A program made the position numbers and the translations under genes. Of a DNA stretch of 64,000 nt, positions 1 to 64,000 are shown in pieces (positions within the stretch are counted from its first letter, which is position 1; every line of letters starts with the position of its first letter). The notes beneath the pieces were generated by a model that had not been told where the DNA came from, did not search any database, and worked only from the letters and a program-made list of their open reading frames with translations. Origin of the DNA: Bacteroidaceae bacterium (GTDB lineage: Bacteria; Bacteroidota; Bacteroidia; Bacteroidales; Bacteroidaceae); NCBI GenBank assembly GCA_017651245.1, contig JAGCDQ010000007.1, positions 17,127 to 81,126 on the forward strand, read 5' to 3'.

Positions 1-1
1 C

Positions 2-292
2 GTAATTTATGCTGTGGGCGATTTCTCTATTCGACGTGTTTTGCTTGAACACCTGAAAGTGGAGTCCCCCTACAACACCTATCGCAACGTAGGTCTTCCT
101 CCTGGTCCGATTCGTGTACCCAGCATTGCTGGTATCGATGCCGTTTTGAATCACGACAAGAACGACTACATTTATATGTGCGCCAAGGAAGACTTCTCAG
201 GTACGCACAATTATGCCGTTTCCTATGCAGAGCATTTGCGTAATGCAGCCCGTTACACGAGGGCGCTCAACGAGAGAGGCATCAAACGCTAA
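2..292 (+). CDS. mltG: Endolytic murein transglycosylase MltG, C-terminal fragment
   Basis: The reading frame is open from base 2, so this is the last 96 residues of a gene that begins outside the window. MltG is an inner-membrane lytic transglycosylase that cuts nascent peptidoglycan strands and helps set glycan length. The visible part holds the family's conserved C-terminal block: SPYNTY, then GLPPGPI, then a segment on presence of a Tyr/Cys strand and SGTHNYA close to the end. The catalytic glutamate of the family lies upstream and cannot be seen. The apparent GTG at base 14 is an internal valine, not a start. A GH2 gene follows 18 bases after the stop on the same strand. Confidence 0.88.
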
Positions 293-310
293 TCCTTTTA
301 CAAAAGAACA

Positions 311-2806
311 ATGAAAAGAATCGTTTTACCACTTATGTTGCTTGTAGCCACCACGCTGTCAGCCCAACGCCAAGAGACCATCTTGCGTGAGGGTTGGAAA
401 TTTTCTCGTGGTGAAGGGCTTGATGCCATAGCACCATCTGAAGTGGGATTCAACGATAACAAATGGCAAAATGTTCAAGTGCCGCACGACTGGGCGATTA
501 GTGGACCTTTCGACAAGGAGATTGACAAACAAACCGTTGCCATCGAACAGAATGGTGAGAAGCAAGCTACAGAGAAGACGGGACGTTCGGGCTCCTTACC
601 CTGGATTGGAGAAGGTTGGTATCGCACCACGTTCAAAGTGGACAAGGAGAGTCAGCGTGTGGTGCTCAACTTTGATGGGGCGATGGCAGAGCCAGAAGTG
701 TATGTGAACGGCATGAAGGTGGGTGAATGGAAATATGGTTACACGCCTTTCAATATAGACATTACGGGTGTGGTGAATGGAGATGACACCCCCAACACTT
801 TGGCTGTACATTTGAAGAATGTGGAGGAAAGCAGTCGCTGGTATCCTGGTGCAGGATTGATTCGTCCTGTCACACTCATTCAGACAGGCACTTGTCACAT
901 TGACGAATGGGGCATCAACGTGGAAACGAAGACATACAACTGGAACACGCAAGAAGCCACACTCACCCTCGGTGTGAACATCGAGGGGGATTTTGAGGAT
1001 AAGACGGTGCGCTTTGAAACCAATGGACACACCATCGATGTGAAATCAGAAGCAACCGATTGTTTGGGCGCCTCATGGGCAGGCACCACATTGACAATGG
1101 AAGATGTGGAAGGATGGACACCCGAAACGCCACAACTCTACGAACTGACCGTGAGCATTCTCGACAATAGTGGTCAAGTGTTCGACAAGAAGACCGTAAA
1201 ATATGGTGTTAGGACTGTGGAAGTGAGCGAAGATGGAGGCTTTATACTGAATGGTGTGAGTCGTAAAATCAAAGGTGTCTGCTTGCACCACGACCTCGGC
1301 ATGTTAGGAGCTGCTGTCAACAAAGCGGCTTTAATTCGTCAGGTGGAATTGCTGAAGAGTATGGGATGCGATGCCATCCGAACCGCTCACAATATTCCCT
1401 CGCAGATGCAAATGGAGGTCTATGATTCGCTTGGTATGATGGTGATGGCAGAGAGTTTCGACATGTGGGCATATCCAAAAGTCAAGAACGGGTATGCACG
1501 ATATTATAAGGATTGGTGGCAGCGAGATCTTCAGAATCTTGTTCGTGCCCATCGCTTGCATCCCTCCATCGTCATGTGGTCTATTGGTAATGAGATTCCT
1601 GAACAGGGTTCCAAGGAGGGTAATCGGATGACACGAGAGATGCAGAACTTTATCCACAAGCTTGACCCTACTCGTCCTGTCACATCGGGCATGGATCGTA
1701 TTGATAACGCCATTTCCACAGGCTTTGCACAAGTGCTCGACATTCCAGGCATCAACTACCGCACCCATCGCTATGAGGCTGCTTATGAAAAACTGCGTCA
1801 GGGTTTCATCTTGGGCAGCGAAACAGCATCTACGGTTTCTTCGCGAGGTGTGTATAAGTTTCCCGTTCAACGTGCAGACGGTAAGGCATACGATGACGGC
1901 CAGTGCTCCAGCTACGATGTGGAGGCTTGTTGGTGGTCGAACGTCCCTGAAGAGGATTGGCTCTTGCAGGATGACAAGGATTGGGTGATTGGCGAGTTTG
2001 TTTGGACAGGCTTCGACTATCTTGGTGAGCCTACGCCTTACGATGAATATTGGCCAAGCCGTTCCTCTTACTTTGGCATCTTCGACTTGGCAGGATTGCC
2101 CAAGGATAGATACTACCTCTATCGTTCTCGTTGGAATCAAGACGAGACGACGATTCACCTGCTGCCCCATTGGACATGGCCAGGACGTGAAGGCGAGGTC
2201 ACTCCCGTCTATTGCTACACCAACTACCCTACTGCCGAACTCTTCGTGAACGGCAAATCACAGGGAAAGATTACCAAGAAACGAGAGGTGATGAAAGGTG
2301 CTGGCAAAGACGGACGCATCTCCGACATTGACGATCCAGCCATTGACCGCTACCGTCTCCGTTGGAACAATGTCAAGTACGAACCTGGCGAAATCAAGGT
2401 GGTCGTTTATGATAAAGAGGGCAACGAAGTGGGCAGCGAGAGAATCAAGACTGCTGGAGCTGCCTCGCAAATCAAACTGACAGGCGACTTGGGTGCTCCC
2501 ATCAAACCCCTCAAGGCAGATGGCGAAGACATGACCTTTATCACCGTCAGCATTCTTGACAACGAAGGGAACCTCGTTCCTTACGCCAGCAACCAACTCA
2601 ACGTGGAAGTGTCGGGAGCAGCCTCCTTCAAGGGTATCTGCAATGGTGACGCCACCAGCACAGAAGTCTTCACAAAGCCTACGATGAAAGCCTTCCACGG
2701 ACAGCTTGTCATCGGCATACAAAGCAACGGCAAGCCAGGCACGGCTAACGTGAAAGTCACAGGCAAAGGTCTTAAGCCCGCCACCCACTCCATCAATTGT
2801 AAATAG
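311..2806 (+). CDS. Glycoside hydrolase family 2 protein (beta-galactosidase type)
   Basis: An 831-residue exported glycosidase. The N terminus (MKRIVLPLMLLVATTLSAQ) is a signal peptide, so the enzyme probably acts in the periplasm or outer membrane on beta-galactosides or related glycans. A jelly-roll sugar-binding domain and an Ig-like domain precede a TIM barrel. The acid/base glutamate is E428 in SIGNEIP and the probable nucleophile is E504 in GSETAS, 76 residues apart, as in the BgaA type of GH2 enzymes. The C-terminal third looks like the DUF4982 and Ig-like domains of Bacteroidota GH2 enzymes. No susC/susD pair or sensor sits nearby, so it is not part of a visible polysaccharide utilisation locus. 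The exact substrate cannot be read from the sequence. Confidence 0.9.
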   Translation: MKRIVLPLMLLVATTLSAQRQETILREGWKFSRGEGLDAIAPSEVGFNDNKWQNVQVPHDWAISGPFDKEIDKQTVAIEQNGEKQATEKTGRSGSLPWIGEGWYRTTFKVDKESQRVVLNFDGAMAEPEVYVNGMKVGEWKYGYTPFNIDITGVVNGDDTPNTLAVHLKNVEESSRWYPGAGLIRPVTLIQTGTCHIDEWGINVETKTYNWNTQEATLTLGVNIEGDFEDKTVRFETNGHTIDVKSEATDCLGASWAGTTLTMEDVEGWTPETPQLYELTVSILDNSGQVFDKKTVKYGVRTVEVSEDGGFILNGVSRKIKGVCLHHDLGMLGAAVNKAALIRQVELLKSMGCDAIRTAHNIPSQMQMEVYDSLGMMVMAESFDMWAYPKVKNGYARYYKDWWQRDLQNLVRAHRLHPSIVMWSIGNEIPEQGSKEGNRMTREMQNFIHKLDPTRPVTSGMDRIDNAISTGFAQVLDIPGINYRTHRYEAAYEKLRQGFILGSETASTVSSRGVYKFPVQRADGKAYDDGQCSSYDVEACWWSNVPEEDWLLQDDKDWVIGEFVWTGFDYLGEPTPYDEYWPSRSSYFGIFDLAGLPKDRYYLYRSRWNQDETTIHLLPHWTWPGREGEVTPVYCYTNYPTAELFVNGKSQGKITKKREVMKGAGKDGRISDIDDPAIDRYRLRWNNVKYEPGEIKVVVYDKEGNEVGSERIKTAGAASQIKLTGDLGAPIKPLKADGEDMTFITVSILDNEGNLVPYASNQLNVEVSGAASFKGICNGDATSTEVFTKPTMKAFHGQLVIGIQSNGKPGTANVKVTGKGLKPATHSINCK

Positions 2807-2839
2807 TAAATTGTAAATTGTCAAATTGTAAATGATATT

Positions 2840-4825
2840 ATGAATTACGGTTTTGTTAAAGTTGCATCAGCCATTCCTTCCCTGAAGGTTGCCGATTGCT
2901 CGTACAACATCCAGCAGATTGAAAGCCTCATAGTACAGGCAGAAGGCAAGGGTGTTGAAATCATTGCATTCCCTGAACTCTGCATCAGCGGATACTCATG
3001 TCAGGACCTTTTCGGACAGCAGTTGCTTCTTGAGAAGTGCGAAGAGAGCCTCTTCAAATTGCTTGACTTCACGCGTTCCTTGCAGATCATCGCCATCATC
3101 GGCATGCCTGTGATGGTGGGTGGATTGTTGACAAACTGTGCCGTGGTGGTGCAGGAGGGCAAGATACTTGGTGTGGTGCCCAAGACCTTCCTGCCTAACT
3201 ACAAGGAGTTCTACGAACAGCGTTGGTTTGCCCCATCGACAGCGGCTGAAGCACGTCAGGTTCATCTCTGTGCACAGACTGTTCCTTTTGGAGCCAATCT
3301 GCTCTTCCACACCCAGAAGACCTGCTTCGCCATTGAAATTTGCGAAGACCTCTGGGCGCCCGTTCCTCCCAGCAGCGAACTGGCGTTGAAAGGGGCTGAA
3401 ATCATCTTTAACCTGAGTGCTTCCAACGAACTCATTGGCAAGCATCAGTACTTGCTTTCGCTCATCAGCCAGCAGAGTGCCCGTTGCATCGCTGGTTATG
3501 TCTATAGCTCTTGTGGTTTTGGCGAATCCACCCAAGACGTGGTGTTTGCAGGCAATGCCCTCATCTACGAGAACGGCACTCTCATTGCCCGCAGCAATCG
3601 TTTCAGTTTGGAAGAGCAAATGGTCATCTCAGAGATAGACACAGAGCGTCTGCTCACAGAGCGTCGCCACAACACCACTTTTGGTGAGAATGTTCGCCTC
3701 TGCTCTCAACTGGCCAATGCCAATGCCCATCTCGCAACGGTTCATATCCAATGCCAGACCGTTAATCCAAACTATAATTTCGAACTGACTCGTTGGATCA
3801 ACCCACACCCCTTCGTGCCAGGTGGCAATGCCCTCAACGAACGTTGCGAGGAAATCTTTGCCATTCAGACCTCGGCACTTGCCAAGCGTATTATCCACAC
3901 TGGTGCCCGTAGCATCGTGCTTGGCATCAGTGGCGGACTCGACTCTACCCTTGCCCTCCTCGTCTGTGTCAAGACGATGGATTTGCTCCAGCGTCCACGC
4001 AAGGAGGTCATCGGTATCACAATGCCTGGTTTCGGCACCACCGACCGCACCTACCACAATGCGATGGCATTGATGAAGTCACTCGGCATCACCATCAAGG
4101 AAATCAGCATCAAGGAAGCCTGCATCCGCCACTTCCTCGACATTGGTCACGACCTCAACAACCACGATGTGACCTACGAGAACTGCCAAGCTCGTGAGCG
4201 CACCCAGATACTCATGGATGTCGCCAACCAGTGCAACGGCTTCGTCATCGGCACAGGCGACCTCAGCGAATTGGCTTTGGGTTGGTGCACCTACAATGCC
4301 GACCATATGTCTATGTATGGCGTGAACGTCTCCATCCCCAAGACACTTGTCAAGTACCTTGTCAAGTGGGTTGCCTTGACCAGTATGGACGAAGCATCGA
4401 AATCCACCTTGCTCGACATCATCGAGACACCTATCTCGCCTGAGTTGATTCCTGCCGACATCGACGGAACCATCCTGCAGAAGACTGAAGACCTTGTGGG
4501 TCCATACGAACTTCATGACTTCTTCCTCTATAACTTCCTGCGTATGGGCTTCCGTCCTGCCAAGATACTCTACCTTGCCGAACAGGCATTCATCAAGCAG
4601 ACCTACACAGAAACTGACGAACTTGGAATGGAAGTTGGCAGCTACGACGAAGAGACCATCCGCAAGTGGCTCAAGACCTTCTGCCGTCGTTTCTTCAGCC
4701 AGCAGTTCAAACGCAGCTGTCTGCCAGATGGACCTAAGGTCGGTACTGTTTCCCTCTCACCAAGAGGCGATTGGCGCATGCCAAGCGATGCAAGCAGCGC
4801 CGACTGGCAAGCAGACCTCGATTAA
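2840..4825 (+). CDS. nadE: Glutamine-dependent NAD+ synthetase
   Basis: A 661-residue two-domain cytosolic enzyme that makes NAD+ from deamido-NAD+, ATP and glutamine. The first 290 or so residues are a nitrilase-type glutaminase domain with the Glu (FPELCISGY), Lys (KTFLPNYKEFYE) and Cys (EICEDLW) catalytic segments. The second half is the ammonia-dependent synthetase domain with the ATP-pyrophosphatase loop SGGLDST and the GTGDLSELALGW segment. Length and domain order fit the long glutaminase-containing NadE form. It lies between the GH2 gene and ettA; both intergenic gaps contain short TAAATTGTAAAT-like repeats. Presence of an NAD+ maker 4 kb from a TIR island is probably coincidence. Confidence 0.96.
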   Translation: MNYGFVKVASAIPSLKVADCSYNIQQIESLIVQAEGKGVEIIAFPELCISGYSCQDLFGQQLLLEKCEESLFKLLDFTRSLQIIAIIGMPVMVGGLLTNCAVVVQEGKILGVVPKTFLPNYKEFYEQRWFAPSTAAEARQVHLCAQTVPFGANLLFHTQKTCFAIEICEDLWAPVPPSSELALKGAEIIFNLSASNELIGKHQYLLSLISQQSARCIAGYVYSSCGFGESTQDVVFAGNALIYENGTLIARSNRFSLEEQMVISEIDTERLLTERRHNTTFGENVRLCSQLANANAHLATVHIQCQTVNPNYNFELTRWINPHPFVPGGNALNERCEEIFAIQTSALAKRIIHTGARSIVLGISGGLDSTLALLVCVKTMDLLQRPRKEVIGITMPGFGTTDRTYHNAMALMKSLGITIKEISIKEACIRHFLDIGHDLNNHDVTYENCQARERTQILMDVANQCNGFVIGTGDLSELALGWCTYNADHMSMYGVNVSIPKTLVKYLVKWVALTSMDEASKSTLLDIIETPISPELIPADIDGTILQKTEDLVGPYELHDFFLYNFLRMGFRPAKILYLAEQAFIKQTYTETDELGMEVGSYDEETIRKWLKTFCRRFFSQQFKRSCLPDGPKVGTVSLSPRGDWRMPSDASSADWQADLD

Positions 4826-4882
4826 ATTGTAAATCAGAAATTAAATAGTAAATCGTAAATAGTCAAATTGTAAATACACAAG

Positions 4883-6580
<1,698 letters not shown>

Positions 6581-6603
6581 TGGCTTTTCCCTTGGGATTG
6601 CCC

Positions 6604-8421
6604 TTACTTCTGCTGGGATACAAACTCTTCAAACTGTTCTTTGTATCCATTGAAGATGTTGATGTCAACTCCGCCATGAATGCCTGCCACACGACCATCG
6701 TAGCAGAGTTGCCAGAAGAGGAGGCGCACATCAGGACGATACACATTGTAGCGGGCAATCCACACTTGGTAGTTCTGACAAAGGTCGGGCGCATGAACCA
6801 GATGTGTCTTGACAAAATTCTGACTCACATAGAGGATAGGCTTCTTGCCAATGGAATGTTCAACGACTTGCAACCAAACACGCATATCGTTGAACATTCG
6901 TTCTTCCCCACCCGCTTCTTCGATCTGCTGATCCGTCGGCTCCACATCCAGCACAGGAGGCATGTCGCCTGAAAGAATTTCCGTGTTCTCCAAGAAATAC
7001 TTTGCCTGTTCCTTGCCCGTCGCTTTGAAAGAGAAGAAATGATAGGCTCCACAGATGATGCCATGATTGCGGGCATCGCGGGCATCCTGTTGGTAGTAGG
7101 CAGACTTGATGGTCACGCCTTGCGTCGATTTAATATAGATGTAGCTCACAGGGAAATTGATGTCGCCCTCCATCTGCTTGTTGTTCCTTGCACCCAAGGA
7201 AGTGATGCGCATCGCATTCCAATTGATGCCATAAACACGCCCTCCAATCTCATGCTGATAACGACTGATGTCAATACCATACACGCGATTGTCGCTATGC
7301 GTCATCTTCTCACCCAGATACTTGTTGTCAGCCCATTCACCAGCCTGCACCAGTTGTCCGTCAGACACAAGGAACCCTCGTCCGTGCCTTCCTCCGTTCA
7401 GCCATTCGCCCTCGTAATAGTCGCCATTTCCATAGCGCATGACACCATAACCCTTAGGCTGTCCATCCTCTGTCATCATGCCCCTGTAGGCATTCTCAAG
7501 CGTGTCGGTCGATGCACCATAGAACAATGTGTCACGTTCAATATATCGGTAGAAATCCAACGACGTCAACGCTCCACCTTCCACCAAAGGCGAATGATAA
7601 TTGAGATGACGGAACTTCACCCTCCATTCGTAAATCAAGTCTGAGAAATCCGTGTTGCAAAACAACGGAGTGCTGAGAGCCACACAACTGTCAGGCATCT
7701 CTGTCAACGAATCATTCTTCAGCACCACGAAACGCACCTCCTCACTTTCCGAACGCATATGAAGCAAGGACGGACGCCCCAAGAATCCGTTCGCAAGACG
7801 CAACGGCATCCCATCCTTTTCGTATTCTCTCACCACCTTCACCTCCATCTTTCGGGCATGAAGCATGAGAGAATCCAGCAACGCCGACATCTTCTTCATG
7901 TGGCGCATATCCGAGGTCAAGGCATAAGAATAATTAGCCACACCAATATATTCATTATCAGCAATGCTGTGGTGCAGCAGATAATAATCCACCTCATCGG
8001 CAATGCTGGCAGCTCGCTTCATCTCGTCCTCCATCCGCAGACGGTTCCGCTCCATCATCACCCCCAACTCTTTCGACACAAACTTTGCCTGCGACTCCAT
8101 CTGCGATTCTTCATCCACAGCCAGAATCAGACCGTTGGCAGACGGAAACGACGACGAGCTATTGACCCACACCCCCACATTCTCCGACTTCACCCAAGCA
8201 GAATCCTGATTCGTCGTCAACCCCACAAAAGCCGAATCTCGCTCAGAGAAACGGGAGAAATAAGCCACCTCCTGCCCGTCAGCCATCAGGGCAAAACAAA
8301 CGCGTTGCTGCACATCCACCTTTGCCCTCTCCACCTCCTCTTCTGTCCACGAACGGTTGATGTAAATCACCCACACCACCAGCACAGCGACACCCACCAA
8401 TGCCGCCACAATCCAACCCAT
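6604..8421 (-). CDS. MORN-repeat / GH25 lysozyme, membrane anchored
   Basis: A 605-residue protein with one N-terminal membrane segment (MGWIVAALVGVAVLVVWVIY), a long coiled or extracytoplasmic central region, MORN-type motifs (GNGDYYEGEWLNGGRHGRG) and a C-terminal glycoside hydrolase family 25 domain. The GH25 domain has YGIDISRYQ at its start, SYIYIKSTQGV, GAYHFF and PVLDVEP, the Asp/Glu segments of this muramidase family, and ends with a WQ segment. It should cleave peptidoglycan outside the inner membrane. An upstream in-frame ATG (8463) would add 14 residues encoded by the TTTACAATTTAC-type intergenic repeat, so I chose the ATG at 8421. A good promoter lies at 8545-8576. It is divergent from the accessory island. 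Confidence 0.87.
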   Translation of the reverse strand: MGWIVAALVGVAVLVVWVIYINRSWTEEEVERAKVDVQQRVCFALMADGQEVAYFSRFSERDSAFVGLTTNQDSAWVKSENVGVWVNSSSSFPSANGLILAVDEESQMESQAKFVSKELGVMMERNRLRMEDEMKRAASIADEVDYYLLHHSIADNEYIGVANYSYALTSDMRHMKKMSALLDSLMLHARKMEVKVVREYEKDGMPLRLANGFLGRPSLLHMRSESEEVRFVVLKNDSLTEMPDSCVALSTPLFCNTDFSDLIYEWRVKFRHLNYHSPLVEGGALTSLDFYRYIERDTLFYGASTDTLENAYRGMMTEDGQPKGYGVMRYGNGDYYEGEWLNGGRHGRGFLVSDGQLVQAGEWADNKYLGEKMTHSDNRVYGIDISRYQHEIGGRVYGINWNAMRITSLGARNNKQMEGDINFPVSYIYIKSTQGVTIKSAYYQQDARDARNHGIICGAYHFFSFKATGKEQAKYFLENTEILSGDMPPVLDVEPTDQQIEEAGGEERMFNDMRVWLQVVEHSIGKKPILYVSQNFVKTHLVHAPDLCQNYQVWIARYNVYRPDVRLLFWQLCYDGRVAGIHGGVDINIFNGYKEQFEEFVSQQK

Positions 8422-8544
8422 CTTTGTTCCCCGTAAGTTGTAAATTGTAAACTGTAAACCCATCTTTAACCCTTCACCTTTATAGTTTTGGCTTTTAATC
8501 TCTTATGCAGCAATTGAACTCATATAACGCTGCAAATTCTGTGG

Positions 8545-8576
8545 CAAAATTACAAACAAAATGCCGTACAACCAAA
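8545..8576 (-). promoter_or_regulatory. Promoter of the GH25 lysozyme gene
   Basis: Read on the minus strand, TTTG (8576-8573) is followed after 20 bases by TAATTTTG (8552-8545), matching the Bacteroidota -33/-7 form TTTG-N19-21-TAnnTTTG. It lies about 120 bases before the chosen start at 8421. Confidence 0.6.
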
Positions 8577-8639
8577 AAAAAACACAAAAAAGAAAACCGA
8601 TTCACACGAACCGACTTCCTTTTCTTTAAGCTATAACCA

Positions 8640-8673
8640 GTTGTCCAGTAATCATGTTCCATTACTGAACAAC
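8640..8673. repeat. 13-bp inverted repeat upstream of the island
   Basis: GTTGTCCAGTAAT (8640-8652) and ATTACTGAACAAC (8661-8673) pair in 12 of 13 positions around an 8-base loop, followed by TTTTTGG. It lies 40 bases upstream of the presumed -7 motif of the WD40-receiver gene. It could be an operator or a weak terminator; the sequence alone does not decide. Confidence 0.55.
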
Positions 8674-8713
8674 TTTTTGGTGTCACTTGTCATATTTCAC
8701 ACTAAAAAATGAG

Positions 8714-8721
8714 TATCTTTG
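8714..8721 (+). promoter_or_regulatory. Probable -7 promoter element for the WD40-receiver gene
   Basis: TATCTTTG followed by CAGC matches the Bacteroidota -7 consensus TAnnTTTG. The best upstream element is only TTG (8687-8689) at a long spacing of 24, so the -33 half is weak. This would give a leader of about 180 bases containing the 11-bp tandem repeats. Confidence 0.45.
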
Positions 8722-8798
8722 CAGCACACATGACAAGGAGTAGTCCCCGTGTTGCACTTACGTAGCAAGGGAGTAGCATCAATTATTATTCGATTGAT

Positions 8799-8820
8799 GT
8801 CCGTTTTTTGTCCGTTTTTT
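8799..8820 (+). repeat. Two tandem copies of an 11-bp unit in the leader
   Basis: GTCCGTTTTTT occurs twice in tandem (8799-8809, 8810-8820) and is flanked on both sides by CGATTGATG-containing sequence (8791-8799 and 8824-8832) and further TTCGATT copies to 8850. The homopolymer-rich tandem units are prone to slippage, which could vary leader length. Confidence 0.6.
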
Positions 8821-8905
8821 GTCCGATTGATGTTCGATTGTTTTTCGATTAAATATCGAAGAACAGACGGGCTTGAGACGATAAGAAAATGTTACTCAAA
8901 CGGAC

Positions 8906-10498
8906 ATGAATAGGAGGTACAGCGACGCTACTACGAGCCAAAAGCGAAGGAAAAGTGAAATCACCGAAGTAAAGGAATCCATATCCACCATAATCAAATA
9001 CATAACAAAAAACGTTCAGAAGTCAATAAATTTCAGGGGTTACCAGAAGCCAAAACGAAAAATCATGTTCAATTATTTGTATTCTTCAGAGAAAGTCCAT
9101 ATCTTTGTCGACGATACCAGAACCTATAACTATATGAAATTCATTGGAGACTTCATAGATGTAATGATAAATCACGATGGTCTTTATGATAGCATCATAT
9201 ATAGTCCAGATGGAAAGAAAATAGCAGTAAAAGATGATCATTATCGCTATTTCTGGATTTATGATGCGGAAACGTTAGAGGTTTGTCAAGTCTTCAGGGG
9301 ACACATGCACAAGATCACCAGTATAGCCTTTAGCCCAGACGGAAAGAACATTGCCTCTGCATCATGGGACATGACTATCCGTATATGGGATGTGGAGACA
9401 GGAGATTGTATTCGGATTCAGACAGGACACAGAAGCTGTGTGTACTCCGTTGCTTATAGCCCCGACGGGAAGAAGATTGTCTCCACATCATGGGATCACA
9501 CTGTTCGAGTATGGGATCTGGAGACAGGCAAAAACTTATTGGTCATGAAAAGGTTTATACGTTCCACCTATTTTGCCCAATTCAGTCCAGACGGGAAATA
9601 CATTGTGGATTCATCATGTCTCGTCCGGGTTTGGGATGCAAGAACGGGCAAGAGGGTAAGAACCATGAGAGGACTATCATGGTCATTCGACCACACGACA
9701 TACAGTCCTGACGGGAAATATATCATGGCAGTCTCCGCAAAAAAAACGATATACCTATGGGATGCCCAAACAGGCAAAACTATTTGGCGTATAAAAAACG
9801 ACATGGAATATGGAGGATTTGCCACTTTCAGCCCTGACAGCAAGCTAATCGCCCAAGGATTTAAGCACACCATAAACATCTGGGATATAGAAACAAGAAA
9901 GAAAATTCATGTCATAGAAGACAATTCCATAGGTTTATCACCCACTTTCGCATTCACCCCGGATGGCAAGAAACTGATTTTAGAGGTATCGTGGGACACA
10001 AAACTTGTGACATTCTATACCTTTGCCGACGATGCCATAAAATTTGTATCCGCGAAAGTAAATGAACAATTGCACATTTCCGGCAAGAAGGTCCTCGTTC
10101 TGGATGATCACACCATAATGGGACATCTACAGCCATACTACAAACTCACCAATCGGGTTTCCGTAGATTTAAGAACTGCGCCATGCAAAGGCAATCCCAT
10201 TGAGTTGGTGAAAGAGTGGAAACCAGAGCTTATAGTGCTTGACCCAGACACCCGCATAGGCTCCCAAGATGGCTTTGAACTATTGCAACAACTGAAAGAA
10301 GACCCTGCCACGAACCACATCCCCATCCTCATTTGGACAGAACTTCCCAAAGATTTCTGCGAAGAGCATGAATCCTATCGCAACGGAGCCGCCGACTACA
10401 TAAGCAAGCCTATGGACCAGCATCTTCACACCACTCTCGCCGATATGCTCATAAAGCAATACAGAAGTAATCTCATGCAGAGCCTACATGAAAACTGA
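8906..10498 (+). CDS. WD40 propeller fused to a response-regulator receiver domain
   Basis: A 530-residue protein with no signal peptide. About seven WD40-type repeats occupy residues 85-390; each carries a SPDGK turn and most end in WD or a close variant. One seven-bladed propeller is the natural reading. The C-terminal 130 residues are a CheY-like receiver: acidic pair D400/D401 (VLDDH), phospho-acceptor D446 (VLDPD), T478 (IWTEL) and K501 (SKP). Spacings of 45, 32 and 23 match CheY closely, so phosphorylation is plausible. No histidine kinase is encoded in the window. The first 50 residues are basic and may be a tail, or translation may begin at the ATG near 9064. It opens the accessory island; the next gene has its own promoter motif. 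Confidence 0.85.
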   Translation: MNRRYSDATTSQKRRKSEITEVKESISTIIKYITKNVQKSINFRGYQKPKRKIMFNYLYSSEKVHIFVDDTRTYNYMKFIGDFIDVMINHDGLYDSIIYSPDGKKIAVKDDHYRYFWIYDAETLEVCQVFRGHMHKITSIAFSPDGKNIASASWDMTIRIWDVETGDCIRIQTGHRSCVYSVAYSPDGKKIVSTSWDHTVRVWDLETGKNLLVMKRFIRSTYFAQFSPDGKYIVDSSCLVRVWDARTGKRVRTMRGLSWSFDHTTYSPDGKYIMAVSAKKTIYLWDAQTGKTIWRIKNDMEYGGFATFSPDSKLIAQGFKHTINIWDIETRKKIHVIEDNSIGLSPTFAFTPDGKKLILEVSWDTKLVTFYTFADDAIKFVSAKVNEQLHISGKKVLVLDDHTIMGHLQPYYKLTNRVSVDLRTAPCKGNPIELVKEWKPELIVLDPDTRIGSQDGFELLQQLKEDPATNHIPILIWTELPKDFCEEHESYRNGAADYISKPMDQHLHTTLADMLIKQYRSNLMQSLHEN

Positions 10499-10644
10499 CA
10501 AGCATTTGGGATCTGGCTATCCAACAAGCATCCAATGCAGTCATCACACCCCCCAAAACCTCAAAACAAAAAATTAAAAGATATTTTTTCATCATCAGTA
10601 ACAAAATAATTCCCAAATGTTTTTTATAATATCAACAATTTATA

Positions 10645-10652
10645 TACATTTG
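10645..10652 (+). promoter_or_regulatory. -7 promoter element for the RyR-domain operon
   Basis: TACATTTG matches TAnnTTTG and lies 28 bases before the RyR gene start. The -33 region is T-rich (TGTTTTTTA around 10619-10628) without an exact TTTG. It suggests that the genes from 10680 onward can be transcribed separately from the WD40-receiver gene. Confidence 0.5.
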
Positions 10653-10679
10653 CGAGCCAAAACCTAACCTAAAACGAAT

Positions 10680-10970
10680 ATGAAACAAAAAAAGTATATA
10701 CCAAAACCTGTGGACACAAGTGATGTCCGATTGCCTGAAGAACTGGAAATGCTGGTCGAACAAATGTCGGAGAATGTGCATGACGTATGGGCAGAGACCC
10801 GAATTGCACAAGGGTGGTCGTATGGAAAAAAACGAAATGACGAAAAGAAATTGCATCCTTGTCTGGTTCCATACGATGAACTACCCGACTCTGAAAAAGA
10901 GTACGACCGTAACACCAGCATTGGCACATTGAAACTTATTTTGAAATTAGGCTTTAAGATTTCAAAATAA
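10680..10970 (+). CDS. Small RyR-domain protein
   Basis: A 96-residue protein that is almost wholly one RyR repeat domain, named after the ryanodine receptor. It shows the family order: DTSDVRLP, then LVEQMSENVHDVWAETRI, GWSYGKKRND, LHPCLVPYDELPDSEKEYDR and a closing LKLILKLGFKI helix. Stand-alone RyR proteins occur in bacteria, including Bacteroidota, usually near other conflict or nucleotide-signalling genes; their ligand is not established. It has no membrane segment and no signal peptide, so it should be cytosolic. The gene two downstream ends in a second, more divergent RyR-like domain, which suggests the two products share a ligand or interact. It begins the cluster RyR, coiled-coil membrane protein, RCK/RyR membrane protein. 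Confidence 0.9.
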   Translation: MKQKKYIPKPVDTSDVRLPEELEMLVEQMSENVHDVWAETRIAQGWSYGKKRNDEKKLHPCLVPYDELPDSEKEYDRNTSIGTLKLILKLGFKISK

Positions 10971-11026
10971 GTTACCGCTGAATCATCAAACCATATATTG
11001 TATCACATTTTTAAAATAATAGTACT

Positions 11027-11530
11027 ATGATTAGTTTGTTTATATTGCAGAATTGTCATGCTGCTGCTAAAACTGCAGAGATGGCTGGCAGACATATGCC
11101 TCACATGAGATTTTTCGGAACAAATTGGTGGGATGTCAAGATTGCGTTCTTTATTTGTGCTGCTATCACCATCATCGCAGTCGTTTTCATAATTGCTTAC
11201 GTCATTCACAACTGGAAAATGAGGAACTATTTATTACGAAAAGCTGATATGGATATGAAAACGATAGCACTACAGGCTGAAATTGAAATGAAAAAGGTTG
11301 AACAGCTGTCCAATATTGAGAAGGGAATAGAGGAGCTAAAAGCAAAGATTGAGAAGGAAAAGGAGGAGTTGAAAGCTAAGATAGAGAAAGAAAAATCAGA
11401 ACTGCCAAATGTGTATTTCAAAGAAATATGCAATGCGTCTAAAAACGAAGACGGGGTTGTCAACATAGAAACAGTGAAACAATTGTTTGAACTTTATCAG
11501 AAAAATAATTCAAGCAATTCCGAATCATAA
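11027..11530 (+). CDS. Single-pass membrane protein with coiled coil
   Basis: I do not recognise a family. The 167-residue product has one strong membrane segment at about residues 38-62 (a run of Ile, Ala, Val and Phe), then a charged coiled coil from about residue 68 to 128, and a short C-terminal helix. Inside the coiled coil the 11-residue unit EELKAKIEKEK occurs twice in tandem. The hydrophilic part is most simply cytoplasmic, since the preceding residues are less charged. It lies 56 bases after the small RyR gene and 27 bases before the large membrane RCK/RyR gene, and probably works as an assembly or tethering partner of one of them. That role is inferred from position only. Confidence 0.7.
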   Translation: MISLFILQNCHAAAKTAEMAGRHMPHMRFFGTNWWDVKIAFFICAAITIIAVVFIIAYVIHNWKMRNYLLRKADMDMKTIALQAEIEMKKVEQLSNIEKGIEELKAKIEKEKEELKAKIEKEKSELPNVYFKEICNASKNEDGVVNIETVKQLFELYQKNNSSNSES

Positions 11531-11557
11531 TATAAAAAGCCTCTACCATACAATAAT

Positions 11558-14167
11558 ATGAAGAACAAGATTGAATTCTGTTGGTTATCGATACTTGTAT
11601 GCTGTTGTTCGCTGACTGCATGCAGACCTGTCGTGTTTGTATATGAAATGGAAGAGGCTGACGCTGTCACACCTCAGACAGAAGTGTGGGAGTATATTAG
11701 CAATTGTTTGATAGACTGGACTTTTGCTATTTGGTTCGTCATTGTGTTGACCACAGCATTGATAACGTGGCATTATGGGTATAAGTGGCTGGAATGGCTA
11801 AGAAAACAACAAATGACTGGTAAGGTCGTAGCCATCCTCCTCACAATTGGTCTCGTGTGTGGTATTGGTCTCATATCACAAAGCCTTGATAAACAATATT
11901 ATGGAGGATGGTTCGCGATTCCCGTTGTTGTTGCCCTCGGATTCACATTGTTGCTACTAAAAACTATCAGGGAAAGATTTCAGAACAAGCTTGATGTTGA
12001 CAAAAAGCCTGATTCTTACAAACAGCAACAGAATCTAAAGTTACTTGCCTTCATTATGGCATGGGTATGGAGTTTTGGATGGGTGCTGCATTTTGTCGCG
12101 ATAGGCTTAGCCAAACAGCCTCATGTAGGTGCTGAATTGTTGTTCCGATCCGCCCTATGTTCTTTCCAACTATTCGGAATGAACATTGACGGGAACCTCA
12201 TTGATTCTATTACAAGCCACGACGTTCTAAAGGGTTTAATCATTTGTACAGGATTTGTCGCTGTTCTATGTATGGCAACCTTGATTGTGAGTCTTTTCAT
12301 TTCTCGCTTGATGGCTTCCTTACATGTTAGACATCTGAATATCGATGCACAACACAATCACCTGTACATTTTTTTCGGGATTGATGATGCCTCAAAACGT
12401 TTGGCAGAAGACATATGTAGTGAAAAAGGTGACCCCAATGCGGTAGTATTGTATGTTGTAAACAGTTTGGCAAGTCAGAACAACGATAAGGAAGATAATG
12501 CTGACGGCTGGGACAGCGTTAAAAGCATCTTCACCCATCGACGCAAGACATTTGTAGATGCGCATGAGGACGAAAGGCATGCTTTGGCAATTGCAAGTTG
12601 TGGAATCTGCAACCTCGATGCAGAGATAACTGATGTGTGGAGCAACATTGGACTCAGTTTTGTACAGGACTTGATTGGCACGAATGGTCAATTAGGCAAA
12701 ACATCAGACGCCAAGCTACACATCTTTTTCTTGTCCGAAGATCGCGATACGAATGTTAGGGCTGCCTCAAAGATGGCACAAGATATGACCATCAATCAAG
12801 CTACATACAATACTCGTATCTATTGTCATGCTCGTCGTAATGGTGTGAATAAAGTCATCGAAAGAAAGGGAACCCAAGTGGAGGTAAAGATATTAGACTC
12901 TTCACACTTGTCCCTTGAGCACCTAAAAAGGGATGTGAAGAACCACCCAATCAGTTTCGTTGATGTGAAGACATTGAACGAAGATAACCCAGGAACCGTA
13001 TCCGACACCTTTACGAGTTTGGTTGTTGGTTTTGGTGAAACAGGACAAGAAGCGGTACAGTTTTTGTATGAATTTGGAGCTTTCGTTAGCGACAAAGCAT
13101 CAAAAGACAATTCGTTCAGAAGTCCATTTGTATGCCACGTTGTTGACAATGAAATGGACAAATTAGAAGGAGAATTCATTGCTTCTGTTCCAGGGGTTCA
13201 ATGCAAAAAATCAATGTATGAGATTCCCTCTTCTTTCAAGAACAGCTCAAGTCCTATCAGATTCCACAAATGTGATTACCGTTCTCCAGATTTCTACGAG
13301 AAAGTACTTGCTCCAATCGTTAAGAATCTAAACTACGTTGTAGTCACATTGGGAGATGATGAAACCAGTATCACAGTAGCAGTAGAGATATTGAGATACG
13401 TCAGAAGAGTTAGAGAAGACCTGACGAAATTCCGAATCTACGTCCGTGCATACGAAAAAGGCACTTTCAAACATTTGGAAGATATTGCCAAGCATTATAA
13501 TGAATGGCTTCGATCCCCAAAGGATGAGACAGACAAGATTCTACTTTTTGGACAAAGCCAACTCATCTACACTTATAATTTGGTAGTAAATGACCAATAT
13601 GAGGAGGACGGAAAGAAATATTATGAGATGTATCGAAGCCTCAAAATTGACTCTGCCAACGACGAGGGACCTTGGGATGAGCGCCGCAAAAACACCCTGT
13701 CCCCCAAAAAGGGCGGAACATTATGGGAGAAAATGAGTAAGATTCGACGTAAAGAGAGCCAGGATCGCTCAAATGCTCTCCATGCTGACACAAAATGTCT
13801 GATTCTGGAGAAAGCCATCGGCAAGGACCATGTCAAAGACTTTGTACGAAGGGCACTTCAATCAAGGGAAGGCAAACAAGAAAACATCCACTACCCCAAC
13901 CTCTCTGAAGCAGAAAACAAACTGATGCTCAACCTCGCCATGTGCGAGCACCTTCGTTGGAATGCAGCCCACGAAATGCTTGGTTATGTAAACAATACTA
14001 CGGAGCATAAATGCGAAGAACGCTCGAAACTCCACAACTGCCTCAAACCTTGGCAAGAACTGGACAACGAATCCAACAATGCAGGTTACCCTGTCGATTT
14101 CAAAGTCTTTGACTTCGGTGTAGTAGAAACTAGTTTGAAGTTAAGATATGAAGAAGAGAAATCATAA
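11558..14167 (+). CDS. Multi-pass membrane protein with two RCK-like regions and a C-terminal RyR-like domain
   Basis: An 869-residue protein. The first 260 residues hold about six hydrophobic segments, the first of which ends in LTAC (Cys22) and may be a signal or lipobox-like segment. A non-hydrophobic loop near residues 190-225 lies between the last two segments, where a pore loop could sit. Residues 265-480 look like a first Rossmann-type region (LYIFFGIDDASKRLAEDI), and residues 487-700 a second with a clear dinucleotide loop GFGETG (491-496), followed by VVVTLGDDETSI, as in TrkA-N/RCK domains of K+ channels. Residues 790-865 resemble the RyR-like tail of many bacterial proteins (CEHLRW, then HNCLKPWQEL). 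I infer a ligand-gated channel or transporter. No exact family name can be given. Confidence 0.75.
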   Translation: MKNKIEFCWLSILVCCCSLTACRPVVFVYEMEEADAVTPQTEVWEYISNCLIDWTFAIWFVIVLTTALITWHYGYKWLEWLRKQQMTGKVVAILLTIGLVCGIGLISQSLDKQYYGGWFAIPVVVALGFTLLLLKTIRERFQNKLDVDKKPDSYKQQQNLKLLAFIMAWVWSFGWVLHFVAIGLAKQPHVGAELLFRSALCSFQLFGMNIDGNLIDSITSHDVLKGLIICTGFVAVLCMATLIVSLFISRLMASLHVRHLNIDAQHNHLYIFFGIDDASKRLAEDICSEKGDPNAVVLYVVNSLASQNNDKEDNADGWDSVKSIFTHRRKTFVDAHEDERHALAIASCGICNLDAEITDVWSNIGLSFVQDLIGTNGQLGKTSDAKLHIFFLSEDRDTNVRAASKMAQDMTINQATYNTRIYCHARRNGVNKVIERKGTQVEVKILDSSHLSLEHLKRDVKNHPISFVDVKTLNEDNPGTVSDTFTSLVVGFGETGQEAVQFLYEFGAFVSDKASKDNSFRSPFVCHVVDNEMDKLEGEFIASVPGVQCKKSMYEIPSSFKNSSSPIRFHKCDYRSPDFYEKVLAPIVKNLNYVVVTLGDDETSITVAVEILRYVRRVREDLTKFRIYVRAYEKGTFKHLEDIAKHYNEWLRSPKDETDKILLFGQSQLIYTYNLVVNDQYEEDGKKYYEMYRSLKIDSANDEGPWDERRKNTLSPKKGGTLWEKMSKIRRKESQDRSNALHADTKCLILEKAIGKDHVKDFVRRALQSREGKQENIHYPNLSEAENKLMLNLAMCEHLRWNAAHEMLGYVNNTTEHKCEERSKLHNCLKPWQELDNESNNAGYPVDFKVFDFGVVETSLKLRYEEEKS

Positions 14168-14342
14168 TTGTTTATCGACAAATGTATGATGACATGAGTT
14201 GTCAATATCTCTGTTTGGTGACGAGTTTAATCTCTTTTTTCTTCAAAGAGAATTAGTTGATGTGAAGATCATCGGTGATTGTTTTTTGTTGTTATTACTG
14301 TATTATTTTTTAAAGAATACATATTTTAACATAAATTGTGGT
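14168..14342 (+). other. AT-rich gap before the SIR2-like/TIR gene
   Basis: A 175-base AT-rich gap. An in-frame TTG at 14199 would extend the following protein by 48 residues including a hydrophobic run, but the TTG start and low-complexity composition make this unlikely. No exact TAnnTTTG promoter is seen. Confidence 0.5.
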
Positions 14343-15722
14343 ATGCGAAGAGAATTTGAAATAGAAGAATTTGCAAAGGATGTACTCCAAGATAAGTATG
14401 CGCTTATCGTTGGCAATGAAATTTTACTTGATACAAAAATCGAGCCTTCGGGTGATATTCATTCTTATTATCTAAAAATAGTAAATAAGTTTACAGAATC
14501 AAATTATACAAATTATCATGAAATTGCTCTTGGCAAACAAGAAGCGGATAATCCTGTTCGAGAATTGATTAATGCAGGAAAAATTGTCTATGATGATGCG
14601 GGTTTAGTGTCACCACAACTTTTGTCGTTATTGTCTACGAAATTGTTTACAACAATCTTGACGACAACAACAGACGGGCTGTTGGAAGCTGCCATGAAAA
14701 AAGTTTGGCCTAAGGAAGGAGAACTGCGTATCGTTAATATTTATGACAATGATTCTATGGAGAAGTTTCGTAATGCAATTAAAGCGTGTCGTAAAGATGA
14801 AAGATATTGTCAGCCTACGCTAATTTACGTATTTGGAAAAATGCACAAAATTAATTGGAGTTTACCATATGTGCGTACGGAGCCTGATGCAATATCTCTT
14901 ATTGAGAAATGGATCCGTATGGACGTTCAATCTGATGATGGAATGCTTGAATTCATAAAATCTAAACGTCTTCTTGCGTTAGGTTGCAAGTTTGACAACT
15001 GGTATTTCCGTTTTTTCTGGTATATTCTTACCGGAGAAATAGATAGAGGAAATTATAAAGGTTCTGGAGAAGTTGCATTTGTATTAGATGCTAAAGAAAA
15101 ATCGGAAATGCGATTACAACAATTCTTAGATCGAATGAGCATATGTCGTGAAGATAGTGCAACTTTATTAATTGAAAAGATCATTGATTTGTTCACCAAA
15201 GAAACGAACGAAGCTCCATTTCGGCATTTAATTAATAGGAAACGCCAATCGGGCGGTGTGTTTATATCTTACAATAGCAAAGATGCACTTCCTGCATGCC
15301 AATTGTTTATGCAGTTACAAGACAAATATAGTGTATGGCTTGACAATGTGCGTCTTTATGGTGGAGATAATTATGAAAATGAAATTGAAAAGGCAATTTG
15401 CAAATCAAAAATTGTTATCACATTATTATCACCAAATATCGCTACAACTTACCCAAATGTAAAGAAAGAGTTAGAAAAAGAGGATGGTGAAAAGAATATA
15501 CCTTTCTATATTAAAGAATGGCTTATGGCAAAACAAATGGGAGACAAGATTATTATACCTTTGGCCATCAATGGTTATGATTTAAGAGCTGACTACCACA
15601 AAATATATGAGTCGATTGTTGATGCGACTAATTCTGGCATAAATGCCGATGATAAAATCAACTTGATGGAAACCAATGGATTCAACAAATTACTTATTTC
15701 ATTAGATAAACATTTACAATAA
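14343..15722 (+). CDS. SIR2-like (degenerate) / TIR domain protein
   Basis: A 459-residue cytosolic protein. Residues 15-260 follow the order of bacterial SIR2-like domains: a first strand and loop ([11 protein letters not shown]), [13 protein letters not shown] where active members have TTNYD, IYVFGKM where they have KLHG, and [15 protein letters not shown] where they have GxSxxD. The glycine-rich loop, the catalytic Asn and the His are therefore all changed. Residues 304-440 are a TIR domain ([11 protein letters not shown]) with the NADase glutamate E345 in [10 protein letters not shown] in place. I read it as an NAD-cleaving TIR enzyme carrying an inactive SIR2-fold sensor or partner domain. 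It is followed one base later by the STAND-TIR gene, so the two are surely co-expressed. The ATG start was preferred to TTG 14199. Confidence 0.82.
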
Positions 15723-15723
15723 T

Positions 15724-18700
15724 ATGAATACTATGATAAAGAAGACTTTGCTCCTACAAAATCAAACCTTAGTTAATAAACATAACCCATGGGCTGGGCT
15801 CGCCTCATATGAGGATCCTGAGACTTCAGAGCGTCGTTTAGATTTTTGTGGTCGTGATGATGAAATCTACGATCTCACTAAGTTAATCAAGAGTAACACA
15901 TTTGTAACACTTTATGGGAAAAGTGGCATAGGAAAAACTTCTCTTCTCAATGCAGGCGTATTTCCTGAACTCCGAGAAGGGAAGTATACACCACTCAGCT
16001 TACGAATAGGATTTAGAGATGATTTTTCCAAAAAAAGTTTCCAGTCTTTAATTATTTCAGCAATTGAAAATAAAGTTACAGTTTGTGAGAATAATATTAC
16101 CTTCGTTGAGAACAAACAATATGACGAAAAATCTCTCGATTATTTATGGCAATATTTTGCTAGATACAATTTCTACAATAAGACTGATGAGCCAACAACT
16201 CCCGTAATAGTTCTTGATCAGTTTGAAGAAGCCCTTCGCGATTACAGAGAAGATGCAGAAATTCTCTTAAAACAAATAGATTTCATTAATGATAAAGATC
16301 ATGCTGTACATAAGAATTGCTATAGCTCAAAAGACTATCCACACGGAGAGAACTACCGCTTTGTAATATCAATTCGTGAGGATGATTTGTATCGCCTAGA
16401 GGATTGTATTGACAACTGCTATCTTTCTGCACTTAAACGAAATCGATATCGCCTACATAGTCTTTCTATAGAAGAGGCACGTGATGTAATTAAGATACCT
16501 GGTTGGAATTATATTGAAAAGAATGAAATTGAACAAATTGCAGATCTTATAATACAAGAATTAAAAGAGGATAATCAGGTGAGTTCTCTTATGCTGTCTT
16601 TAACCTGTAGCCAGTTATATTACGATCTAAAAGAGGGAGAGAAGATAAATATTAGTAGTGTAAACAAACAAAGTATTAATTCATCACTGGAACGGTTTTA
16701 TATTAATGCTATTAAACGTTTACAGCGTAAGCAAAGAGAAGAATTTGAAAAATATTTAGTTGAAAATGGGCATAGACGGCCAATAACCCTAACAGAATAC
16801 AAAAGGGTAGTACCCGATGGTCTTTATTTACTGGAAGATGATCAATGGAGAATTCTAACAAAGATTAAAATATCTTCTGTTAATGATGATGCACATACGT
16901 TTGTAGAACTTGTTCATGACAGGCTTGCTCAAGTGATTGATGATTGTAAAGAGAAATCTGATATCGAAGATGAGTCGGCAAACCTCAATGTAAGGTATGA
17001 GGATAAAGGCCAACTACTAGAACTTTCTGCTATTGTAGGGAAAAAAGATGTTTTTATAAGTTATAAACGAGAAATAGCTCCGTACGTCGCACGATTATTC
17101 GAGGAGTTGGAAAGTCATGATATTAGAGCATGGTTTGATTTGAATGAATTACATCAGTATGTGGGTAAAGAATACACGAAACGAATACATAAAGGAATTG
17201 ATAATTCAAAATTCTTTTTACTAATATACACAAAAGAAGTAGAGAATTCAACTTTTATTATCAACGAAGAACTCAGATATGCCGTAGAACAAAAGAAGAC
17301 GATTCTTTTCTATCCTAAGGACGAAATTGATATTAACAAATCTAAGTTGAAACAATTTGTTGGGCAAATACAATGGCTTGATACTATAGCAACGGCTGTA
17401 CATCAGTTGGATACACAAGAAACCATCGAAGATGAAAAACGTCTTGCTTCACTTTCTGCGCAAATTAACAAAAAGCATGAAATGGCCTCCTATGAGGATC
17501 AGAGTTTATTTTTAATTCGCATTGCACTTCAAAGATTGTTAGGAAAAATAACGGTTTTTGGTAATTACAAAAAACTTTGTGGCACAGGGATGAATGAATT
17601 TTATGATAGCAGTCAGTTTACTCTACGAGTTATTAACAAGGCGCTATTCATTCCTGTCCCCAAGAAATATCAGCAAAGGTTAGAAGAACTACAATTTTTC
17701 AGAAAAGACAAAACAAAAGAAATAGAAAGACATCTTAATATAATAAAACCAAACAAAGATGATATTCTACAGATTTTTTACGATTTCCTAAAAAAACATG
17801 ATGAAGAATACAATCTTGTATCACTTCATGGGCACATCGCTTTTTATCTAGATAATCCAATATACAGCTCTGTAGAACTTCCCTGTTTGGATAGTTTTGA
17901 TACAGACAAGGTTATTGAGGTGGTCGCTCAAATGGTGGCATGTTCGTTTATAAAAGATTTGGAATCAGGGAGAGTTATGTTTAATGGAACAGAACTTGGT
18001 GTATATGATATAAGAGATGGTCGAACTACAGATACAGAAGTACATTGTATTGATATGCAATTGTATTACTCTGATTATTTCACATTCAAATGTATGACAG
18101 AGATGTATCACATTCTTTGTTCAATAGATGGAACCCCATTTGTAATAAATAGTACTCGGGACATAAGACCTTTAGCGCCTTTTCTCTGTTCGTTAGGACT
18201 TGGAGGATTCTTGGCTGCATATGTTAATGGTATGCCCTCATTAATGTGGACAAAACGATCTGGCAACATTTCGTCTGGGGATATATGGCATTTTTCGTAT
18301 GATGAGACGGTAAGCCTGTTCCTTGATGGAGAAAAAGATATGTATGGAAATTTTGTAATTGATGAAAATCAAACAGTAAAAATAAACACAAATAATATTT
18401 TGTATCGTGCATTAAAAGAAGAGGTGGGAATTCCACGTTCCAAAATTAATGAAGGCAAACATGGACTTTTTGAGATAGGTCTCATTCAAAGTGAGCGGCT
18501 TGAAATTGAACTCATATCACAGGCTATTGTATATCTTCAAGAATCAACCAATCTTGAAGAACAAATTAAAGAAATGTATGGTAGTGCCAATGATGGATAC
18601 CTTGAGATTGCAAAAATAAAATTCGTTCCTTTAAGAAACCGGAATGAATTAATTGGCAAATTGTTAACACCCGAATCATTTGCAGTTTTCACTCGAATGC

Positions 18701-19188
18701 AGAACAGGTTAAAAGATCATGTTGGTAAAAAGGTCAAAATTGGTCCCAACACCCAGATAGAAGAAGGAAGTTTTGTTGACGATGGTGCAGAGATTGGTGA
18801 TTATTGTCGTATCCATAGGAATGTATATATTGGAAAAAATGTTATAATTGGAAGCAATGTCAAAATCCAAAACAACAATAGTATATATGAAGGCGTTACG
18901 CTTGAGGATGGAGTTTTCATTGGAACAAATGTATGCTTTATTAATGATAGATACCCAAGGTCTATCATGAGGGATGGAAGACCGATTATTCCTAATGATT
19001 GGAAATTGGAGGAAACACGTGTATGCTATGGTGCTTCTATTGGTGCAGGATCAGTAATCATGTGTGGCGTAACTATTGGTAAGTGGGCCATGGTAGCGGC
19101 AGGCTCAGTTGTCCTTGAAGATGTTCCTGATTACGCTATGGTAGCGGGGAATCCTGCAAAAATAATAAAAAAGAATATAACATATTGA
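15724..19188 (+). CDS. STAND NTPase - TIR - hexapeptide acetyltransferase fusion
   Basis: A 1154-residue protein. Residues 20-430 form a STAND-type P-loop NTPase: Walker [10 protein letters not shown] (65-73), then [12 protein letters not shown], Walker [10 protein letters not shown] and a helical winged segment. Residues 440-570 are a TIR domain ([11 protein letters not shown]) in which the usual catalytic Glu is Thr485 (GKEYTKRI). Residues 570-990 are of unknown fold; RALKEEVGI (895-903) resembles the second half of a Nudix box but the first half is missing. Residues 1000-1150 are a left-handed beta-helix acyltransferase close in pattern to nucleotide-sugar N-acetyltransferases (WbpD/FdtC type): [20 protein letters not shown], then [17 protein letters not shown] and AGNPAKII. 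I do not know this combination. STAND proteins normally sense an invader and oligomerise. Confidence 0.8.
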
Positions 19189-19211
19189 CAATCTAAATAA
19201 TAGGGAAAACT

Positions 19212-20486
19212 ATGAATGTATACGACATTTTTATATCTTATTCTAACAAGAATGTAAAAGAGATAGATAAGATTGTGGACATCATCCAAGGTTATAAGGT
19301 CAATTGCTGGTATCAGAAGAGAAACAGCAAGAACGACTTTATTAAAGAAATCAACTTGGGAATTAAGGAATCAAAGGCTTTTGTCGTATTCCTTTCTTCT
19401 GCAAGTATAAAATCCATAAGGGTGAAAAATGAAATAAACAGAGCCATAAAGAAGCATGAAAAGGATTCAAACTTTACCATTTTGCCAGTGATTATTGAGG
19501 ATTTAGATGAGGATGAAGATGATGAAATGGAGTTGTTAATTGGTAGTTTTACATGGATATACCAAAAAGACTATCCAGACCTTTACAGCTTGGTACTATC
19601 TATCTTTTCTCAATTAAACATTAAGTTGGCAGAAGATGAGAACTCTCGTAGTATTTATACTGGAGATGAAGATACTGAGATTAAAAGATTGAAAATACAA
19701 AATGAATATTTAAATAAGTTTGCAGGACCATATTTGGATGAAATCTTTGCTGATTATAAAAATCCTTTAGTTCTGGATGTCGGATGTGCAGATGGAAGTA
19801 ACACACATATACGATTTAATGGAAGAAAATATCGTGCTCTATTAGGGATTGATAAAAACCATCTCAAAATAAATACTGCCAATTCTTTATACAGGTCAGA
19901 TAAAAATACTTTCCAATACTGTGATGTCACTACTGATGATTTAGATAGGGTTTTATCCGATTATTTGCAAGAGAAAGAACAATATGGATTTGACATTATC
20001 CATTTATCTGCAGTGTTGTTACATGTCGAAGAGCCTGAGAAACTATTGAAGAAATTACATGGATATTTGTCAAAAGATGGAACAATCTTCATTCAAGATG
20101 AAGATGATGGAGTAAATCTTGTATACCCTCGTGACAAGAGGTTAGAAGATTGCTTCTATATATGGAAACACTCCAAAGAATCAGGTAACAGAATAATGGG
20201 GAGAACAATACCTTATATGTTGTCAAAAAACGGTTATTCACAAATAAAGTTGCTGTCATCACAAATAACTTCATTAGATTTCAACGGGGAAATGAAAGAA
20301 TGCTTATGGGATTTGTATTTCAACAGTGATTTATGGGTAGTAGACAATGCCTCCTATTTTGATGATATAAAAGCTTTTGAATTATTACAGACATATAAGG
20401 AGGGACATTCCAAACTCAGAGAAGAATATATGAATGGACGTTACTTTATCATGCTTGGCATTTTCTATATTTCTGCTCGAAAGTGA
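19212..20486 (+). CDS. TIR domain - class I methyltransferase fusion
   Basis: A 424-residue protein. Residues 1-135 are a TIR domain (VYDIFISYSNKN, then FVVFLSSASIKS) in which the position of the NADase glutamate is Ile44 (NDFIKEINLGI), so NAD cleavage is not expected. Residues 160-330 are a SAM-dependent methyltransferase with motif I VLDVGCADGS (187-196), an acidic end of strand two (GIDKNH), and FDIIHLSAVLLHVEEPEKLL. The last 90 residues are uncharacterised. The substrate cannot be predicted; the fold group includes small-molecule and protein methyltransferases. It follows the STAND-TIR gene by 23 bases and is AT-rich like it. A TIR in each of three consecutive genes points to homotypic TIR-TIR contacts among the products. 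Confidence 0.8.
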   Translation: MNVYDIFISYSNKNVKEIDKIVDIIQGYKVNCWYQKRNSKNDFIKEINLGIKESKAFVVFLSSASIKSIRVKNEINRAIKKHEKDSNFTILPVIIEDLDEDEDDEMELLIGSFTWIYQKDYPDLYSLVLSIFSQLNIKLAEDENSRSIYTGDEDTEIKRLKIQNEYLNKFAGPYLDEIFADYKNPLVLDVGCADGSNTHIRFNGRKYRALLGIDKNHLKINTANSLYRSDKNTFQYCDVTTDDLDRVLSDYLQEKEQYGFDIIHLSAVLLHVEEPEKLLKKLHGYLSKDGTIFIQDEDDGVNLVYPRDKRLEDCFYIWKHSKESGNRIMGRTIPYMLSKNGYSQIKLLSSQITSLDFNGEMKECLWDLYFNSDLWVVDNASYFDDIKAFELLQTYKEGHSKLREEYMNGRYFIMLGIFYISARK

Positions 20487-20543
20487 TACATTTAATAAAA
20501 CAAATATAGCATAATCATTTCCTATTCTCCAAATAATTTTGAC

Positions 20544-20582
20544 ACATCTTTGTTATTTTATGGTCGATGAGATGTTTTTTTT
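20544..20582 (+). terminator. Weak terminator after the TIR-methyltransferase gene
   Basis: ACATCT (20544-20549) pairs with AGATGT (20570-20575) across a 20-base AT-rich loop and is followed by eight T. The stem is short, so this is a tentative end of the island operon. Confidence 0.35.
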
Positions 20583-20613
20583 ATTTTTCCACCCGACTTT
20601 TTGAGATAAGTCG

Positions 20614-20621
20614 TATATTTG
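20614..20621 (+). promoter_or_regulatory. -7 promoter element for the HAD gene
   Basis: TATATTTG matches TAnnTTTG and sits 44 bases before the start codon at 20665. The upstream half is not clear. Confidence 0.45.
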
Positions 20622-20664
20622 TACGCGATATGTGAGCATAAATAACAATGAATGACAATATATA

Positions 20665-21267
20665 ATGATGCAGAATATCATTTTTGACTTTGGAAAAGTT
20701 TTGGTGGAGTTCGATCCACACAGGCTCTATGACCCCGTCTTTGGTGGCGACTGGGAGAAGGCGGAGTGGTTTCACCATAACATCACAACACCTGACTTCT
20801 ACGACAGGATTGATCGTGGCGATGACTTTGCTCAATGCATCAGAGACATGCAGGCTCTACACCCTGAGTACGCCAAGGAAATTGCTCTATACGACACGAA
20901 CTATCATGATATGGTGGGTGATGCGAAGCCTGGAATGATGGAATTGTTGACAGAGCTTAAGGAACAGGGATATGGTCTCTATGGACTCACCAACTGGTCT
21001 TACAAGGTATATGCCGTGATGGAGAGACTTCCCATTTTCCGCTTGTTGGATGGAAGTGTCATCTCTTCAGAAGAGCACCTCATCAAGCCTGATGTTCGTA
21101 TCTATCAACGTGTACTCGAGAAGTTTCACCTTCAACCCTCTGACTGCATCTTTGTGGATGACAAGCAGAAAAACGTGGATGCAGCCTAAGCTTGTGGTAT
21201 GCAGGGGTTGGTGTTCACCAACGCCGACCAACTTCGCAGCGACATGCAGCAGCTGGGCGTGCTCTAA
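20665..21267 (+). pseudogene. HAD-superfamily hydrolase interrupted by an in-frame TAA
   Basis: The frame encodes 174 residues of a HAD phosphatase of the haloacid dehalogenase/epoxide hydrolase type: motif I FDFGKVLVEFD (nucleophile Asp8), motif II region YGLTNWS, motif III Lys in EEHLIKPD and motif IV IFVDDKQKNV. A TAA at 21187-21189 then interrupts the frame. The same frame continues with ACGMQGLVFTNADQL and ends at 21267 with LGVL, which is the normal C-terminal strand and helix of the family. One base change (GAA to TAA) would explain it. All four catalytic motifs lie before the stop, so a shortened product might still fold. It may be a real strain mutation or a sequence error. Confidence 0.8.
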
Positions 21268-21329
21268 TAGCCACCACCCTTTTCTTTTCCCAACCATTAT
21301 CTCAACTTGCGAACTAAAACTATGAATCT

Positions 21330-22895
21330 ATGGAAATCAAGCACACTACCCTTCCCAAAGCAATCATGCTGATGCTGTTGTTATGCGTGAGTGTGACGAT
21401 GATGGCTGATACATATCCTGCCGTTTGTAAGGCAAGGACAAACCTGAATGTGAGAGTTGCCCCCAGTGTTCAATACTCAAGAAGGGGTATGTACCACAGA
21501 GGTGACCAGTTTATCGTGCATTCTGTTTCGTACAATGGTGGTATGAATTGGGGCGAGGTGACTTACAACGGTGAGATTGGATATGTGTGCATGAATTATG
21601 TGAATTATCTCTCCCCATACGAGGTGGAGCCTATGGTAGAACAACCACAAACAAGCGTATATAGTTCCCCTCAGACATTCTGGTCGAAAGCGTGGTCAAT
21701 CATTAAGGTTGTCCTCATCATCCTGGCGGTTATTATCGTACTGGCGTTTTGGAAGCAGATCCTTCAGGGAATCATTTATTTGTCGTTCTTTATGGGTGCA
21801 GGAGCTTTAATCACATACCTATTGTTTGGTAATGGAGGCATTGGTTCGATGATTGGGCTTATCATTGGTATCCTACTGGGCATACGCTATCTCTCAAACC
21901 TATATGGCATCGCTCCTTCATGGCCATTAAGACTATTTTACAACATTATTTCTTTTCCGTTCTATCTGTTGAACAAACTCCAATTCTTCATTGTGGAGCC
22001 TTGGCGTTACCTCTTCAAAAGTAACTGGTTGAGCGATGATGCCAAATCAGTTGTACGACCAATCTTGTACATACTGAAAATCGTGCTATACATTCTCAGC
22101 ACTCCGTTGCGGATTGTGAACGCCATCACCTATAATATTATCACGCATGTGTGTATCGGTTTATATGACCTTTGCTATGAGGTGTTGGCTCCCAGTTCGG
22201 ATGATGAAGGAGGAGAGAACTTTGGCTCATGGCTACTTTACTTCCCACTCCGTCTTGTGAAATACCCGATATGGCACGGAATCATTATCCTGGTGGAAGG
22301 AATAATTTGGACGATTGTCGACACGTTTATCCCTGCCATCACCATGTATCATGGAACAGACATGACAGCAGCACAAGCCATTACGTGCAGCACCATGCGA
22401 AACGAATATCTGAGGCGTTTCAAGCGATGGAGCGATGGTGCTTTCACTGCAAGTCAATGTTGCTGGGGAGGCAAAGGTGTGTATTTTGCCTCCATGCGAA
22501 GTGTCGCAAGAAGATATGCCATGGACGGTTACAGGCTCAGTGATGACAATCCCGTTATGATTGTGTGCAGAGTATCGTTAGGAGATGTCATCAACTACTC
22601 GTTAACCCCCGACTATGTGTATAACAACACTGGAGGAAATGGAAATTATGGTGTTTTGAACGGATATGCAAAAGATCATGGTTACAACACAGGGGAATGG
22701 TGGAATAAACGTGGCGGATATTGGGAATTCTGCATGTTTGACTGGCAGAGAAAATACAATGACCTGTGGCGCATCCGTCCTATCTACATTTACAGTTTCA
22801 AGACTGGCACCTTCCAACACGTGAAAGGCGGCATGCAGCACTGGCTCTTTGAGAAGGACATCCTCGATGACCTCAAAGAACGCCTACAAAAATAA
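21330..22895 (+). CDS. Membrane protein with SH3b domain and C-terminal PARP-like domain
   Basis: A 521-residue protein. A signal peptide (residues 1-26) leads into an SH3b domain (about 28-95: RTNLNVRVAPS, then GEIGYVCMNYVNYL). Residues 120-330 contain several hydrophobic segments. The last 190 residues show the His-Tyr-Glu order of PARP-type ADP-ribosyltransferases: H341 in YHGTDM, Y385 in GKGVYFASMRSVARRYA, and E466 in WEFCMFDW followed by RIRPIYIYSF, which resembles the PARP strand pair EYVVYN and RPLYL. I infer an NAD-using ADP-ribosyltransferase attached to the membrane. The substrate is unknown and the orientation of the catalytic part is not settled. It sits between the broken HAD gene and a strong bidirectional hairpin. 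Confidence 0.75.
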   Translation: MEIKHTTLPKAIMLMLLLCVSVTMMADTYPAVCKARTNLNVRVAPSVQYSRRGMYHRGDQFIVHSVSYNGGMNWGEVTYNGEIGYVCMNYVNYLSPYEVEPMVEQPQTSVYSSPQTFWSKAWSIIKVVLIILAVIIVLAFWKQILQGIIYLSFFMGAGALITYLLFGNGGIGSMIGLIIGILLGIRYLSNLYGIAPSWPLRLFYNIISFPFYLLNKLQFFIVEPWRYLFKSNWLSDDAKSVVRPILYILKIVLYILSTPLRIVNAITYNIITHVCIGLYDLCYEVLAPSSDDEGGENFGSWLLYFPLRLVKYPIWHGIIILVEGIIWTIVDTFIPAITMYHGTDMTAAQAITCSTMRNEYLRRFKRWSDGAFTASQCCWGGKGVYFASMRSVARRYAMDGYRLSDDNPVMIVCRVSLGDVINYSLTPDYVYNNTGGNGNYGVLNGYAKDHGYNTGEWWNKRGGYWEFCMFDWQRKYNDLWRIRPIYIYSFKTGTFQHVKGGMQHWLFEKDILDDLKERLQK

Positions 22896-22896
22896 A

Positions 22897-22926
22897 ATGT
22901 GCCGCACAAGAGAATGTGCGGCACAT
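22897..22926. terminator. Bidirectional terminator hairpin
   Basis: ATGTGCCGCAC (22897-22907) and GTGCGGCACAT (22916-22926) form a perfect 11-bp GC-rich stem with an 8-base loop. On the minus strand the stem is followed by TTTTATTTTTG, a good U tract for the reverse operon; the plus-strand gene ends two bases before the stem. Confidence 0.85.
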
Positions 22927-22948
22927 AATGATGAGGTATTGGGGAACA

Positions 22949-23326
22949 TCAGCTGATGTTTTCGTACAATGTTTTTCGGGCACCCATCAGGATGTTGAGG
23001 GCACGTGGGATGATGTCCTTGACATCTGGACTTTGGTCGAGGAGGATTTCAAAGAATGCCCACACACTCTCGTTGATGACACATAATTTTGCCACCTTCA
23101 TGTTGGAGTTGGTCTTGTTGATGGCTTCGAGCACGAGGTCACGATTGTCATCGGTCACATCATAAATGTAGGGCATCGTGAGTTGGAAGAAATCTGTGTC
23201 CTCATCGTTATTGATGAAGAGGAACGTCGCCATTTGATACTTGAAAATGATGCCACCATGTTCGTCCACTTCGGGGCAGAATCCTTGCGTGCGAAGGAAT
23301 TCCAATACAGATTCTGAGGTCTTCAT
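22949..23326 (-). CDS. YbjN-like / type III chaperone-like small protein
   Basis: A 125-residue acidic cytosolic protein whose pattern fits the YbjN or type-III-secretion-chaperone fold: VLEFLRTQGFCPEVDEHGGIIFKYQMATFLFINNDEDTDFF-like strands (two strands that include IIFKYQ and FLFINN), a linker LVLEAINKTN, AKLCVINESVWAFFE and a C-terminal helix LNILMGARKTL. Proteins of this fold often bind partner proteins. It is 50 bases downstream of the kinase-AAA gene on the same strand and shares its terminator, so it is likely a partner or chaperone of that protein. No catalytic residues are apparent. Confidence 0.6.
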   Translation of the reverse strand: MKTSESVLEFLRTQGFCPEVDEHGGIIFKYQMATFLFINNDEDTDFFQLTMPYIYDVTDDNRDLVLEAINKTNSNMKVAKLCVINESVWAFFEILLDQSPDVKDIIPRALNILMGARKTLYENIS

Positions 23327-23376
23327 AGGATTACTGTTTTTAGTTGTTATTCAATAAGATTGTTATTTTTGTTCAA

Positions 23377-25185
23377 TTATTTCACGAAACCGATTCGAGG
23401 TCTTGTCAGATTGGTGCGTTCCGTATTTTCCATCTTCCTGCGGATGTCCTCATAGATGGACAAAATGTCTTGACGCAGGGATGGATGGGTGTTCTTGACG
23501 GAGGTCTCCAGCAACTCTTCAGTGATTTCCTGATCGGTGAAGGCTGCCACCATCGCCGCATCGTTGACCACATAGGCAATGTCGCTGGCAATGAAGCCTT
23601 CGGTCATCTCGGAAAGTTTGTCGGCATCGATGTTGTTGGCATCGAAAGGCCTGTCTTTGAGGTGAATCATAAACATCTCCTTGCGCGCCTCTTTGTCGGG
23701 CAGCGGCACATAGATCTGCTTGTCGATACGTCCTGTACGAAGCACAGCGGGGTCAATCTTGTCGGGGCGGTTGGTGGTGGCGACCACAAAGATGCCTCGT
23801 TCTGAACAGTTGTTCAACTGGGAAAGGAACTCGTTGACTTCGCTGGCAGAGTACTGTGCAGCAGGATTGGAACGATCGGGCACCAAGGCATCGAACTCAT
23901 CGAAGCAGATGACGATAGGCGCCTGCTGTTCTGCCTGTTTGAAGAGCTGGGCGATTTTCTCCTGCGAACCATGAACAAAGGAGCTGGCAAGGTCGGAGGA
24001 TTTCACCAAGATGAAATTGAAGCCCGTCTCTTCAGCGAATTTCTCAGCCACAAAGGTCTTGCCACATCCTGGAGGACCATAAAGAAGCATTCCGTTGGGA
24101 GCGGTCAGACGATATTTTGCCATTTTCTCCTTGTTCTTGATGACAAAGATCACTCGCTGGGAGAGATAGGTCTTGAGTTCCTCCATACCAGCAATGTCTT
24201 GGAAACCATTTCCCGAACCTTTCTTGATCTCGAATCCGACCTTGTTGGGACTTTCGATTTGCTGGCTCTCCCCACCCTGAGAAGATGATGGTTGAGGAGT
24301 ATCGTCCTTCTTTGGTTCGGTTCGTGTGGGCACCTCGTCGGAATCGAGGTCGTGCAAGATGCTCTCCACATTCTTATAACGGTCGGCATAAGCCACAGCC
24401 AAACCTTTTGCCAAAATGGCTTTGGTGCGTTCTTCCACAATCAAGGCATCAAATTCGAGCGGTTCTGTCCTACGCTTGCACATCTGGAGAATTGCTCTCC
24501 TAGCCCGTTTCATGCCGTCGGAGAATTCCATCAACCAAGGTGATTGTCCTGTCAGCATCGTGAAGAGAACGGCTGTAGCAGAGAAAATATCACTTTGTTC
24601 ATCGTACACGCCAGCATAGGTTTCGTTGGCACAATACGCCACTTCCAAATCGCTGGTGTCGAAAGGCACTTTCCCTGAACATTTGGCTGAGAGATGCCCC
24701 AAGTCGATGATTTCAGGCGTACCATCTGTGGTGGCGGAAAGCATGATGTTGCGAGGCGTGATGTCGTTGTGGCAAAGTCCTTGTGCGTGGATGTGCTGCA
24801 AGCCTTCGATAATGTTGCGGAAGAGAACAAGGGCATCCTCTTCTCTCATTTTGCCCTCACGCTGTAACTTTTCAATGAGCAGCTCACCTGTGAAATAATT
24901 GGTCAGATAGTACTGAACGACACCCTCTTCTGTGTCCGCTTCTCCACTATCCACATAACTGACGATGTTCTTGTGCTTTAGGTTCTGGCTGTAGGTAATC
25001 TCCAGCACTTTTCCCGTCTCTGGGTCGAGCAGTTTCTCAGGCACTCTCTTGAGCACGAAGACTTTCATGAAATAAGGATTGTGGTCTTCGTCCTCCACAC
25101 GATATGTTTCTGTGTAGAGATTCTCCTTGATAAGACTCTGCACGACATACTTGCTGACTTTCTGTCCACTCTTAAATGTTGCCAT
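23377..25185 (-). CDS. Protein kinase-like domain fused to an AAA+ ATPase
   Basis: A 602-residue protein. Residues 1-275 are a Ser/Thr kinase-like domain: lysine K41 (YFMKVFVLK), catalytic loop HNDITPRN with D141, and DLG (161-163) in place of DFG; a helical C lobe follows. A Pro/Ser-rich linker (285-312) leads to an AAA+ module at residues 328-590 of the Cdc48/FtsH class: Walker A GPPGCGKT (370-377), Walker B ICFDE (426-430), and VVATTNRPDKIDPAVLRTGRID as second region of homology and arginine finger. I infer a remodelling ATPase controlled by or controlling phosphorylation. It heads a two-gene reverse operon with the YbjN-like gene. Minus-strand TATATTTG at 25212-25205 is a fitting -7 box. 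Confidence 0.85.
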   Translation of the reverse strand: MATFKSGQKVSKYVVQSLIKENLYTETYRVEDEDHNPYFMKVFVLKRVPEKLLDPETGKVLEITYSQNLKHKNIVSYVDSGEADTEEGVVQYYLTNYFTGELLIEKLQREGKMREEDALVLFRNIIEGLQHIHAQGLCHNDITPRNIMLSATTDGTPEIIDLGHLSAKCSGKVPFDTSDLEVAYCANETYAGVYDEQSDIFSATAVLFTMLTGQSPWLMEFSDGMKRARRAILQMCKRRTEPLEFDALIVEERTKAILAKGLAVAYADRYKNVESILHDLDSDEVPTRTEPKKDDTPQPSSSQGGESQQIESPNKVGFEIKKGSGNGFQDIAGMEELKTYLSQRVIFVIKNKEKMAKYRLTAPNGMLLYGPPGCGKTFVAEKFAEETGFNFILVKSSDLASSFVHGSQEKIAQLFKQAEQQAPIVICFDEFDALVPDRSNPAAQYSASEVNEFLSQLNNCSERGIFVVATTNRPDKIDPAVLRTGRIDKQIYVPLPDKEARKEMFMIHLKDRPFDANNIDADKLSEMTEGFIASDIAYVVNDAAMVAAFTDQEITEELLETSVKNTHPSLRQDILSIYEDIRRKMENTERTNLTRPRIGFVK

Positions 25186-25204
25186 AGTTGTTGATTTAGT
25201 GCCA

Positions 25205-25212
25205 CAAATATA
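25205..25212 (-). promoter_or_regulatory. -7 promoter element for the kinase-AAA operon
   Basis: On the minus strand TATATTTG lies 20 bases before the start codon at 25185. The -33 half is not an exact TTTG. Confidence 0.45.
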
Positions 25213-25363
25213 CAGAGAAATGATTAATAAAAGAAGGATTTATAAAAAAACTAGAGAAAAAACTTTGAGAATGGTTTTGCTGGTGCATAAAAATGACAAA
25301 TTGGGGTCACAATCGTTAAGAAATAAAAAAGGTGGGGGTTGTGGGGGCTTTTTTTGTGGATAA

Positions 25364-25396
25364 TTGCGAATTTGTGAATTAAAATCACTAAATTTG
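25364..25396 (+). promoter_or_regulatory. Promoter of the DUF4199 gene
   Basis: TTG (25364-25366), 22 bases, then TAAATTTG (25389-25396), 50 bases before the ATG at 25447. The TAAATTTGCA form recurs before thrS. Confidence 0.5.
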
Positions 25397-25446
25397 CAAG
25401 GATTTTCCGAGGACAGCTTTCGCTGTGTGGCAAGGATCAATAATTT

Positions 25447-25995
25447 ATGGCAACAAAGAATAATATGTATAAATCGTACTCGATGGAGTACGGCACTTTT
25501 GTGGGACTTGCGTGGGGAGGAGTTTTCCTCACTTATGTGGAGGGCATCAGCAACAACAACGGACTGCTGATGCTGTTGTGTTTTTTGTTATGTGGAGTGG
25601 CTTTCTTCCTCCCCTTCCTGCTGGCTCTCCGCCTGAACAGGAAAATTCAGGTGGCGGAGGAACGGCTGACTTATTTCCAGGGACTCCTGTTCGCGTTCTC
25701 GATGTTCATGTATGCCTGTCTGATGAACGGACTGATCGTGTTCTCCTACTTTAACTTTCTGGACAACGGGATGCTGATGGAACAGCTGAACGACATGCTG
25801 ACGCAACCTGAGATGGTGAAGACGTATGAGCAGATGGGTATGGGAGAACAGCATGCACAAATGCTGGAGATTCTGAAGGAGACGGACGCGCTATCGGCTT
25901 GGGAGAAGACGTTGCTGATTTTCAACAATAACTTTTTCTTCAGCCTGATTTTGTCGATCATTGTGGCTGTGGTGGCAAGTTGGAAGAGAGGTTAA
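25447..25995 (+). CDS. DUF4199 family inner-membrane protein
   Basis: A 182-residue protein with four predicted membrane helices (about residues 17-35, 40-62, 75-98 and 158-178) and a hydrophilic loop between the third and fourth. Topology and sequence style (YGTFVGLAWGGVF, then FFLPFLLALRLNRKI) fit DUF4199, a Bacteroidota family of unknown function that often precedes a polyprenyl-phosphate glycosyltransferase gene, as it does here. No enzymatic motif is seen. A promoter lies directly upstream. The 145-base gap downstream holds the first copy of a repeated intergenic element. Confidence 0.82.
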   Translation: MATKNNMYKSYSMEYGTFVGLAWGGVFLTYVEGISNNNGLLMLLCFLLCGVAFFLPFLLALRLNRKIQVAEERLTYFQGLLFAFSMFMYACLMNGLIVFSYFNFLDNGMLMEQLNDMLTQPEMVKTYEQMGMGEQHAQMLEILKETDALSAWEKTLLIFNNNFFFSLILSIIVAVVASWKRG

Positions 25996-26002
25996 AGAGG
26001 TC

Positions 26003-26037
26003 AAAGGTTAAAGTTGAAAATTATTGCGGCAGGCCGC
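26003..26037 (+). repeat. Intergenic repeat element, copy 1
   Basis: A 35-base sequence identical to 27113-27147, containing TTGCGGCAGGCCGC, which can fold as a small GCGGC/GCCGC hairpin. Both copies are followed further on by GGCGCAACTAAG (26059-26070 here) and by GTTAAGGTTAAAG-type repeats. The two copies flank the glycosyltransferase gene. Confidence 0.75.
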
Positions 26038-26140
26038 TAAAAGAAAAAAGGGGCCACCGGCGCAACTAAGTTAAGGTTAGCGTTAAGGTTAAGGTTAAAG
26101 ATTAAATAGTAAATCGTAAATTGTCAAATAGTAAATCATC

Positions 26141-27103
26141 ATGGTGGATATTTCAGTTGTAGTGCCTCTGTATAATGAGGAGGAATCAATTGCGGAATTG
26201 CACGAGTGGATCAAGCGTGTGATGGATGAACATGGTTTCTCGTATGAGGTGATTTTTGTGAATGACGGTTCAACCGACCATTCGTGGGACGTGATTGAGG
26301 AACTGAGTCAGAAGTTTCCTGAGGTGCATGGCATCAAGTTCAGAAGGAACTACGGCAAGAGCCCTGCCCTGTTCCATGGCTTCGAGAAGGCGGAGGGCGA
26401 TGTGGTCATCACGATGGATGCGGACTTGCAGGACAGCCCCGACGAGATTCCTGAACTGTACAGGATGGTGAAGGAGGATGGGTATGACCTCGTGAGCGGA
26501 TTCAAGATGAATCGCAGGAAGGGTGACCCGCTGTCGAAGACCATCCCGACGAAGCTGTTCAACGCAACGACACGCATGGTGAGCGGCATCCACAACCTGC
26601 ACGATTTCAACTGCGGATTGAAGGCATACAGGAAAGATGTGGTGAAGCACATCGAGGTGTATGGGGAGATGCACCGTTTCATCCCCTACCTCGCTAAGAA
26701 CGCAGGTTTCAGCAAGATTGGTGAGAAGCCTGTGCATCATCAGGCTCGTCAGCATGGCAAGAGCAAGTTCATGGGCCTGAACCGTTTCGTGAACGGCTAC
26801 CTGGACCTTATCAGTTTGTGGTTCATCAGCACGTTCGGCATGAAGCCGATGCATATCTTTGGCTTCATCGGCACGCTGATGTTCATCATCGGTTTCATCG
26901 CTATCGTGATTGTGGGCACCATCAAGGTGGTGGCGCTCTGTCAGCATGTGCCTCATGCGCTGGTGACGGACAACCCTTACTTCTACCTCTCGCTGACCAT
27001 GATGATTCTGGGTACTCAGCTGTTTGTGGGTGGCTTCCTTGGCGACCTCATCAGCAGAAACAGCCAGGAGAGAAACAAGTATCAAGTGGAGAAGGAGATT
27101 TGA
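26141..27103 (+). CDS. Family 2 glycosyltransferase, polyprenyl-phosphate sugar synthase type
   Basis: A 320-residue membrane enzyme. Residues 1-220 are a GT-A domain: VVVPLYNEEESI at the start, VNDGSTDHSWD, and DADLQDSPDEIP with the metal-binding Asp residues. Residues 232-310 form two membrane helices. This layout is that of dolichol- or undecaprenyl-phosphate mannose/glucose synthases (DPM1/GtrB class), which transfer a sugar from a nucleotide donor to a lipid phosphate in the inner membrane. The sugar cannot be told from sequence. The gene commonly follows a DUF4199 gene in Bacteroidales. It is bounded by two copies of the same intergenic repeat. Confidence 0.9.
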   Translation: MVDISVVVPLYNEEESIAELHEWIKRVMDEHGFSYEVIFVNDGSTDHSWDVIEELSQKFPEVHGIKFRRNYGKSPALFHGFEKAEGDVVITMDADLQDSPDEIPELYRMVKEDGYDLVSGFKMNRRKGDPLSKTIPTKLFNATTRMVSGIHNLHDFNCGLKAYRKDVVKHIEVYGEMHRFIPYLAKNAGFSKIGEKPVHHQARQHGKSKFMGLNRFVNGYLDLISLWFISTFGMKPMHIFGFIGTLMFIIGFIAIVIVGTIKVVALCQHVPHALVTDNPYFYLSLTMMILGTQLFVGGFLGDLISRNSQERNKYQVEKEI

Positions 27104-27112
27104 GTAAAGGTT

Positions 27113-27147
27113 AAAGGTTAAAGTTGAAAATTATTGCGGCAGGCCGC
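27113..27147 (+). repeat. Intergenic repeat element, copy 2
   Basis: Identical over 35 bases to 26003-26037, with the same GCGGC hairpin and a following GGCGCAACTAAG-type block (27239-27251). About 90 bases of extra AT-rich sequence separates the two blocks here compared with about 20 in copy 1. Confidence 0.75.
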
Positions 27148-27271
27148 CGAAAGAAAAATAGGTGAAAACAGGGAAAAATAAATAAAAATATTTTTTTATA
27201 TCTTTACTTGTTTTTCAATATTTTTTCTTCGGCGCCAACGGCGCAACTAAGCGTTAAGGTTAAAGTTAAAG

Positions 27272-27865
27272 TTGAAGAAGATTATTGGATATATGATGGG
27301 GATGGCGGCGTTGCTGCTGGTGGGTTGTTATTCGAATAACTGCCCACTGGAGAATACTGTGACGTGCAACTACGGGTTTTATGACTCGGAGGGGACTGCC
27401 ATTTCTTACAGGGACACCATCACGGTGACGACGCTGAGGCCAGGGTACAAGACGGTTTACACCTATCGGAAACTGGGCAACAAGACGGTGACGTTGGATG
27501 CGCCTGACACGGCTTTGGTGAATCAGGGCTATACGGAGACAACTTCGCAGGAACGCAAGGACACGGTTCTGTTGAACAAATTGATGGGAGCCTCGAGCAT
27601 GAAGGTGCCCATGAGTTTCTTCAATGAGGAGGACACGCTGATCCTCTCTTACAGAATGATTTCGCTGAAGGACACCATCAAGATTCGTCACAACAGTTAT
27701 CCGAATGTGGAACTGCCTGAATGTGGCACCTACCGTTTCCACACGCTCGTGAGCATCACGGCGACGGATGCTGCCATCGACCACATCGAGATTTGTGAGC
27801 CTAAGGTGAACTACGACGGAAACACGAACGTGAAGATTTATTTTAATGGAGTGGTAGAAGAGTGA
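27272..27865 (+). CDS. DUF6452 family lipoprotein
   Basis: A 197-residue lipoprotein. The start is a TTG, which gives KKIIGYMMGMAALLLVGC, a proper lipoprotein signal with Cys19 as the lipid-modified residue; later ATG codons would remove the positive charges. The remainder has the pattern of DUF6452 (SNNCPLENTVTCNYGFYD and alternating strands), a Bacteroidota family of unknown function. It overlaps the next gene by four bases (GTGA) and is probably translationally coupled to it. These two genes are commonly paired in Bacteroidales, so the products likely share an envelope role. Confidence 0.78.
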   Translation: MKKIIGYMMGMAALLLVGCYSNNCPLENTVTCNYGFYDSEGTAISYRDTITVTTLRPGYKTVYTYRKLGNKTVTLDAPDTALVNQGYTETTSQERKDTVLLNKLMGASSMKVPMSFFNEEDTLILSYRMISLKDTIKIRHNSYPNVELPECGTYRFHTLVSITATDAAIDHIEICEPKVNYDGNTNVKIYFNGVVEE

Positions 27866-28728
27866 GAAGGATCGTAAGACATATCATCAGCCTCGCCTTT
27901 CTGATGGGCACAACTGTCGTGGTGAAGGCGCAGGAACAGCAGGTGCAACCCGTGATGCCTGGTGAGAGACCCAAGCCGACGAAGTATGTGGCGGTGGAGG
28001 AACAAAAGGAACACCTGGTGTTCTTTCAGGGATTCACGCTGTCGGTGGATGGCTATGGACCTGTTGCCATGATGGTGTCGGATTACGGCACGCTGGAAGG
28101 TGCCCTCCGACTGAACCTGAAAAACACCTTCTTCCCCATCGTCGAGGCAGGTGTGGGCAAGTGTTCGAAGGATGACTTCAACACGAAGGTGACCTACAAG
28201 GTGAGTGCCCCCTTCATTCGTGCGGGCATCGATATCAACATGCTGAAGGATAAGTTCCAGAACAACCGTCTCTACCTGGGTGCACGCTATGGCATCTCCA
28301 AGTTCCAGTACGACATCGCAGGTCCTGCACAGACCGACCCCATCTGGGGAGGCAGCCAGTCGTTCAGCATGAAGAACATCGACTGCACGAGCCACTGGGC
28401 GGAACTGGTGTTTGGCGTGGAGGTGAGAATCTTCAGGAATTTCCACATGGGATGGGCTGTCAGGTACAAGCGTGAAATCTCCTCCACCAAGAGCGACTAT
28501 GCCAAGCCCAACTGCATTCCAGGTTATGGCTACACCACCAACACCACTTGCTGGGGAGGCACTTACAGTCTCATCTTTGACTTAAACTGGGGCTTGAAGA
28601 AAAGTCATAAACGTGGTGTGAATGTGGAAATTAGAGACATTCCTCCCACGATGGAGCAACCTGTAGAGACAACCAAAGAAGACATAGAAGACAACGACAA
28701 TGGAACAGAAGACGACGAAGAAGAATAA
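27862..28728 (+). CDS. DUF6048 family outer-membrane-type protein
   Basis: A 288-residue exported protein beginning at a GTG that overlaps the stop of the lipoprotein gene. A signal peptide (to about residue 25, ending in VKA-Q) is followed by many short amphipathic strands with glycine and aromatic residues, such as GFTLSVDGYGPVAMMV and LYLGARYGISKFQYD, typical of a small outer-membrane beta-barrel. This fits DUF6048. The C-terminal tail is very acidic (EDIEDNDNGTEDDEEE). Its last 29 bases overlap the start of apbE in another frame. Confidence 0.78.
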   Translation: MRRIVRHIISLAFLMGTTVVVKAQEQQVQPVMPGERPKPTKYVAVEEQKEHLVFFQGFTLSVDGYGPVAMMVSDYGTLEGALRLNLKNTFFPIVEAGVGKCSKDDFNTKVTYKVSAPFIRAGIDINMLKDKFQNNRLYLGARYGISKFQYDIAGPAQTDPIWGGSQSFSMKNIDCTSHWAELVFGVEVRIFRNFHMGWAVRYKREISSTKSDYAKPNCIPGYGYTTNTTCWGGTYSLIFDLNWGLKKSHKRGVNVEIRDIPPTMEQPVETTKEDIEDNDNGTEDDEEE

Positions 28729-29815
28729 AGCATTTGACCCATACGCTCCCCACAAAATCAAATGGTGGGGATGGCCCTTGCTCCTCGTGCTCATTGTGGG
28801 CACGGTCTATATCATCATGACGCGAGACAACAAAGGCAAGAAAGATGCTGCCACCGAAGTGCAGACAGGCACCCCATGGGCTGCATCCGACATCCAACGG
28901 AGTGAAGGAAGCGTGTTTGGCACCATCTATCACCTCACTTACCAGTCAGGCAAATCGTTGCAAGAAGGAATCGACAATGCCCTGAAGGAGGTGGACGCAT
29001 CGCTGTCTCCCTTCAACAAGGAGTCGGTCATCACTGCCATCAACAACAACACCAGCATGGACACCAATCCGATGTTTGTGGAGGTGTTCACTCTGGCGCA
29101 GGAAGTGTCGAAAGAGACTGGTGGTGCCTTCGACATCACAGTGGCTCCTTTGGTGAACCTGTGGGGCTTCGGCTTCAAGAACATGGACAACGTGAATCAG
29201 GAGAAAGTGGACAGCCTCTTGCCTTTCGTGGGTTATCAGAAGGTGAAACTCGTCGATGGCAAGATTCAGAAAGAGTGTCCTGAGACGATGTTGGATTGTA
29301 GTGCGATTGCAAAAGGATATGGCGTGGATGCTGTGGGCAAGTACTTCGAAAGTCAAGGCATCAGCAACTACATGGTGGAGATAGGCGGAGAGGTGCGCGT
29401 GAGAGGTTTCAACCCACGAGGCGAACTCTGGCATGTGGGCATCAACAAACCCAATGATGATCCTGCCAGCATCAGCACAGACATTGAGCAGGTGATCCAA
29501 ATCACGCAATTGGCAATGGCGACTTCGGGCAACTATCGCAACTACTACGAGAAGGACGGTAAGAAATATGCTCACACCATCGACCCCCACACGGGTTATC
29601 CTGTGCAACACAGCATTCTCTCCTCTACAGTGCTGGCACAAGACTGTGCCACAGCCGACGCTTACGCCACTGCCTTTATGGTGCTGGGGATGGACGAGGC
29701 AAAGAAGGTGCTGAAGAAACACCCTGAACTGATGGCTTTCTTCATCTACTCAGACAAGGACGGGGAGATGAAGGACTGGATGACGGAGGGAATGGAGAAG
29801 CTGATTGTGAAGTAA
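28700..29815 (+). CDS. apbE: FAD:protein FMN transferase
   Basis: A 371-residue protein with one N-terminal membrane helix (WWGWPLLLVLIVGTVYIIM) and an ApbE domain outside the cytoplasm. ApbE transfers FMN from FAD to threonine residues of flavoproteins such as the NqrB/NqrC and RnfG subunits, using Mg2+. Family blocks visible are GTIYHLTYQS, SPFNKESVITAIN, LDCSAIAKGYGVD, YMVEIGGEVRVRG and HTIDPHTGYPV. The start ATG lies inside the tail of the DUF6048 gene. Nqr or Rnf genes are not in the window. Confidence 0.92.
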   Translation: MEQKTTKKNKAFDPYAPHKIKWWGWPLLLVLIVGTVYIIMTRDNKGKKDAATEVQTGTPWAASDIQRSEGSVFGTIYHLTYQSGKSLQEGIDNALKEVDASLSPFNKESVITAINNNTSMDTNPMFVEVFTLAQEVSKETGGAFDITVAPLVNLWGFGFKNMDNVNQEKVDSLLPFVGYQKVKLVDGKIQKECPETMLDCSAIAKGYGVDAVGKYFESQGISNYMVEIGGEVRVRGFNPRGELWHVGINKPNDDPASISTDIEQVIQITQLAMATSGNYRNYYEKDGKKYAHTIDPHTGYPVQHSILSSTVLAQDCATADAYATAFMVLGMDEAKKVLKKHPELMAFFIYSDKDGEMKDWMTEGMEKLIVK

Positions 29816-29854
29816 AGGTTAAAGGTTATAGGTTAAAGGTTAAAGTTAAAATCG
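29816..29854 (+). repeat. GGTTAAA-type intergenic spacer repeat
   Basis: The gap before the Crp/Fnr gene consists of four imperfect GGTTAAA/GGTTATA units. Similar runs occur at 26000-26100, 27110-27125, 27252-27271 and 45376-45430. Confidence 0.6.
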
Positions 29855-30526
29855 ATGGAACTGACAATGTTTGAGCGATTGCTGCAACTTCCGCTGTTTC
29901 AGGGAATGAGCACGCAGGAGGTGTCGGACGTGATGTCGCACGTCAGGCTTGACTTTGTCAATTACCATCAAGGGGATGAAATCGTGATGCAGGGTGAAGG
30001 ATGTCGCAAACTCATCTACATCATCAGTGGTGCGGTGATGGCTGAACATCGAAACGCAGACCTCCACTTCACACTCACAGAACATCTGCCCGACCTCAAG
30101 GTGATAGAGCCTTACAACCTGTTTGGTATGTATCAGACCTATTCACACACATACACTTTCGTCACGGAAGGTTCCACTTTGTCGATTGACAAGCACGTGG
30201 TGCTCAGCCAACTCATGACGAACAACATCGTCAAGATTAACATGATGAACATTGCCTGCAACAAATATCAGCAGACACAACGGCTCCTCTGTCACTATCC
30301 AGACGACTCTGTACGACATAAAATCGTCAAGTTCATCCTCTCCCACTCTATCGTTCCCAAGGGCAGGAAGGATGTGCAAATCAAGATGACGGACCTCGCT
30401 GACATCATCCATGAGACCCGACTCAATGTGTCCATCATCCTCAACGAGATGCAGGAACAAGGACTCATCACGAAGCAACGAGGCGGTTTCATCATCCACG
30501 ACTTACAAACACTCTCAAGAGAATAA
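29855..30526 (+). CDS. Crp/Fnr family transcriptional regulator
   Basis: A 223-residue regulator. Residues 15-135 form a cyclic-nucleotide-binding-type beta-roll (YHQGDEIVMQGEGCRKLIYIISGAV), and residues 150-218 a winged helix-turn-helix (KMTDLADIIHETRLNVSIILNEMQEQGLI). The nucleotide-binding Arg/Glu signature is not complete, and no Fnr-type cysteine cluster is present, so the ligand is open. It lies after apbE and 12 bases before the M3 peptidase gene. It may regulate either neighbour or act elsewhere. Confidence 0.85.
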   Translation: MELTMFERLLQLPLFQGMSTQEVSDVMSHVRLDFVNYHQGDEIVMQGEGCRKLIYIISGAVMAEHRNADLHFTLTEHLPDLKVIEPYNLFGMYQTYSHTYTFVTEGSTLSIDKHVVLSQLMTNNIVKINMMNIACNKYQQTQRLLCHYPDDSVRHKIVKFILSHSIVPKGRKDVQIKMTDLADIIHETRLNVSIILNEMQEQGLITKQRGGFIIHDLQTLSRE

Positions 30527-30538
30527 ATTCGACTATTC

Positions 30539-32572
30539 ATGAATCCATTCTATACGACATATCACTACATCCCCTTCGACTGCATCAAGGAAACTGACTA
30601 CGAGCCTGCCATGATGAAGGGCATCGAGGAAGAAGATCAGGAGATTGACAAGATCGTCAACAACCCTGATGCGCCCACCTTTGAAAACACCATCGTGGCA
30701 ATGGAGCGCAGTGGAGAGTTGTTGGACAAGGTCACCACTGTCTTCTTCAACCTGCTTAGTGCAGAGACCACAGATTTCCTTGATGAACTGGCACAGAAAA
30801 TGTCGCCCATCCTCTCAGAGCACAGTAACAACATCATGCTCAACGAGGGGTTGTTCAAGCGGGTGAAGGCAGTGTATGATGATCACGCATCTGACCAGTT
30901 CGCACGGCTCAATGCAGAACAAAAGATGCTGCTCAAGAACACTTACGAGGGTTTCGTGCGTCATGGTGCCTTATTGTCGGATGAACAGAAAGAGCAGCTC
31001 CGACGCATCACAGCCGAACTGGGTGTGCTCTCCCTGCAGTTCTCGCAGAACAAGTTGAAGGACACCAACGACTTCATCCTGCACATCACAGATGAAGCTA
31101 ACTTGGAGGGACTTCCTGAAAGTGCCATTGACCTGGCGAGACAGACAGCGAAAGAACGTGAGATGGAAGGCTATGTGTTCACTTTGCAGGCACCTTCTTA
31201 CACGCCATTCCTCACCTACTCTGCCCGTCGCGAATTGAGGGAAAAGATGTTCAGGGCATACAACACGCTCTGCACCCATGACAACGAGAACAATAATGTC
31301 ACCATTGTCGGAAAGATAGTCAATTTGCATCGAGAAATGGCTCAGTTGCTGGGTTACGACACCTACGCTGACTATGCCCTCACGCGAAGGATGGCAGAGA
31401 AGAATGAAAACGTGTATCAGCTGCTCAACCAACTCATCGACGCTTATCTGCCTTCAGCCAAGAAGGAAGTGGAAGAAGTGGAAAAGGTTTGGGACGTTAA
31501 CGATAACGATGACAAGGGAGGGTTCATGCCTTGGGACTTCGCCTATTATGCGAACAAGTTGAAAGAAGAGCGGTTCAACATCAACAGTGAGATGTTGCGT
31601 CCTTATTTCGAACTCTCCAACGTGAAGAAGGGTGTGTTCGGATTGGCGACAAAGCTCTATGGCATCACGTTCCGTCCTAACACAGAAGCCCCCGTCTATC
31701 ATCCCGATGTGGAAGTGTTTGACGTGCTGGACAAAGACGGCAGTTTCTTGGCGCTGCTCTATTGCGACTTCCATCCTCGTGCCTCGAAGAAATCTGGTGC
31801 CTGGATGACCAGTTTCAAGGAACAATGGACAGAACCTGACGGCACGAACTCTCGTCCTCAGGTGTCTATCGTGATGAACCTCTCGAAAGCTACAGACACC
31901 AAACCTGCTTTGCTCACCTTGGGAGAGGTGGAGACATTCTTGCATGAATTCGGGCATGCGCTACATGGCATGTTTGCCAACACTACGTACCGTTCCATCT
32001 CAGGCACCAATGTCTATTGGGATTTTGTGGAACTGCCCTCGCAATTCATGGAGAACTACAGCGTGGAACCTGATTTCCTCCACACGTTTGCCACGCATTA
32101 CGAGACAGGCGAACCCATTCCACAGGAATTGATTGACCGCATCATCGCCAGTCGCAACTTCAATGTGGCATACGCCTGCATGCGTCAAGTGAGTTTCGGA
32201 TTGCTCGACATGGCTTTCTACACCCTGCAAGACGAGTTCAAGAGCGACCTCTTTGCCTTTGAACGGGAAGCATGGAAACGGGCACAAGTGCTGCCAGGTG
32301 TGGAAGGCACTTGCATGACCACCCAATTCTCACACATCATGGCAGGTGGCTACTCTGCTGGCTATTACAGCTATAAATGGGCTGAAGTGCTCGATGCCGA
32401 CGCCTTCTCCCTCTTTCAGGAACACGGCATCTTCGACACGAAGACAGCACAGAGTTTCCGCGACAACATTTTGTCGAAAGGAGGAACAGAACATCCGATG
32501 ACACTTTATAAACGTTTCCGCGGGCAGGCACCCACCATTGATGCCTTGCTTCGTCGCAATGGAATCAAATAA
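30539..32572 (+). CDS. M3 family metallopeptidase (peptidyl-dipeptidase Dcp type)
   Basis: A 677-residue zinc peptidase without a signal peptide. The zinc-binding motif HEFGH is in ETFLHEFGHALHGMFA, with the downstream ELPSQFMENY glutamate. This is the Dcp/oligopeptidase A class, which removes dipeptides or short peptides from oligopeptides in the cytoplasm. The family-typical GYSAGYYSYKWAEVLDADAF segment is near the end. Length matches the Dcp family. It follows the Crp/Fnr gene by 12 bases and precedes the dCMP deaminase gene by 11 bases, so these may be one transcript. Confidence 0.92.
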   Translation: MNPFYTTYHYIPFDCIKETDYEPAMMKGIEEEDQEIDKIVNNPDAPTFENTIVAMERSGELLDKVTTVFFNLLSAETTDFLDELAQKMSPILSEHSNNIMLNEGLFKRVKAVYDDHASDQFARLNAEQKMLLKNTYEGFVRHGALLSDEQKEQLRRITAELGVLSLQFSQNKLKDTNDFILHITDEANLEGLPESAIDLARQTAKEREMEGYVFTLQAPSYTPFLTYSARRELREKMFRAYNTLCTHDNENNNVTIVGKIVNLHREMAQLLGYDTYADYALTRRMAEKNENVYQLLNQLIDAYLPSAKKEVEEVEKVWDVNDNDDKGGFMPWDFAYYANKLKEERFNINSEMLRPYFELSNVKKGVFGLATKLYGITFRPNTEAPVYHPDVEVFDVLDKDGSFLALLYCDFHPRASKKSGAWMTSFKEQWTEPDGTNSRPQVSIVMNLSKATDTKPALLTLGEVETFLHEFGHALHGMFANTTYRSISGTNVYWDFVELPSQFMENYSVEPDFLHTFATHYETGEPIPQELIDRIIASRNFNVAYACMRQVSFGLLDMAFYTLQDEFKSDLFAFEREAWKRAQVLPGVEGTCMTTQFSHIMAGGYSAGYYSYKWAEVLDADAFSLFQEHGIFDTKTAQSFRDNILSKGGTEHPMTLYKRFRGQAPTIDALLRRNGIK

Positions 32573-32583
32573 CGCTTCAATAT

Positions 32584-33036
32584 ATGATCATGACTGAACA
32601 AGAACAAAAACAATACAACCTGGATTGCCGCTATGTGCGCATGGCAAGGATATGGGCAGAGAACTCCTACTGCAAACGCCGTCAGGTGGGTGCATTAGTG
32701 GTGAAGAACAAAGCCATCATCTCTGACGGCTACAACGGCACCCCCTCTGGGTTTGAAAATATCTGCGAGGACGAGAACAATGTGACCAAGCCTTATGTGC
32801 TCCACGCTGAAGCCAATGCCATCACCAAACTGGCACGCAGTCACAACTCCAGCGATGGTGCCACCCTGTATGTCACAGCCTCTCCTTGCATCGAGTGTGC
32901 CAAACTGATCATTCAGGCAGGCATCAAACGGGTGGTCTATTCAGAACACTACCGTTTGGAAGACGGCATCAAACTGCTGCAACGCGCAAACATCAAAGTA
33001 GAATACATTAACCCAGACGAAAACAATGAGCAATAA
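32584..33036 (+). CDS. Deoxycytidylate (dCMP) deaminase
   Basis: A 150-residue enzyme that converts dCMP to dUMP for thymidylate synthesis. Zinc-site motifs of the cytidine deaminase superfamily are visible: HAEANAI with the catalytic Glu and SPCIECAK with the two cysteines. The substrate-side segment GYNGTPSGFENICED is characteristic of the ComEB/dCMP deaminase group. Two in-frame ATG codons (32584, 32590) are both possible starts. The end overlaps the start of the S41 protease gene by 11 bases. Confidence 0.93.
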   Translation: MIMTEQEQKQYNLDCRYVRMARIWAENSYCKRRQVGALVVKNKAIISDGYNGTPSGFENICEDENNVTKPYVLHAEANAITKLARSHNSSDGATLYVTASPCIECAKLIIQAGIKRVVYSEHYRLEDGIKLLQRANIKVEYINPDENNEQ

Positions 33037-34753
33037 TATCAACAGAAACAACCGCTGGGTGCCTGTCATCATCGCAGTCAGCGTGGTACTCGGCATCGTC
33101 ATCGGCACCTTCTTCGCCAATCGCTTTGCCGGTAATCGGCTGAATATCATCAACACTTCCTCGAACAAGTTGAACGACTTGCTTCACATCATTGATGACC
33201 AATATGTGGACACTGTGGATATTGCCAGCATCGTGGAACAATCCATGCCAAAGATTCTGGAGGAGCTTGACCCCCACTCCACTTATATCTCCGCCCAAGA
33301 TGCCAAAACTGCCAATGATGACCTGAAGGGTTCCTTCAGTGGTGTGGGCATTCAGTTCGTCATTCGTGAAGACACTGTGAGAGTGACTGGCATCATCAAG
33401 GGAGGTCCCTCTGAAAAGGTGGGCATCTTGGCAGGTGACAAGATTGTCTCTGTTGATGACGAGCCTTATGTGGGCAAGGTGGTGACCAATGAAGAGACGC
33501 TCCATCGTCTGAAAGGAGAGAAAGGCACCAAGGTCAAGATTGGTGTGTTGCGTCATGGACAGAAAAAGCCTATCTCATTTACGGTCGTGCGTGGCGACAT
33601 TCCTCTGAAAAGCGTGGATGCCACCTACATGATCAACAAAGAACTGGGTTATATCAAAATCAAAAACTTTGGTGAAACCACCTATGCCGAACTCCTCACC
33701 TCCCTCGCAGAATTGGAGGTGGAAGGTTTCAATGGACTCGTCGTGGATTTGCGCGGCAATGGTGGTGGATACCTTTCTGCAGCCATTCAGATGGTCAATG
33801 AGTTTCTTCCCAAAAACAGACTCATCGTCTATACTCAGGGACGTCGTTCACGTCGTGAGGAATATCGAAGTGACGGACGCGGCTCCTATCAGGATTTGCC
33901 TCTCATCGTCCTCATTGACGAGACAACGGCATCCGCTGCCGAAATCTTCTCTGGTGCCATTCAGGATAATGACCGAGGTGTCATTGTGGGACGGCGTTCC
34001 TTTGGAAAAGGTCTCGTGCAACAACCTGTTGAATTTGCCGACGGCTCTCTCATCCACCTGACCATTGCACGTTATTACACTCCTTCTGGACGTTGTATCC
34101 AGAAGCCCTACGTGAAAGGACAGCCCAAGGAGTATGAGATGGATCTCATCACCCGCTATGAACGAGGTGAGTTCTTCAGTCAGGACAGCATCCACCAAAC
34201 AGGTGAACAATACAAGACCAGCATAGGACGCACTGTATATGGAGGTGGTGGCATCATGCCTGACTATTTCGTGGCAGAAGACACCACAGCACTCACCCCT
34301 TACTATACAGAATGTGTCACTCAGGGAACGATTGCCCAGTTCTGTTTCGAATATACAGACAACAATCGCACCAAACTCTCCACCTTCGACAATGCAGCAG
34401 ATTTGGAGAAATATCTGCGCCGACAAGGATTGGTGGACTCCTTCATCCGTTATGCAGATGAAAAAGGAATCCGACGTCGCAACAACATGATTCTCAAATC
34501 ACAGCATCTCTTCGAACAAGCCATCTATGGCAGCATCATCTACAACATGCTGGAGATGAGTGATTATGTGCAGTACCTCAACCGTAATGACCTCACCCTT
34601 GAAAAAGCCATACAGCTCTTCAAGGCAAAACAAACGAAACCAACCCTCAATGACAAAAAAGGAAACAAGGGAACTGATTCGAGCAAGAAAAAAGCTGCAT
34701 ACCACCGACCAGCTCCTTGCATACAGCCAGCAAATCAAGCACAATTTGCTTGA
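33026..34753 (+). CDS. S41 family C-terminal processing peptidase
   Basis: A 575-residue serine protease of the CtpA/Prc type. One N-terminal membrane helix (WVPVIIAVSVVLGIVIGTFFA) anchors it, and the rest should lie in the periplasm. A PDZ domain (GVGIQFVIREDTVRVTGIIKGGPSEKVGI) precedes the protease domain with VVDLRGNGGG and the serine segment ETTASAAEIFSGA, with the lysine in GRRSFGKGLVQ. Such proteases trim the C termini of envelope proteins. The 3' end overlaps the start of the folate cyclo-ligase gene by 104 bases in another frame. The last 40 or so residues are Lys-rich and of low conservation, encoded by the overlap. Confidence 0.93.
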   Translation: MSNNINRNNRWVPVIIAVSVVLGIVIGTFFANRFAGNRLNIINTSSNKLNDLLHIIDDQYVDTVDIASIVEQSMPKILEELDPHSTYISAQDAKTANDDLKGSFSGVGIQFVIREDTVRVTGIIKGGPSEKVGILAGDKIVSVDDEPYVGKVVTNEETLHRLKGEKGTKVKIGVLRHGQKKPISFTVVRGDIPLKSVDATYMINKELGYIKIKNFGETTYAELLTSLAELEVEGFNGLVVDLRGNGGGYLSAAIQMVNEFLPKNRLIVYTQGRRSRREEYRSDGRGSYQDLPLIVLIDETTASAAEIFSGAIQDNDRGVIVGRRSFGKGLVQQPVEFADGSLIHLTIARYYTPSGRCIQKPYVKGQPKEYEMDLITRYERGEFFSQDSIHQTGEQYKTSIGRTVYGGGGIMPDYFVAEDTTALTPYYTECVTQGTIAQFCFEYTDNNRTKLSTFDNAADLEKYLRRQGLVDSFIRYADEKGIRRRNNMILKSQHLFEQAIYGSIIYNMLEMSDYVQYLNRNDLTLEKAIQLFKAKQTKPTLNDKKGNKGTDSSKKKAAYHRPAPCIQPANQAQFA

Positions 34754-35186
34754 ACGCATCGCTCAAGAAGAGAACTGCCACACTATCCTCCTGTATCATT
34801 CTCTTCCAGATGAGGTTTACACACACGACCTCATTCACACGCTGTATGCCCAAGGATATACCGTTCTGTTACCGACGGTGGTGGGCAATGAGCTTGCGCT
34901 TCATGTCTATGAGGGTGAGGATGCCATGAACACAGGAGCTTCGTTTGGCATTCAAGAATCCAACGGCACCCTCTTCACAGATCTTGACCGTATTGACCTT
35001 GCCGTCATTCCTGGTATGGCATTCACCCAACAGGGAGACCGACTCGGAAGAGGCAAAGGGTTTTACGACCGACTCTTACCCCACCTCCATTGTCCCCTCA
35101 TCGGTCTTGCATTCCCCTTTCAACTTCTTCCCTCCATTCCAACAGAACCACACGACATCAGGATGAATGAAGTAATCACTTGCTAA
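34650..35186 (+). CDS. 5-formyltetrahydrofolate cyclo-ligase
   Basis: A 178-residue enzyme that converts 5-formyl-THF to 5,10-methenyl-THF with ATP. The ATP-site block GRGKGFYDRLLP and the preceding DLAVIPGMAFTQQGDRLG are clear family marks. The N terminus MTKKETRELIRARKKL is normal for the family, which fixes the start at 34650; further upstream in-frame codons translate S41 gene sequence. The 104-base overlap with the S41 gene is genuine, since both proteins keep family sequence there or nearly so. The start of the helicase gene follows within three bases of the stop. Confidence 0.92.
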   Translation: MTKKETRELIRARKKLHTTDQLLAYSQQIKHNLLERIAQEENCHTILLYHSLPDEVYTHDLIHTLYAQGYTVLLPTVVGNELALHVYEGEDAMNTGASFGIQESNGTLFTDLDRIDLAVIPGMAFTQQGDRLGRGKGFYDRLLPHLHCPLIGLAFPFQLLPSIPTEPHDIRMNEVITC

Positions 35187-35188
35187 AG

Positions 35189-38100
35189 ATGAAACCACTA
35201 AAACCTATCAGAATCTATAAAGCTTCAGCTGGCTCTGGAAAGACCTTCACGCTGGCAGTGGAATACATCACGCTGTTGGCTGTGAATCCGATGGTGTATC
35301 AGAACATCCTTGCCGTGACCTTCACGAACAAGGCTACTGCTGAGATGAAGCAACGCATTCTGAGTACATTGTATGGTATCAGTCATGGATTGAAAGGAAC
35401 AGAGGCTTACGTGGTGAACATCATGAGGAACATTGAGGCGATGAAGACCTTGCCACAATGGCAGGAACCAGCGTACCATAAGGCACTGGAGGGATTCGAC
35501 AGTGACACGCTTCGAGCAAGGGCAAAGGAAGCTTTGTCGAACATCATCCATGATTACAGCCGATTCAACATTTCAACCATTGATTCCTTTTTTCAAGGCA
35601 TCGTACGCGATTTGGCGAATGAACTGGAACTCTCAACGAATCTGAAGGTGGAACTGGATGAAACGGAGGTGTTGTCGGATGCTATTGACCAAATCATTGA
35701 AAACCTAAAAGAGGGTTCGAATGAATTCCGAACCATCATTGATTTCATCGAGGAAAAAATCAGGGAAAACCGTTCGTGGCAGGTGGAAGAGACTGTGAAG
35801 GGATTTGGTGAGAACATCTTTAAGGAGAAGTATCTCATTTATGGAGAGGACATCAGAAAGAAAATCACGGATTTCGGAGCCATATACAAGTACAAGAACC
35901 TCATCAACACTTATTTGGAGGAGAAGAAACAGATAGTGATAGAGATGGGACATCGGATGTTGGAGGCATACGAGAATGTCGGTATGACAGAGAAGGACGG
36001 AACGGTGGCGATGGTGAAGTTTTTGGAAAAAGTGGCAGAGGGAGATTTTGCCAAACCTAACTCTAAAGTTTTCTCTCCAGCGATAGAAAGTTACACGACG
36101 GATGTGGATAAATGGTTCAAGAAAACATCGAAGAACCGCGATGGGCTGCAACCTAAGGTGGAGACAGAATTGATGCCGATGCTGGCTGAAATATTTGCAA
36201 AGCATGAGGACTATCTGAGTCATCAGCATACAGTCAGTGCCATCGGACAGCATCTCTATTCGCTGATGCTTCTGAACGAGATGAGTCGTATGGTCAAATC
36301 GCTGAACGAGGAAAACAACCGTTTCCTTTTATCGGAGACAGCGAATTTCCTTCGCAACGTCATTAACGACCAAGATATTCCTTTCATCTATGAAAAGACT
36401 GGAACGATGATCAAGCATATCATGATTGATGAGTTTCAGGACACTTCGACTCTCCAATGGGACAACTTCAAACCGCTTATCTTGAATAGCCTCGCTATGG
36501 AGGGTGGATGTCTGATTGTGGGGGATGTGAAGCAGAGTATCTACCGTTTCCGCAATTCCGATTGGCAAATTCTGAATGGTATTGAAGAGGATAGAGATTT
36601 GAAGGATTATATTGGTAATATCCCTGCCACCTACAACTTCCGTTCTTCGAAACGTGTGGTGGAATTCAACAATGAGCTATTTAAGAATGCCATTGATATT
36701 CTGAAAGAGGATTGCCCTGCCCTCTCATTGGCATACAACGATGTGGAGCAAGAGGCTAAGAGGGCTTTGGACGATGGATTTGTGCGCGTGGAGAATATTG
36801 ACTATCATGAGATCAACAAGGATCATCTGCCCGATGTGTGGGAGAAGGAAACTGCAGAGAGTTATGATGAAGCAATTTTGCAGCGTCTTCAATTGTCTGT
36901 GAAGGAACTGAGAGATCAAGGTGTGAAAGCCAATGATATCACCATCCTGACACGTACTAATATTGAAGTGCCTCTCATCAGCGATTATTTTGAGAAGCAC
37001 CCAGAAGTGACTGACGTGAAGGTGGTGTCGGATGATGCTTTCCGCTTGGACGCTTCACCTGCCATCAACATCATCATCTGTGCCTTGAGAGTGTTGGCTG
37101 AACCTGATAGTTCGTTGCACCTTGCCACATTGGCTCATCATGCCTCCTCCATTCCCGAAGCATTCAATGAGGCGGCTCGCGCTGAAATGCGTTTTCATCC
37201 TATCACGGAACAGGTGGAGGACATCTATCAAATCTTCCAGCTCAACCAGCTACCCAACCAAGACGCATACCTTTTCTATTTCAATGACATCGTGGAGCAA
37301 TTCTGTGAGGAGAACTTGACAGACTTGGACACTTTCCTGCAAACATGGGACGAGAAACTATGTAAGAAGACTATTCCCAATGGAACGACTGACGGGGTGC
37401 GTATCATGACGATGCACAAGTCGAAGGGTTTGGAGTTCCACAGCGTCATCATCCCATCGTGCTCATGGGGCATCAAGCCCAAAAAATCGGAAGTGATGTG
37501 GTGTGTGCCTCAGAGTTCGCCTTACAATCAGATGCCGCTCTTACCCATCAGCGTGAGTCGTGCCAAGGATGACAGCATCTTTGCTGAAGACAGAAGAGAT
37601 GAGGAGTTGAGAACCTTGGTGGACAACATCAACGTGCTGTATGTGGCTTTCACACGCGCCAAGCACAACCTCATCATTTTGACAGGCAATAAGATCGGCG
37701 GAATGCCAGAAGAGGATGCCCCCATCGAAAGTGCTCAGACTTTCCTTGTCAGAGCTATTCCAAAGGCAATGGAGCAGAAAGATATAGAGGGGGTAATCAC
37801 GAGTTATCAACAAGGCAACATCGTGCCGACCTTGCCACGAAAGGAAGAGAAAGAAAAGAACGTCATGGAATGTGAATACGACCCATTGCCCGTGTCGTTT
37901 GCCTCACATCCATCTGTGGCAGCATTCCGTCAGAGCTATGACTCCGACCTGTTCATCACTGCTGACTCGCTCGACCCGAAGATACGGAAACATACTGAAC
38001 GCATCCGCCTCATCAGTCTGGGCAATCTCTATCATAGTATATTTCAATACATCCGTACTATCGACGATATTCCCCATACCATCCAACTGCTGAAATCAAG

Positions 38101-38482
38101 AGGGTGCTTCGGTTCCTTGCTTGATGCCAAAGAGGCTCAGGAAGCTGTGACGACCATGATAGACAATATCAGTACAGAATATCCAGAATGGTTCTCTGCC
38201 GACTGGAAAGTACTTAATGAACGAGCCATCCTCTTCCTGGAAAATCAGATGCAGACCAGTAAGCGGCCTGACCGAGTTATCGTGAAGGATCATCAAACTA
38301 TCATCATTGACTACAAGACAGCACAAGGAGTCGTGAAGAAAAATGCGAATGGCACCCTTGTCGCACCCAGCGAGAACTACCATCAGATAGAGGAATATAA
38401 ACATCTTTTGGCACAGATAGGCTATACTGATGTAAAAGCCTATCTGTGGTATATCCTCGACAACCTTGTTGTGCCCGTATAA
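35189..38482 (+). CDS. UvrD/RecB-type helicase-nuclease (AddA-like)
   Basis: A 1097-residue protein. The N-terminal helicase has Walker A ASAGSGKTFTLA, motif II IDEFQDTSTLQWDNF, GDVKQSIYRFRNSDW and a C-terminal helicase block MTMHKSKGLEFHSVIIP with VAFTRAKHNLII. The last 130 residues form a RecB-family nuclease with RPDRVIVKDHQTIIIDYKT. With the next gene it should form an AddAB-type complex for double-strand-break end resection and repair. ATG 35189 is preferred to a TTG three codons earlier. The gap to the addB-like gene is 29 bases and carries a TAAACTGTAAAC-type repeat. Confidence 0.9.
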   Translation: MKPLKPIRIYKASAGSGKTFTLAVEYITLLAVNPMVYQNILAVTFTNKATAEMKQRILSTLYGISHGLKGTEAYVVNIMRNIEAMKTLPQWQEPAYHKALEGFDSDTLRARAKEALSNIIHDYSRFNISTIDSFFQGIVRDLANELELSTNLKVELDETEVLSDAIDQIIENLKEGSNEFRTIIDFIEEKIRENRSWQVEETVKGFGENIFKEKYLIYGEDIRKKITDFGAIYKYKNLINTYLEEKKQIVIEMGHRMLEAYENVGMTEKDGTVAMVKFLEKVAEGDFAKPNSKVFSPAIESYTTDVDKWFKKTSKNRDGLQPKVETELMPMLAEIFAKHEDYLSHQHTVSAIGQHLYSLMLLNEMSRMVKSLNEENNRFLLSETANFLRNVINDQDIPFIYEKTGTMIKHIMIDEFQDTSTLQWDNFKPLILNSLAMEGGCLIVGDVKQSIYRFRNSDWQILNGIEEDRDLKDYIGNIPATYNFRSSKRVVEFNNELFKNAIDILKEDCPALSLAYNDVEQEAKRALDDGFVRVENIDYHEINKDHLPDVWEKETAESYDEAILQRLQLSVKELRDQGVKANDITILTRTNIEVPLISDYFEKHPEVTDVKVVSDDAFRLDASPAINIIICALRVLAEPDSSLHLATLAHHASSIPEAFNEAARAEMRFHPITEQVEDIYQIFQLNQLPNQDAYLFYFNDIVEQFCEENLTDLDTFLQTWDEKLCKKTIPNGTTDGVRIMTMHKSKGLEFHSVIIPSCSWGIKPKKSEVMWCVPQSSPYNQMPLLPISVSRAKDDSIFAEDRRDEELRTLVDNINVLYVAFTRAKHNLIILTGNKIGGMPEEDAPIESAQTFLVRAIPKAMEQKDIEGVITSYQQGNIVPTLPRKEEKEKNVMECEYDPLPVSFASHPSVAAFRQSYDSDLFITADSLDPKIRKHTERIRLISLGNLYHSIFQYIRTIDDIPHTIQLLKSRGCFGSLLDAKEAQEAVTTMIDNISTEYPEWFSADWKVLNERAILFLENQMQTSKRPDRVIVKDHQTIIIDYKTAQGVVKKNANGTLVAPSENYHQIEEYKHLLAQIGYTDVKAYLWYILDNLVVPV

Positions 38483-38511
38483 ACTGTAAACATTAAACTG
38501 TAAGACTCACT

Positions 38512-41500
38512 ATGACACCATTCTTGAAACTTGTGGCTGACGACCTCTACAAAAAGCAGGAAGGAGACTTTCAGGACACGTGCATCATTTTCCCCAACAA
38601 ACGTGCATCACTGTTCTTCAATGAATATCTATGGAGTAACAGCGAGGGAAAAACGATGTGGACGCCTGAATATACGAGTATCAGCGAACTGTTTGCAGGA
38701 CTATCGGAATATACAGTGGGCGACCCAATCTATCTGGTCGTGAAATTGTGGGAGGTGTACAAAGAAAAGATGAAGCCGACCAAGACGCTTGACCAACTCT
38801 ATTCGTTGATGGAAACAATCTTGAGCGATTTTCAGGATATTGATAACAATATGGTGGAGCCGTCGAAACTATTCCTGAACATTGCAGATCTGAAGGAGAT
38901 GACGGACTTCTCATTTCTGGAAAAGGAGCAACGGGAGGCCATCGAACAATTTTTTGGGAAGTTCATCGAAAAGAGGCAAAGTTCTACTGTCAATGCTCAG
39001 CAGTCCACACTCAAGAGTCAGTTTAAGACTTTATGGAATCATCTCACCGACTTATACGAGACCTATCAGCGGACATTACAGGCAAGCGAGGAGGAGCCAA
39101 TGGTGTATGAAGGCATGCTGAAACGCAAAGTGATTGAAGCGCTAACGGACAAAGACGAAGACAGAAGGAAACGCATTGATGAAAGATTGACTGCAAAGAC
39201 TTATGTGATGGTGGGTTTCAACGTGCTCAACAAGACCGAACTGGAACTCTTCCGCTATCTCAAGCAATATCGCGATGCCAAGTTTTATTGGGACTACGAT
39301 GTGACATACACCAAAAGGGATACTGCCTCGTCAAGCATTTCCACCAAATATGAGGCAGGACAATTCATCCTTGAGAACATCAGATTGTTGGGAAATGAGT
39401 TTGAGGAGAAGGATTTCTTCAACAACATGAAGATGCCGAAGGAAATCACCTTCATCCAATCGCCCACAGAGAATGCGCAGACTCGCTACATTGATGCATG
39501 GATGAAAAGCCATATCAAGAAAGATGAGCCACTCAGAGAGTCTGCAGTGATTCTCTGCAACGAAAACCTCCTGCAGCCAGTCCTGCACAGTATTGGAGAA
39601 GTGGATGCCATCAACGTGACGATGGGTTATCCATTGGCTGAAACACCCATTTACTCATTAGTGCAGGGAATCATGGAACTGCAGTTGCGTGGTCGTACCC
39701 CCTCTGGTGCATGGAGATATAAATATGTATCGGCGGTGTTGAAGCACTCGTTTATCCAAAAGTTGGTGGGCAGGGACTGTCATGATAAGCTTCGTGAACT
39801 CTCAAGGAACAATGTCATTTTTCCAGGAACGGAACAATTTGCTGACAACGTCATCATGCAGCGTATCTTTACCCCCGTGACAGGCAAAGAACTAACAAGC
39901 TATTTGGCAGATATCATTTCACTGTTAGGACACAGCTATCAAGATGCTTTCGACAGCAATGACTTCACCTTGCAAATCTACAAGGAGAGCATCTTCATGG
40001 CATACACTATTGTCAACCGTATCCACACCCTGCAAGAAGAACATACGACGCTGGATGTGAGTGATGACATGTTGGCACGACTTATTCGTCAACTGATGAG
40101 TCAAGCCACTATACCATTTCATGGAGAACCAGCCATCGGTTTGCAAGTGATGGGGCTGCTTGAGACTCGCAATCTTGACTTCCGCAATGTCATCATGCTT
40201 TCTGTTAACGAGGGACAACTCCCTAAGGGAGACAAACGGACGTCGCTCATTCCGTACACCTTACGTGCGGCTTATGGCATGACCACGATCGAACGCGAAG
40301 TGAGTCTCTATGCTTATTATTATTACCGACTTCTGCAACGAGCTGAACGTATCACCCTACTCTACAACTCTAACACCGATGGCGGCAACAAGGGTGAGAT
40401 GTCGCGCTTCATGCTACAGACCCTTGCCGAGAAAGATGACCTCTTTGACAAAGATCAGGAAATCGCGCTCCGTGCTTTCACCGCCACCAGTGAGACAAAA
40501 GCTGTCGAAACCATTAGCGTGAAGAAAGATGCTGTCGTGATGGAAAAACTGTGTGAACGTTTCAATGCTGAGCGTATTCTTTCGCCATCTGCTATCAACA
40601 CTTACATGAAGTGTCCTCTGAAGTTCTATCTCAATTATGTGGCAGGACTTCGCCCAGAAGATGAAGTGTCTGATGATGTTGATAACGCTATGTTTGGTAC
40701 CATCTTCCATGATGCAATGCACCACCTCTACTTACCTTACGAAAAAAAGCCTTTCCCCAGCAGTGAACTCAGACGATTGATGCAAGACGAGGAATGCATT
40801 ATGCAGACACTCAACAATGCCATTGCTACCAATTTGTTCCATTCCAACAAGATGCCAACTCTCAATGGCACGCAACTCATTAACCGCCACGTCATCAAGC
40901 AATTCATCCTCAACCAGCTCAAAGCCGATGTTCAAATGGCTGAAGAATTAGAAAGTATGAGTGGGTACTGGCAAATCATCAGTCAGGAAGAGAAATACAC
41001 TTCTACTCTCAATGCTAAATCCTCAACGCTAAACCTATTAATCGGAGGCTACATTGATCGTCTTGATCTGCTCCACACACCTGCAGGTGACCGTATCCGC
41101 ATCGTCGATTACAAGACAAGCAGCAAACCACACTCCGCCAAGAATGTGGAGGAACTCTTTGACCCAGAAAAGTGTGCAGGCAACTACCATATCATGCAGA
41201 CCCTTTACTACTGCAAGGTGCTCACAGACCCAGATTGTCAGCCTTCAACAGCTCATTGTCCCGTTGTGCCAGCTCTCATGTACTGTGCCAAGGATTATGG
41301 AAATAACTACTCTGGTATCGTCAAATTGGCTCTTCATGACAACACGAAAGTGGAAGTGATGGATTTCAAGGCACAATATGGTGAAACCTATGATGCACTT
41401 TTGTCAGAGAAAATCAAGGAAATCTTCACATCTTATGAAGAAGATGATGAGCACGGCATTTTCAATCAATGCCCCGAAGAACAAAATTGCCTTCACTGCG

Positions 41501-41544
41501 ACTTTTTATCCTATTGTCGACGTCATCCTCAAAAGCTTTATTAA
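38512..41544 (+). CDS. PD-(D/E)XK nuclease / inactivated helicase subunit (AddB-like)
   Basis: A 1010-residue partner of the preceding helicase. It starts MTPFLKLVADDLYKK and lacks a clear Walker A, as expected for Bacteroidota AddB-like subunits in which the helicase fold is degenerate. The C-terminal nuclease has SPSAINTYMKCPLKFYLNYVAGL at its entry and RIRIVDYKTSSKP as the catalytic DxK. Four cysteines that could hold an iron-sulphur cluster are present: Cys in MKCPLKF and CPEEQNCLHCDFLSYC. It probably works with the upstream product in recombinational repair. Confidence 0.87.
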   Translation: MTPFLKLVADDLYKKQEGDFQDTCIIFPNKRASLFFNEYLWSNSEGKTMWTPEYTSISELFAGLSEYTVGDPIYLVVKLWEVYKEKMKPTKTLDQLYSLMETILSDFQDIDNNMVEPSKLFLNIADLKEMTDFSFLEKEQREAIEQFFGKFIEKRQSSTVNAQQSTLKSQFKTLWNHLTDLYETYQRTLQASEEEPMVYEGMLKRKVIEALTDKDEDRRKRIDERLTAKTYVMVGFNVLNKTELELFRYLKQYRDAKFYWDYDVTYTKRDTASSSISTKYEAGQFILENIRLLGNEFEEKDFFNNMKMPKEITFIQSPTENAQTRYIDAWMKSHIKKDEPLRESAVILCNENLLQPVLHSIGEVDAINVTMGYPLAETPIYSLVQGIMELQLRGRTPSGAWRYKYVSAVLKHSFIQKLVGRDCHDKLRELSRNNVIFPGTEQFADNVIMQRIFTPVTGKELTSYLADIISLLGHSYQDAFDSNDFTLQIYKESIFMAYTIVNRIHTLQEEHTTLDVSDDMLARLIRQLMSQATIPFHGEPAIGLQVMGLLETRNLDFRNVIMLSVNEGQLPKGDKRTSLIPYTLRAAYGMTTIEREVSLYAYYYYRLLQRAERITLLYNSNTDGGNKGEMSRFMLQTLAEKDDLFDKDQEIALRAFTATSETKAVETISVKKDAVVMEKLCERFNAERILSPSAINTYMKCPLKFYLNYVAGLRPEDEVSDDVDNAMFGTIFHDAMHHLYLPYEKKPFPSSELRRLMQDEECIMQTLNNAIATNLFHSNKMPTLNGTQLINRHVIKQFILNQLKADVQMAEELESMSGYWQIISQEEKYTSTLNAKSSTLNLLIGGYIDRLDLLHTPAGDRIRIVDYKTSSKPHSAKNVEELFDPEKCAGNYHIMQTLYYCKVLTDPDCQPSTAHCPVVPALMYCAKDYGNNYSGIVKLALHDNTKVEVMDFKAQYGETYDALLSEKIKEIFTSYEEDDEHGIFNQCPEEQNCLHCDFLSYCRRHPQKLY

Positions 41545-41549
41545 TCTAT

Positions 41550-42464
41550 ATGGAAAAGTTTGAAATCCACATACTCGGTTGCGGAGCAGCTCTCCCCACC
41601 CCCAAACGTCTCAGTTCTTCGCAGATTGTCAACATCCGCGAAAAGCTTTTCATGCTCGACTGTGCTGAAGGAACACAAATGGCACTACGCCGCTCGCACC
41701 TCAGTTTTTCCCATCTTCAGGCCATTTTCCTCACCCATCTACATGGTGACCATACGTTTGGACTCATCGGCATGCTGTCCACCTTCGGATTGCTCGGACG
41801 TATCCAAGACCTCCACATCTATGGACCACAAGACCTTCAACGCATCTTCCAGCCACAGATTGACTACTTTTGTGCGGATTCCCCTTATAAAATCATTCTT
41901 CATGAGATAGACACGAAAACACCACAAACCATTTACGAAGACCGTTCTGTCAGCATCAGCACGCTTCCACTTTCTCATCGTGTTCCCTGTTGTGGTTATC
42001 TTTTCCAAGAAAAACCCACACCCCGCCACATCCGTCGCGACATGATTGATTTCCATCATATCCCTGTTTCTCAAATCAATAACATCAAGGCTGGTATGGA
42101 TTGGGTTACCGATGACGGCACCGTCATCCCCAACGCACTTCTGACCACACCTTCCGACCCCGTACGCTCTTATGCATATTGTACGGACACCACCTACCGT
42201 CCTCAGCTCACAGAACTGCTGTGCAATGTCACCTGTCTTTACCACGAAGCCACCTTCGCCCAAGAACATGCCCTCCTCGCCAAGAACACTTTTCACAGTA
42301 CTGCCCAACAAGCCGCACAAATTGCGCTTGATGCTCATGCAAAAAAACTTATCCTCGGACACTTCTCCTCACGCTATAAGTCCGAAGACATTCTTCTACA
42401 AGAGGCACAACAGGTTTTTCCCAACACCCTTTTAGCAGAGGATAGCATGAAAATCATCCTCTAA
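41550..42464 (+). CDS. rnz: Ribonuclease Z
   Basis: A 304-residue metallo-beta-lactamase-fold endonuclease that trims the 3' trailer of tRNA precursors. Visible blocks are LGCGAALPTPKRLSSSQ, LDCAEGTQMAL, the zinc motif LTHLHGDHTFGL, SHRVPCCGY, the late YCTDT block, YHEATF and LGHFSSRYKS. ATG 41550 gives the normal N terminus; the in-frame start upstream lies inside the addB-like gene. It follows that gene by five bases. Confidence 0.93.
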   Translation: MEKFEIHILGCGAALPTPKRLSSSQIVNIREKLFMLDCAEGTQMALRRSHLSFSHLQAIFLTHLHGDHTFGLIGMLSTFGLLGRIQDLHIYGPQDLQRIFQPQIDYFCADSPYKIILHEIDTKTPQTIYEDRSVSISTLPLSHRVPCCGYLFQEKPTPRHIRRDMIDFHHIPVSQINNIKAGMDWVTDDGTVIPNALLTTPSDPVRSYAYCTDTTYRPQLTELLCNVTCLYHEATFAQEHALLAKNTFHSTAQQAAQIALDAHAKKLILGHFSSRYKSEDILLQEAQQVFPNTLLAEDSMKIIL

Positions 42465-42580
42465 CTTTCCGACTTAAAGTGAATTCTTTAGCAAAGACAC
42501 GTAAAAATACTCGAAATCACAAGAAAATGGAGGAGAAAAGGAGGCAAATTCCTTCTATTCGGAAGATTTTTGGGTAAAGA

Positions 42581-42613
42581 TTGTAGCTATGTGGGAATTA
42601 AGTGCTAAATTTG
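42581..42613 (+). promoter_or_regulatory. Promoter of thrS
   Basis: TTG (42581-42583), 22 bases, then TAAATTTG (42606-42613), 36 bases before the ATG at 42649. Confidence 0.55.
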
Positions 42614-42648
42614 CAAGATTTTGTGCGAATTCAATAACAAAACAGATA

Positions 42649-44592
42649 ATGATCAAGATTACATTTCCAGATGATTCAGTACGCGAGTATGAGGCTGGCG
42701 TGACTGGTTTAGAGATTGCCGAGAGCATCAGCCAGAGATTGGCGCAGGACGTAATTGCGTGTGGTGTGAACGGCGAGACGACAGAGTTGAACCGCCCCAT
42801 CAATGAGGATGCAACGATTGCGTTGTACAAGTTTGAGGATGCTGAGGGCAAGCATGCTTTCTGGCACACTTCTGCCCACTTGATGGCTGAGGCAATTGAG
42901 GAGTTGTGGCCTGGCACCCAGTTCGGTATCGGTCCTGCCATTGAGAATGGTTTCTATTATGACGTGATGCCACCTGAGGGCGTGAAGCTGAGCGATGCCG
43001 ACTTCCCCAAGATTGAGAAGAAGATGCAGGAGCTGCAGCAGAAGAAGGAGGCGCTCGTGCGCAAGGACATCTCGAAGAAGGACGTGATGGAACTGTTCGC
43101 TTCGAAGGGACAGTCGTATAAGAACGAGTTGATTGCCGAGTTGGAAGATGGCAAGATCACCACTTACACGCAAGGCAAGTATATCGACCTCTGTAAGGGT
43201 CCTCACTTGATGACCACAGGTCCTATCAAGGCATTTAAGCTGCTTTCTCTCGCGGCTGCCTACTGGCGTGGCGACGAGAAGCGTCCGATGATGACTCGTA
43301 TCTATGGTATCTCCTTCCCCAAGAAGAAGATGCTCGACGAATATCTGGTGGCTTTGGAAGAAGCCAAGAAGCGTGACCACCGCAAGATTGGCAAGGAGAT
43401 GGAACTCTTCATGTTCTCTGAGCGTGTGGGTAAGGGTCTGCCAATGTGGTTGCCCAAGGGTACGGCTGTTCGTATCCGCCTGCAGGATTTCTTGCGCAAG
43501 ATTCAGAAGCGTTTTGGCTATCAAGAGGTTATCACTCCACACATCGGCGGTAAGAACCTGTATGTGACTTCTGGTCACTGGGATCACTACGGCAAGGATT
43601 CGTTCCAGCCTATCCAAACTCCAGAGGAGGGAGAAGAGTATCTGTTGAAGCCAATGAACTGTCCTCACCACTGTGAGATTTTCGCTTGGCAACCTCGTTC
43701 CTACAAAGACCTGCCTTTCCGTTGTGCAGAGTTCGGTACGGTGTATCGCTATGAGCAGTCAGGTGAATTGCACGGATTGACTCGTGTGCGCTCATTCACA
43801 CAGGACGATGCCCACATCTTCTGCCGCCCTGACCAGGTGAAGGATGAGTTCCTCCGCGTGATGGACATTATCAACATCATCTTCAAGGCACTCGACTTCA
43901 AGGATTTTGAGGCTCAGATTTCACTTCGTGACCCTGAGGACAAGGAGAAGTACATCGGTTCTGACGAGGTGTGGGAACAGGCTGAAAACGCCATCATCGA
44001 GGCTTGTGCCGAGAAGGGACTTCCTACCCGCACAGAGTTGGGCGAGGCTGCCTTCTATGGTCCTAAGCTCGACTTCATGATTAAGGATGCACTGGGTCGC
44101 CGTTGGCAGTTGGGTACTATTCAGGTGGACTACAACTTGCCAGAGCGTTTCCAACTGGAATATACGGGTGCTGACAACCAGAAGCATCGTCCTGTGATGA
44201 TTCACCGCGCGCCATTTGGCTCTATGGAGCGTTTCATCGCCGTGCTCATCGAACATACAGCTGGTCACTTCCCTCTCTGGCTCATCCCTGACCAGGTGGT
44301 GGTGCTCCCTATCTCTGAGAAGTTCAACGACTACGCCCAGCAGGTGGCTGCAACCCTGAATGCTCAGGATGTACGCACCATTGTGGACGACCGCAACGAG
44401 AAGATTGGAAGAAAGATTCGTGACAACGAAATCAAGCACATTCCTTACATGCTCGTCGTGGGTGAGAAGGAGGCTGCCGATGGCACCGTAAATGTCAGAA
44501 AACAAGGCACTCAGCAGCAGGAAACGATGAAAATCGAGGATTTTGCAAAGAAAATTCAAGAAGAAGTCCGCGAAATGACAGAAAATTTCTAA
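42649..44592 (+). CDS. thrS: Threonine-tRNA ligase
   Basis: A 647-residue class II aminoacyl-tRNA synthetase. Domains in order are TGS (residues 1-60), the editing domain with [10 protein letters not shown] and [10 protein letters not shown], the catalytic core with zinc ligands in NCPHHCEIF and motif 2 [24 protein letters not shown], and the anticodon-binding domain. ATG 42649 starts [11 protein letters not shown], the normal TGS start; the longer frame upstream crosses the promoter. It leads the thrS-infC-rpmI-rplT order seen in many bacteria. Confidence 0.97.
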
Positions 44593-44597
44593 ATAAT

Positions 44598-44628
44598 TTT
44601 GTCATGTCTTCGTTTTGTGCTACCTTTG
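44598..44628 (+). promoter_or_regulatory. Promoter of infC-rpmI-rplT
   Basis: TTTG (44598-44601), 19 bases, then TACCTTTG (44621-44628): an exact match to the Bacteroidota consensus. It begins six bases after the thrS stop, 71 bases before the infC ATG. Confidence 0.75.
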
Positions 44629-44698
44629 CAGCCGAATTTGAACAAAAATAAACAAAACTTAATAACTTAACACATACCGAAGGTACAAAGCCAACCGA

Positions 44699-45376
44699 AT
44701 GAAAGGTGACAACAAAAAACAACAGTACAGGGTCAACGAACAGATCCGTGTACCAGAAGTGAGAATCGTAGGTGATGGAATCGAATCCACCGTGATGCCA
44801 ACCCGTGAAGCCCTGCGTCTCGCTGAAGACAAGGGAGTGGATCTCGTTGAAATTTCTCCCAATGCACAACCTCCGGTATGTCGCCTCATCGACTACTCCA
44901 AGTTCCTCTACCAACAGAAGAAGAAGGCAAAGGAACTGAAGGCCAAACAAGTGAAGGTCGAAGTGAAGGAAATCCGCTTTGGACCTCAGACTGGTGAAGC
45001 CGACTACGCTTTCAAGCTGAAGCACGCACAGGAATTCCTGAACGACGGCAACAAGGTGAAAGCATACGTGTTCTTCAAGGGACGTTCCATCGTCTTCAAA
45101 GAACAGGGAGAAGTGCTCCTCCTCCGTTTCGCCAACGACCTCGAAGAGCTTGCAAAGGTGGAGAGCATGCCATCATTGGAAGGCAAGAAGATGTTCCTCA
45201 CCCTCGCTCCCAAGAAGGCAGGTGCTCCAAAGAAGAGCCAGCAACGCCGCGACAACGAGGCTGCTGAAGCTGCCGCCAAGGCTCAGCGCAAGGCTGAAGA
45301 GGAGGCTAAAGGACCTAACCCCAACAGCCCCTTCGCAGGACTGGCAGAGAAGCTGGCAGAGAAGGCTGAGGAGTAA
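44699..45376 (+). CDS. infC: Translation initiation factor IF-3
   Basis: A 225-residue IF-3. The N domain has [15 protein letters not shown] and [21 protein letters not shown]; the C domain has [25 protein letters not shown] and [14 protein letters not shown]-3 binds the 30S subunit, keeps subunits apart and checks start-codon pairing. About 50 residues after the C domain form an Ala/Lys/Glu-rich tail ending [13 protein letters not shown], longer than in E. coli. The start is ATG rather than the rare AUU used in enterobacteria, so start-codon autoregulation of that kind is not indicated. Confidence 0.96.
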
Positions 45377-45497
45377 CGGTTAAGGGGTAACGGTAACGGT
45401 TAAGGGTTATAGGTTAAAGGTTAAAGAAGAAAAAGAAGTGCGTAACGCCTTGGTATATGCGTTGCCACACATTATTAATAATTAAATACATAAAAAA

Positions 45498-45695
45498 ATG
45501 CCAAAAATTAAAACTAAGGGCGCAGCCAAAAAGCGTTTCAAGCTTACTGGTACGGGAAAAATCAAGCGTCAGCATGCTTATCACAGTCACATCTTGACTA
45601 AGAAGACTAAGAAGCAGAAGAGAAATCTTGACCACAGCACGATTGTCGTAAAGGCAAACCGCAAGCAGGTTCTCGATTGCCTCGCACTCCGCTAA
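45498..45695 (+). CDS. rpmI: 50S ribosomal protein bL35
   Basis: A 65-residue basic ribosomal protein: [20 protein letters not shown], then [22 protein letters not shown] and VLDCLALR. It is in the expected place between infC and rplT. The 120-base gap before it contains GGTTAAGG-type repeats. Confidence 0.96.
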
Positions 45696-45856
45696 GCTGA
45701 TTCCCGTTTTGTGACCAACACCTCTTGCAAAGGGGTAACCTCACAAGTTCGAGAGAACAACCAACAGTAAGTAATCAACAAAAAGTTTAATCGAATCGTT
45801 AGCCAAACAAAAGAACGTCAGAGAACGTCGCTAACATTCAAAAAGCAAACAAAATT

Positions 45857-46201
45857 ATGCCAAGATCAGTAAATCATGTTGCATCACGCGCTCGCCGCAA
45901 GAAGATTTTGAAGCGCGTAAAAGGTCAGTTCGGTGCTCGCAAGAACGTCTGGACCGTTGCTAAAAACGCCTACGAGAAGGGCCTCACTTATGCATTTGCA
46001 GACCGTCGTCGCAAGAAGCGTGAGTTCCGTGCTCTCTGGATTCAGCGTATCAACGCAGCCGCTCGTGCAGAGGGTCTTTCATACTCTCAGTTCATCGGCG
46101 CACTCCACAAGGCAGGCATCGACCTCAACCGTAAGACTCTTGCATACCTCGCAGTACACAACGCAGAGGCATTCAAGGCTATCGTTGAGAAGGTAAAGTA
46201 A
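45857..46201 (+). CDS. rplT: 50S ribosomal protein bL20
   Basis: A 114-residue ribosomal protein with the usual start [19 protein letters not shown] and [21 protein letters not shown]. bL20 binds 23S rRNA early in assembly and in many bacteria represses its own operon through a leader. The 161 bases between rpmI and rplT are unusually long for the operon and could hold such a site; I see short pairings but no known motif. Confidence 0.96.
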
Positions 46202-46222
46202 ATCAACATTAGTTACTAAAAT

Positions 46223-46257
46223 AAAGCATCTTTCTCATTGCAGGAAGGTGCTTTTAT
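46223..46257 (+). terminator. Terminator after rplT
   Basis: AAAGCATCTTTC pairs with GGAAGGTGCTTTT through an interrupted stem with G-U pairs, ending in a short T run. It lies 22 bases after the rplT stop and before fabD. Confidence 0.65.
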
Positions 46258-46274
46258 CATTAAAATCAAAAGAC

Positions 46275-47162
46275 ATGAAAGCATTTGTATTCCCTGGTCA
46301 GGGCGCTCAGTTCACAGGAATGGGCAAAGACCTCTATGACACCAATCCAAAGGCGAAGGAACTTTTTGACAAGGCTAACGAAATCCTTGGCTTCGACATC
46401 ACCAAAATCATGTTTGAAGGTACAGCAGAAGAGCTGAAGCAGACAAAGGTCACTCAACCAGCCGTGTTCCTCCACTCTGTGATTTCAGCCATCTGTCTGG
46501 GCGACGCATTTGACGCAGACATGGTAGGTGGTCACTCTCTGGGTGAGTTCTCAGCACTCGTTGCAGCAGGTGCGCTGTCTTTCGAGGACGGTCTCAAGCT
46601 CGTTTCCAAGCGTGCTCAGGCCATGCAGAAGGCTTGCGAAGCTGCTCCTTCCACAATGGCTGCCATCATTGGTCTTGAGGACGCTCAGATTGAAGAGATC
46701 TGCGCTTCTATCTCCAAGCCAGGCAACATCGTGGTTCCTGCCAACTACAACAACCCTGGTCAGCTGGTGATTTCTGGTAATGTGGATGCCATCAATGAGG
46801 CTTGCGAAGCCATGAAGGCAGCTGGTGCAAAGCGTGCACTCCCACTCCCTGTAGGTGGTGCTTTCCACTCCCCTCTCATGCAGCCAGCCAAGGACGAGTT
46901 GCAAGCAGCTATCGAGGCTACCACGTTCTCTACGCCTAAGTGCCCCGTTTATCAGAACGTGGACGCAAAGGCTCACACCAACCCTGAGGAAATCAAGCAG
47001 AACCTCATCGCTCAGTTGACAGCTCCTGTGAAGTGGACTTACGAGGTGCAGGCTATGATTGCCGCTGGTGCAACTGACTTCACAGAGTGTGGTCCTGGCA
47101 AGGCACTTCAGGGCATGATTGCCAAGATTGACCGCAACGTGACTGCTCACGGAATCGCTTAA
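46275..47162 (+). CDS. fabD: Malonyl CoA-acyl carrier protein transacylase
   Basis: A 295-residue cytosolic enzyme that loads malonyl groups onto acyl carrier protein for fatty-acid synthesis. It shows FPGQGAQFTGMGKDLY at the start, the nucleophile serine in GGHSLGEFSALVAAG, and the late His in VGGAFHSPLM. ATG 46275 gives the standard N terminus. A strong terminator follows directly. Confidence 0.95.
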   Translation: MKAFVFPGQGAQFTGMGKDLYDTNPKAKELFDKANEILGFDITKIMFEGTAEELKQTKVTQPAVFLHSVISAICLGDAFDADMVGGHSLGEFSALVAAGALSFEDGLKLVSKRAQAMQKACEAAPSTMAAIIGLEDAQIEEICASISKPGNIVVPANYNNPGQLVISGNVDAINEACEAMKAAGAKRALPLPVGGAFHSPLMQPAKDELQAAIEATTFSTPKCPVYQNVDAKAHTNPEEIKQNLIAQLTAPVKWTYEVQAMIAAGATDFTECGPGKALQGMIAKIDRNVTAHGIA

Positions 47163-47174
47163 TCAATAACAACA

Positions 47175-47219
47175 AAAAGGTCATGGGTCAATGGCATCTG
47201 CCATCACCTGTGACCTTTT
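47175..47219 (+). terminator. Terminator after fabD
   Basis: AAAAGGTCA (47175-47183) pairs with TGACCTTTT (47211-47219), with an inner ATGGCA/TGCCAT stem, then a T-rich run. It is a strong rho-independent type. Confidence 0.8.
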
Positions 47220-47242
47220 GTCTTTTATCACCTTAACACAAA

Positions 47243-48931
47243 ATGGAAAAACTAATCATCTATCAAGTCTTCACACGCCTTTTCGGAGCCAACGCTAACA
47301 AGAATGTGAGCAACGGCACCAAGAAGGAGAATGGATGTGGCAAGATGGCAGACTTTACAGGTGCTGCTTTGGCTGAAATCAAGAAGTTGGGCGCCACTCA
47401 CGTCTGGTACACGGGTCTCATCGAGCATGCCACCAAGAGTGACTACACGCAGTATGGCATCCAGCGTGACCACCCTGCCGTTGTGAAAGGTAACGCAGGA
47501 AGTCCGTATGCCATCAAGGACTACTACGACATAGACCCCGACCTTGCCACCAAAGTGCCTGAACGCATGAAGGAGTTTGAGAAGCTCATCATGCGCACCC
47601 ACAAGGCTGACTTGAAGATGATTATCGACTTTGTGCCCAACCACGTGGCACGTCAGTATCATTCGGATGCCAAACCAGAGGGTGTGCGTGACCTTGGAGA
47701 AGACGACGACAAGACAGAGGCTTTCCATCCTGCCAACAATTTCTACTATTTGCCTTACACGCAGTTCTCGCCCAACTTCTCTCTGCATGACGATGAACTG
47801 GGTGACTATGTGGAGATGCCTACCAAAGTGACGGGCAACGACTGCTTCACCCCTTGGGTGAGCCAGAACGACTGGTATGAGACGGTGAAGCTCAACTATG
47901 GCGTTGACTATCAAGGAAACCGCCAACTCATCTTTTGTCCCTCCACACCCAACACCTGGATTAAGATGCGAGATATCCTTTTGTTCTGGGCAAGCAAGGG
48001 TATCGACGGTTTCCGTTGCGATATGGCGGAGATGGTGCCTTGTGATTTCTGGGGATGGGTGATTCCACAGATCAAGGAAAAGTACCCCGAAATTCGCTTT
48101 ATTGCTGAGGTGTATAATCCACACGAATACAGAGATTACATCTATCGTGGACATTTTGATTACCTCTACGACAAAGTGGGACTCTACGACACCATCCGTT
48201 CTGTGATGGGCGGCAACACCGCCACAAGCATCACAGGAGCTTGGCAGAGTGTCAACGACATCCAGAGCCACATGCTTAACTTCCTCGAGAACCATGATGA
48301 GCAACGTATTGCCTCAAGGTTCTTTGCTGGCAATGCAGAGAAAGGAAAGCCTGCCCTACTCGTCAGCGCTCTCATGAACACCAACCCCATGATGATTTAC
48401 TTCGGTCAGGAGTTGGGTGAACAAGGTATGTACTCAGAGGGATTCAGCGGACAGGACGGTCGCACCACCATTTTCGACTATTGGACGATTGACCTCATCC
48501 GTCGCTGGAGGAACAAAAACAAGTTTGACGGCACATTGCTTTCGAAGGAAGAGAAAGACTTGCAGAAGTTCTATACGAAGGTGCTGAACATCTGCAACAC
48601 AGAGAAAGCCATCCGCGAAGGATTGTTCTTCGATGTCATGTACGTAAACTACAACCAGGGCATGAACGAGCACCGTCAGTTTGCCTTCCTCAGAAAGAAG
48701 GACAAGGAGCTTATCCTTGTCATCGCCAACTTTGATGACCAGCCAGCCCGCTCATGGGTGAAGATTCCTGCCCACGCATTTGAATGTCTCAACATCCCTG
48801 TCAGTGACCAAGAACGTGAATGCAAGGATCTCCTGACGGGTAAGAAAGAGAAGAAGGTGCTCATCCCTGACGGCACCCTCTATCTGGAAGTCCCTGCCAA
48901 CGGAGGCAAGGTGCTGAGATTCAAATTTTAG
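47243..48931 (+). CDS. Alpha-amylase family protein (GH13)
   Basis: A 562-residue enzyme with no signal peptide, so it should act on alpha-glucans in the cytoplasm. GH13 motifs are in order: region I DFVPNHVARQ, region II GFRCDMAEMV with the nucleophile Asp, region III RFIAEVYNPHEY with the acid/base Glu, and region IV FLENHDEQR. The C-terminal beta domain ends in PANGGKVLRFKF. Its stop overlaps that of the convergent DUF3078 gene by four bases. Confidence 0.92.
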   Translation: MEKLIIYQVFTRLFGANANKNVSNGTKKENGCGKMADFTGAALAEIKKLGATHVWYTGLIEHATKSDYTQYGIQRDHPAVVKGNAGSPYAIKDYYDIDPDLATKVPERMKEFEKLIMRTHKADLKMIIDFVPNHVARQYHSDAKPEGVRDLGEDDDKTEAFHPANNFYYLPYTQFSPNFSLHDDELGDYVEMPTKVTGNDCFTPWVSQNDWYETVKLNYGVDYQGNRQLIFCPSTPNTWIKMRDILLFWASKGIDGFRCDMAEMVPCDFWGWVIPQIKEKYPEIRFIAEVYNPHEYRDYIYRGHFDYLYDKVGLYDTIRSVMGGNTATSITGAWQSVNDIQSHMLNFLENHDEQRIASRFFAGNAEKGKPALLVSALMNTNPMMIYFGQELGEQGMYSEGFSGQDGRTTIFDYWTIDLIRRWRNKNKFDGTLLSKEEKDLQKFYTKVLNICNTEKAIREGLFFDVMYVNYNQGMNEHRQFAFLRKKDKELILVIANFDDQPARSWVKIPAHAFECLNIPVSDQERECKDLLTGKKEKKVLIPDGTLYLEVPANGGKVLRFKF

Positions 48932-50286
48932 AAATTATAGGCAAGGCCTAACGTGAAATACTCCTTAAACTGGAAGAAGCCGAGAGTGTCATCGTAATAC
49001 TTTCGGCTTCTGTTGTCATCGAAGCGCCAAAGAGTATAGACCTCGCTGGAGATATATTTGTTGAACTGGAAGGAAAGAACATTCTCCATTTCCGACTCCA
49101 CGTATTCGTAGGAAGTGAAGTAGTAGAAACGGCATTTCCATGTAAAGTCTTTCACAATCTTGATTTTCGAATTGAACTCTATCTTCGAACCAAAATCCTG
49201 TTGGAAGTCCTTGCCTCGCATATTGTAGGAGGCATGAATGGCTTCTTCATCATCGGTGATGTAACGCATCTTATACGATAAAGGAAGAAGAGCCAAAGAG
49301 AAAGTGTTGCCATTCTTGAACTTCGGTTTCCAGTCCATACCCAAAGATACATAAACATCCAAAGGTGCCATAAACTTAGAATAAGTGCGACGGTCATTCG
49401 CCTTGTGACCTGGCAGGAACTGCGAGTTAGCTTCAAAAGAGACCGTATAGAACCAGTTCTTGGCAGCTTTAATGCCAAGCTTCGAGAAGAGGTATATCTT
49501 ATCGTTATTCGTCAGATAGCGATGGATGGAATCAGATGTGGCGGTGACGAAACCCAGACGAAGGTCGAGCTTATTGTCCCATTGCACACGCTTCTGGTCG
49601 TCGTATTTCGCTTCCAACACCAGATTGGACAACAACGTCACATTGTTGTTACCACCCTTGTACCAATTCTCCGAGAAATAGTTCTGGGTGAACTGCAAGG
49701 AAAACTTGCCTGTGGTTGTCCAGAAGTTGGGTTTGCGAATCTGGAGATCCACTTCTACATTATCCACCACCTGAGCCACATCTTTAATTTCTTCCACTTT
49801 GTTAAAGATAGAAGCCAAATCTTCCGCCTTTGTTTCCATTACAGAATTGGAGGAAACCGTTGATTCTGCTGCAATTTGTGCATCATGATAATGAAAACGC
49901 TCTGGGTGTTCCGCATAAGCTCCAAACAGCACCTTGTCTATTGAGGTGTTAATGCGCTGGCGATCATCCATCATGTCCGTGGATTGGAAGCGTGATTCCG
50001 CATCAAGTGAAGGATAGTTCATTCTTAATTTGTCATCCAGTACAGAACGATAAAAGACACCTGGACCAAACAATCTAAACAAGTATGGCGACATGGATTT
50101 GTCGTCAGAATCAGGCACCACTTCAGTCACATTTTTCTGAAGCTGAATCAACTCTTTCTTGTATTTTGATACAATAGCAGATGCATCTCTGGAATAAGCA
50201 GCAACACTGACAGAATGTTGTGCTAAAGCCTGAGCCCCACCCCAAAATATCATTAAGAATAAAAGTGGAAACAGGTATTTATTCAT
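48928..50286 (-). CDS. DUF3078 domain outer-membrane-type protein
   Basis: A 452-residue exported protein with a signal peptide ending ALAQ near residue 23. The central region FWTTTGKFSLQFTQNYFSENWYKGG-type pattern (residues about 186-212) is the DUF3078 mark: NW then GG in a beta-barrel context. The remainder consists of alternating strands ending in an aromatic residue (LGLAYNF), as expected for an outer-membrane barrel. A minus-strand TAAATTTG box lies at 50316-50309. Function is unknown. Confidence 0.82.
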   Translation of the reverse strand: MNKYLFPLLFLMIFWGGAQALAQHSVSVAAYSRDASAIVSKYKKELIQLQKNVTEVVPDSDDKSMSPYLFRLFGPGVFYRSVLDDKLRMNYPSLDAESRFQSTDMMDDRQRINTSIDKVLFGAYAEHPERFHYHDAQIAAESTVSSNSVMETKAEDLASIFNKVEEIKDVAQVVDNVEVDLQIRKPNFWTTTGKFSLQFTQNYFSENWYKGGNNNVTLLSNLVLEAKYDDQKRVQWDNKLDLRLGFVTATSDSIHRYLTNNDKIYLFSKLGIKAAKNWFYTVSFEANSQFLPGHKANDRRTYSKFMAPLDVYVSLGMDWKPKFKNGNTFSLALLPLSYKMRYITDDEEAIHASYNMRGKDFQQDFGSKIEFNSKIKIVKDFTWKCRFYYFTSYEYVESEMENVLSFQFNKYISSEVYTLWRFDDNRSRKYYDDTLGFFQFKEYFTLGLAYNF

Positions 50287-50308
50287 ATACTTAACTTCAT
50301 ATTTCTTG

Positions 50309-50316
50309 CAAATTTA
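50309..50316 (-). promoter_or_regulatory. -7 promoter element for the DUF3078 gene
   Basis: On the minus strand TAAATTTG lies 22 bases before the start at 50286. The upstream half is not clear. Confidence 0.4.
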
Positions 50317-50392
50317 AGGCTTTTTACTGACAAAATCACAACAACATTCACATTTTCGATGATAAAAATTTCCTACATTCAAGAAAAAGAAC

Positions 50393-50400
50393 TAAATTTG
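50393..50400 (+). promoter_or_regulatory. -7 promoter element for the small basic protein and RNase G
   Basis: TAAATTTG followed by CACTCC, 84 bases before the small gene. The -33 half is only TTTC-like around 50367-50372. Confidence 0.45.
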
Positions 50401-50484
50401 CACTCCGAATGGGTTTGAGGCATGCCTAGACCCACCCAAAGACACCAAAAAACAAGATTATAAACAACTTAATTTTCAACAACT

Positions 50485-50574
50485 ATGCCAAACGGTAAGA
50501 AGAAGAAAAGACACAAGATCTCTACTCACAAACGTAAGAAGAGACTGAGAAAGAATCGCCACAAGAGCAAGTAA
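50485..50574 (+). CDS. Very small basic protein, AURKAIP1/COX24-like
   Basis: A 29-codon gene for a peptide with 17 Lys or Arg residues: it begins MPNGKKKKRHKIS and ends in KKRLRKNRHKSK. The pattern KKRHKxxTHKRKKRLRKxRHK resembles the C-terminal COX24/AURKAIP1 motif of mitochondrial ribosomal protein mS38, so a ribosome-bound role is likely. It is clearly conserved coding sequence in its placement before RNase G in Bacteroidota, from memory. It is missed easily because of its length. Confidence 0.75.
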   Translation: MPNGKKKKRHKISTHKRKKRLRKNRHKSK

Positions 50575-50713
50575 AGTTGAGAAACTTTATTTCAATCTTG
50601 TCAGCGTCAGAACAAAGAACAGACCCTGAAATGAATCATCCTCGAAAAGGGTGCATGACGAGGTTTGTTCTTTTTCTGTACAAAAACAACCTAATACATA
50701 AACGGTAGCAAAA

Positions 50714-52288
50714 ATGACCAGCGAACTTATCATCGATGCTCAGCCAAAGGAAGTAACTATTGCCCTGCTCGAAGACCAAAAGCTCGTTGAGTTCCAAAAG
50801 GAAGGTCAGGACAGTAAGTACTCCGTTGGCAACATCTACGCCGGGAAAGTGAAGAAAATCATGCCGGCACTCAATGCATGTTTCGTCGATGTGGGTCATG
50901 AACGCGAAGCATTTCTGCACTACCAAGATTTAGGCAAACATTTTCTCTCTCTGGAGAAATACGTGAAGCAGGTGGTAAGCGACCGCCGAAAGCTTGCACC
51001 TATGGCAAAGGCTGCCAATCAGTCATCGTTGGAGAAAGTGGGAAGCATTCAAGACGTGCTCGAACTGGGACAGGAAGTGATGGTGCAAATCACCAAAGAA
51101 CCCATCAACACCAAAGGTCCCCGACTGACAGCGGAAATCTCTTTTGCAGGACGTTACATCGTCCTCATTCCCTTTGACGACAAGGTGAATGTCAGCTCAA
51201 AAATCAAGTCAAAAGAGGAACGCGCACGCCTGAAACAACTCATTCAGAGCATTAAGCCCAGAAACTTCGGAGTAATCGTCCGCACAGTGGCAGAAGGAAA
51301 ACGCGCCGCTGAACTGAACAATGAGATGAGCCTGCTCGTCGAGTCTTGGAACGATTGCATCGGGAAGATTCAAAAATCTACAAGTCTGCCAGTACTTGCA
51401 CACGAGGAAACTGGCCGCACCGTCTCCATGCTGCGTGACCTCTTCAATCCTTCCTACGAAAGTATCCACGTTAACGACGAGGAAGTCTTTAAGGAAGTGA
51501 GGAGATATGTCAACCTTATTGCACCAGAAAGAGAATCGATTGTCAAGCTCTACAAAGGTAACGTCCCCATCTTCGACAACTTCGGTGTGACGAAGCAAAT
51601 CAAGTCGGGACTCGGAAGGACTGTCAGCTTTAAGCATGGCGCCTACCTCATCATCGAGCACACTGAGGCACTCCACGTGGTGGATGTCAACTCAGGAAAC
51701 CGCAACCGTGGACTCGACAACCAAGAGGAAAACGCCTTTGCAGTGAACATGGAAGCCGCCGAAGAACTGGCACGCCAACTGCGACTGCGTGATATGGGTG
51801 GCATCATTGTAGTCGATTTCATCGACATGGACAGCGCGGAGCACAATCAGAAGCTCTACGAACACATGACACAAATCATGAAGAGTGATCGTGCCCGCCA
51901 CAACATCTTGCCATTGAGCAAGTTTGGGCTTATGCAAATCACCCGACAGCGTGTCCGTCCAGCAATGGATATGCATGTAGAGGAAGTTTGTCCCACTTGT
52001 TTCGGCAAAGGTGTCGTCAAACCATCCATCCTGTTCACCGACACTTTGGAGCACAAAATTGATTACCTTGTCAACAATCTTGGTCAGAAACGATTCAAAC
52101 TCTACGTCAATCCGTACGTGGAAGCTTACATCACCAAAGGGCTCATTAGCCTATATCTCAAATGGCAATTGAATTATGGCTTTGGTGTGAAGATTTATCC
52201 GAGTCAAGAACTTGGTTTCCTTCAATACAAGTTTGTCGATTCCAAAGGGGAAGAGATAGACATGACCGAAGAAATGGAAACCCGCTAA
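50714..52288 (+). CDS. rng: Ribonuclease E/G family protein
   Basis: A 524-residue endoribonuclease. An S1 domain (VGNIYAGKVKKIMPALNACFVDVG) is followed by the RNase H-like and DNase I-like catalytic region with the Asp pair in VVDVNSGNRNRG and IIVVDFIDMDS, and the zinc link CPTCFGKG. Length matches RNase G rather than the longer RNase E. It processes rRNA and mRNA. It is preceded by the 29-residue basic protein gene and followed by a strong bidirectional terminator. Confidence 0.94.
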   Translation: MTSELIIDAQPKEVTIALLEDQKLVEFQKEGQDSKYSVGNIYAGKVKKIMPALNACFVDVGHEREAFLHYQDLGKHFLSLEKYVKQVVSDRRKLAPMAKAANQSSLEKVGSIQDVLELGQEVMVQITKEPINTKGPRLTAEISFAGRYIVLIPFDDKVNVSSKIKSKEERARLKQLIQSIKPRNFGVIVRTVAEGKRAAELNNEMSLLVESWNDCIGKIQKSTSLPVLAHEETGRTVSMLRDLFNPSYESIHVNDEEVFKEVRRYVNLIAPERESIVKLYKGNVPIFDNFGVTKQIKSGLGRTVSFKHGAYLIIEHTEALHVVDVNSGNRNRGLDNQEENAFAVNMEAAEELARQLRLRDMGGIIVVDFIDMDSAEHNQKLYEHMTQIMKSDRARHNILPLSKFGLMQITRQRVRPAMDMHVEEVCPTCFGKGVVKPSILFTDTLEHKIDYLVNNLGQKRFKLYVNPYVEAYITKGLISLYLKWQLNYGFGVKIYPSQELGFLQYKFVDSKGEEIDMTEEMETR

Positions 52289-52335
52289 AAACACATGACT
52301 CTCAAACTTCGCAGTTTGAATGACTCACAAAAAGT

Positions 52336-52376
52336 AAAAGGAGAAGTATCTCACATGAGGTCCTTCTCCTTTTTTT
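52336..52376. terminator. Terminator between rng and the reverse operon
   Basis: AAAAGGAGAAG (52336-52346) pairs with CTTCTCCTTTT across a short loop, followed by a T7 run on the plus strand; the minus strand also reads into an A/T-rich flank. It serves the two convergent units. Confidence 0.85.
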
Positions 52377-52380
52377 CTTC

Positions 52381-53565
52381 TCAATTTCGAATCTTCTTTT
52401 TGTATTCGTTCCAACGGGCACGGATACTGTTGACATAGTCGTAAGTCTCACCACCACGGAAATAGCCATACTTGACTTCTGGTTGGTTATAATATTGTGA
52501 ATCGCTCATCTTGAGCACAAAGGCATCCACATTGCCCAACCACACATTCGGATTTTTGCCATATTTCTTCGCCAAGGCACGAGCATCATCCACATGTCCA
52601 GGACCAGCATTGTAGGCAGCAAGGATGAAGTTGATGCGCTCGTCTGCATTGCTGATGAAAGCATAGTGGGTATTGAGTTTGTTAATGAGTTTGGAGGCTC
52701 CTTGCACATTGCGTTCTGGCACAAACACCTCTGACTGGGAAACACCCACATCACGTGCCGTACCAGGCATCAACTGCATCAAGCCCATCGCACCCATATA
52801 GGACACTGCTTGTGGATCGAAAGAGGATTCCTGATACGCCTGAGCTGCCATCAATCGCCAATCCCACTTGCACTGAATGGCATACTTCTTGAACAGGTCG
52901 TCATACTGAGATATCTGTCCACGTGCAGCATTGAGAATGGGCGATGCGACTTTGCGGCGAGGCACATAAGTGCGTCCGCTGCTTGATTTAATTTTGATGG
53001 TGGTGTAATCGAAAAAGTCTTTCTGATGGGCTGTCATCCATTGCGAGAGGGAGGCAGACAAAAGCGGGGAATCTTTACGAACCGCCCATGCTGCATGCGC
53101 TCTCGGACGGAGAGAAGTATCCTTTCGTTGTAAGGAAAGACTATCCATAAACGTGAACAGTTCTTTCTCACCCACATAGTCCAACAAGGAAGAAAGAGAG
53201 TCTGATTGATCCACCTGAAAAGCAATGAAGTCACCCTCCCCTTTCTGTAATTTCTGAATCAAATCATGTTGGTTTCTAGATACATCTACACGAATACTTA
53301 CACCAATACTTTTAGCATATTGACGAGCGATCATAAACTGAACACCGAAATCCTCCCCTCTGAAATCAAAGTAACTTTCAGGACCATAAAGCGTCAGAAC
53401 GATCAGTTCACCGTTCTGCTGAATGTCTGGCAAATCGAAATGAGGATTGGTATCAGAAGCGTTGGACCTATAAGGAGACTGCTCGGCATGATTGCCTGAC
53501 GATGAGTCTTTACAAGCAATCACGCTGAGCAGTAAACATAGGAGGATGCACCAACGCCCAATCAT
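52381..53565 (-). CDS. MltF-like lytic murein transglycosylase, lipoprotein
   Basis: A 394-residue lipoprotein (lipobox LSVIAC, Cys18). Residues 40-190 are a solute-binding-type domain (DLPDIQQNGELIVLTLYGPESYFDFRG-like start), and residues 225-380 an SLT lysozyme-like domain: WDWRLMAAQAYQESSFDPQA with the catalytic Glu, GAMGLMQLMPGTARDVG, AAYNAGPGHV. This is the MltF plan: peptidoglycan cleavage under control of a ligand-binding module. It is last in a four-gene reverse cluster and directly abuts the 69-residue gene. Confidence 0.92.
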   Translation of the reverse strand: MIGRWCILLCLLLSVIACKDSSSGNHAEQSPYRSNASDTNPHFDLPDIQQNGELIVLTLYGPESYFDFRGEDFGVQFMIARQYAKSIGVSIRVDVSRNQHDLIQKLQKGEGDFIAFQVDQSDSLSSLLDYVGEKELFTFMDSLSLQRKDTSLRPRAHAAWAVRKDSPLLSASLSQWMTAHQKDFFDYTTIKIKSSSGRTYVPRRKVASPILNAARGQISQYDDLFKKYAIQCKWDWRLMAAQAYQESSFDPQAVSYMGAMGLMQLMPGTARDVGVSQSEVFVPERNVQGASKLINKLNTHYAFISNADERINFILAAYNAGPGHVDDARALAKKYGKNPNVWLGNVDAFVLKMSDSQYYNQPEVKYGYFRGGETYDYVNSIRARWNEYKKKIRN

Positions 53566-53775
53566 TTATCCCTTGCGTTGGGAGGCACGGTTCTTTACAC
53601 GTTGACGTATTTCTGCCTTATGCTTTGCCGCACCCGATTTATGGGAACCTGTCTGGTAAGCCTTTTTGCGAGCCTTGGTCTTGACCTTGTTTGGGTCATC
53701 CTTCTTCTCGCTCTTCGCCTTACCAAAGTTGATGCCATTCATGATGGCATACTGGATTTCATTGTCTGAAGCCAT
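53566..53775 (-). CDS. Small basic protein, function unknown
   Basis: A 69-residue protein that starts MASDNEIQYAIMNG and becomes strongly basic (KVKTKARKKAYQTGSHKSGAAKHKAE). I do not recognise a family. It lies between the AICAR transformylase gene (three bases) and the MltF-like gene (no gap), so it is co-transcribed with both. Composition suggests RNA or ribosome contact. Confidence 0.65.
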   Translation of the reverse strand: MASDNEIQYAIMNGINFGKAKSEKKDDPNKVKTKARKKAYQTGSHKSGAAKHKAEIRQRVKNRASQRKG

Positions 53776-53778
53776 AGA

Positions 53779-54960
53779 TTAATGGTGGAAGAGGCGAATG
53801 CCTGTGAATGCCATCGCAATGCCGTACTTGTTGCAAGTCTCAATCACATTGTCGTCACGAACGGAGCCACCTGCCTGTGCAATGTACTGCACACCACTCT
53901 TGTGAGCACGCTCGATGTTGTCACCAAAGGGGAAGAATGCATCAGAACCAAGACATACGTTCGTGTTCTGAGCAAGCCATGCCTTCTTTTCCTCAGCAGT
54001 GAGTGGTTCTGGCTTTTCTGTGAAGAAATTCTGCCAAGTACCCTCACGAAGTACATCTTCGTATTCATCACCGATATACACATCAATGGTGTTATCGCGA
54101 TCTGCACGACGAATGTCGCTCTTGAATGGCAATGCCAACACCTTAGGACATTGACGCAACCACCAGATATCAGCCTTATTGCCTGCCAGACGCGTACAAT
54201 GGATACGGCTCTGCTGACCTGCACCAATACCGATAGCCTGTCCATCCTTCACATAGCAGACAGAATTTGACTGAGTATATTTCAATGTGATGAGCGCAAT
54301 CTTAAGGTCACGCTTGGCATCTGCTGGAATATCCTTGTTGTCAGTAGGAATGTTCTCGAAGAGGTTGTCACCAGTCAGGTCAATCTCATTACGTCCTTGC
54401 TCAAACGTGACGCCAAACACTTGTTTCCGCTCGATAGGTGCAGGTACATAGTTTGGATCCATCTTGATGACGCAATAAGTGCCATTACGCTTTGCCTTCA
54501 GAATTTCCAAAGCCTCAGGTGTATAGTCAGGTGCAATGACACCATCGCTGACCTCACGCTTGATGAGGGTAGCCGTTGCCTCATCGCAAGTGTCTGACAA
54601 TGCAATGAAGTCTCCAAAAGAAGACATGCGGTCTGCACCACGGGCACGGGCATACGCAGTTGCGATAGGAGTCAGGGGAATCTTCACGTCATCCACGAAA
54701 TAAATCTTTTTCAACGTGTCGCTAAGTGGTGCACCTACAGCAGCACCTGCTGGACTAACGTGCTTGAACGAAGCAGCAGAAGGCATACCTGTAGCCGCTT
54801 TCAGTTCCTTTACCAACTGCCAGCTGTTGAAAGCATCCAACAGATTGATGTAGCCAGGACGACCGTTAAGCACCTCAATTGGGAGTTCACCCTCTTCCAT
54901 ATAGACACGTGATGGCTTCTGATTAGGGTTGCAGCCATACTTTAAAGCTAATTCCTTCAT
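53779..54960 (-). CDS. Stand-alone AICAR transformylase (PurH C-terminal part)
   Basis: A 393-residue protein corresponding to the AICAR formyltransferase half of PurH, without the IMP cyclohydrolase (MGS-like) half. It starts MKELALKYGCNPNQKPS and contains ASFKHVSPAGAAVG and FFPFGDNIERAHKSGV, ending in AMAFTGIRLFHH. It would catalyse formyl transfer from 10-formyl-THF to AICAR in purine synthesis. ATG 54960 fixes the start; the longer frame crosses the neighbour's 3' end. Separate formyltransferase genes are known in Bacteroidota. Confidence 0.9.
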   Translation of the reverse strand: MKELALKYGCNPNQKPSRVYMEEGELPIEVLNGRPGYINLLDAFNSWQLVKELKAATGMPSAASFKHVSPAGAAVGAPLSDTLKKIYFVDDVKIPLTPIATAYARARGADRMSSFGDFIALSDTCDEATATLIKREVSDGVIAPDYTPEALEILKAKRNGTYCVIKMDPNYVPAPIERKQVFGVTFEQGRNEIDLTGDNLFENIPTDNKDIPADAKRDLKIALITLKYTQSNSVCYVKDGQAIGIGAGQQSRIHCTRLAGNKADIWWLRQCPKVLALPFKSDIRRADRDNTIDVYIGDEYEDVLREGTWQNFFTEKPEPLTAEEKKAWLAQNTNVCLGSDAFFPFGDNIERAHKSGVQYIAQAGGSVRDDNVIETCNKYGIAMAFTGIRLFHH

Positions 54961-55000
54961 CTTTTTATATAAGTTATTGTGTGTTGAATATGATCCTTGT

Positions 55001-56293
55001 TCACTTGTTCTTCGACTTGAAGTTTTGATAAACGGCATAGCCAATGATGCAGACAATCAGCAGCACGAGTGTAATACTCAGAATCTTCACCCATAGGTAT
55101 GCCTGATCTACCTCCTGCTTTGCCGCAGCTATGTTCATGTCTTTTCGGTTAGCGATGGTGGTGATTTCCTGCATCTCGTGATTTTGTTCATGAACAGCCA
55201 CCGAGTCAATAGCACTCACGATCTTCTCTGCCAATTCCAGCGCCTGTTCTTTTCTGCCCGACTTGAGGTACGCCGTAAAGCGTGGTGCCATATATTCCTG
55301 CATATAGTAGAAAGACATCGGAACCTGCCATACTTGCGCCACAGAATCGAGTTTGGGTGTCAACGCCGCCAAATCATCCCAACGTTCTGTCGTCCTGAGG
55401 TAATGCGTTTGTTCGAAGAGACCGTAAACAGTGTTGAAGTAGCCCATCTCCTGTGCCATTCGATAGGCTTCGTCTGCAGAATCCTTCGACCCCCTCTTTG
55501 CCAACACCACAGCCTTTTGGAAAGCAAAAGCGCCCACGTATTTTGTTCGGTCTGATGCCACACATTCTGGACTTGCAGCGAGTCTTTCTGCTGCCACTTC
55601 CGCAGATGACAACCATTTCTGGGCTTCGTCATACTGCCCCGTTGTGGTGTACGCATCCAAAATATTCACAGACACACGGACATAGGAGAGAAGGTTGTTA
55701 TAACTGCTGTCCGCCTGTACAATCTGCGAAAGTGCCATGTAGGCCATGCTAAAACTCCTTTCAGCCATTTCCTTCATACCCAACTGCATCTGGAAATAAC
55801 CCATCGAATGCAAGGCGATGGCTGTCCATTGCCTACCCTTAGGTGACTCATCTTGACGAGCCACTTCATAATATTTATTAGCTACTTCCAGTGCCTCTGC
55901 ATTTTTTCCTCTATTGGACAAGAAGGTTGACAGGTAATCACTGGCTTGATAAAAGAGTTCTGGGCATTCCTGGCGCAATTCATCACCCTCCAATGCTTTC
56001 TGAAAATACAGGGACGAGGTTGTTCTCTGCCTCATCGCATTATAGACAAGACCACGAAAATAACAAATCATTGAATTGCTGAACGAACCAGATGCCTCCA
56101 AACTATCTATATAAGCCATAGCATCATCTGAATTCGTATTCATCTTGACACGCACAAGAGAGTCTATGTTCATGACTCTCTCCCTTTTTTCTATGTCTAT
56201 CTTATCGGAATGCCCACCACACGACAACAGCATTCCTATGCCCATCAATGCTCCTAATGTAATAACTACGATTATCTTTCTTCTACCAAACAT
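55001..56293 (-). CDS. TPR-repeat membrane lipoprotein
   Basis: A 430-residue protein. The N terminus ends in the lipobox-like GMLLSCGG (Cys25). Residues 60-370 consist of helical TPR-like repeats (CYFRGLVYNAMRQ, AIALHSMGYFQMQLGMKEMAERSFSMA). One membrane helix (ILSITLVLLIVCIIGYAVY) is near the C terminus with a ten-residue basic tail. This is the sensor half plan of Bacteroidota TPR histidine kinases, but no kinase domain follows. It heads the reverse cluster. A minus-strand TAACTTTG box lies at 56377-56370. Confidence 0.72.
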   Translation of the reverse strand: MFGRRKIIVVITLGALMGIGMLLSCGGHSDKIDIEKRERVMNIDSLVRVKMNTNSDDAMAYIDSLEASGSFSNSMICYFRGLVYNAMRQRTTSSLYFQKALEGDELRQECPELFYQASDYLSTFLSNRGKNAEALEVANKYYEVARQDESPKGRQWTAIALHSMGYFQMQLGMKEMAERSFSMAYMALSQIVQADSSYNNLLSYVRVSVNILDAYTTTGQYDEAQKWLSSAEVAAERLAASPECVASDRTKYVGAFAFQKAVVLAKRGSKDSADEAYRMAQEMGYFNTVYGLFEQTHYLRTTERWDDLAALTPKLDSVAQVWQVPMSFYYMQEYMAPRFTAYLKSGRKEQALELAEKIVSAIDSVAVHEQNHEMQEITTIANRKDMNIAAAKQEVDQAYLWVKILSITLVLLIVCIIGYAVYQNFKSKNK

Positions 56294-56369
56294 TTCCTTT
56301 CAGTCAACGATTTTAATCACTAATAGTAACAAATAGTTAAAAGTCTTTGGCTAACTCCAAAAAGCGTTA

Positions 56370-56377
56370 CAAAGTTA
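56370..56377 (-). promoter_or_regulatory. -7 promoter element for the reverse cluster
   Basis: On the minus strand TAACTTTG, 77 bases before the start at 56293. A TTTG lies 16 bases further upstream (56397-56394), a little close. Confidence 0.45.
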
Positions 56378-56431
56378 GGCAAAAATTTTGTAACAAACCG
56401 AAGCCTTGATGGATTTTTTGGCTTTTTAACA

Positions 56432-59134
56432 CTAATCTTTGAGCACAAACTGGCCAGTTGGCGTCATTCCCTCTGCATTAATGTACATCTCTTCGCAAGT
56501 GGAGTTATTGAAGAACTCTATCTTGGCCCGTCCTTTCTCATCGGCCTTTACGTCGGGTGCCCAATAAATGGTGCGGCGAAAATCTGCCATTGGAGGAACA
56601 ACACTATAGTCCTCCATTTCAAAGGTGGAAATCTCATTAAAGCCCTGGAAATATGTACGACGAAGTCCCTTGTTGCTTTCCGTTGTGAAGCGATGGTGCA
56701 GATAGAGGTAAATCTTCACATAGTTACTCATATCATCCCCTATCTCATCCGTCAACTCTCCCAAGCCAGCCTGAGCAACATTACGAGAATCCTGGTCTGG
56801 ATCATAGGGGGCGATATAGACACTCTTGATTTCATCCAACCACATAGGGAAGAATGAGTCACCTTCCGCACCTGATTCAGATGTGATGGCACCCGCATTC
56901 ATTGTTTCTCCATTATCTACAATCCATTGAATAGGCTGACTACCATACGACATGTATCCGTGCCATTCTGTCCACGTGGCTGAGTCTGCTCCCGTTACGA
57001 TAGGCAAGTCTTTGCATTCTGGATTATTGAACATCATGTTCTTCTTTGCCAGAAACTCAAAGATGGTCGGTTCTTCTTCACCTCTATCGCGGATATTATC
57101 CAGTTCCCTGTCAATATCATAGTAGATAGAAGCCCATCTACGGGCATAGTTCTCATTCTTAAACTTGAAATCATCATTCGTGAAATAGCGACGCTTGGCC
57201 TTCACTGTTACATTCTCCAATAAGATATTCTTTTGGGTGATGGGAATGAACTCCTCCCCGTCTGGAATGGGTTCTTCCTCCTGATGCACAAACAAATTGG
57301 GTCCTGATGGCATTTTCACGCTCGCTTCCACTGGACTGATATATCGAGGGGTCGGAGAAATCTGACGATCAACACCCACACGGAAAGTCTTTTTCTTGTC
57401 TTTGATGGTTGTATAGAAAAACATTTTCCATTCTCCGTCAAGGAAGGGAAGCCCAAACACATAATTGCCGTTCTTGTCCGTTTTTGTATTACCTGTCAAA
57501 CTTTGTCCCTTCTGATTGTAGAGAATCAGTTGCATGTCCACATCGTTGACAGGATTGTGCTTGCGGTATTCGTTCAGCTTGCCAAACACATAGAATTTGT
57601 CTTCGATAGGCTGTATCTTCTCCCTCGGAGTTAAGCCAGCCATCTCTTCCCATTTATAGCGACGCCAGCCCTGTGTCAGCATTAACATATCGGCAGCCCT
57701 GCGATGTTCCTGGTCATCCGACTCAAAATAGTAATCCACATGATTGATAAATCCTCTCACTTCTGAACTCAGCAACATCCACGTTTTCAAATTACCTTGC
57801 TTCTCATTCGTCATCGTACCTGCATCCATCGCCGAGAATGAGAATGTGGCATTTGGCAAAGTCTGCACATCCAACGTCACCTTGCCACAAGGTTTCAGCC
57901 ATGTTGATTCAGCCTTAAATGTGATGCTGTCTACTTCTGATGGCTTGGGACAAATGAAGAACAAACGGTCGGCAAGCACCTGGCCATTGCTGTTGAACAC
58001 CGTCATCTGGTTCACGCCCTCCTTCATCTGCTCACGATTCAGTTCCAGTTCCATCAAAGGGGAAGCGACCAACGTGTCACAATAATAGATATTACCATTG
58101 TTCATCAGCACATAACCAATCAGTTCGCCACAAACGCCACCCGTACATTGCAACGTAGCCAACATATCGTCATTCACCACATCCAGCGTTAAGGCACATC
58201 CCTCACTCCGCGCTGAAGGAAGCGTGAATTGCTGTTCTTTTCCACGTGCATTCATCATCTTCATGGTCAGTTCCGAAGCATCAGGAACCACTGTGAAGTC
58301 TCCCCTGCCCAACGTATCCGTCTGCACCGATGCCAACACATCGCCCTGCTTGTTGACCACAAAACCCTGACCACTATAAGGTCTTCCATCATCCGTCACA
58401 GCCAACATCGCCACATGACATTTCTTTCCCTGCACCATATCGCCTCCCTCTGGATAGAACTGCACACTGACGGTCTTTGCCGTATTATCTGAATAAAGAC
58501 CCTCCTTCACCGCTTTCATATAAAGGGAATCCTGCTGGTCGCGGTTGTTCGGGTTACGTTCCTGATACAGACGGGTGTCAATCGTCAAATCGGTATAGTT
58601 GCCCTCCTCTGCAGGTTTCTTGAACACTGGGAATACCCTTGAGAACACAGCATTCACGCCCCAATTCGTCATGTATCGGGTATATGCTCTCACTTCATAG
58701 AAGCCAGTGCCAAACAGCGAATCCACCTTCAGGTCTCCATGCGTTTGTCCTTGCTCGTCTATATAGTATTTCTGGGTCTTGATCACATCACCACTTGGGT
58801 TCAACAACTCCACATACAACACTTTACTCAAATCTGTCGGATGACCATTGTCTGTACGTGTCACATACGCCTTGAACCATATCGTTTCGCCTTCAAAATA
58901 GCCAGTATTGTCAAAGTGCATATATACTTTCTCCTGAGGCATCGCCTTGTTGAAACCCATCACATGCTGCACATAAGAGATGATGCCCTTTGTTTGATCA
59001 TTCATCGCAGAGGTTTCACCTTGATTCTGTGCCATGCTCCTCATCGAGCACACACACAACAAACAAACAGCCATCACACGAAAAGAGGCATAATAGCTGT
59101 GAATAAACTTTAGAATACTTACTTGTGGAGACAT
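56432..59134 (-). CDS. Large secreted protein with MG2-like domain
   Basis: A 900-residue exported protein. The signal peptide spans about residues 15-36 (MAVCLLCVCSMRSMAQ). It then has an MG2/Ig-like region, EKVYMHFDNTGYFEGETIWFKAYV, further beta-rich domains, and GNYVFGLPFLDGEWKMFFYTTI. A region near residue 600-650 resembles a carboxypeptidase regulatory-like/plug-type module. The C-terminal segment EFFNNSTCEEMYINAEGMTPTGQF is beta-rich. This kind of protein is common in Bacteroidota envelopes; function is unknown. A minus-strand TAACTTTG box is at 59185-59178. Confidence 0.78.
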   Translation of the reverse strand: MSPQVSILKFIHSYYASFRVMAVCLLCVCSMRSMAQNQGETSAMNDQTKGIISYVQHVMGFNKAMPQEKVYMHFDNTGYFEGETIWFKAYVTRTDNGHPTDLSKVLYVELLNPSGDVIKTQKYYIDEQGQTHGDLKVDSLFGTGFYEVRAYTRYMTNWGVNAVFSRVFPVFKKPAEEGNYTDLTIDTRLYQERNPNNRDQQDSLYMKAVKEGLYSDNTAKTVSVQFYPEGGDMVQGKKCHVAMLAVTDDGRPYSGQGFVVNKQGDVLASVQTDTLGRGDFTVVPDASELTMKMMNARGKEQQFTLPSARSEGCALTLDVVNDDMLATLQCTGGVCGELIGYVLMNNGNIYYCDTLVASPLMELELNREQMKEGVNQMTVFNSNGQVLADRLFFICPKPSEVDSITFKAESTWLKPCGKVTLDVQTLPNATFSFSAMDAGTMTNEKQGNLKTWMLLSSEVRGFINHVDYYFESDDQEHRRAADMLMLTQGWRRYKWEEMAGLTPREKIQPIEDKFYVFGKLNEYRKHNPVNDVDMQLILYNQKGQSLTGNTKTDKNGNYVFGLPFLDGEWKMFFYTTIKDKKKTFRVGVDRQISPTPRYISPVEASVKMPSGPNLFVHQEEEPIPDGEEFIPITQKNILLENVTVKAKRRYFTNDDFKFKNENYARRWASIYYDIDRELDNIRDRGEEEPTIFEFLAKKNMMFNNPECKDLPIVTGADSATWTEWHGYMSYGSQPIQWIVDNGETMNAGAITSESGAEGDSFFPMWLDEIKSVYIAPYDPDQDSRNVAQAGLGELTDEIGDDMSNYVKIYLYLHHRFTTESNKGLRRTYFQGFNEISTFEMEDYSVVPPMADFRRTIYWAPDVKADEKGRAKIEFFNNSTCEEMYINAEGMTPTGQFVLKD

Positions 59135-59177
59135 AAAAACAGTTTGTGTATCTTTTTCCCTTTTCTTAAAATGATTA

Positions 59178-59185
59178 CAAAGTTA
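59178..59185 (-). promoter_or_regulatory. -7 promoter element for the 900-residue secreted protein
   Basis: On the minus strand TAACTTTG lies 44 bases before the start at 59134. No exact -33 half. Confidence 0.45.
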
Positions 59186-59236
59186 GTGAAAAGTTTAAAG
59201 TTCCACATCAGGAATCGAGAATTATTTGCCATTCAG

Positions 59237-59268
59237 TTTGGTTTTTCTATGGATTATCCTTACCTTTG
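59237..59268 (+). promoter_or_regulatory. Promoter of the acidic-tailed protein gene
   Basis: TTTG (59237-59240), 20 bases, then TACCTTTG (59261-59268), followed by CAGCC. It is an exact consensus match 35 bases before ATG 59303. Confidence 0.75.
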
Positions 59269-59302
59269 CAGCCAAATTCACACATTTATCATCATCAATA
59301 CA

Positions 59303-60073
59303 ATGAAGCAAAAGACGAGGCTGTCGCTTGACGACTTGGACAAGAGCAATGTTTGGACCGTGACTCCGAGTGAACTGAGTCAAATGATCATCAACGCAAG
59401 AAAGAAGAAGGATGACTTCGCGGACAACGAGAAACACTACATGAATATCATCAAAACGGTGTTCGATCTTCAATATCTGAAAAGAGACGACACCGACAAG
59501 ATGAATCAACTGGAAAACATGGGCTATGAAGTGTATTCCACGCCCGATGCAGACGGCAAGAACGCTGTTGCCATCCGCAAGCACCCTATCAAGAAGGTGA
59601 CTGACCTCACGTTGGAGAATATCCAGCACTTGGAGGCTTGGGAAGTGTTGGACCTCATCGCCCACAACATGGGTACAGGATGGAAGGGACTTCCTCTTGC
59701 CATTCAGGACATCATCGAATCAGCTTTCTTTGTCGATTGCACCATCATGCCAGAATTGACCATGCGCAAGCCTGGCGGTATCATCGAGCGTCGCAAGAAC
59801 GATGACTATGAAGTTCTTGAGATTGAGCGTGGTTCTTGGATTGAGGGTATCTTCATGAAACCCAAACCCAAGGTGGAGAAAGTGCACATCGACTACAGCA
59901 TCGATGATGAGGAAGATGGGCGTCGCCGTCGTCGCAAGCATAGAGACGAAGACTTGGAAGACGATTACGATGAGAATGATGACGACATGTTGGAAGAGGA
60001 GGAGCTCGAGGAAGAGGAAGAAGACATGAACGACGAGGAACTCAAGAAACTCGACGGTGAGGAGGAAGAATAG
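59303..60073 (+). CDS. Acidic-tailed protein of unknown function, stopped early in its tail
   Basis: A 256-residue protein beginning MKQKTRLSLDDLDKSNVW. Residues 1-190 look like a folded alpha/beta domain; residues 195-256 are a low-complexity tail of Glu, Asp and Arg. A TAG at 60071-60073 ends the frame, but the same frame goes on with EEEELDENNIQIEDIDN and ADIPDEEE to another TAG at 60155-60157. The extension has the same acidic composition, so the first TAG probably truncates the original protein by 28 residues. I do not recognise a family. The ATG at 59303 is set by the promoter. Confidence 0.75.
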   Translation: MKQKTRLSLDDLDKSNVWTVTPSELSQMIINARKKKDDFADNEKHYMNIIKTVFDLQYLKRDDTDKMNQLENMGYEVYSTPDADGKNAVAIRKHPIKKVTDLTLENIQHLEAWEVLDLIAHNMGTGWKGLPLAIQDIIESAFFVDCTIMPELTMRKPGGIIERRKNDDYEVLEIERGSWIEGIFMKPKPKVEKVHIDYSIDDEEDGRRRRRKHRDEDLEDDYDENDDDMLEEEELEEEEEDMNDEELKKLDGEEEE

Positions 60074-60157
60074 GAAGAAGAGGAGGAACTCGACGAGAAC
60101 AACATCCAAATTGAAGACATCGACAACATCGCTGACATTCCTGACGAGGAAGAATAG
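60074..60157 (+). other. Orphaned acidic tail after the in-frame TAG
   Basis: Twenty-seven in-frame sense codons, mostly Glu, Asp and Asn, after the TAG at 60071, ending with a second TAG. The sequence is the natural continuation of the acidic tail. Confidence 0.6.
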
Positions 60158-60212
60158 TCACCCGATAAGATCCCTTCAGCCCAATCTTGGGTCGAGTACA
60201 TACATATTTTAT

Positions 60213-60247
60213 AATAGATGCCTGTGCGCCTTGCATGGGCATCTATT
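60213..60247 (+). terminator. Long hairpin, probable terminator
   Basis: AATAGATGCC (60213-60222) and GGCATCTATT (60238-60247) pair perfectly, and TGTGC/GCATG continue the stem by five pairs with wobble around the loop GCCTT. There is no clear T run, so termination is likely but not certain. Confidence 0.6.
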
Positions 60248-60424
60248 GTATGAGTAATGAATAGTACCCAAGTGATTCTGGAGGTCGCAGTGATGTGCTC
60301 TCCTAAATGTGTGTATGTGTGGGAGAAGTGGCAAATCATCCGTTTCTATCCCCGAAAGCAGGCAGAAAATGAAGTCGTCTGGAAAAAAATGAGGATGAAC
60401 AATGGTCAATTGTCAAGAATTCAT

Positions 60425-60432
60425 TACCTTTG
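60425..60432 (+). promoter_or_regulatory. -7 promoter element for the histidine phosphatase gene
   Basis: TACCTTTG, 57 bases before ATG 60489. The upstream half is unclear. Confidence 0.5.
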
Positions 60433-60488
60433 TGCCGACAATTCATCCAAAAACTATTTTTACTACCCTATTCAAAATTACACAAACA

Positions 60489-61754
60489 ATGAAAAAAATC
60501 CTCAATGTCCTACTCTTGTGGGTCATCGCCCTGACAACATGGGCGCAAACTGTTCCTGCCCTTGAGCAAGTAAAGGCTGATCCAAGAAAAGCCTATGGAC
60601 AAGACTACCCCTACGCGATGAAACCAGTCGCACAGTCGAAGTCGCCCAAAGGCTACAAGGCTTTCTACATCAGCCACTATGGCCGTCATGGCTCTCGTTA
60701 CTATTGGAACGACATGCTCTATCGCGACCTCGACTCGCTCCTTACCAAAGCACATGCCAAGAACCAGCTCACCCCAGAGGGAGAGGCATTCCGCACCAAG
60801 TTCATGGCAGCCAAGACCGAATTGGCAACCAGCGTCAGCGAATTGAGTCAGTTGGGTTGGGAACAGCACCAATACATCGCACGCACCATGTACAACGACT
60901 TCAACGAGGTGTTCAAGAAGGGAGGCAACATCTTTGCCATTTCCTCCCTCACAGGCCGTTGCGTGCTCAGTATGGCATCCTTCTGTCAGGAACTCGCACA
61001 ATGCAATCCCAAGTTGGAAATCCGCCAAGAGTCTGCCCGCAAGGTGCTTTCTGGTGTGAAGCCCGACGACCGTCAGAACCCACAGTATCATAAGTTCCCC
61101 AAGTCAAGACCACGATTTGAGGCAAACCGCAAGAACTTCCAATACCAAGACAACCTGCGCGAGAAAATCATCTCACGCGTCTTCACCAGCACTGAAGGTC
61201 TGCCTGGCAATATGATGGTCATTGGCAACAACCTCATCAATCTCTACACCTCCCTGCCCAGCATTGGACATGACGGCATGATGGGCAACATCATCACCGA
61301 TGAGGAGATTGCTGCCCGTTGGGAACAAGAAAACCTCGGTTCCTACACTTGGGTGTTCGAACCTCGTTACGACATGATTCCCATCTTGCGCGACATCATC
61401 GAGAAGGCAGACAATGTAGTCAAGGGAAAGGTGCAGCGCATTGCCGACCTCCGTTTCGGACACGACACCTGTCTGGGACCTCTCACCGTACTCATGGGAC
61501 TCAATGGTGCTGACATCGACCCTGAAGATCCTTACGAGGTGAAGAACTGCTACCAGAACTGGACGATGGGCAAGGCTTCCAACCTCCAGATTATCTTCTA
61601 CCAAAGCAAGAAACCTGGTCAGCCCATTTTGCTGAAGTGCCTGCTCAATGGAGAAGAGGTTGCTCTCCCCTTCTCAACCGACAACTTCCCTTACTACAAG
61701 TGGGAAGATTTCAAGAAATTCTATACAGATAGATGTGATAGTGTGAAAGAATAA
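60489..61754 (+). CDS. Histidine-type acid phosphatase
   Basis: A 421-residue exported enzyme. The signal peptide is MKKILNVLLLWVIALTTWAQ. The catalytic RHG motif is in YISHYGRHGSRYYWND, and the second motif RFGHDTCLGPL (His-Asp) near residue 325 gives the proton donor, as in histidine acid phosphatases and phytases. It should release phosphate from organic phosphates, possibly inositol phosphates, in the periplasm. The 3' end forms a hairpin with the downstream convergent gene's flank. Confidence 0.87.
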   Translation: MKKILNVLLLWVIALTTWAQTVPALEQVKADPRKAYGQDYPYAMKPVAQSKSPKGYKAFYISHYGRHGSRYYWNDMLYRDLDSLLTKAHAKNQLTPEGEAFRTKFMAAKTELATSVSELSQLGWEQHQYIARTMYNDFNEVFKKGGNIFAISSLTGRCVLSMASFCQELAQCNPKLEIRQESARKVLSGVKPDDRQNPQYHKFPKSRPRFEANRKNFQYQDNLREKIISRVFTSTEGLPGNMMVIGNNLINLYTSLPSIGHDGMMGNIITDEEIAARWEQENLGSYTWVFEPRYDMIPILRDIIEKADNVVKGKVQRIADLRFGHDTCLGPLTVLMGLNGADIDPEDPYEVKNCYQNWTMGKASNLQIIFYQSKKPGQPILLKCLLNGEEVALPFSTDNFPYYKWEDFKKFYTDRCDSVKE

Positions 61755-61773
61755 GGCAAACCCTCTTTCACAC
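61741..61773. terminator. Hairpin between convergent genes
   Basis: GTGTGAAAGA (61741-61750) and TCTTTCACAC (61764-61773) form a perfect 10-bp stem spanning the stop codon of the phosphatase gene. T runs are weak on both strands. Probable shared terminator. Confidence 0.6.
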
Positions 61774-61776
61774 CAT

Positions 61777-62394
61777 TCAGAGTAGATTCATTTCTTTCTG
61801 AACCCCATCTAAGAACCGCACTGCCTGTCCCCCATCCATCTGAGCATGATGGAACTGGAAACTGACGGGCAGTGTGGTTTTTAACCATCCCTTGCGATAT
61901 CTTCCCCATGCCAGGAAAGGATTGTTGAAGATGCCGCTGTACTGGTTCACGATGCAGTCAAGTTCCGTCTGAGGCAAGGCTGAGGTGCCGACAATCATAC
62001 ATTCCTCAAACTCTATGTTCCTGCATTCTTGGGCTGTTTGGGCAGTCCGTTCCAGATAATCCTTGTTGAACTGCTGCAAGTCATCCGAGAAAGGAATATC
62101 GCACGAATTGATGCCGCCCTTGCTATTTTCCACAATCACATTGATGGCGAGCTGGTCGTATTGAAAAAGTTTTCCCTCCATGGGCAACAGATAAAACTCC
62201 TCAATCTTGCTGGCAGCCTTGCCGATGCACCAACACATCAGCATGTTGAACTTCATGCCCGTCCGCTTGCTTGCTTTTGCCAGACGGCTCACGTCCCACG
62301 TCTTCACCAATGTCACCATCGGCTGGGGCGATGACATCCACATCTGGAATGCCTCCGCCCTACTCGTCTCTTGGGGTTGTATTTCCTTCTTCAT
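61777..62394 (-). CDS. Chloramphenicol acetyltransferase-like protein
   Basis: A 205-residue protein of the CAT fold. The catalytic His block FQFHHAQMDGGQAVRFLD matches the HHxxxDG motif of the family, and FNMLMCWCIGKAASKI matches the trimer-forming helix. The usual substrate-site composition is not complete, so the substrate may be something other than chloramphenicol; many chromosomal CAT-like genes in Bacteroidota are not resistance genes. ATG 62394 is set by the family's length. Confidence 0.82.
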   Translation of the reverse strand: MKKEIQPQETSRAEAFQMWMSSPQPMVTLVKTWDVSRLAKASKRTGMKFNMLMCWCIGKAASKIEEFYLLPMEGKLFQYDQLAINVIVENSKGGINSCDIPFSDDLQQFNKDYLERTAQTAQECRNIEFEECMIVGTSALPQTELDCIVNQYSGIFNNPFLAWGRYRKGWLKTTLPVSFQFHHAQMDGGQAVRFLDGVQKEMNLL

Positions 62395-62416
62395 ATTGAC
62401 TGGATTGTGATTCTGA

Positions 62417-63484
62417 CTACAAAGGTGCAGACTTCTGCAGCACACGGCTGACAGTCTCGATGATGTGTTGTGTCGCCACCTCTTTCCGCATGGCTTCCTC
62501 AAGAGAAATGCCGTCGGGGTTGATACATTCCAGACGGACAAAACCAGCCCGTAACAACTCCTCCTTGTCCCCGATTCGTCCTGCTATCAGACACACAGGC
62601 GTATTACCCGAATGCTGAAGGATTCCCATGGGCAGTTTGCCCATCAGGGTCTGGCGGTCAGCAGAACCCTCGCCCGTGATGACAAGACTGGCATCCTCCA
62701 CCAACTGCTCATAGTGGAGAGTTTCCAACAACAGGTCGATGCCAGAGCGACACTCCGCATTCAGATATTGCAGGAAAGCATAACCCAAACCACCAGCAGC
62801 ACCCGCCCCAGGCATCTCCTGACGGTCATAGCCAAACAGTAAGGCAGACTCCTCCGCAAACCTTCTGGCTTGTTCGTCCAATTGCTGCACCATCTCAGGG
62901 GTGGCTCCCTTCTGTGGAGCAAACACATGAGCCGCCCCACACGCACCACAAAGCGGATTCTTGACATCGGAAGCAATCGTAAAACTTACATTCTTAAGTT
63001 CTTCTATATCATTCCAATGTCCGCTCTTTACAAAACTATCCATCAAGGCTTGAAGCATCCCCTTTCCAGCATCGCTGGTGGCACTACCTCCCAGTCCCAC
63101 GATGATCTGGTCAGCCCCTTTTCGGATGGCATCAGCCACCAGTTGTCCCGTTCCATAACTCGTCGCCACCATCGGATTCCGTTCCTCCTTCTTGAGCAAA
63201 GTGAGACCACTCGCTTGTGCCATTTCAATGACCGCCCTCCGCTCCTGAAGCAGATAGCTTGCCCTGACAGGTCGCATCAGCGGGTCGCACACTTCCACCT
63301 CCACCTTCTCACCACCCATAGCAGCGTGGAAAGCCTCCAGAAAGCCCTCTCCCCCATCGCTCACAGGTATCTGCACCACCTCCGCGTCAGGACAAACCCT
63401 CCTGACGCCCTCCGCCGCTGCCCTATTCGCCTCCTGCGAGCTCAGGCAACCCTTGAATGAATCTATGGCAACAACTACCCTCAT
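62417..63484 (-). CDS. Glycerate 2-kinase (GarK/GlxK family)
   Basis: A 355-residue kinase: the N-terminal DSFKGCLSSQEANRAAAEG block, GLGGSATSDAGKGMLQAL and the late VITGEGSADRQTL mark the family. It phosphorylates D-glycerate with ATP. The gene lies 22 bases upstream of the CAT-like gene on the same strand and may be transcribed with it. A minus-strand TATCTTTG box lies at 63503-63496. Confidence 0.92.
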   Translation of the reverse strand: MRVVVAIDSFKGCLSSQEANRAAAEGVRRVCPDAEVVQIPVSDGGEGFLEAFHAAMGGEKVEVEVCDPLMRPVRASYLLQERRAVIEMAQASGLTLLKKEERNPMVATSYGTGQLVADAIRKGADQIIVGLGGSATSDAGKGMLQALMDSFVKSGHWNDIEELKNVSFTIASDVKNPLCGACGAAHVFAPQKGATPEMVQQLDEQARRFAEESALLFGYDRQEMPGAGAAGGLGYAFLQYLNAECRSGIDLLLETLHYEQLVEDASLVITGEGSADRQTLMGKLPMGILQHSGNTPVCLIAGRIGDKEELLRAGFVRLECINPDGISLEEAMRKEVATQHIIETVSRVLQKSAPL

Positions 63485-63495
63485 TGTTTTCGTTG

Positions 63496-63503
63496 CAAAG
63501 ATA
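63496..63503 (-). promoter_or_regulatory. -7 promoter element for the glycerate kinase gene
   Basis: On the minus strand TATCTTTG, 12 bases before ATG 63484. No clear -33 half; the leader would be very short. Confidence 0.4.
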
Positions 63504-63780
63504 CCACTTTTCTATGAATGAAATATGGGAAAACGAGAAAATATCACATGATATACTTGTTTCACTCTAAGCAAAAATCACATTTTCGGACTATTTTTCA
63601 ATGGGAAAATCACATTTTTGACAAAATTGGCTTACATTTTCAACTGGTGACAATTTGTCACCGGTTCATTACCCTCATCCTTTACAGCCTTTGACTTTTG
63701 AACCCTTGAACTCTTGAACCTTTAACCACGAACCCATCTCCCTCTCCCTTCTCTCATAGCAAGGATACGTCTGGCAAACA

Positions 63781-63841
63781 CCACAAAAAGCAAAAGCAAA
63801 ATGCCACAAAAAGCAAAAGCAAAATGCCACAAAAAGCAAAA
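63781..63841 (+). repeat. 23-bp tandem repeat, about 2.7 copies
   Basis: The unit CCACAAAAAGCAAAAGCAAA plus ATG begins at 63781, 63804 and 63827 (the third copy is partial). The copies are exact. There are no spacers, so it is not a CRISPR. Confidence 0.8.
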
Positions 63842-63845
63842 ATAA

Positions 63846-63877
63846 TTTGGTGGTTTCATTTTTTTTCCCTAACTTTG
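63846..63877 (+). promoter_or_regulatory. Promoter of the terminal ATPase gene
   Basis: TTTG (63846-63849), 20 bases, then TAACTTTG (63870-63877), 24 bases before the ATG at 63901. Exact consensus match. Confidence 0.75.
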
Positions 63878-63900
63878 CAGCGATAAAAAAACCTGATTAT

Positions 63901-64000
63901 ATGGGATATCTGAAACGAACTGCAGATGCAATCCTTGAGCAGCATCTTGAAGCTTTTGGGGCAATACTTATAGAGGGTCCAAAATGGTGTGGTAAGACTA
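63901..64000 (+). CDS. AAA-type ATP-binding protein, DUF4143 type, N-terminal fragment
   Basis: Only 33 codons are inside the window. They read MGYLKRTADAILEQHLEAFG and then ILIEGPKWCGKT, where GPKWCGKT is the Walker A of the ATPase class that carries a C-terminal DUF4143. Such proteins are common and poorly understood in Bacteroidota. The rest of the gene is outside the window. Confidence 0.75.
   Translation, partial: MGYLKRTADAILEQHLEAFGAILIEGPKWCGKT

Follow-up and report, generated by a model that had tools for sequence, protein, structure and literature searches.

Seven neighbouring genes in a Bacteroidaceae bacterium, which together combine TIR, STAND, RyR and membrane proteins, raise two questions: whether they form a single system, and whether the RyR domains could sense a nucleotide made by the TIR enzymes. 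The first-pass annotation of the window (the whole stretch of 64,000 nucleotides that we analysed) had placed seven same-strand genes at 8906-20486 and read them as one candidate signalling or defence system. The ORF listing of the window, with all seven reading frames on the + strand across this span, and the Pfam domains of the products confirm the gene set, which is as follows.

8906..10498, + strand: gene 1, WD40 repeats with a C-terminal receiver domain (Pfam WD40 1.1e-33; NCBIfam)
10680..10970, + strand: gene 2, RyR-domain protein of 96 aa (Pfam RyR, PF02026, 9.9e-38)
11027..11530, + strand: gene 3, coiled-coil protein with one TM segment (residues 39-57 by hydropathy)
11558..14167, + strand: gene 4, membrane protein, RCK-like, with a C-terminal RyR domain (12-sequence family alignment A2)
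14343..15722, + strand: gene 5, SIR2-like (degenerate) plus TIR, 459 aa (Pfam TIR_2 1.2e-12)
15724..19188, + strand: gene 6, nSTAND1-TIR-middle region-hexapeptide acetyltransferase (Pfam)
19212..20486, + strand: gene 7, TIR plus SAM-dependent methyltransferase (Pfam TIR_2 4.4e-17, Methyltransf_23 8.5e-11)
20487..20501, no strand: right border (from 20501 on, a sister-species contig again aligns at 98.3% identity)

Composition of the island and its accessory genes

The G+C content of the island is 33-43% per 2-kb window, against 43-52% elsewhere in the analysed stretch, the exception being the mixed 2-kb window 20001-22000 (41%). In a close sister species the same right flank is present, and the island is absent beside it. 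The island consists of two modules differing in composition, plus accessories. Module A comprises the 96-aa RyR protein, the TM/coiled-coil protein and the membrane RCK-like/RyR protein (genes 2-4), and module B the SIR2-like-TIR protein (gene 5) and the nSTAND1 ATPase (gene 6), which in this island is fused to a TIR domain, a middle region and an acetyltransferase. Third-position G+C is 0.40-0.48 in genes 1-4 and 0.27-0.32 in genes 5-7, and because the two halves differ in this way, a long joint inheritance finds no support. Gaps of 181 bp and 175 bp separate gene 1 from gene 2 and precede gene 5, respectively. A Bacteroidota-type promoter pattern occurs nine times in the window, where 2.2 matches are expected; one of the nine (9076-9107) falls within gene 1, and the scan found none directly before genes 2-7.

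Among the domains first assigned to these genes, WD40, RyR, TIR, nSTAND1, transferase and methyltransferase stood, while the RCK regions are plausible, the SIR2-like match reached an E value of 0.14 only, and the receiver of gene 1 drew response-regulator NCBIfam matches that were every one below its cut-off. Judged by eye, the Asp, Thr and Lys residues of this receiver are presumably intact. Gene 1 is probably an accessory, and the WD40-receiver and TIR-methyltransferase proteins look like optional add-ons. A tblastn search (E <=0.01) of 56 fetched loci, in which the window itself matched as a control, returned no match for gene 3, for the receiver portion of gene 1 or for the methyltransferase portion of gene 7. 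Short blastp similarity (41% over 29 aa) relates gene 3 to a protein in the equivalent position before the RCK-RyR gene of locus L070.

RyR domains and the membrane protein

Gene 2 belongs to the RyR family (PF02026) by profile match and by possession of all four ligand residues. It matches RyDEP, the gp78 protein of phage DyoEdafos and a member of the same Pfam family (tblastn 9e-5; 28% identity in the alignment), whose H75, W78, H100 and D117 align with H34, W37, H59 and D76 of gene 2. In RyDEP these four residues are reported to contact the ligand and H75/D117 to catalyse, the protein binding and cleaving 2'/3'cADPR (PMC13232231). Human RyR3 reportedly binds adenine ligands via corresponding residues (PMC13232231, preprint). 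According to the same preprint, six of eight tested phage homologues bind and RyDEP alone cleaves (PMC13232231), so function is not readable from residues alone. The H/W/H/D set is invariant in an alignment (A6) that joins RyDEP with five RyR proteins and the C-termini of two RCK-RyR proteins; across the 26 RyR domains of the fetched loci with a local profile E <1e-20, the first H, the W and the D are invariant and the second H is kept in 21. On the strength of these residues, gene 2 is a predicted binder of an NAD-derived nucleotide. RyDEP is a phage counter-defence enzyme directed against Thoeris, whereas the island RyR protein is host-encoded, lies beside TIR genes and has a counterpart fused to a membrane protein.

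That membrane protein, gene 4, has a lipobox-like N-terminus, about five TM segments, two Rossmann/RCK-like regions and, at its C-terminus, a diverged RyR domain with H798, W801, H826 and D852. As a whole it has no Pfam match, and its C-terminus alone matched Pfam RyR below cut-off (E 0.017). The 12-sequence family profile, in turn, matched solved RyR structures at 2.2e-12 (tandem construct) and 1.4e-5 (single domain), and the four ligand residues are invariant in all 12 RCK-RyR proteins (A2), so that profile and residues together place the C-terminus in the RyR family (PF02026). In a second RCK-RyR subfamily (A5), whose profile was made from six proteins that it afterwards matched, each ligand residue is kept in at least seven of eight members, the exception being L116.

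The RCK identity of the Rossmann-like regions is plausible, not proven. Slo-like_RCK was matched below threshold in three of 14 family members scanned with Pfam (4.6e-4, 5.8e-4 and 9.8e-4) and more faintly in two others (0.067 and 0.11); one member matched TrkA_N (0.11), and the Kch model matched in L126 (0.0052). No RCK chain occurred among the PDB matches up to an E value of 10, and a single comparison with TrkA gave a register that looks right at a probability of 0.3%. Like the RCK-gated K+ channels (Slo, Kch and TrkA), gene 4 carries TM segments followed by two Rossmann-like regions, but its family differs from them in matching no solved RCK chain. The RCK-RyR profile matched 23 of 395 genomes of the phylum (E <=0.001), the matches being limited to the C-terminal part except in the bacterium's own genome, and RCK-RyR was not found in plasmids. 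Gene 4 is the predicted effector of the island.

TIR proteins and their linkage to RyR genes

For gene 5, the ATG at 14343 is a more likely start than the TTG at 14199, since a Met stands at the equivalent place in L059 and other homologues begin nearby. At the columns that we take to be the sirtuin catalytic positions, Asn is missing in nine of ten family members and His in all ten (A4), gene 5 reading TTTTD and YVFGK at these places. A SIR2 domain acting as an NADase is therefore disfavoured, the usual residues being lost. Gene 6 can be divided into an nSTAND1 ATPase (1-430; 1.3e-21), a TIR domain (443-554; TIR_2 1.5e-13), a middle region (about 560-990) and a hexapeptide acetyltransferase (1004-1148; 6.1e-19), and residues 432-1154 are 71% identical to a stand-alone protein immediately upstream of the RCK-RyR gene in L071. 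The middle region, of about 430 aa, was considered as a Nudix domain on account of a degenerate box seen by eye, but it has no Pfam Nudix or PDB match and this reading was dropped. A search with the whole gene 6 protein matched 291 of 295 genomes owing to the transferase repeats, and was used only to add L059 and L060. A Glu column that we presume to be catalytic reads E in all 12 seed TIR domains, including those of genes 5, 6 and 7. Pairwise alignment of two of the island TIRs to Cat1 and ROQ1 kept this position, and the TIR domain of gene 7 aligns with Cat1.

The link between TIR proteins and an RyR/membrane responder, drawn originally from gene order and domains, proved recurrent. The order sample has 24 genomes with RyR besides the bacterium's own, and 14 of their 33 TIR_2 matches lay within 15 kb of an RyR locus against 0.40 expected, and at most five did so in 100,000 simulations, although this contrast with a uniform null is inflated because defence-type genes cluster in islands anyway. 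No TIR lay within 15 kb in 12 of these genomes, five of which lacked any TIR_2 match. Every TIR match of the bacterium's own genome (3/3), of G730 (12/12) and of G731 (9/9) fell on an RCK-RyR contig, within about 22 kb, the latter two genomes having been located via RCK-RyR. A same-strand TIR gene lies -4 to 35 bp from an RyR or RCK-RyR gene in six loci (L100, L112, L113, L057, L125 and L126), with 4-bp TIR/RyR overlaps in the first three, and several TIR genes are found per locus in the island, L070 and L071. In 21 of the 26 loci examined, which leave out G143 with its RyR at a contig end, the RyR domain adjoins, is one gene off from, or lies inside a protein of the RCK-RyR family. RyR loci as defined here exclude the below-cut-off G058:C180 and a second G178 hit that is the RCK-RyR protein itself, and take three G182 hits as one locus.

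Both modules occur, differently arranged, in five loci (the window, L069, L071 with L110, L100 and L112), and RyR lies 284 bp (L106) and 482 bp (L105) upstream of SIR2-TIR/nSTAND genes. The single seven-gene system first proposed did not hold up. Strong SIR2-TIR loci were defined as not weaker than 1e-30, which dropped 17 of 32 rows and kept 15 loci, four of them (G000, G064, G091 and G274) rows of the profile itself. Ten of the 15 in the order sample had no RyR match within 15 kb, with the view cut by contig ends in seven of the ten; among the five fully visible, RyR was present in two. Conversely, SIR2-TIR was not found near RyR in 21 of the 26 RyR loci examined. Within the same genus, five other genomes contribute six SIR2-TIR loci, of which L100 alone includes RyR, and G729 (L068) carries an RyR/RCK-RyR pair with its sole TIR elsewhere, the contig ending 391 bp downstream. 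Taken with the split in third-position G+C, modules found apart and in other orders lead us to reject an obligate seven-gene operon.

A proposed pathway, its rivals and related systems

What we observe is the gene content, the matching residues and a linkage, seen repeatedly, between TIR genes and those for RyR and RCK-RyR proteins. On this basis we read the island, with evenly balanced confidence, as a modular system of TIR signalling: RyR domains would sense a nucleotide derived from NAD, which would drive a putative membrane effector, most likely against invaders; an antiviral function is what we infer. The nSTAND1 ATPase, its SIR2-like-TIR partner and the extra TIR fusions would sense the invader and switch on TIR activity, and the TIR domains, judging by fold and conserved Glu, would make from NAD+ a nucleotide of the ADP-ribose type, for instance 2'/3'cADPR. 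The RyR domains may then bind this nucleotide, as the same residue set does in RyDEP, and the RCK-RyR protein would change state by way of the RyR domain that it carries and in concert with the small RyR protein, probably as a gated ion channel, causing growth stop or death of the infected cell. Two roles are conceivable for the small RyR protein: it could serve as a co-sensor subunit, or it could soak up or terminate the signal, as RyDEP does.

These genes could instead be two unrelated systems that happen to adjoin, a SIR2-like-TIR/nSTAND NADase suicide module and an RyR/RCK-RyR membrane module with no common messenger, as variable islands collect such genes. The differing third-position G+C of the halves, the gap ahead of gene 5, the strong SIR2-TIR loci with no RyR in view and the RyR loci with no SIR2-TIR near, including the pair standing alone in L068, all speak for this separation. 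We nevertheless consider it unlikely, given that in six loci a TIR gene overlaps or directly adjoins one for RyR or RCK-RyR, that five loci hold both modules in different arrangements, and that RyR stands just upstream of SIR2-TIR in L105 and L106.

In a further explanation, the RyR domains would sense the general level of adenine nucleotide or ADP-ribose in place of a messenger made by TIR, the membrane protein being a stress-regulated ion transporter or channel. RCK-like regions usually bind nucleotides or ions, and half of the RyR genomes have no TIR near. The adenine ligands of human RyR3 fit such a role (PMC13232231), but the strong TIR linkage and the 4-bp TIR/RyR overlaps render it improbable. 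It is a little harder still to credit that the small RyR protein is an off-switch, a hydrolase or sponge guarding the host against a leaky TIR signal, with killing by NAD+ depletion through TIR alone. RyDEP does hydrolyse and its homologues sequester cADPR isomers (PMC13232231), and its catalytic pair has counterparts in gene 2; yet the membrane protein bears an RyR domain itself, in which all 12 family members keep the same residues, and an off-switch alone would not need the RCK-RyR-family protein that accompanies or contains RyR in most loci.

Within the modular signalling reading, a narrower version is conceivable and we advance it only tentatively: a bacterial cADPR-to-RyR channel pathway, in which an invader-triggered TIR enzyme makes an isomer of cyclic ADP-ribose and this isomer, via a heteromeric RyR sensor, opens a membrane channel of RCK type. 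Whether RyR is a cyclic ADP-ribose receptor has long been debated for animal calcium channels. If true, the pathway would correspond, in prokaryotes, to the disputed axis from cADPR to the ryanodine receptor in animals, and the RyDEP proteins of phages would have arisen from a bacterial RyR sensor or imitate it. TIR immunity would gain a new type of effector in a host RyR protein that is coupled to TIR enzymes and to a membrane protein, and with it a small, genetically tractable system in which to ask whether RyR domains are cyclic ADP-ribose receptors. The pieces are not restricted to a single lineage, since 25 of the 295 genomes sampled from the order have RyR. In viral contigs, no relative of RyR, the gene 6 middle region or SIR2-TIR was confirmed; the two closest phage-collection matches (MT837259 and MT836850) are faecal scaffolds, unverified and with genes that look bacterial.

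The earlier statement that this is not the gene set of Thoeris, CBASS or Avs holds. Thoeris pairs a TIR enzyme, ThsB, with a nucleotide-gated effector, ThsA, whose sensor is a SLOG or macro domain. The island resembles it in linking TIR enzymes, with the Glu intact in genes 5, 6 and 7, to a putative nucleotide-binding effector and in having several TIR genes per locus, but differs in that its predicted sensor is an RyR domain on a membrane protein, its partner is a STAND ATPase, and its SIR2-like domain, in which the usual active-site residues are missing, forms a fusion with TIR. Neither a SLOG or macro domain (Pfam and NCBIfam) nor a CD-NTase as in CBASS (Pfam, PADLOC and NCBIfam) occurs in the seven genes among the matches listed. 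Avs proteins are single STANDs with an N-terminal effector and a C-terminal sensor, whereas gene 6 has its nSTAND1 at the N-terminus, TIR and transferase after it, and a separate SIR2-like-TIR partner. The TIR-type NADase fold also appears to be shared by Swarozyc (DUF4062), SpbK and further defences of this kind, and the opening lines of the abstracts on them name no RyR membrane partner. As in animal ryanodine receptors (RyR R12 domains), an RyR domain is joined to a membrane protein, here a putative channel, but the membrane part of gene 4 is different, RCK-like, bacterial and far smaller. A likeness to the nucleotide-centred SLOG/SLATT conflict systems is seen in a SLATT_1 match (6.2e-6) in an L124 protein beside RyR and TIR genes, the island itself showing no SLOG among the matches listed. 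A macro-TIR protein occurs in the relative locus L069.

Composition and borders of the island

Seven ORFs, all on one strand, fill the interval 8906-20486, in DNA with a G+C content of 33-43%, compared with 43-52% in the surrounding DNA. Third-position G+C is 0.40-0.48 in genes 1-4 (WD40-receiver, 96-aa RyR, membrane coiled-coil and RCK-RyR proteins) and 0.27-0.32 in genes 5-7 (SIR2-like-TIR, nSTAND1-TIR-acetyltransferase and TIR-methyltransferase proteins), a difference suggesting that the island was assembled from at least two sources. On a sister-species contig (genome G026, locus L134), 98.3% identity over 5.5 kb starts only at window base 20501, 14 bp past gene 7, and two other genes precede that point; on the right, the island is therefore bordered as a variable insertion. 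Those two genes (L134 527-3042, the same chromosomal place) include one with pentapeptide repeats and one without a family match, and the place may be a hotspot. Two further window genes were noted to the right:

21330-22895: membrane protein with SH3 and PARP-like parts, immediately to the right of the island; the sister species has it at 98% identity, and 4 of the 45 genomes of the genus (own genome counted) have matches
23377-25185, minus strand: fusion of a protein kinase with an AAA ATPase (Pkinase 4.1e-27, AAA 2.6e-36)

PADLOC matched the island genes in part only (TIR parts, WD40 and methyltransferase parts, weak STAND), and no NCBIfam defence model came near its cut-off for them; the outcome was the same for the relatives.

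Linkage of TIR, RyR and RCK-RyR genes

All three TIR_2 matches in the window's own genome lie in the island. The genome collection supplied close RCK-RyR relatives (51-54% identity) at loci L068, L069, L070 and L071. All 12 TIR matches in G730 (L069, L070) and all 9 in G731 (L071) lie on the RCK-RyR contigs, within ~22 kb; the single one in G729 (L068) does not. Because these three genomes were found through RCK-RyR, the RyR sample is the fairer test. Among its 24 genomes (own genome left out), 14 of 33 TIR matches fell within 15 kb of a RyR locus, in 12 genomes, compared with 0.40 expected and a maximum of 5 in 100,000 simulations, under a null of uniform placement that ignores the clustering of defence genes. 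Coupling can be very close: TIR and RyR genes overlap by 4 bp in L100, L112 and L113, and TIR and RCK-RyR genes are separated by 9 bp in L057, 31 bp in L125 and 35 bp in L126, with five of these six loci coming from the RyR sample.

The first-pass annotation had proposed that the seven genes are one candidate system, and a search for co-occurrence bore this out in part. Module A (RyR and RCK-RyR) and module B (SIR2-like-TIR and nSTAND1) occur together in the window and in four other loci (L069, L071 with L110, L112 and L100). The receiver part of gene 1, gene 3 and the methyltransferase part of gene 7, however, had no tblastn match (E up to 0.01) in 56 neighbourhood loci, in a search where the window, added as a control, was matched. 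The gene content of two of the loci with both modules is as follows:

L112: SIR2-TIR, nSTAND, FGE-sulfatase-like, RCK-RyR, TIR, RyR
L100 (same genus): TIR, SIR2-TIR, nSTAND, RCK-RyR type, TIR, RyR (75% identity)

In L105 and L106, RyR lies upstream of SIR2-TIR and nSTAND. Weaker cases are G281 (L136), with an RCK-RyR-family gene ~8 kb from SIR2-TIR and no RyR, and L099, with an RCK-RyR-family gene of host-like G+C ~7 kb from SIR2-TIR. There is also counter-evidence: RyR lies within 15 kb in only 5 of the 15 strong SIR2-TIR loci (E below 1e-30), those of G000, G064, G273, G244 and G278, although contig ends limit the view in 7 of the remaining 10, and RyR is present in 2 of the 5 with a full view. 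Furthermore, 12 of the 24 RyR genomes have no TIR nearby, and SIR2-TIR was not found in the vicinity of RyR in 21 of the 26 loci.

Of the 295 genomes in the order sample, 25 have RyR itself, and 26 of the 27 loci above cut-off were examined. A full RCK-RyR-family gene stands beside RyR or one gene off in 13 loci, a shorter homologue does so in two more (L114, L118), and the RyR domain is within the RCK-RyR-family protein itself in six; no such gene was found near RyR in L105, L106, L108, L119 and L124. By BLAST, the window's RCK-RyR had no match in 36 other genomes of the genus; a second subfamily occurs there (L100, L099).

Proteins of the two modules

The domain content in the first-pass annotation held overall, with corrections to the start and SIR2 match of gene 5 and to gene 4. 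Gene 4, described there as a membrane RCK/RyR protein, has no family match over its whole length, but its C-terminal end is a diverged RyR domain. A lipobox-like start is followed by ~5 further TM stretches and two Rossmann-like regions. Residues H798, W801, H826 and D852 are invariant in 12 of 12 RCK-RyR proteins, the others being 20-54% identical to the window's, and in the second subfamily (n=8), homologous to the first by hhalign (A5; probability 99.4, E 1.5e-21), L116 is the sole departure from these four. Among 14 family members scanned with Pfam, Slo-like_RCK matches were all sub-threshold (L111 4.6e-4, L116 5.8e-4, L117 9.8e-4; more weakly, L126 0.067 and L100 0.11), L051 had TrkA_N at 0.11, and the rest had no RCK-type match. 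PDB searches with both subfamily profiles returned RyR and chance-level rows only, and RCK regions and a channel nature are thus no more than plausible for this family. In L048 (14047-19105), two different RCK-RyR-family membrane proteins adjoin, with one RyR gene, and are perhaps heteromeric.

In Pfam, the 96-aa RyR protein hits the RyR family at 9.9e-38; it also matches solved RyR structures, and in tblastn it matched 282 phage records. Among these was DyoEdafos gp78, annotated as a ryR domain protein (33% identity, E 9e-5). This is RyDEP, which a May 2026 preprint reports to cleave 2'cADPR and 3'cADPR, to form a dimer, and to use H75 and D117 as catalytic pair with W78 and H100 as ligand contacts (PMC13232231). 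All four residues are invariant in an alignment (A6) of RyDEP, five RyR proteins and two RCK-RyR C-termini, the window's included. All 26 RyR domains taken from the fetched loci have H, W and D, and 21 of them also have the second H. By analogy with the RyDEP dimer, the small protein may supply the other half of a dimeric sensor; alternatively, it may be an off-switch.

ATG 14343 is the more likely start of gene 5: in L059 a Met occupies the equivalent position, and other homologues begin close to it. Gene 5 matches SIR2 weakly (E 0.14), and a profile of the SIR2-like part matched 25 of 295 order genomes. At the columns that we take to be the usual sirtuin positions, 9 of 10 aligned sequences lack the Asn and all 10 lack the His, so that the domain is probably not an NADase. 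The presumed catalytic Glu position of TIR is E in 12 of 12 aligned domains, all three window TIRs counted, two of which align there with Cat1 or ROQ1. An nSTAND gene adjoins SIR2-TIR in 13 of the 15 strong loci (the other two, G113 and G217, come from a single genus). Within the window's genus, SIR2-TIR occurs in 6 of 45 genomes, own one counted, and nSTAND is adjacent in all six loci from the other five. The window's nSTAND1 is unusual in its C-terminal TIR-unknown-acetyltransferase unit. Domain shuffling is visible here, since that unit is a free-standing protein in L071, where it is 71% identical and encoded immediately upstream of RCK-RyR, and the closest nSTAND (51%, L059) has WD40 repeats in its place.

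A possible membrane relay and neighbouring genes

The most economical reading is a relay from TIR through a nucleotide to RyR, ending at the membrane; what is observed is gene content, residue conservation and linkage. The TIR proteins would be active, their product would be the RyR ligand, RCK-RyR would be a gated channel, and the purpose would presumably be antiviral. Such a mode of working would resemble Thoeris, but the island fails the Thoeris effector definition, and it belongs to neither CBASS nor Avs, in agreement with the first-pass annotation. Binding of cADPR isomers by RyR is reported for phage proteins (PMC13232231). No bacterial TIR-RyR membrane system is described in the titles and abstract openings among the matches listed, although earlier surveys of TIR signalling and conflict systems may describe parts. 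The RyR passages in PMC7016017, PMC8195603 and PMC13288928 have no bearing on one, PMC9503650 does not mention RyR, and none of the RyR and RCK-RyR proteins tried matched a RyR-effector model in NCBIfam (June 2026).

Several neighbours recur. Many different TIR fusions per locus lie next to one RCK-RyR protein in L070 (473-9312) and L071 (1603-9843, with L110), with FGE-sulfatase, RHS-like, WD40, PP2C and acetyltransferase partners. A sigma-factor-like ORF directly precedes a C-terminal-RyR protein in L049 (1467-3108; Sigma70_r4_2 at E 0.0052), L050 (15291-16959), L069 (12592-14074) and L119 (7791-9336), the assignment being unsupported in the last two. The L119 C-terminal-RyR protein has a C39-peptidase-like middle (1.9e-5), and RyR may also gate transcription or a protease switch. 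Beside RyR and RCK-RyR genes there are also, in several loci, PrsW intramembrane proteases and M48 peptidases:

L069 14077-14781
L070 12556-13263
L119 9344-10237
L052 7008-7886

Proteins starting with GVxGHR adjoin RCK-RyR or RyR genes in L120, L123, L124 and L126, and that of L124 matches SLATT_1 (6.2e-6), a hint of putative SLOG-type nucleotide enzymes replacing TIR, or standing alongside it.
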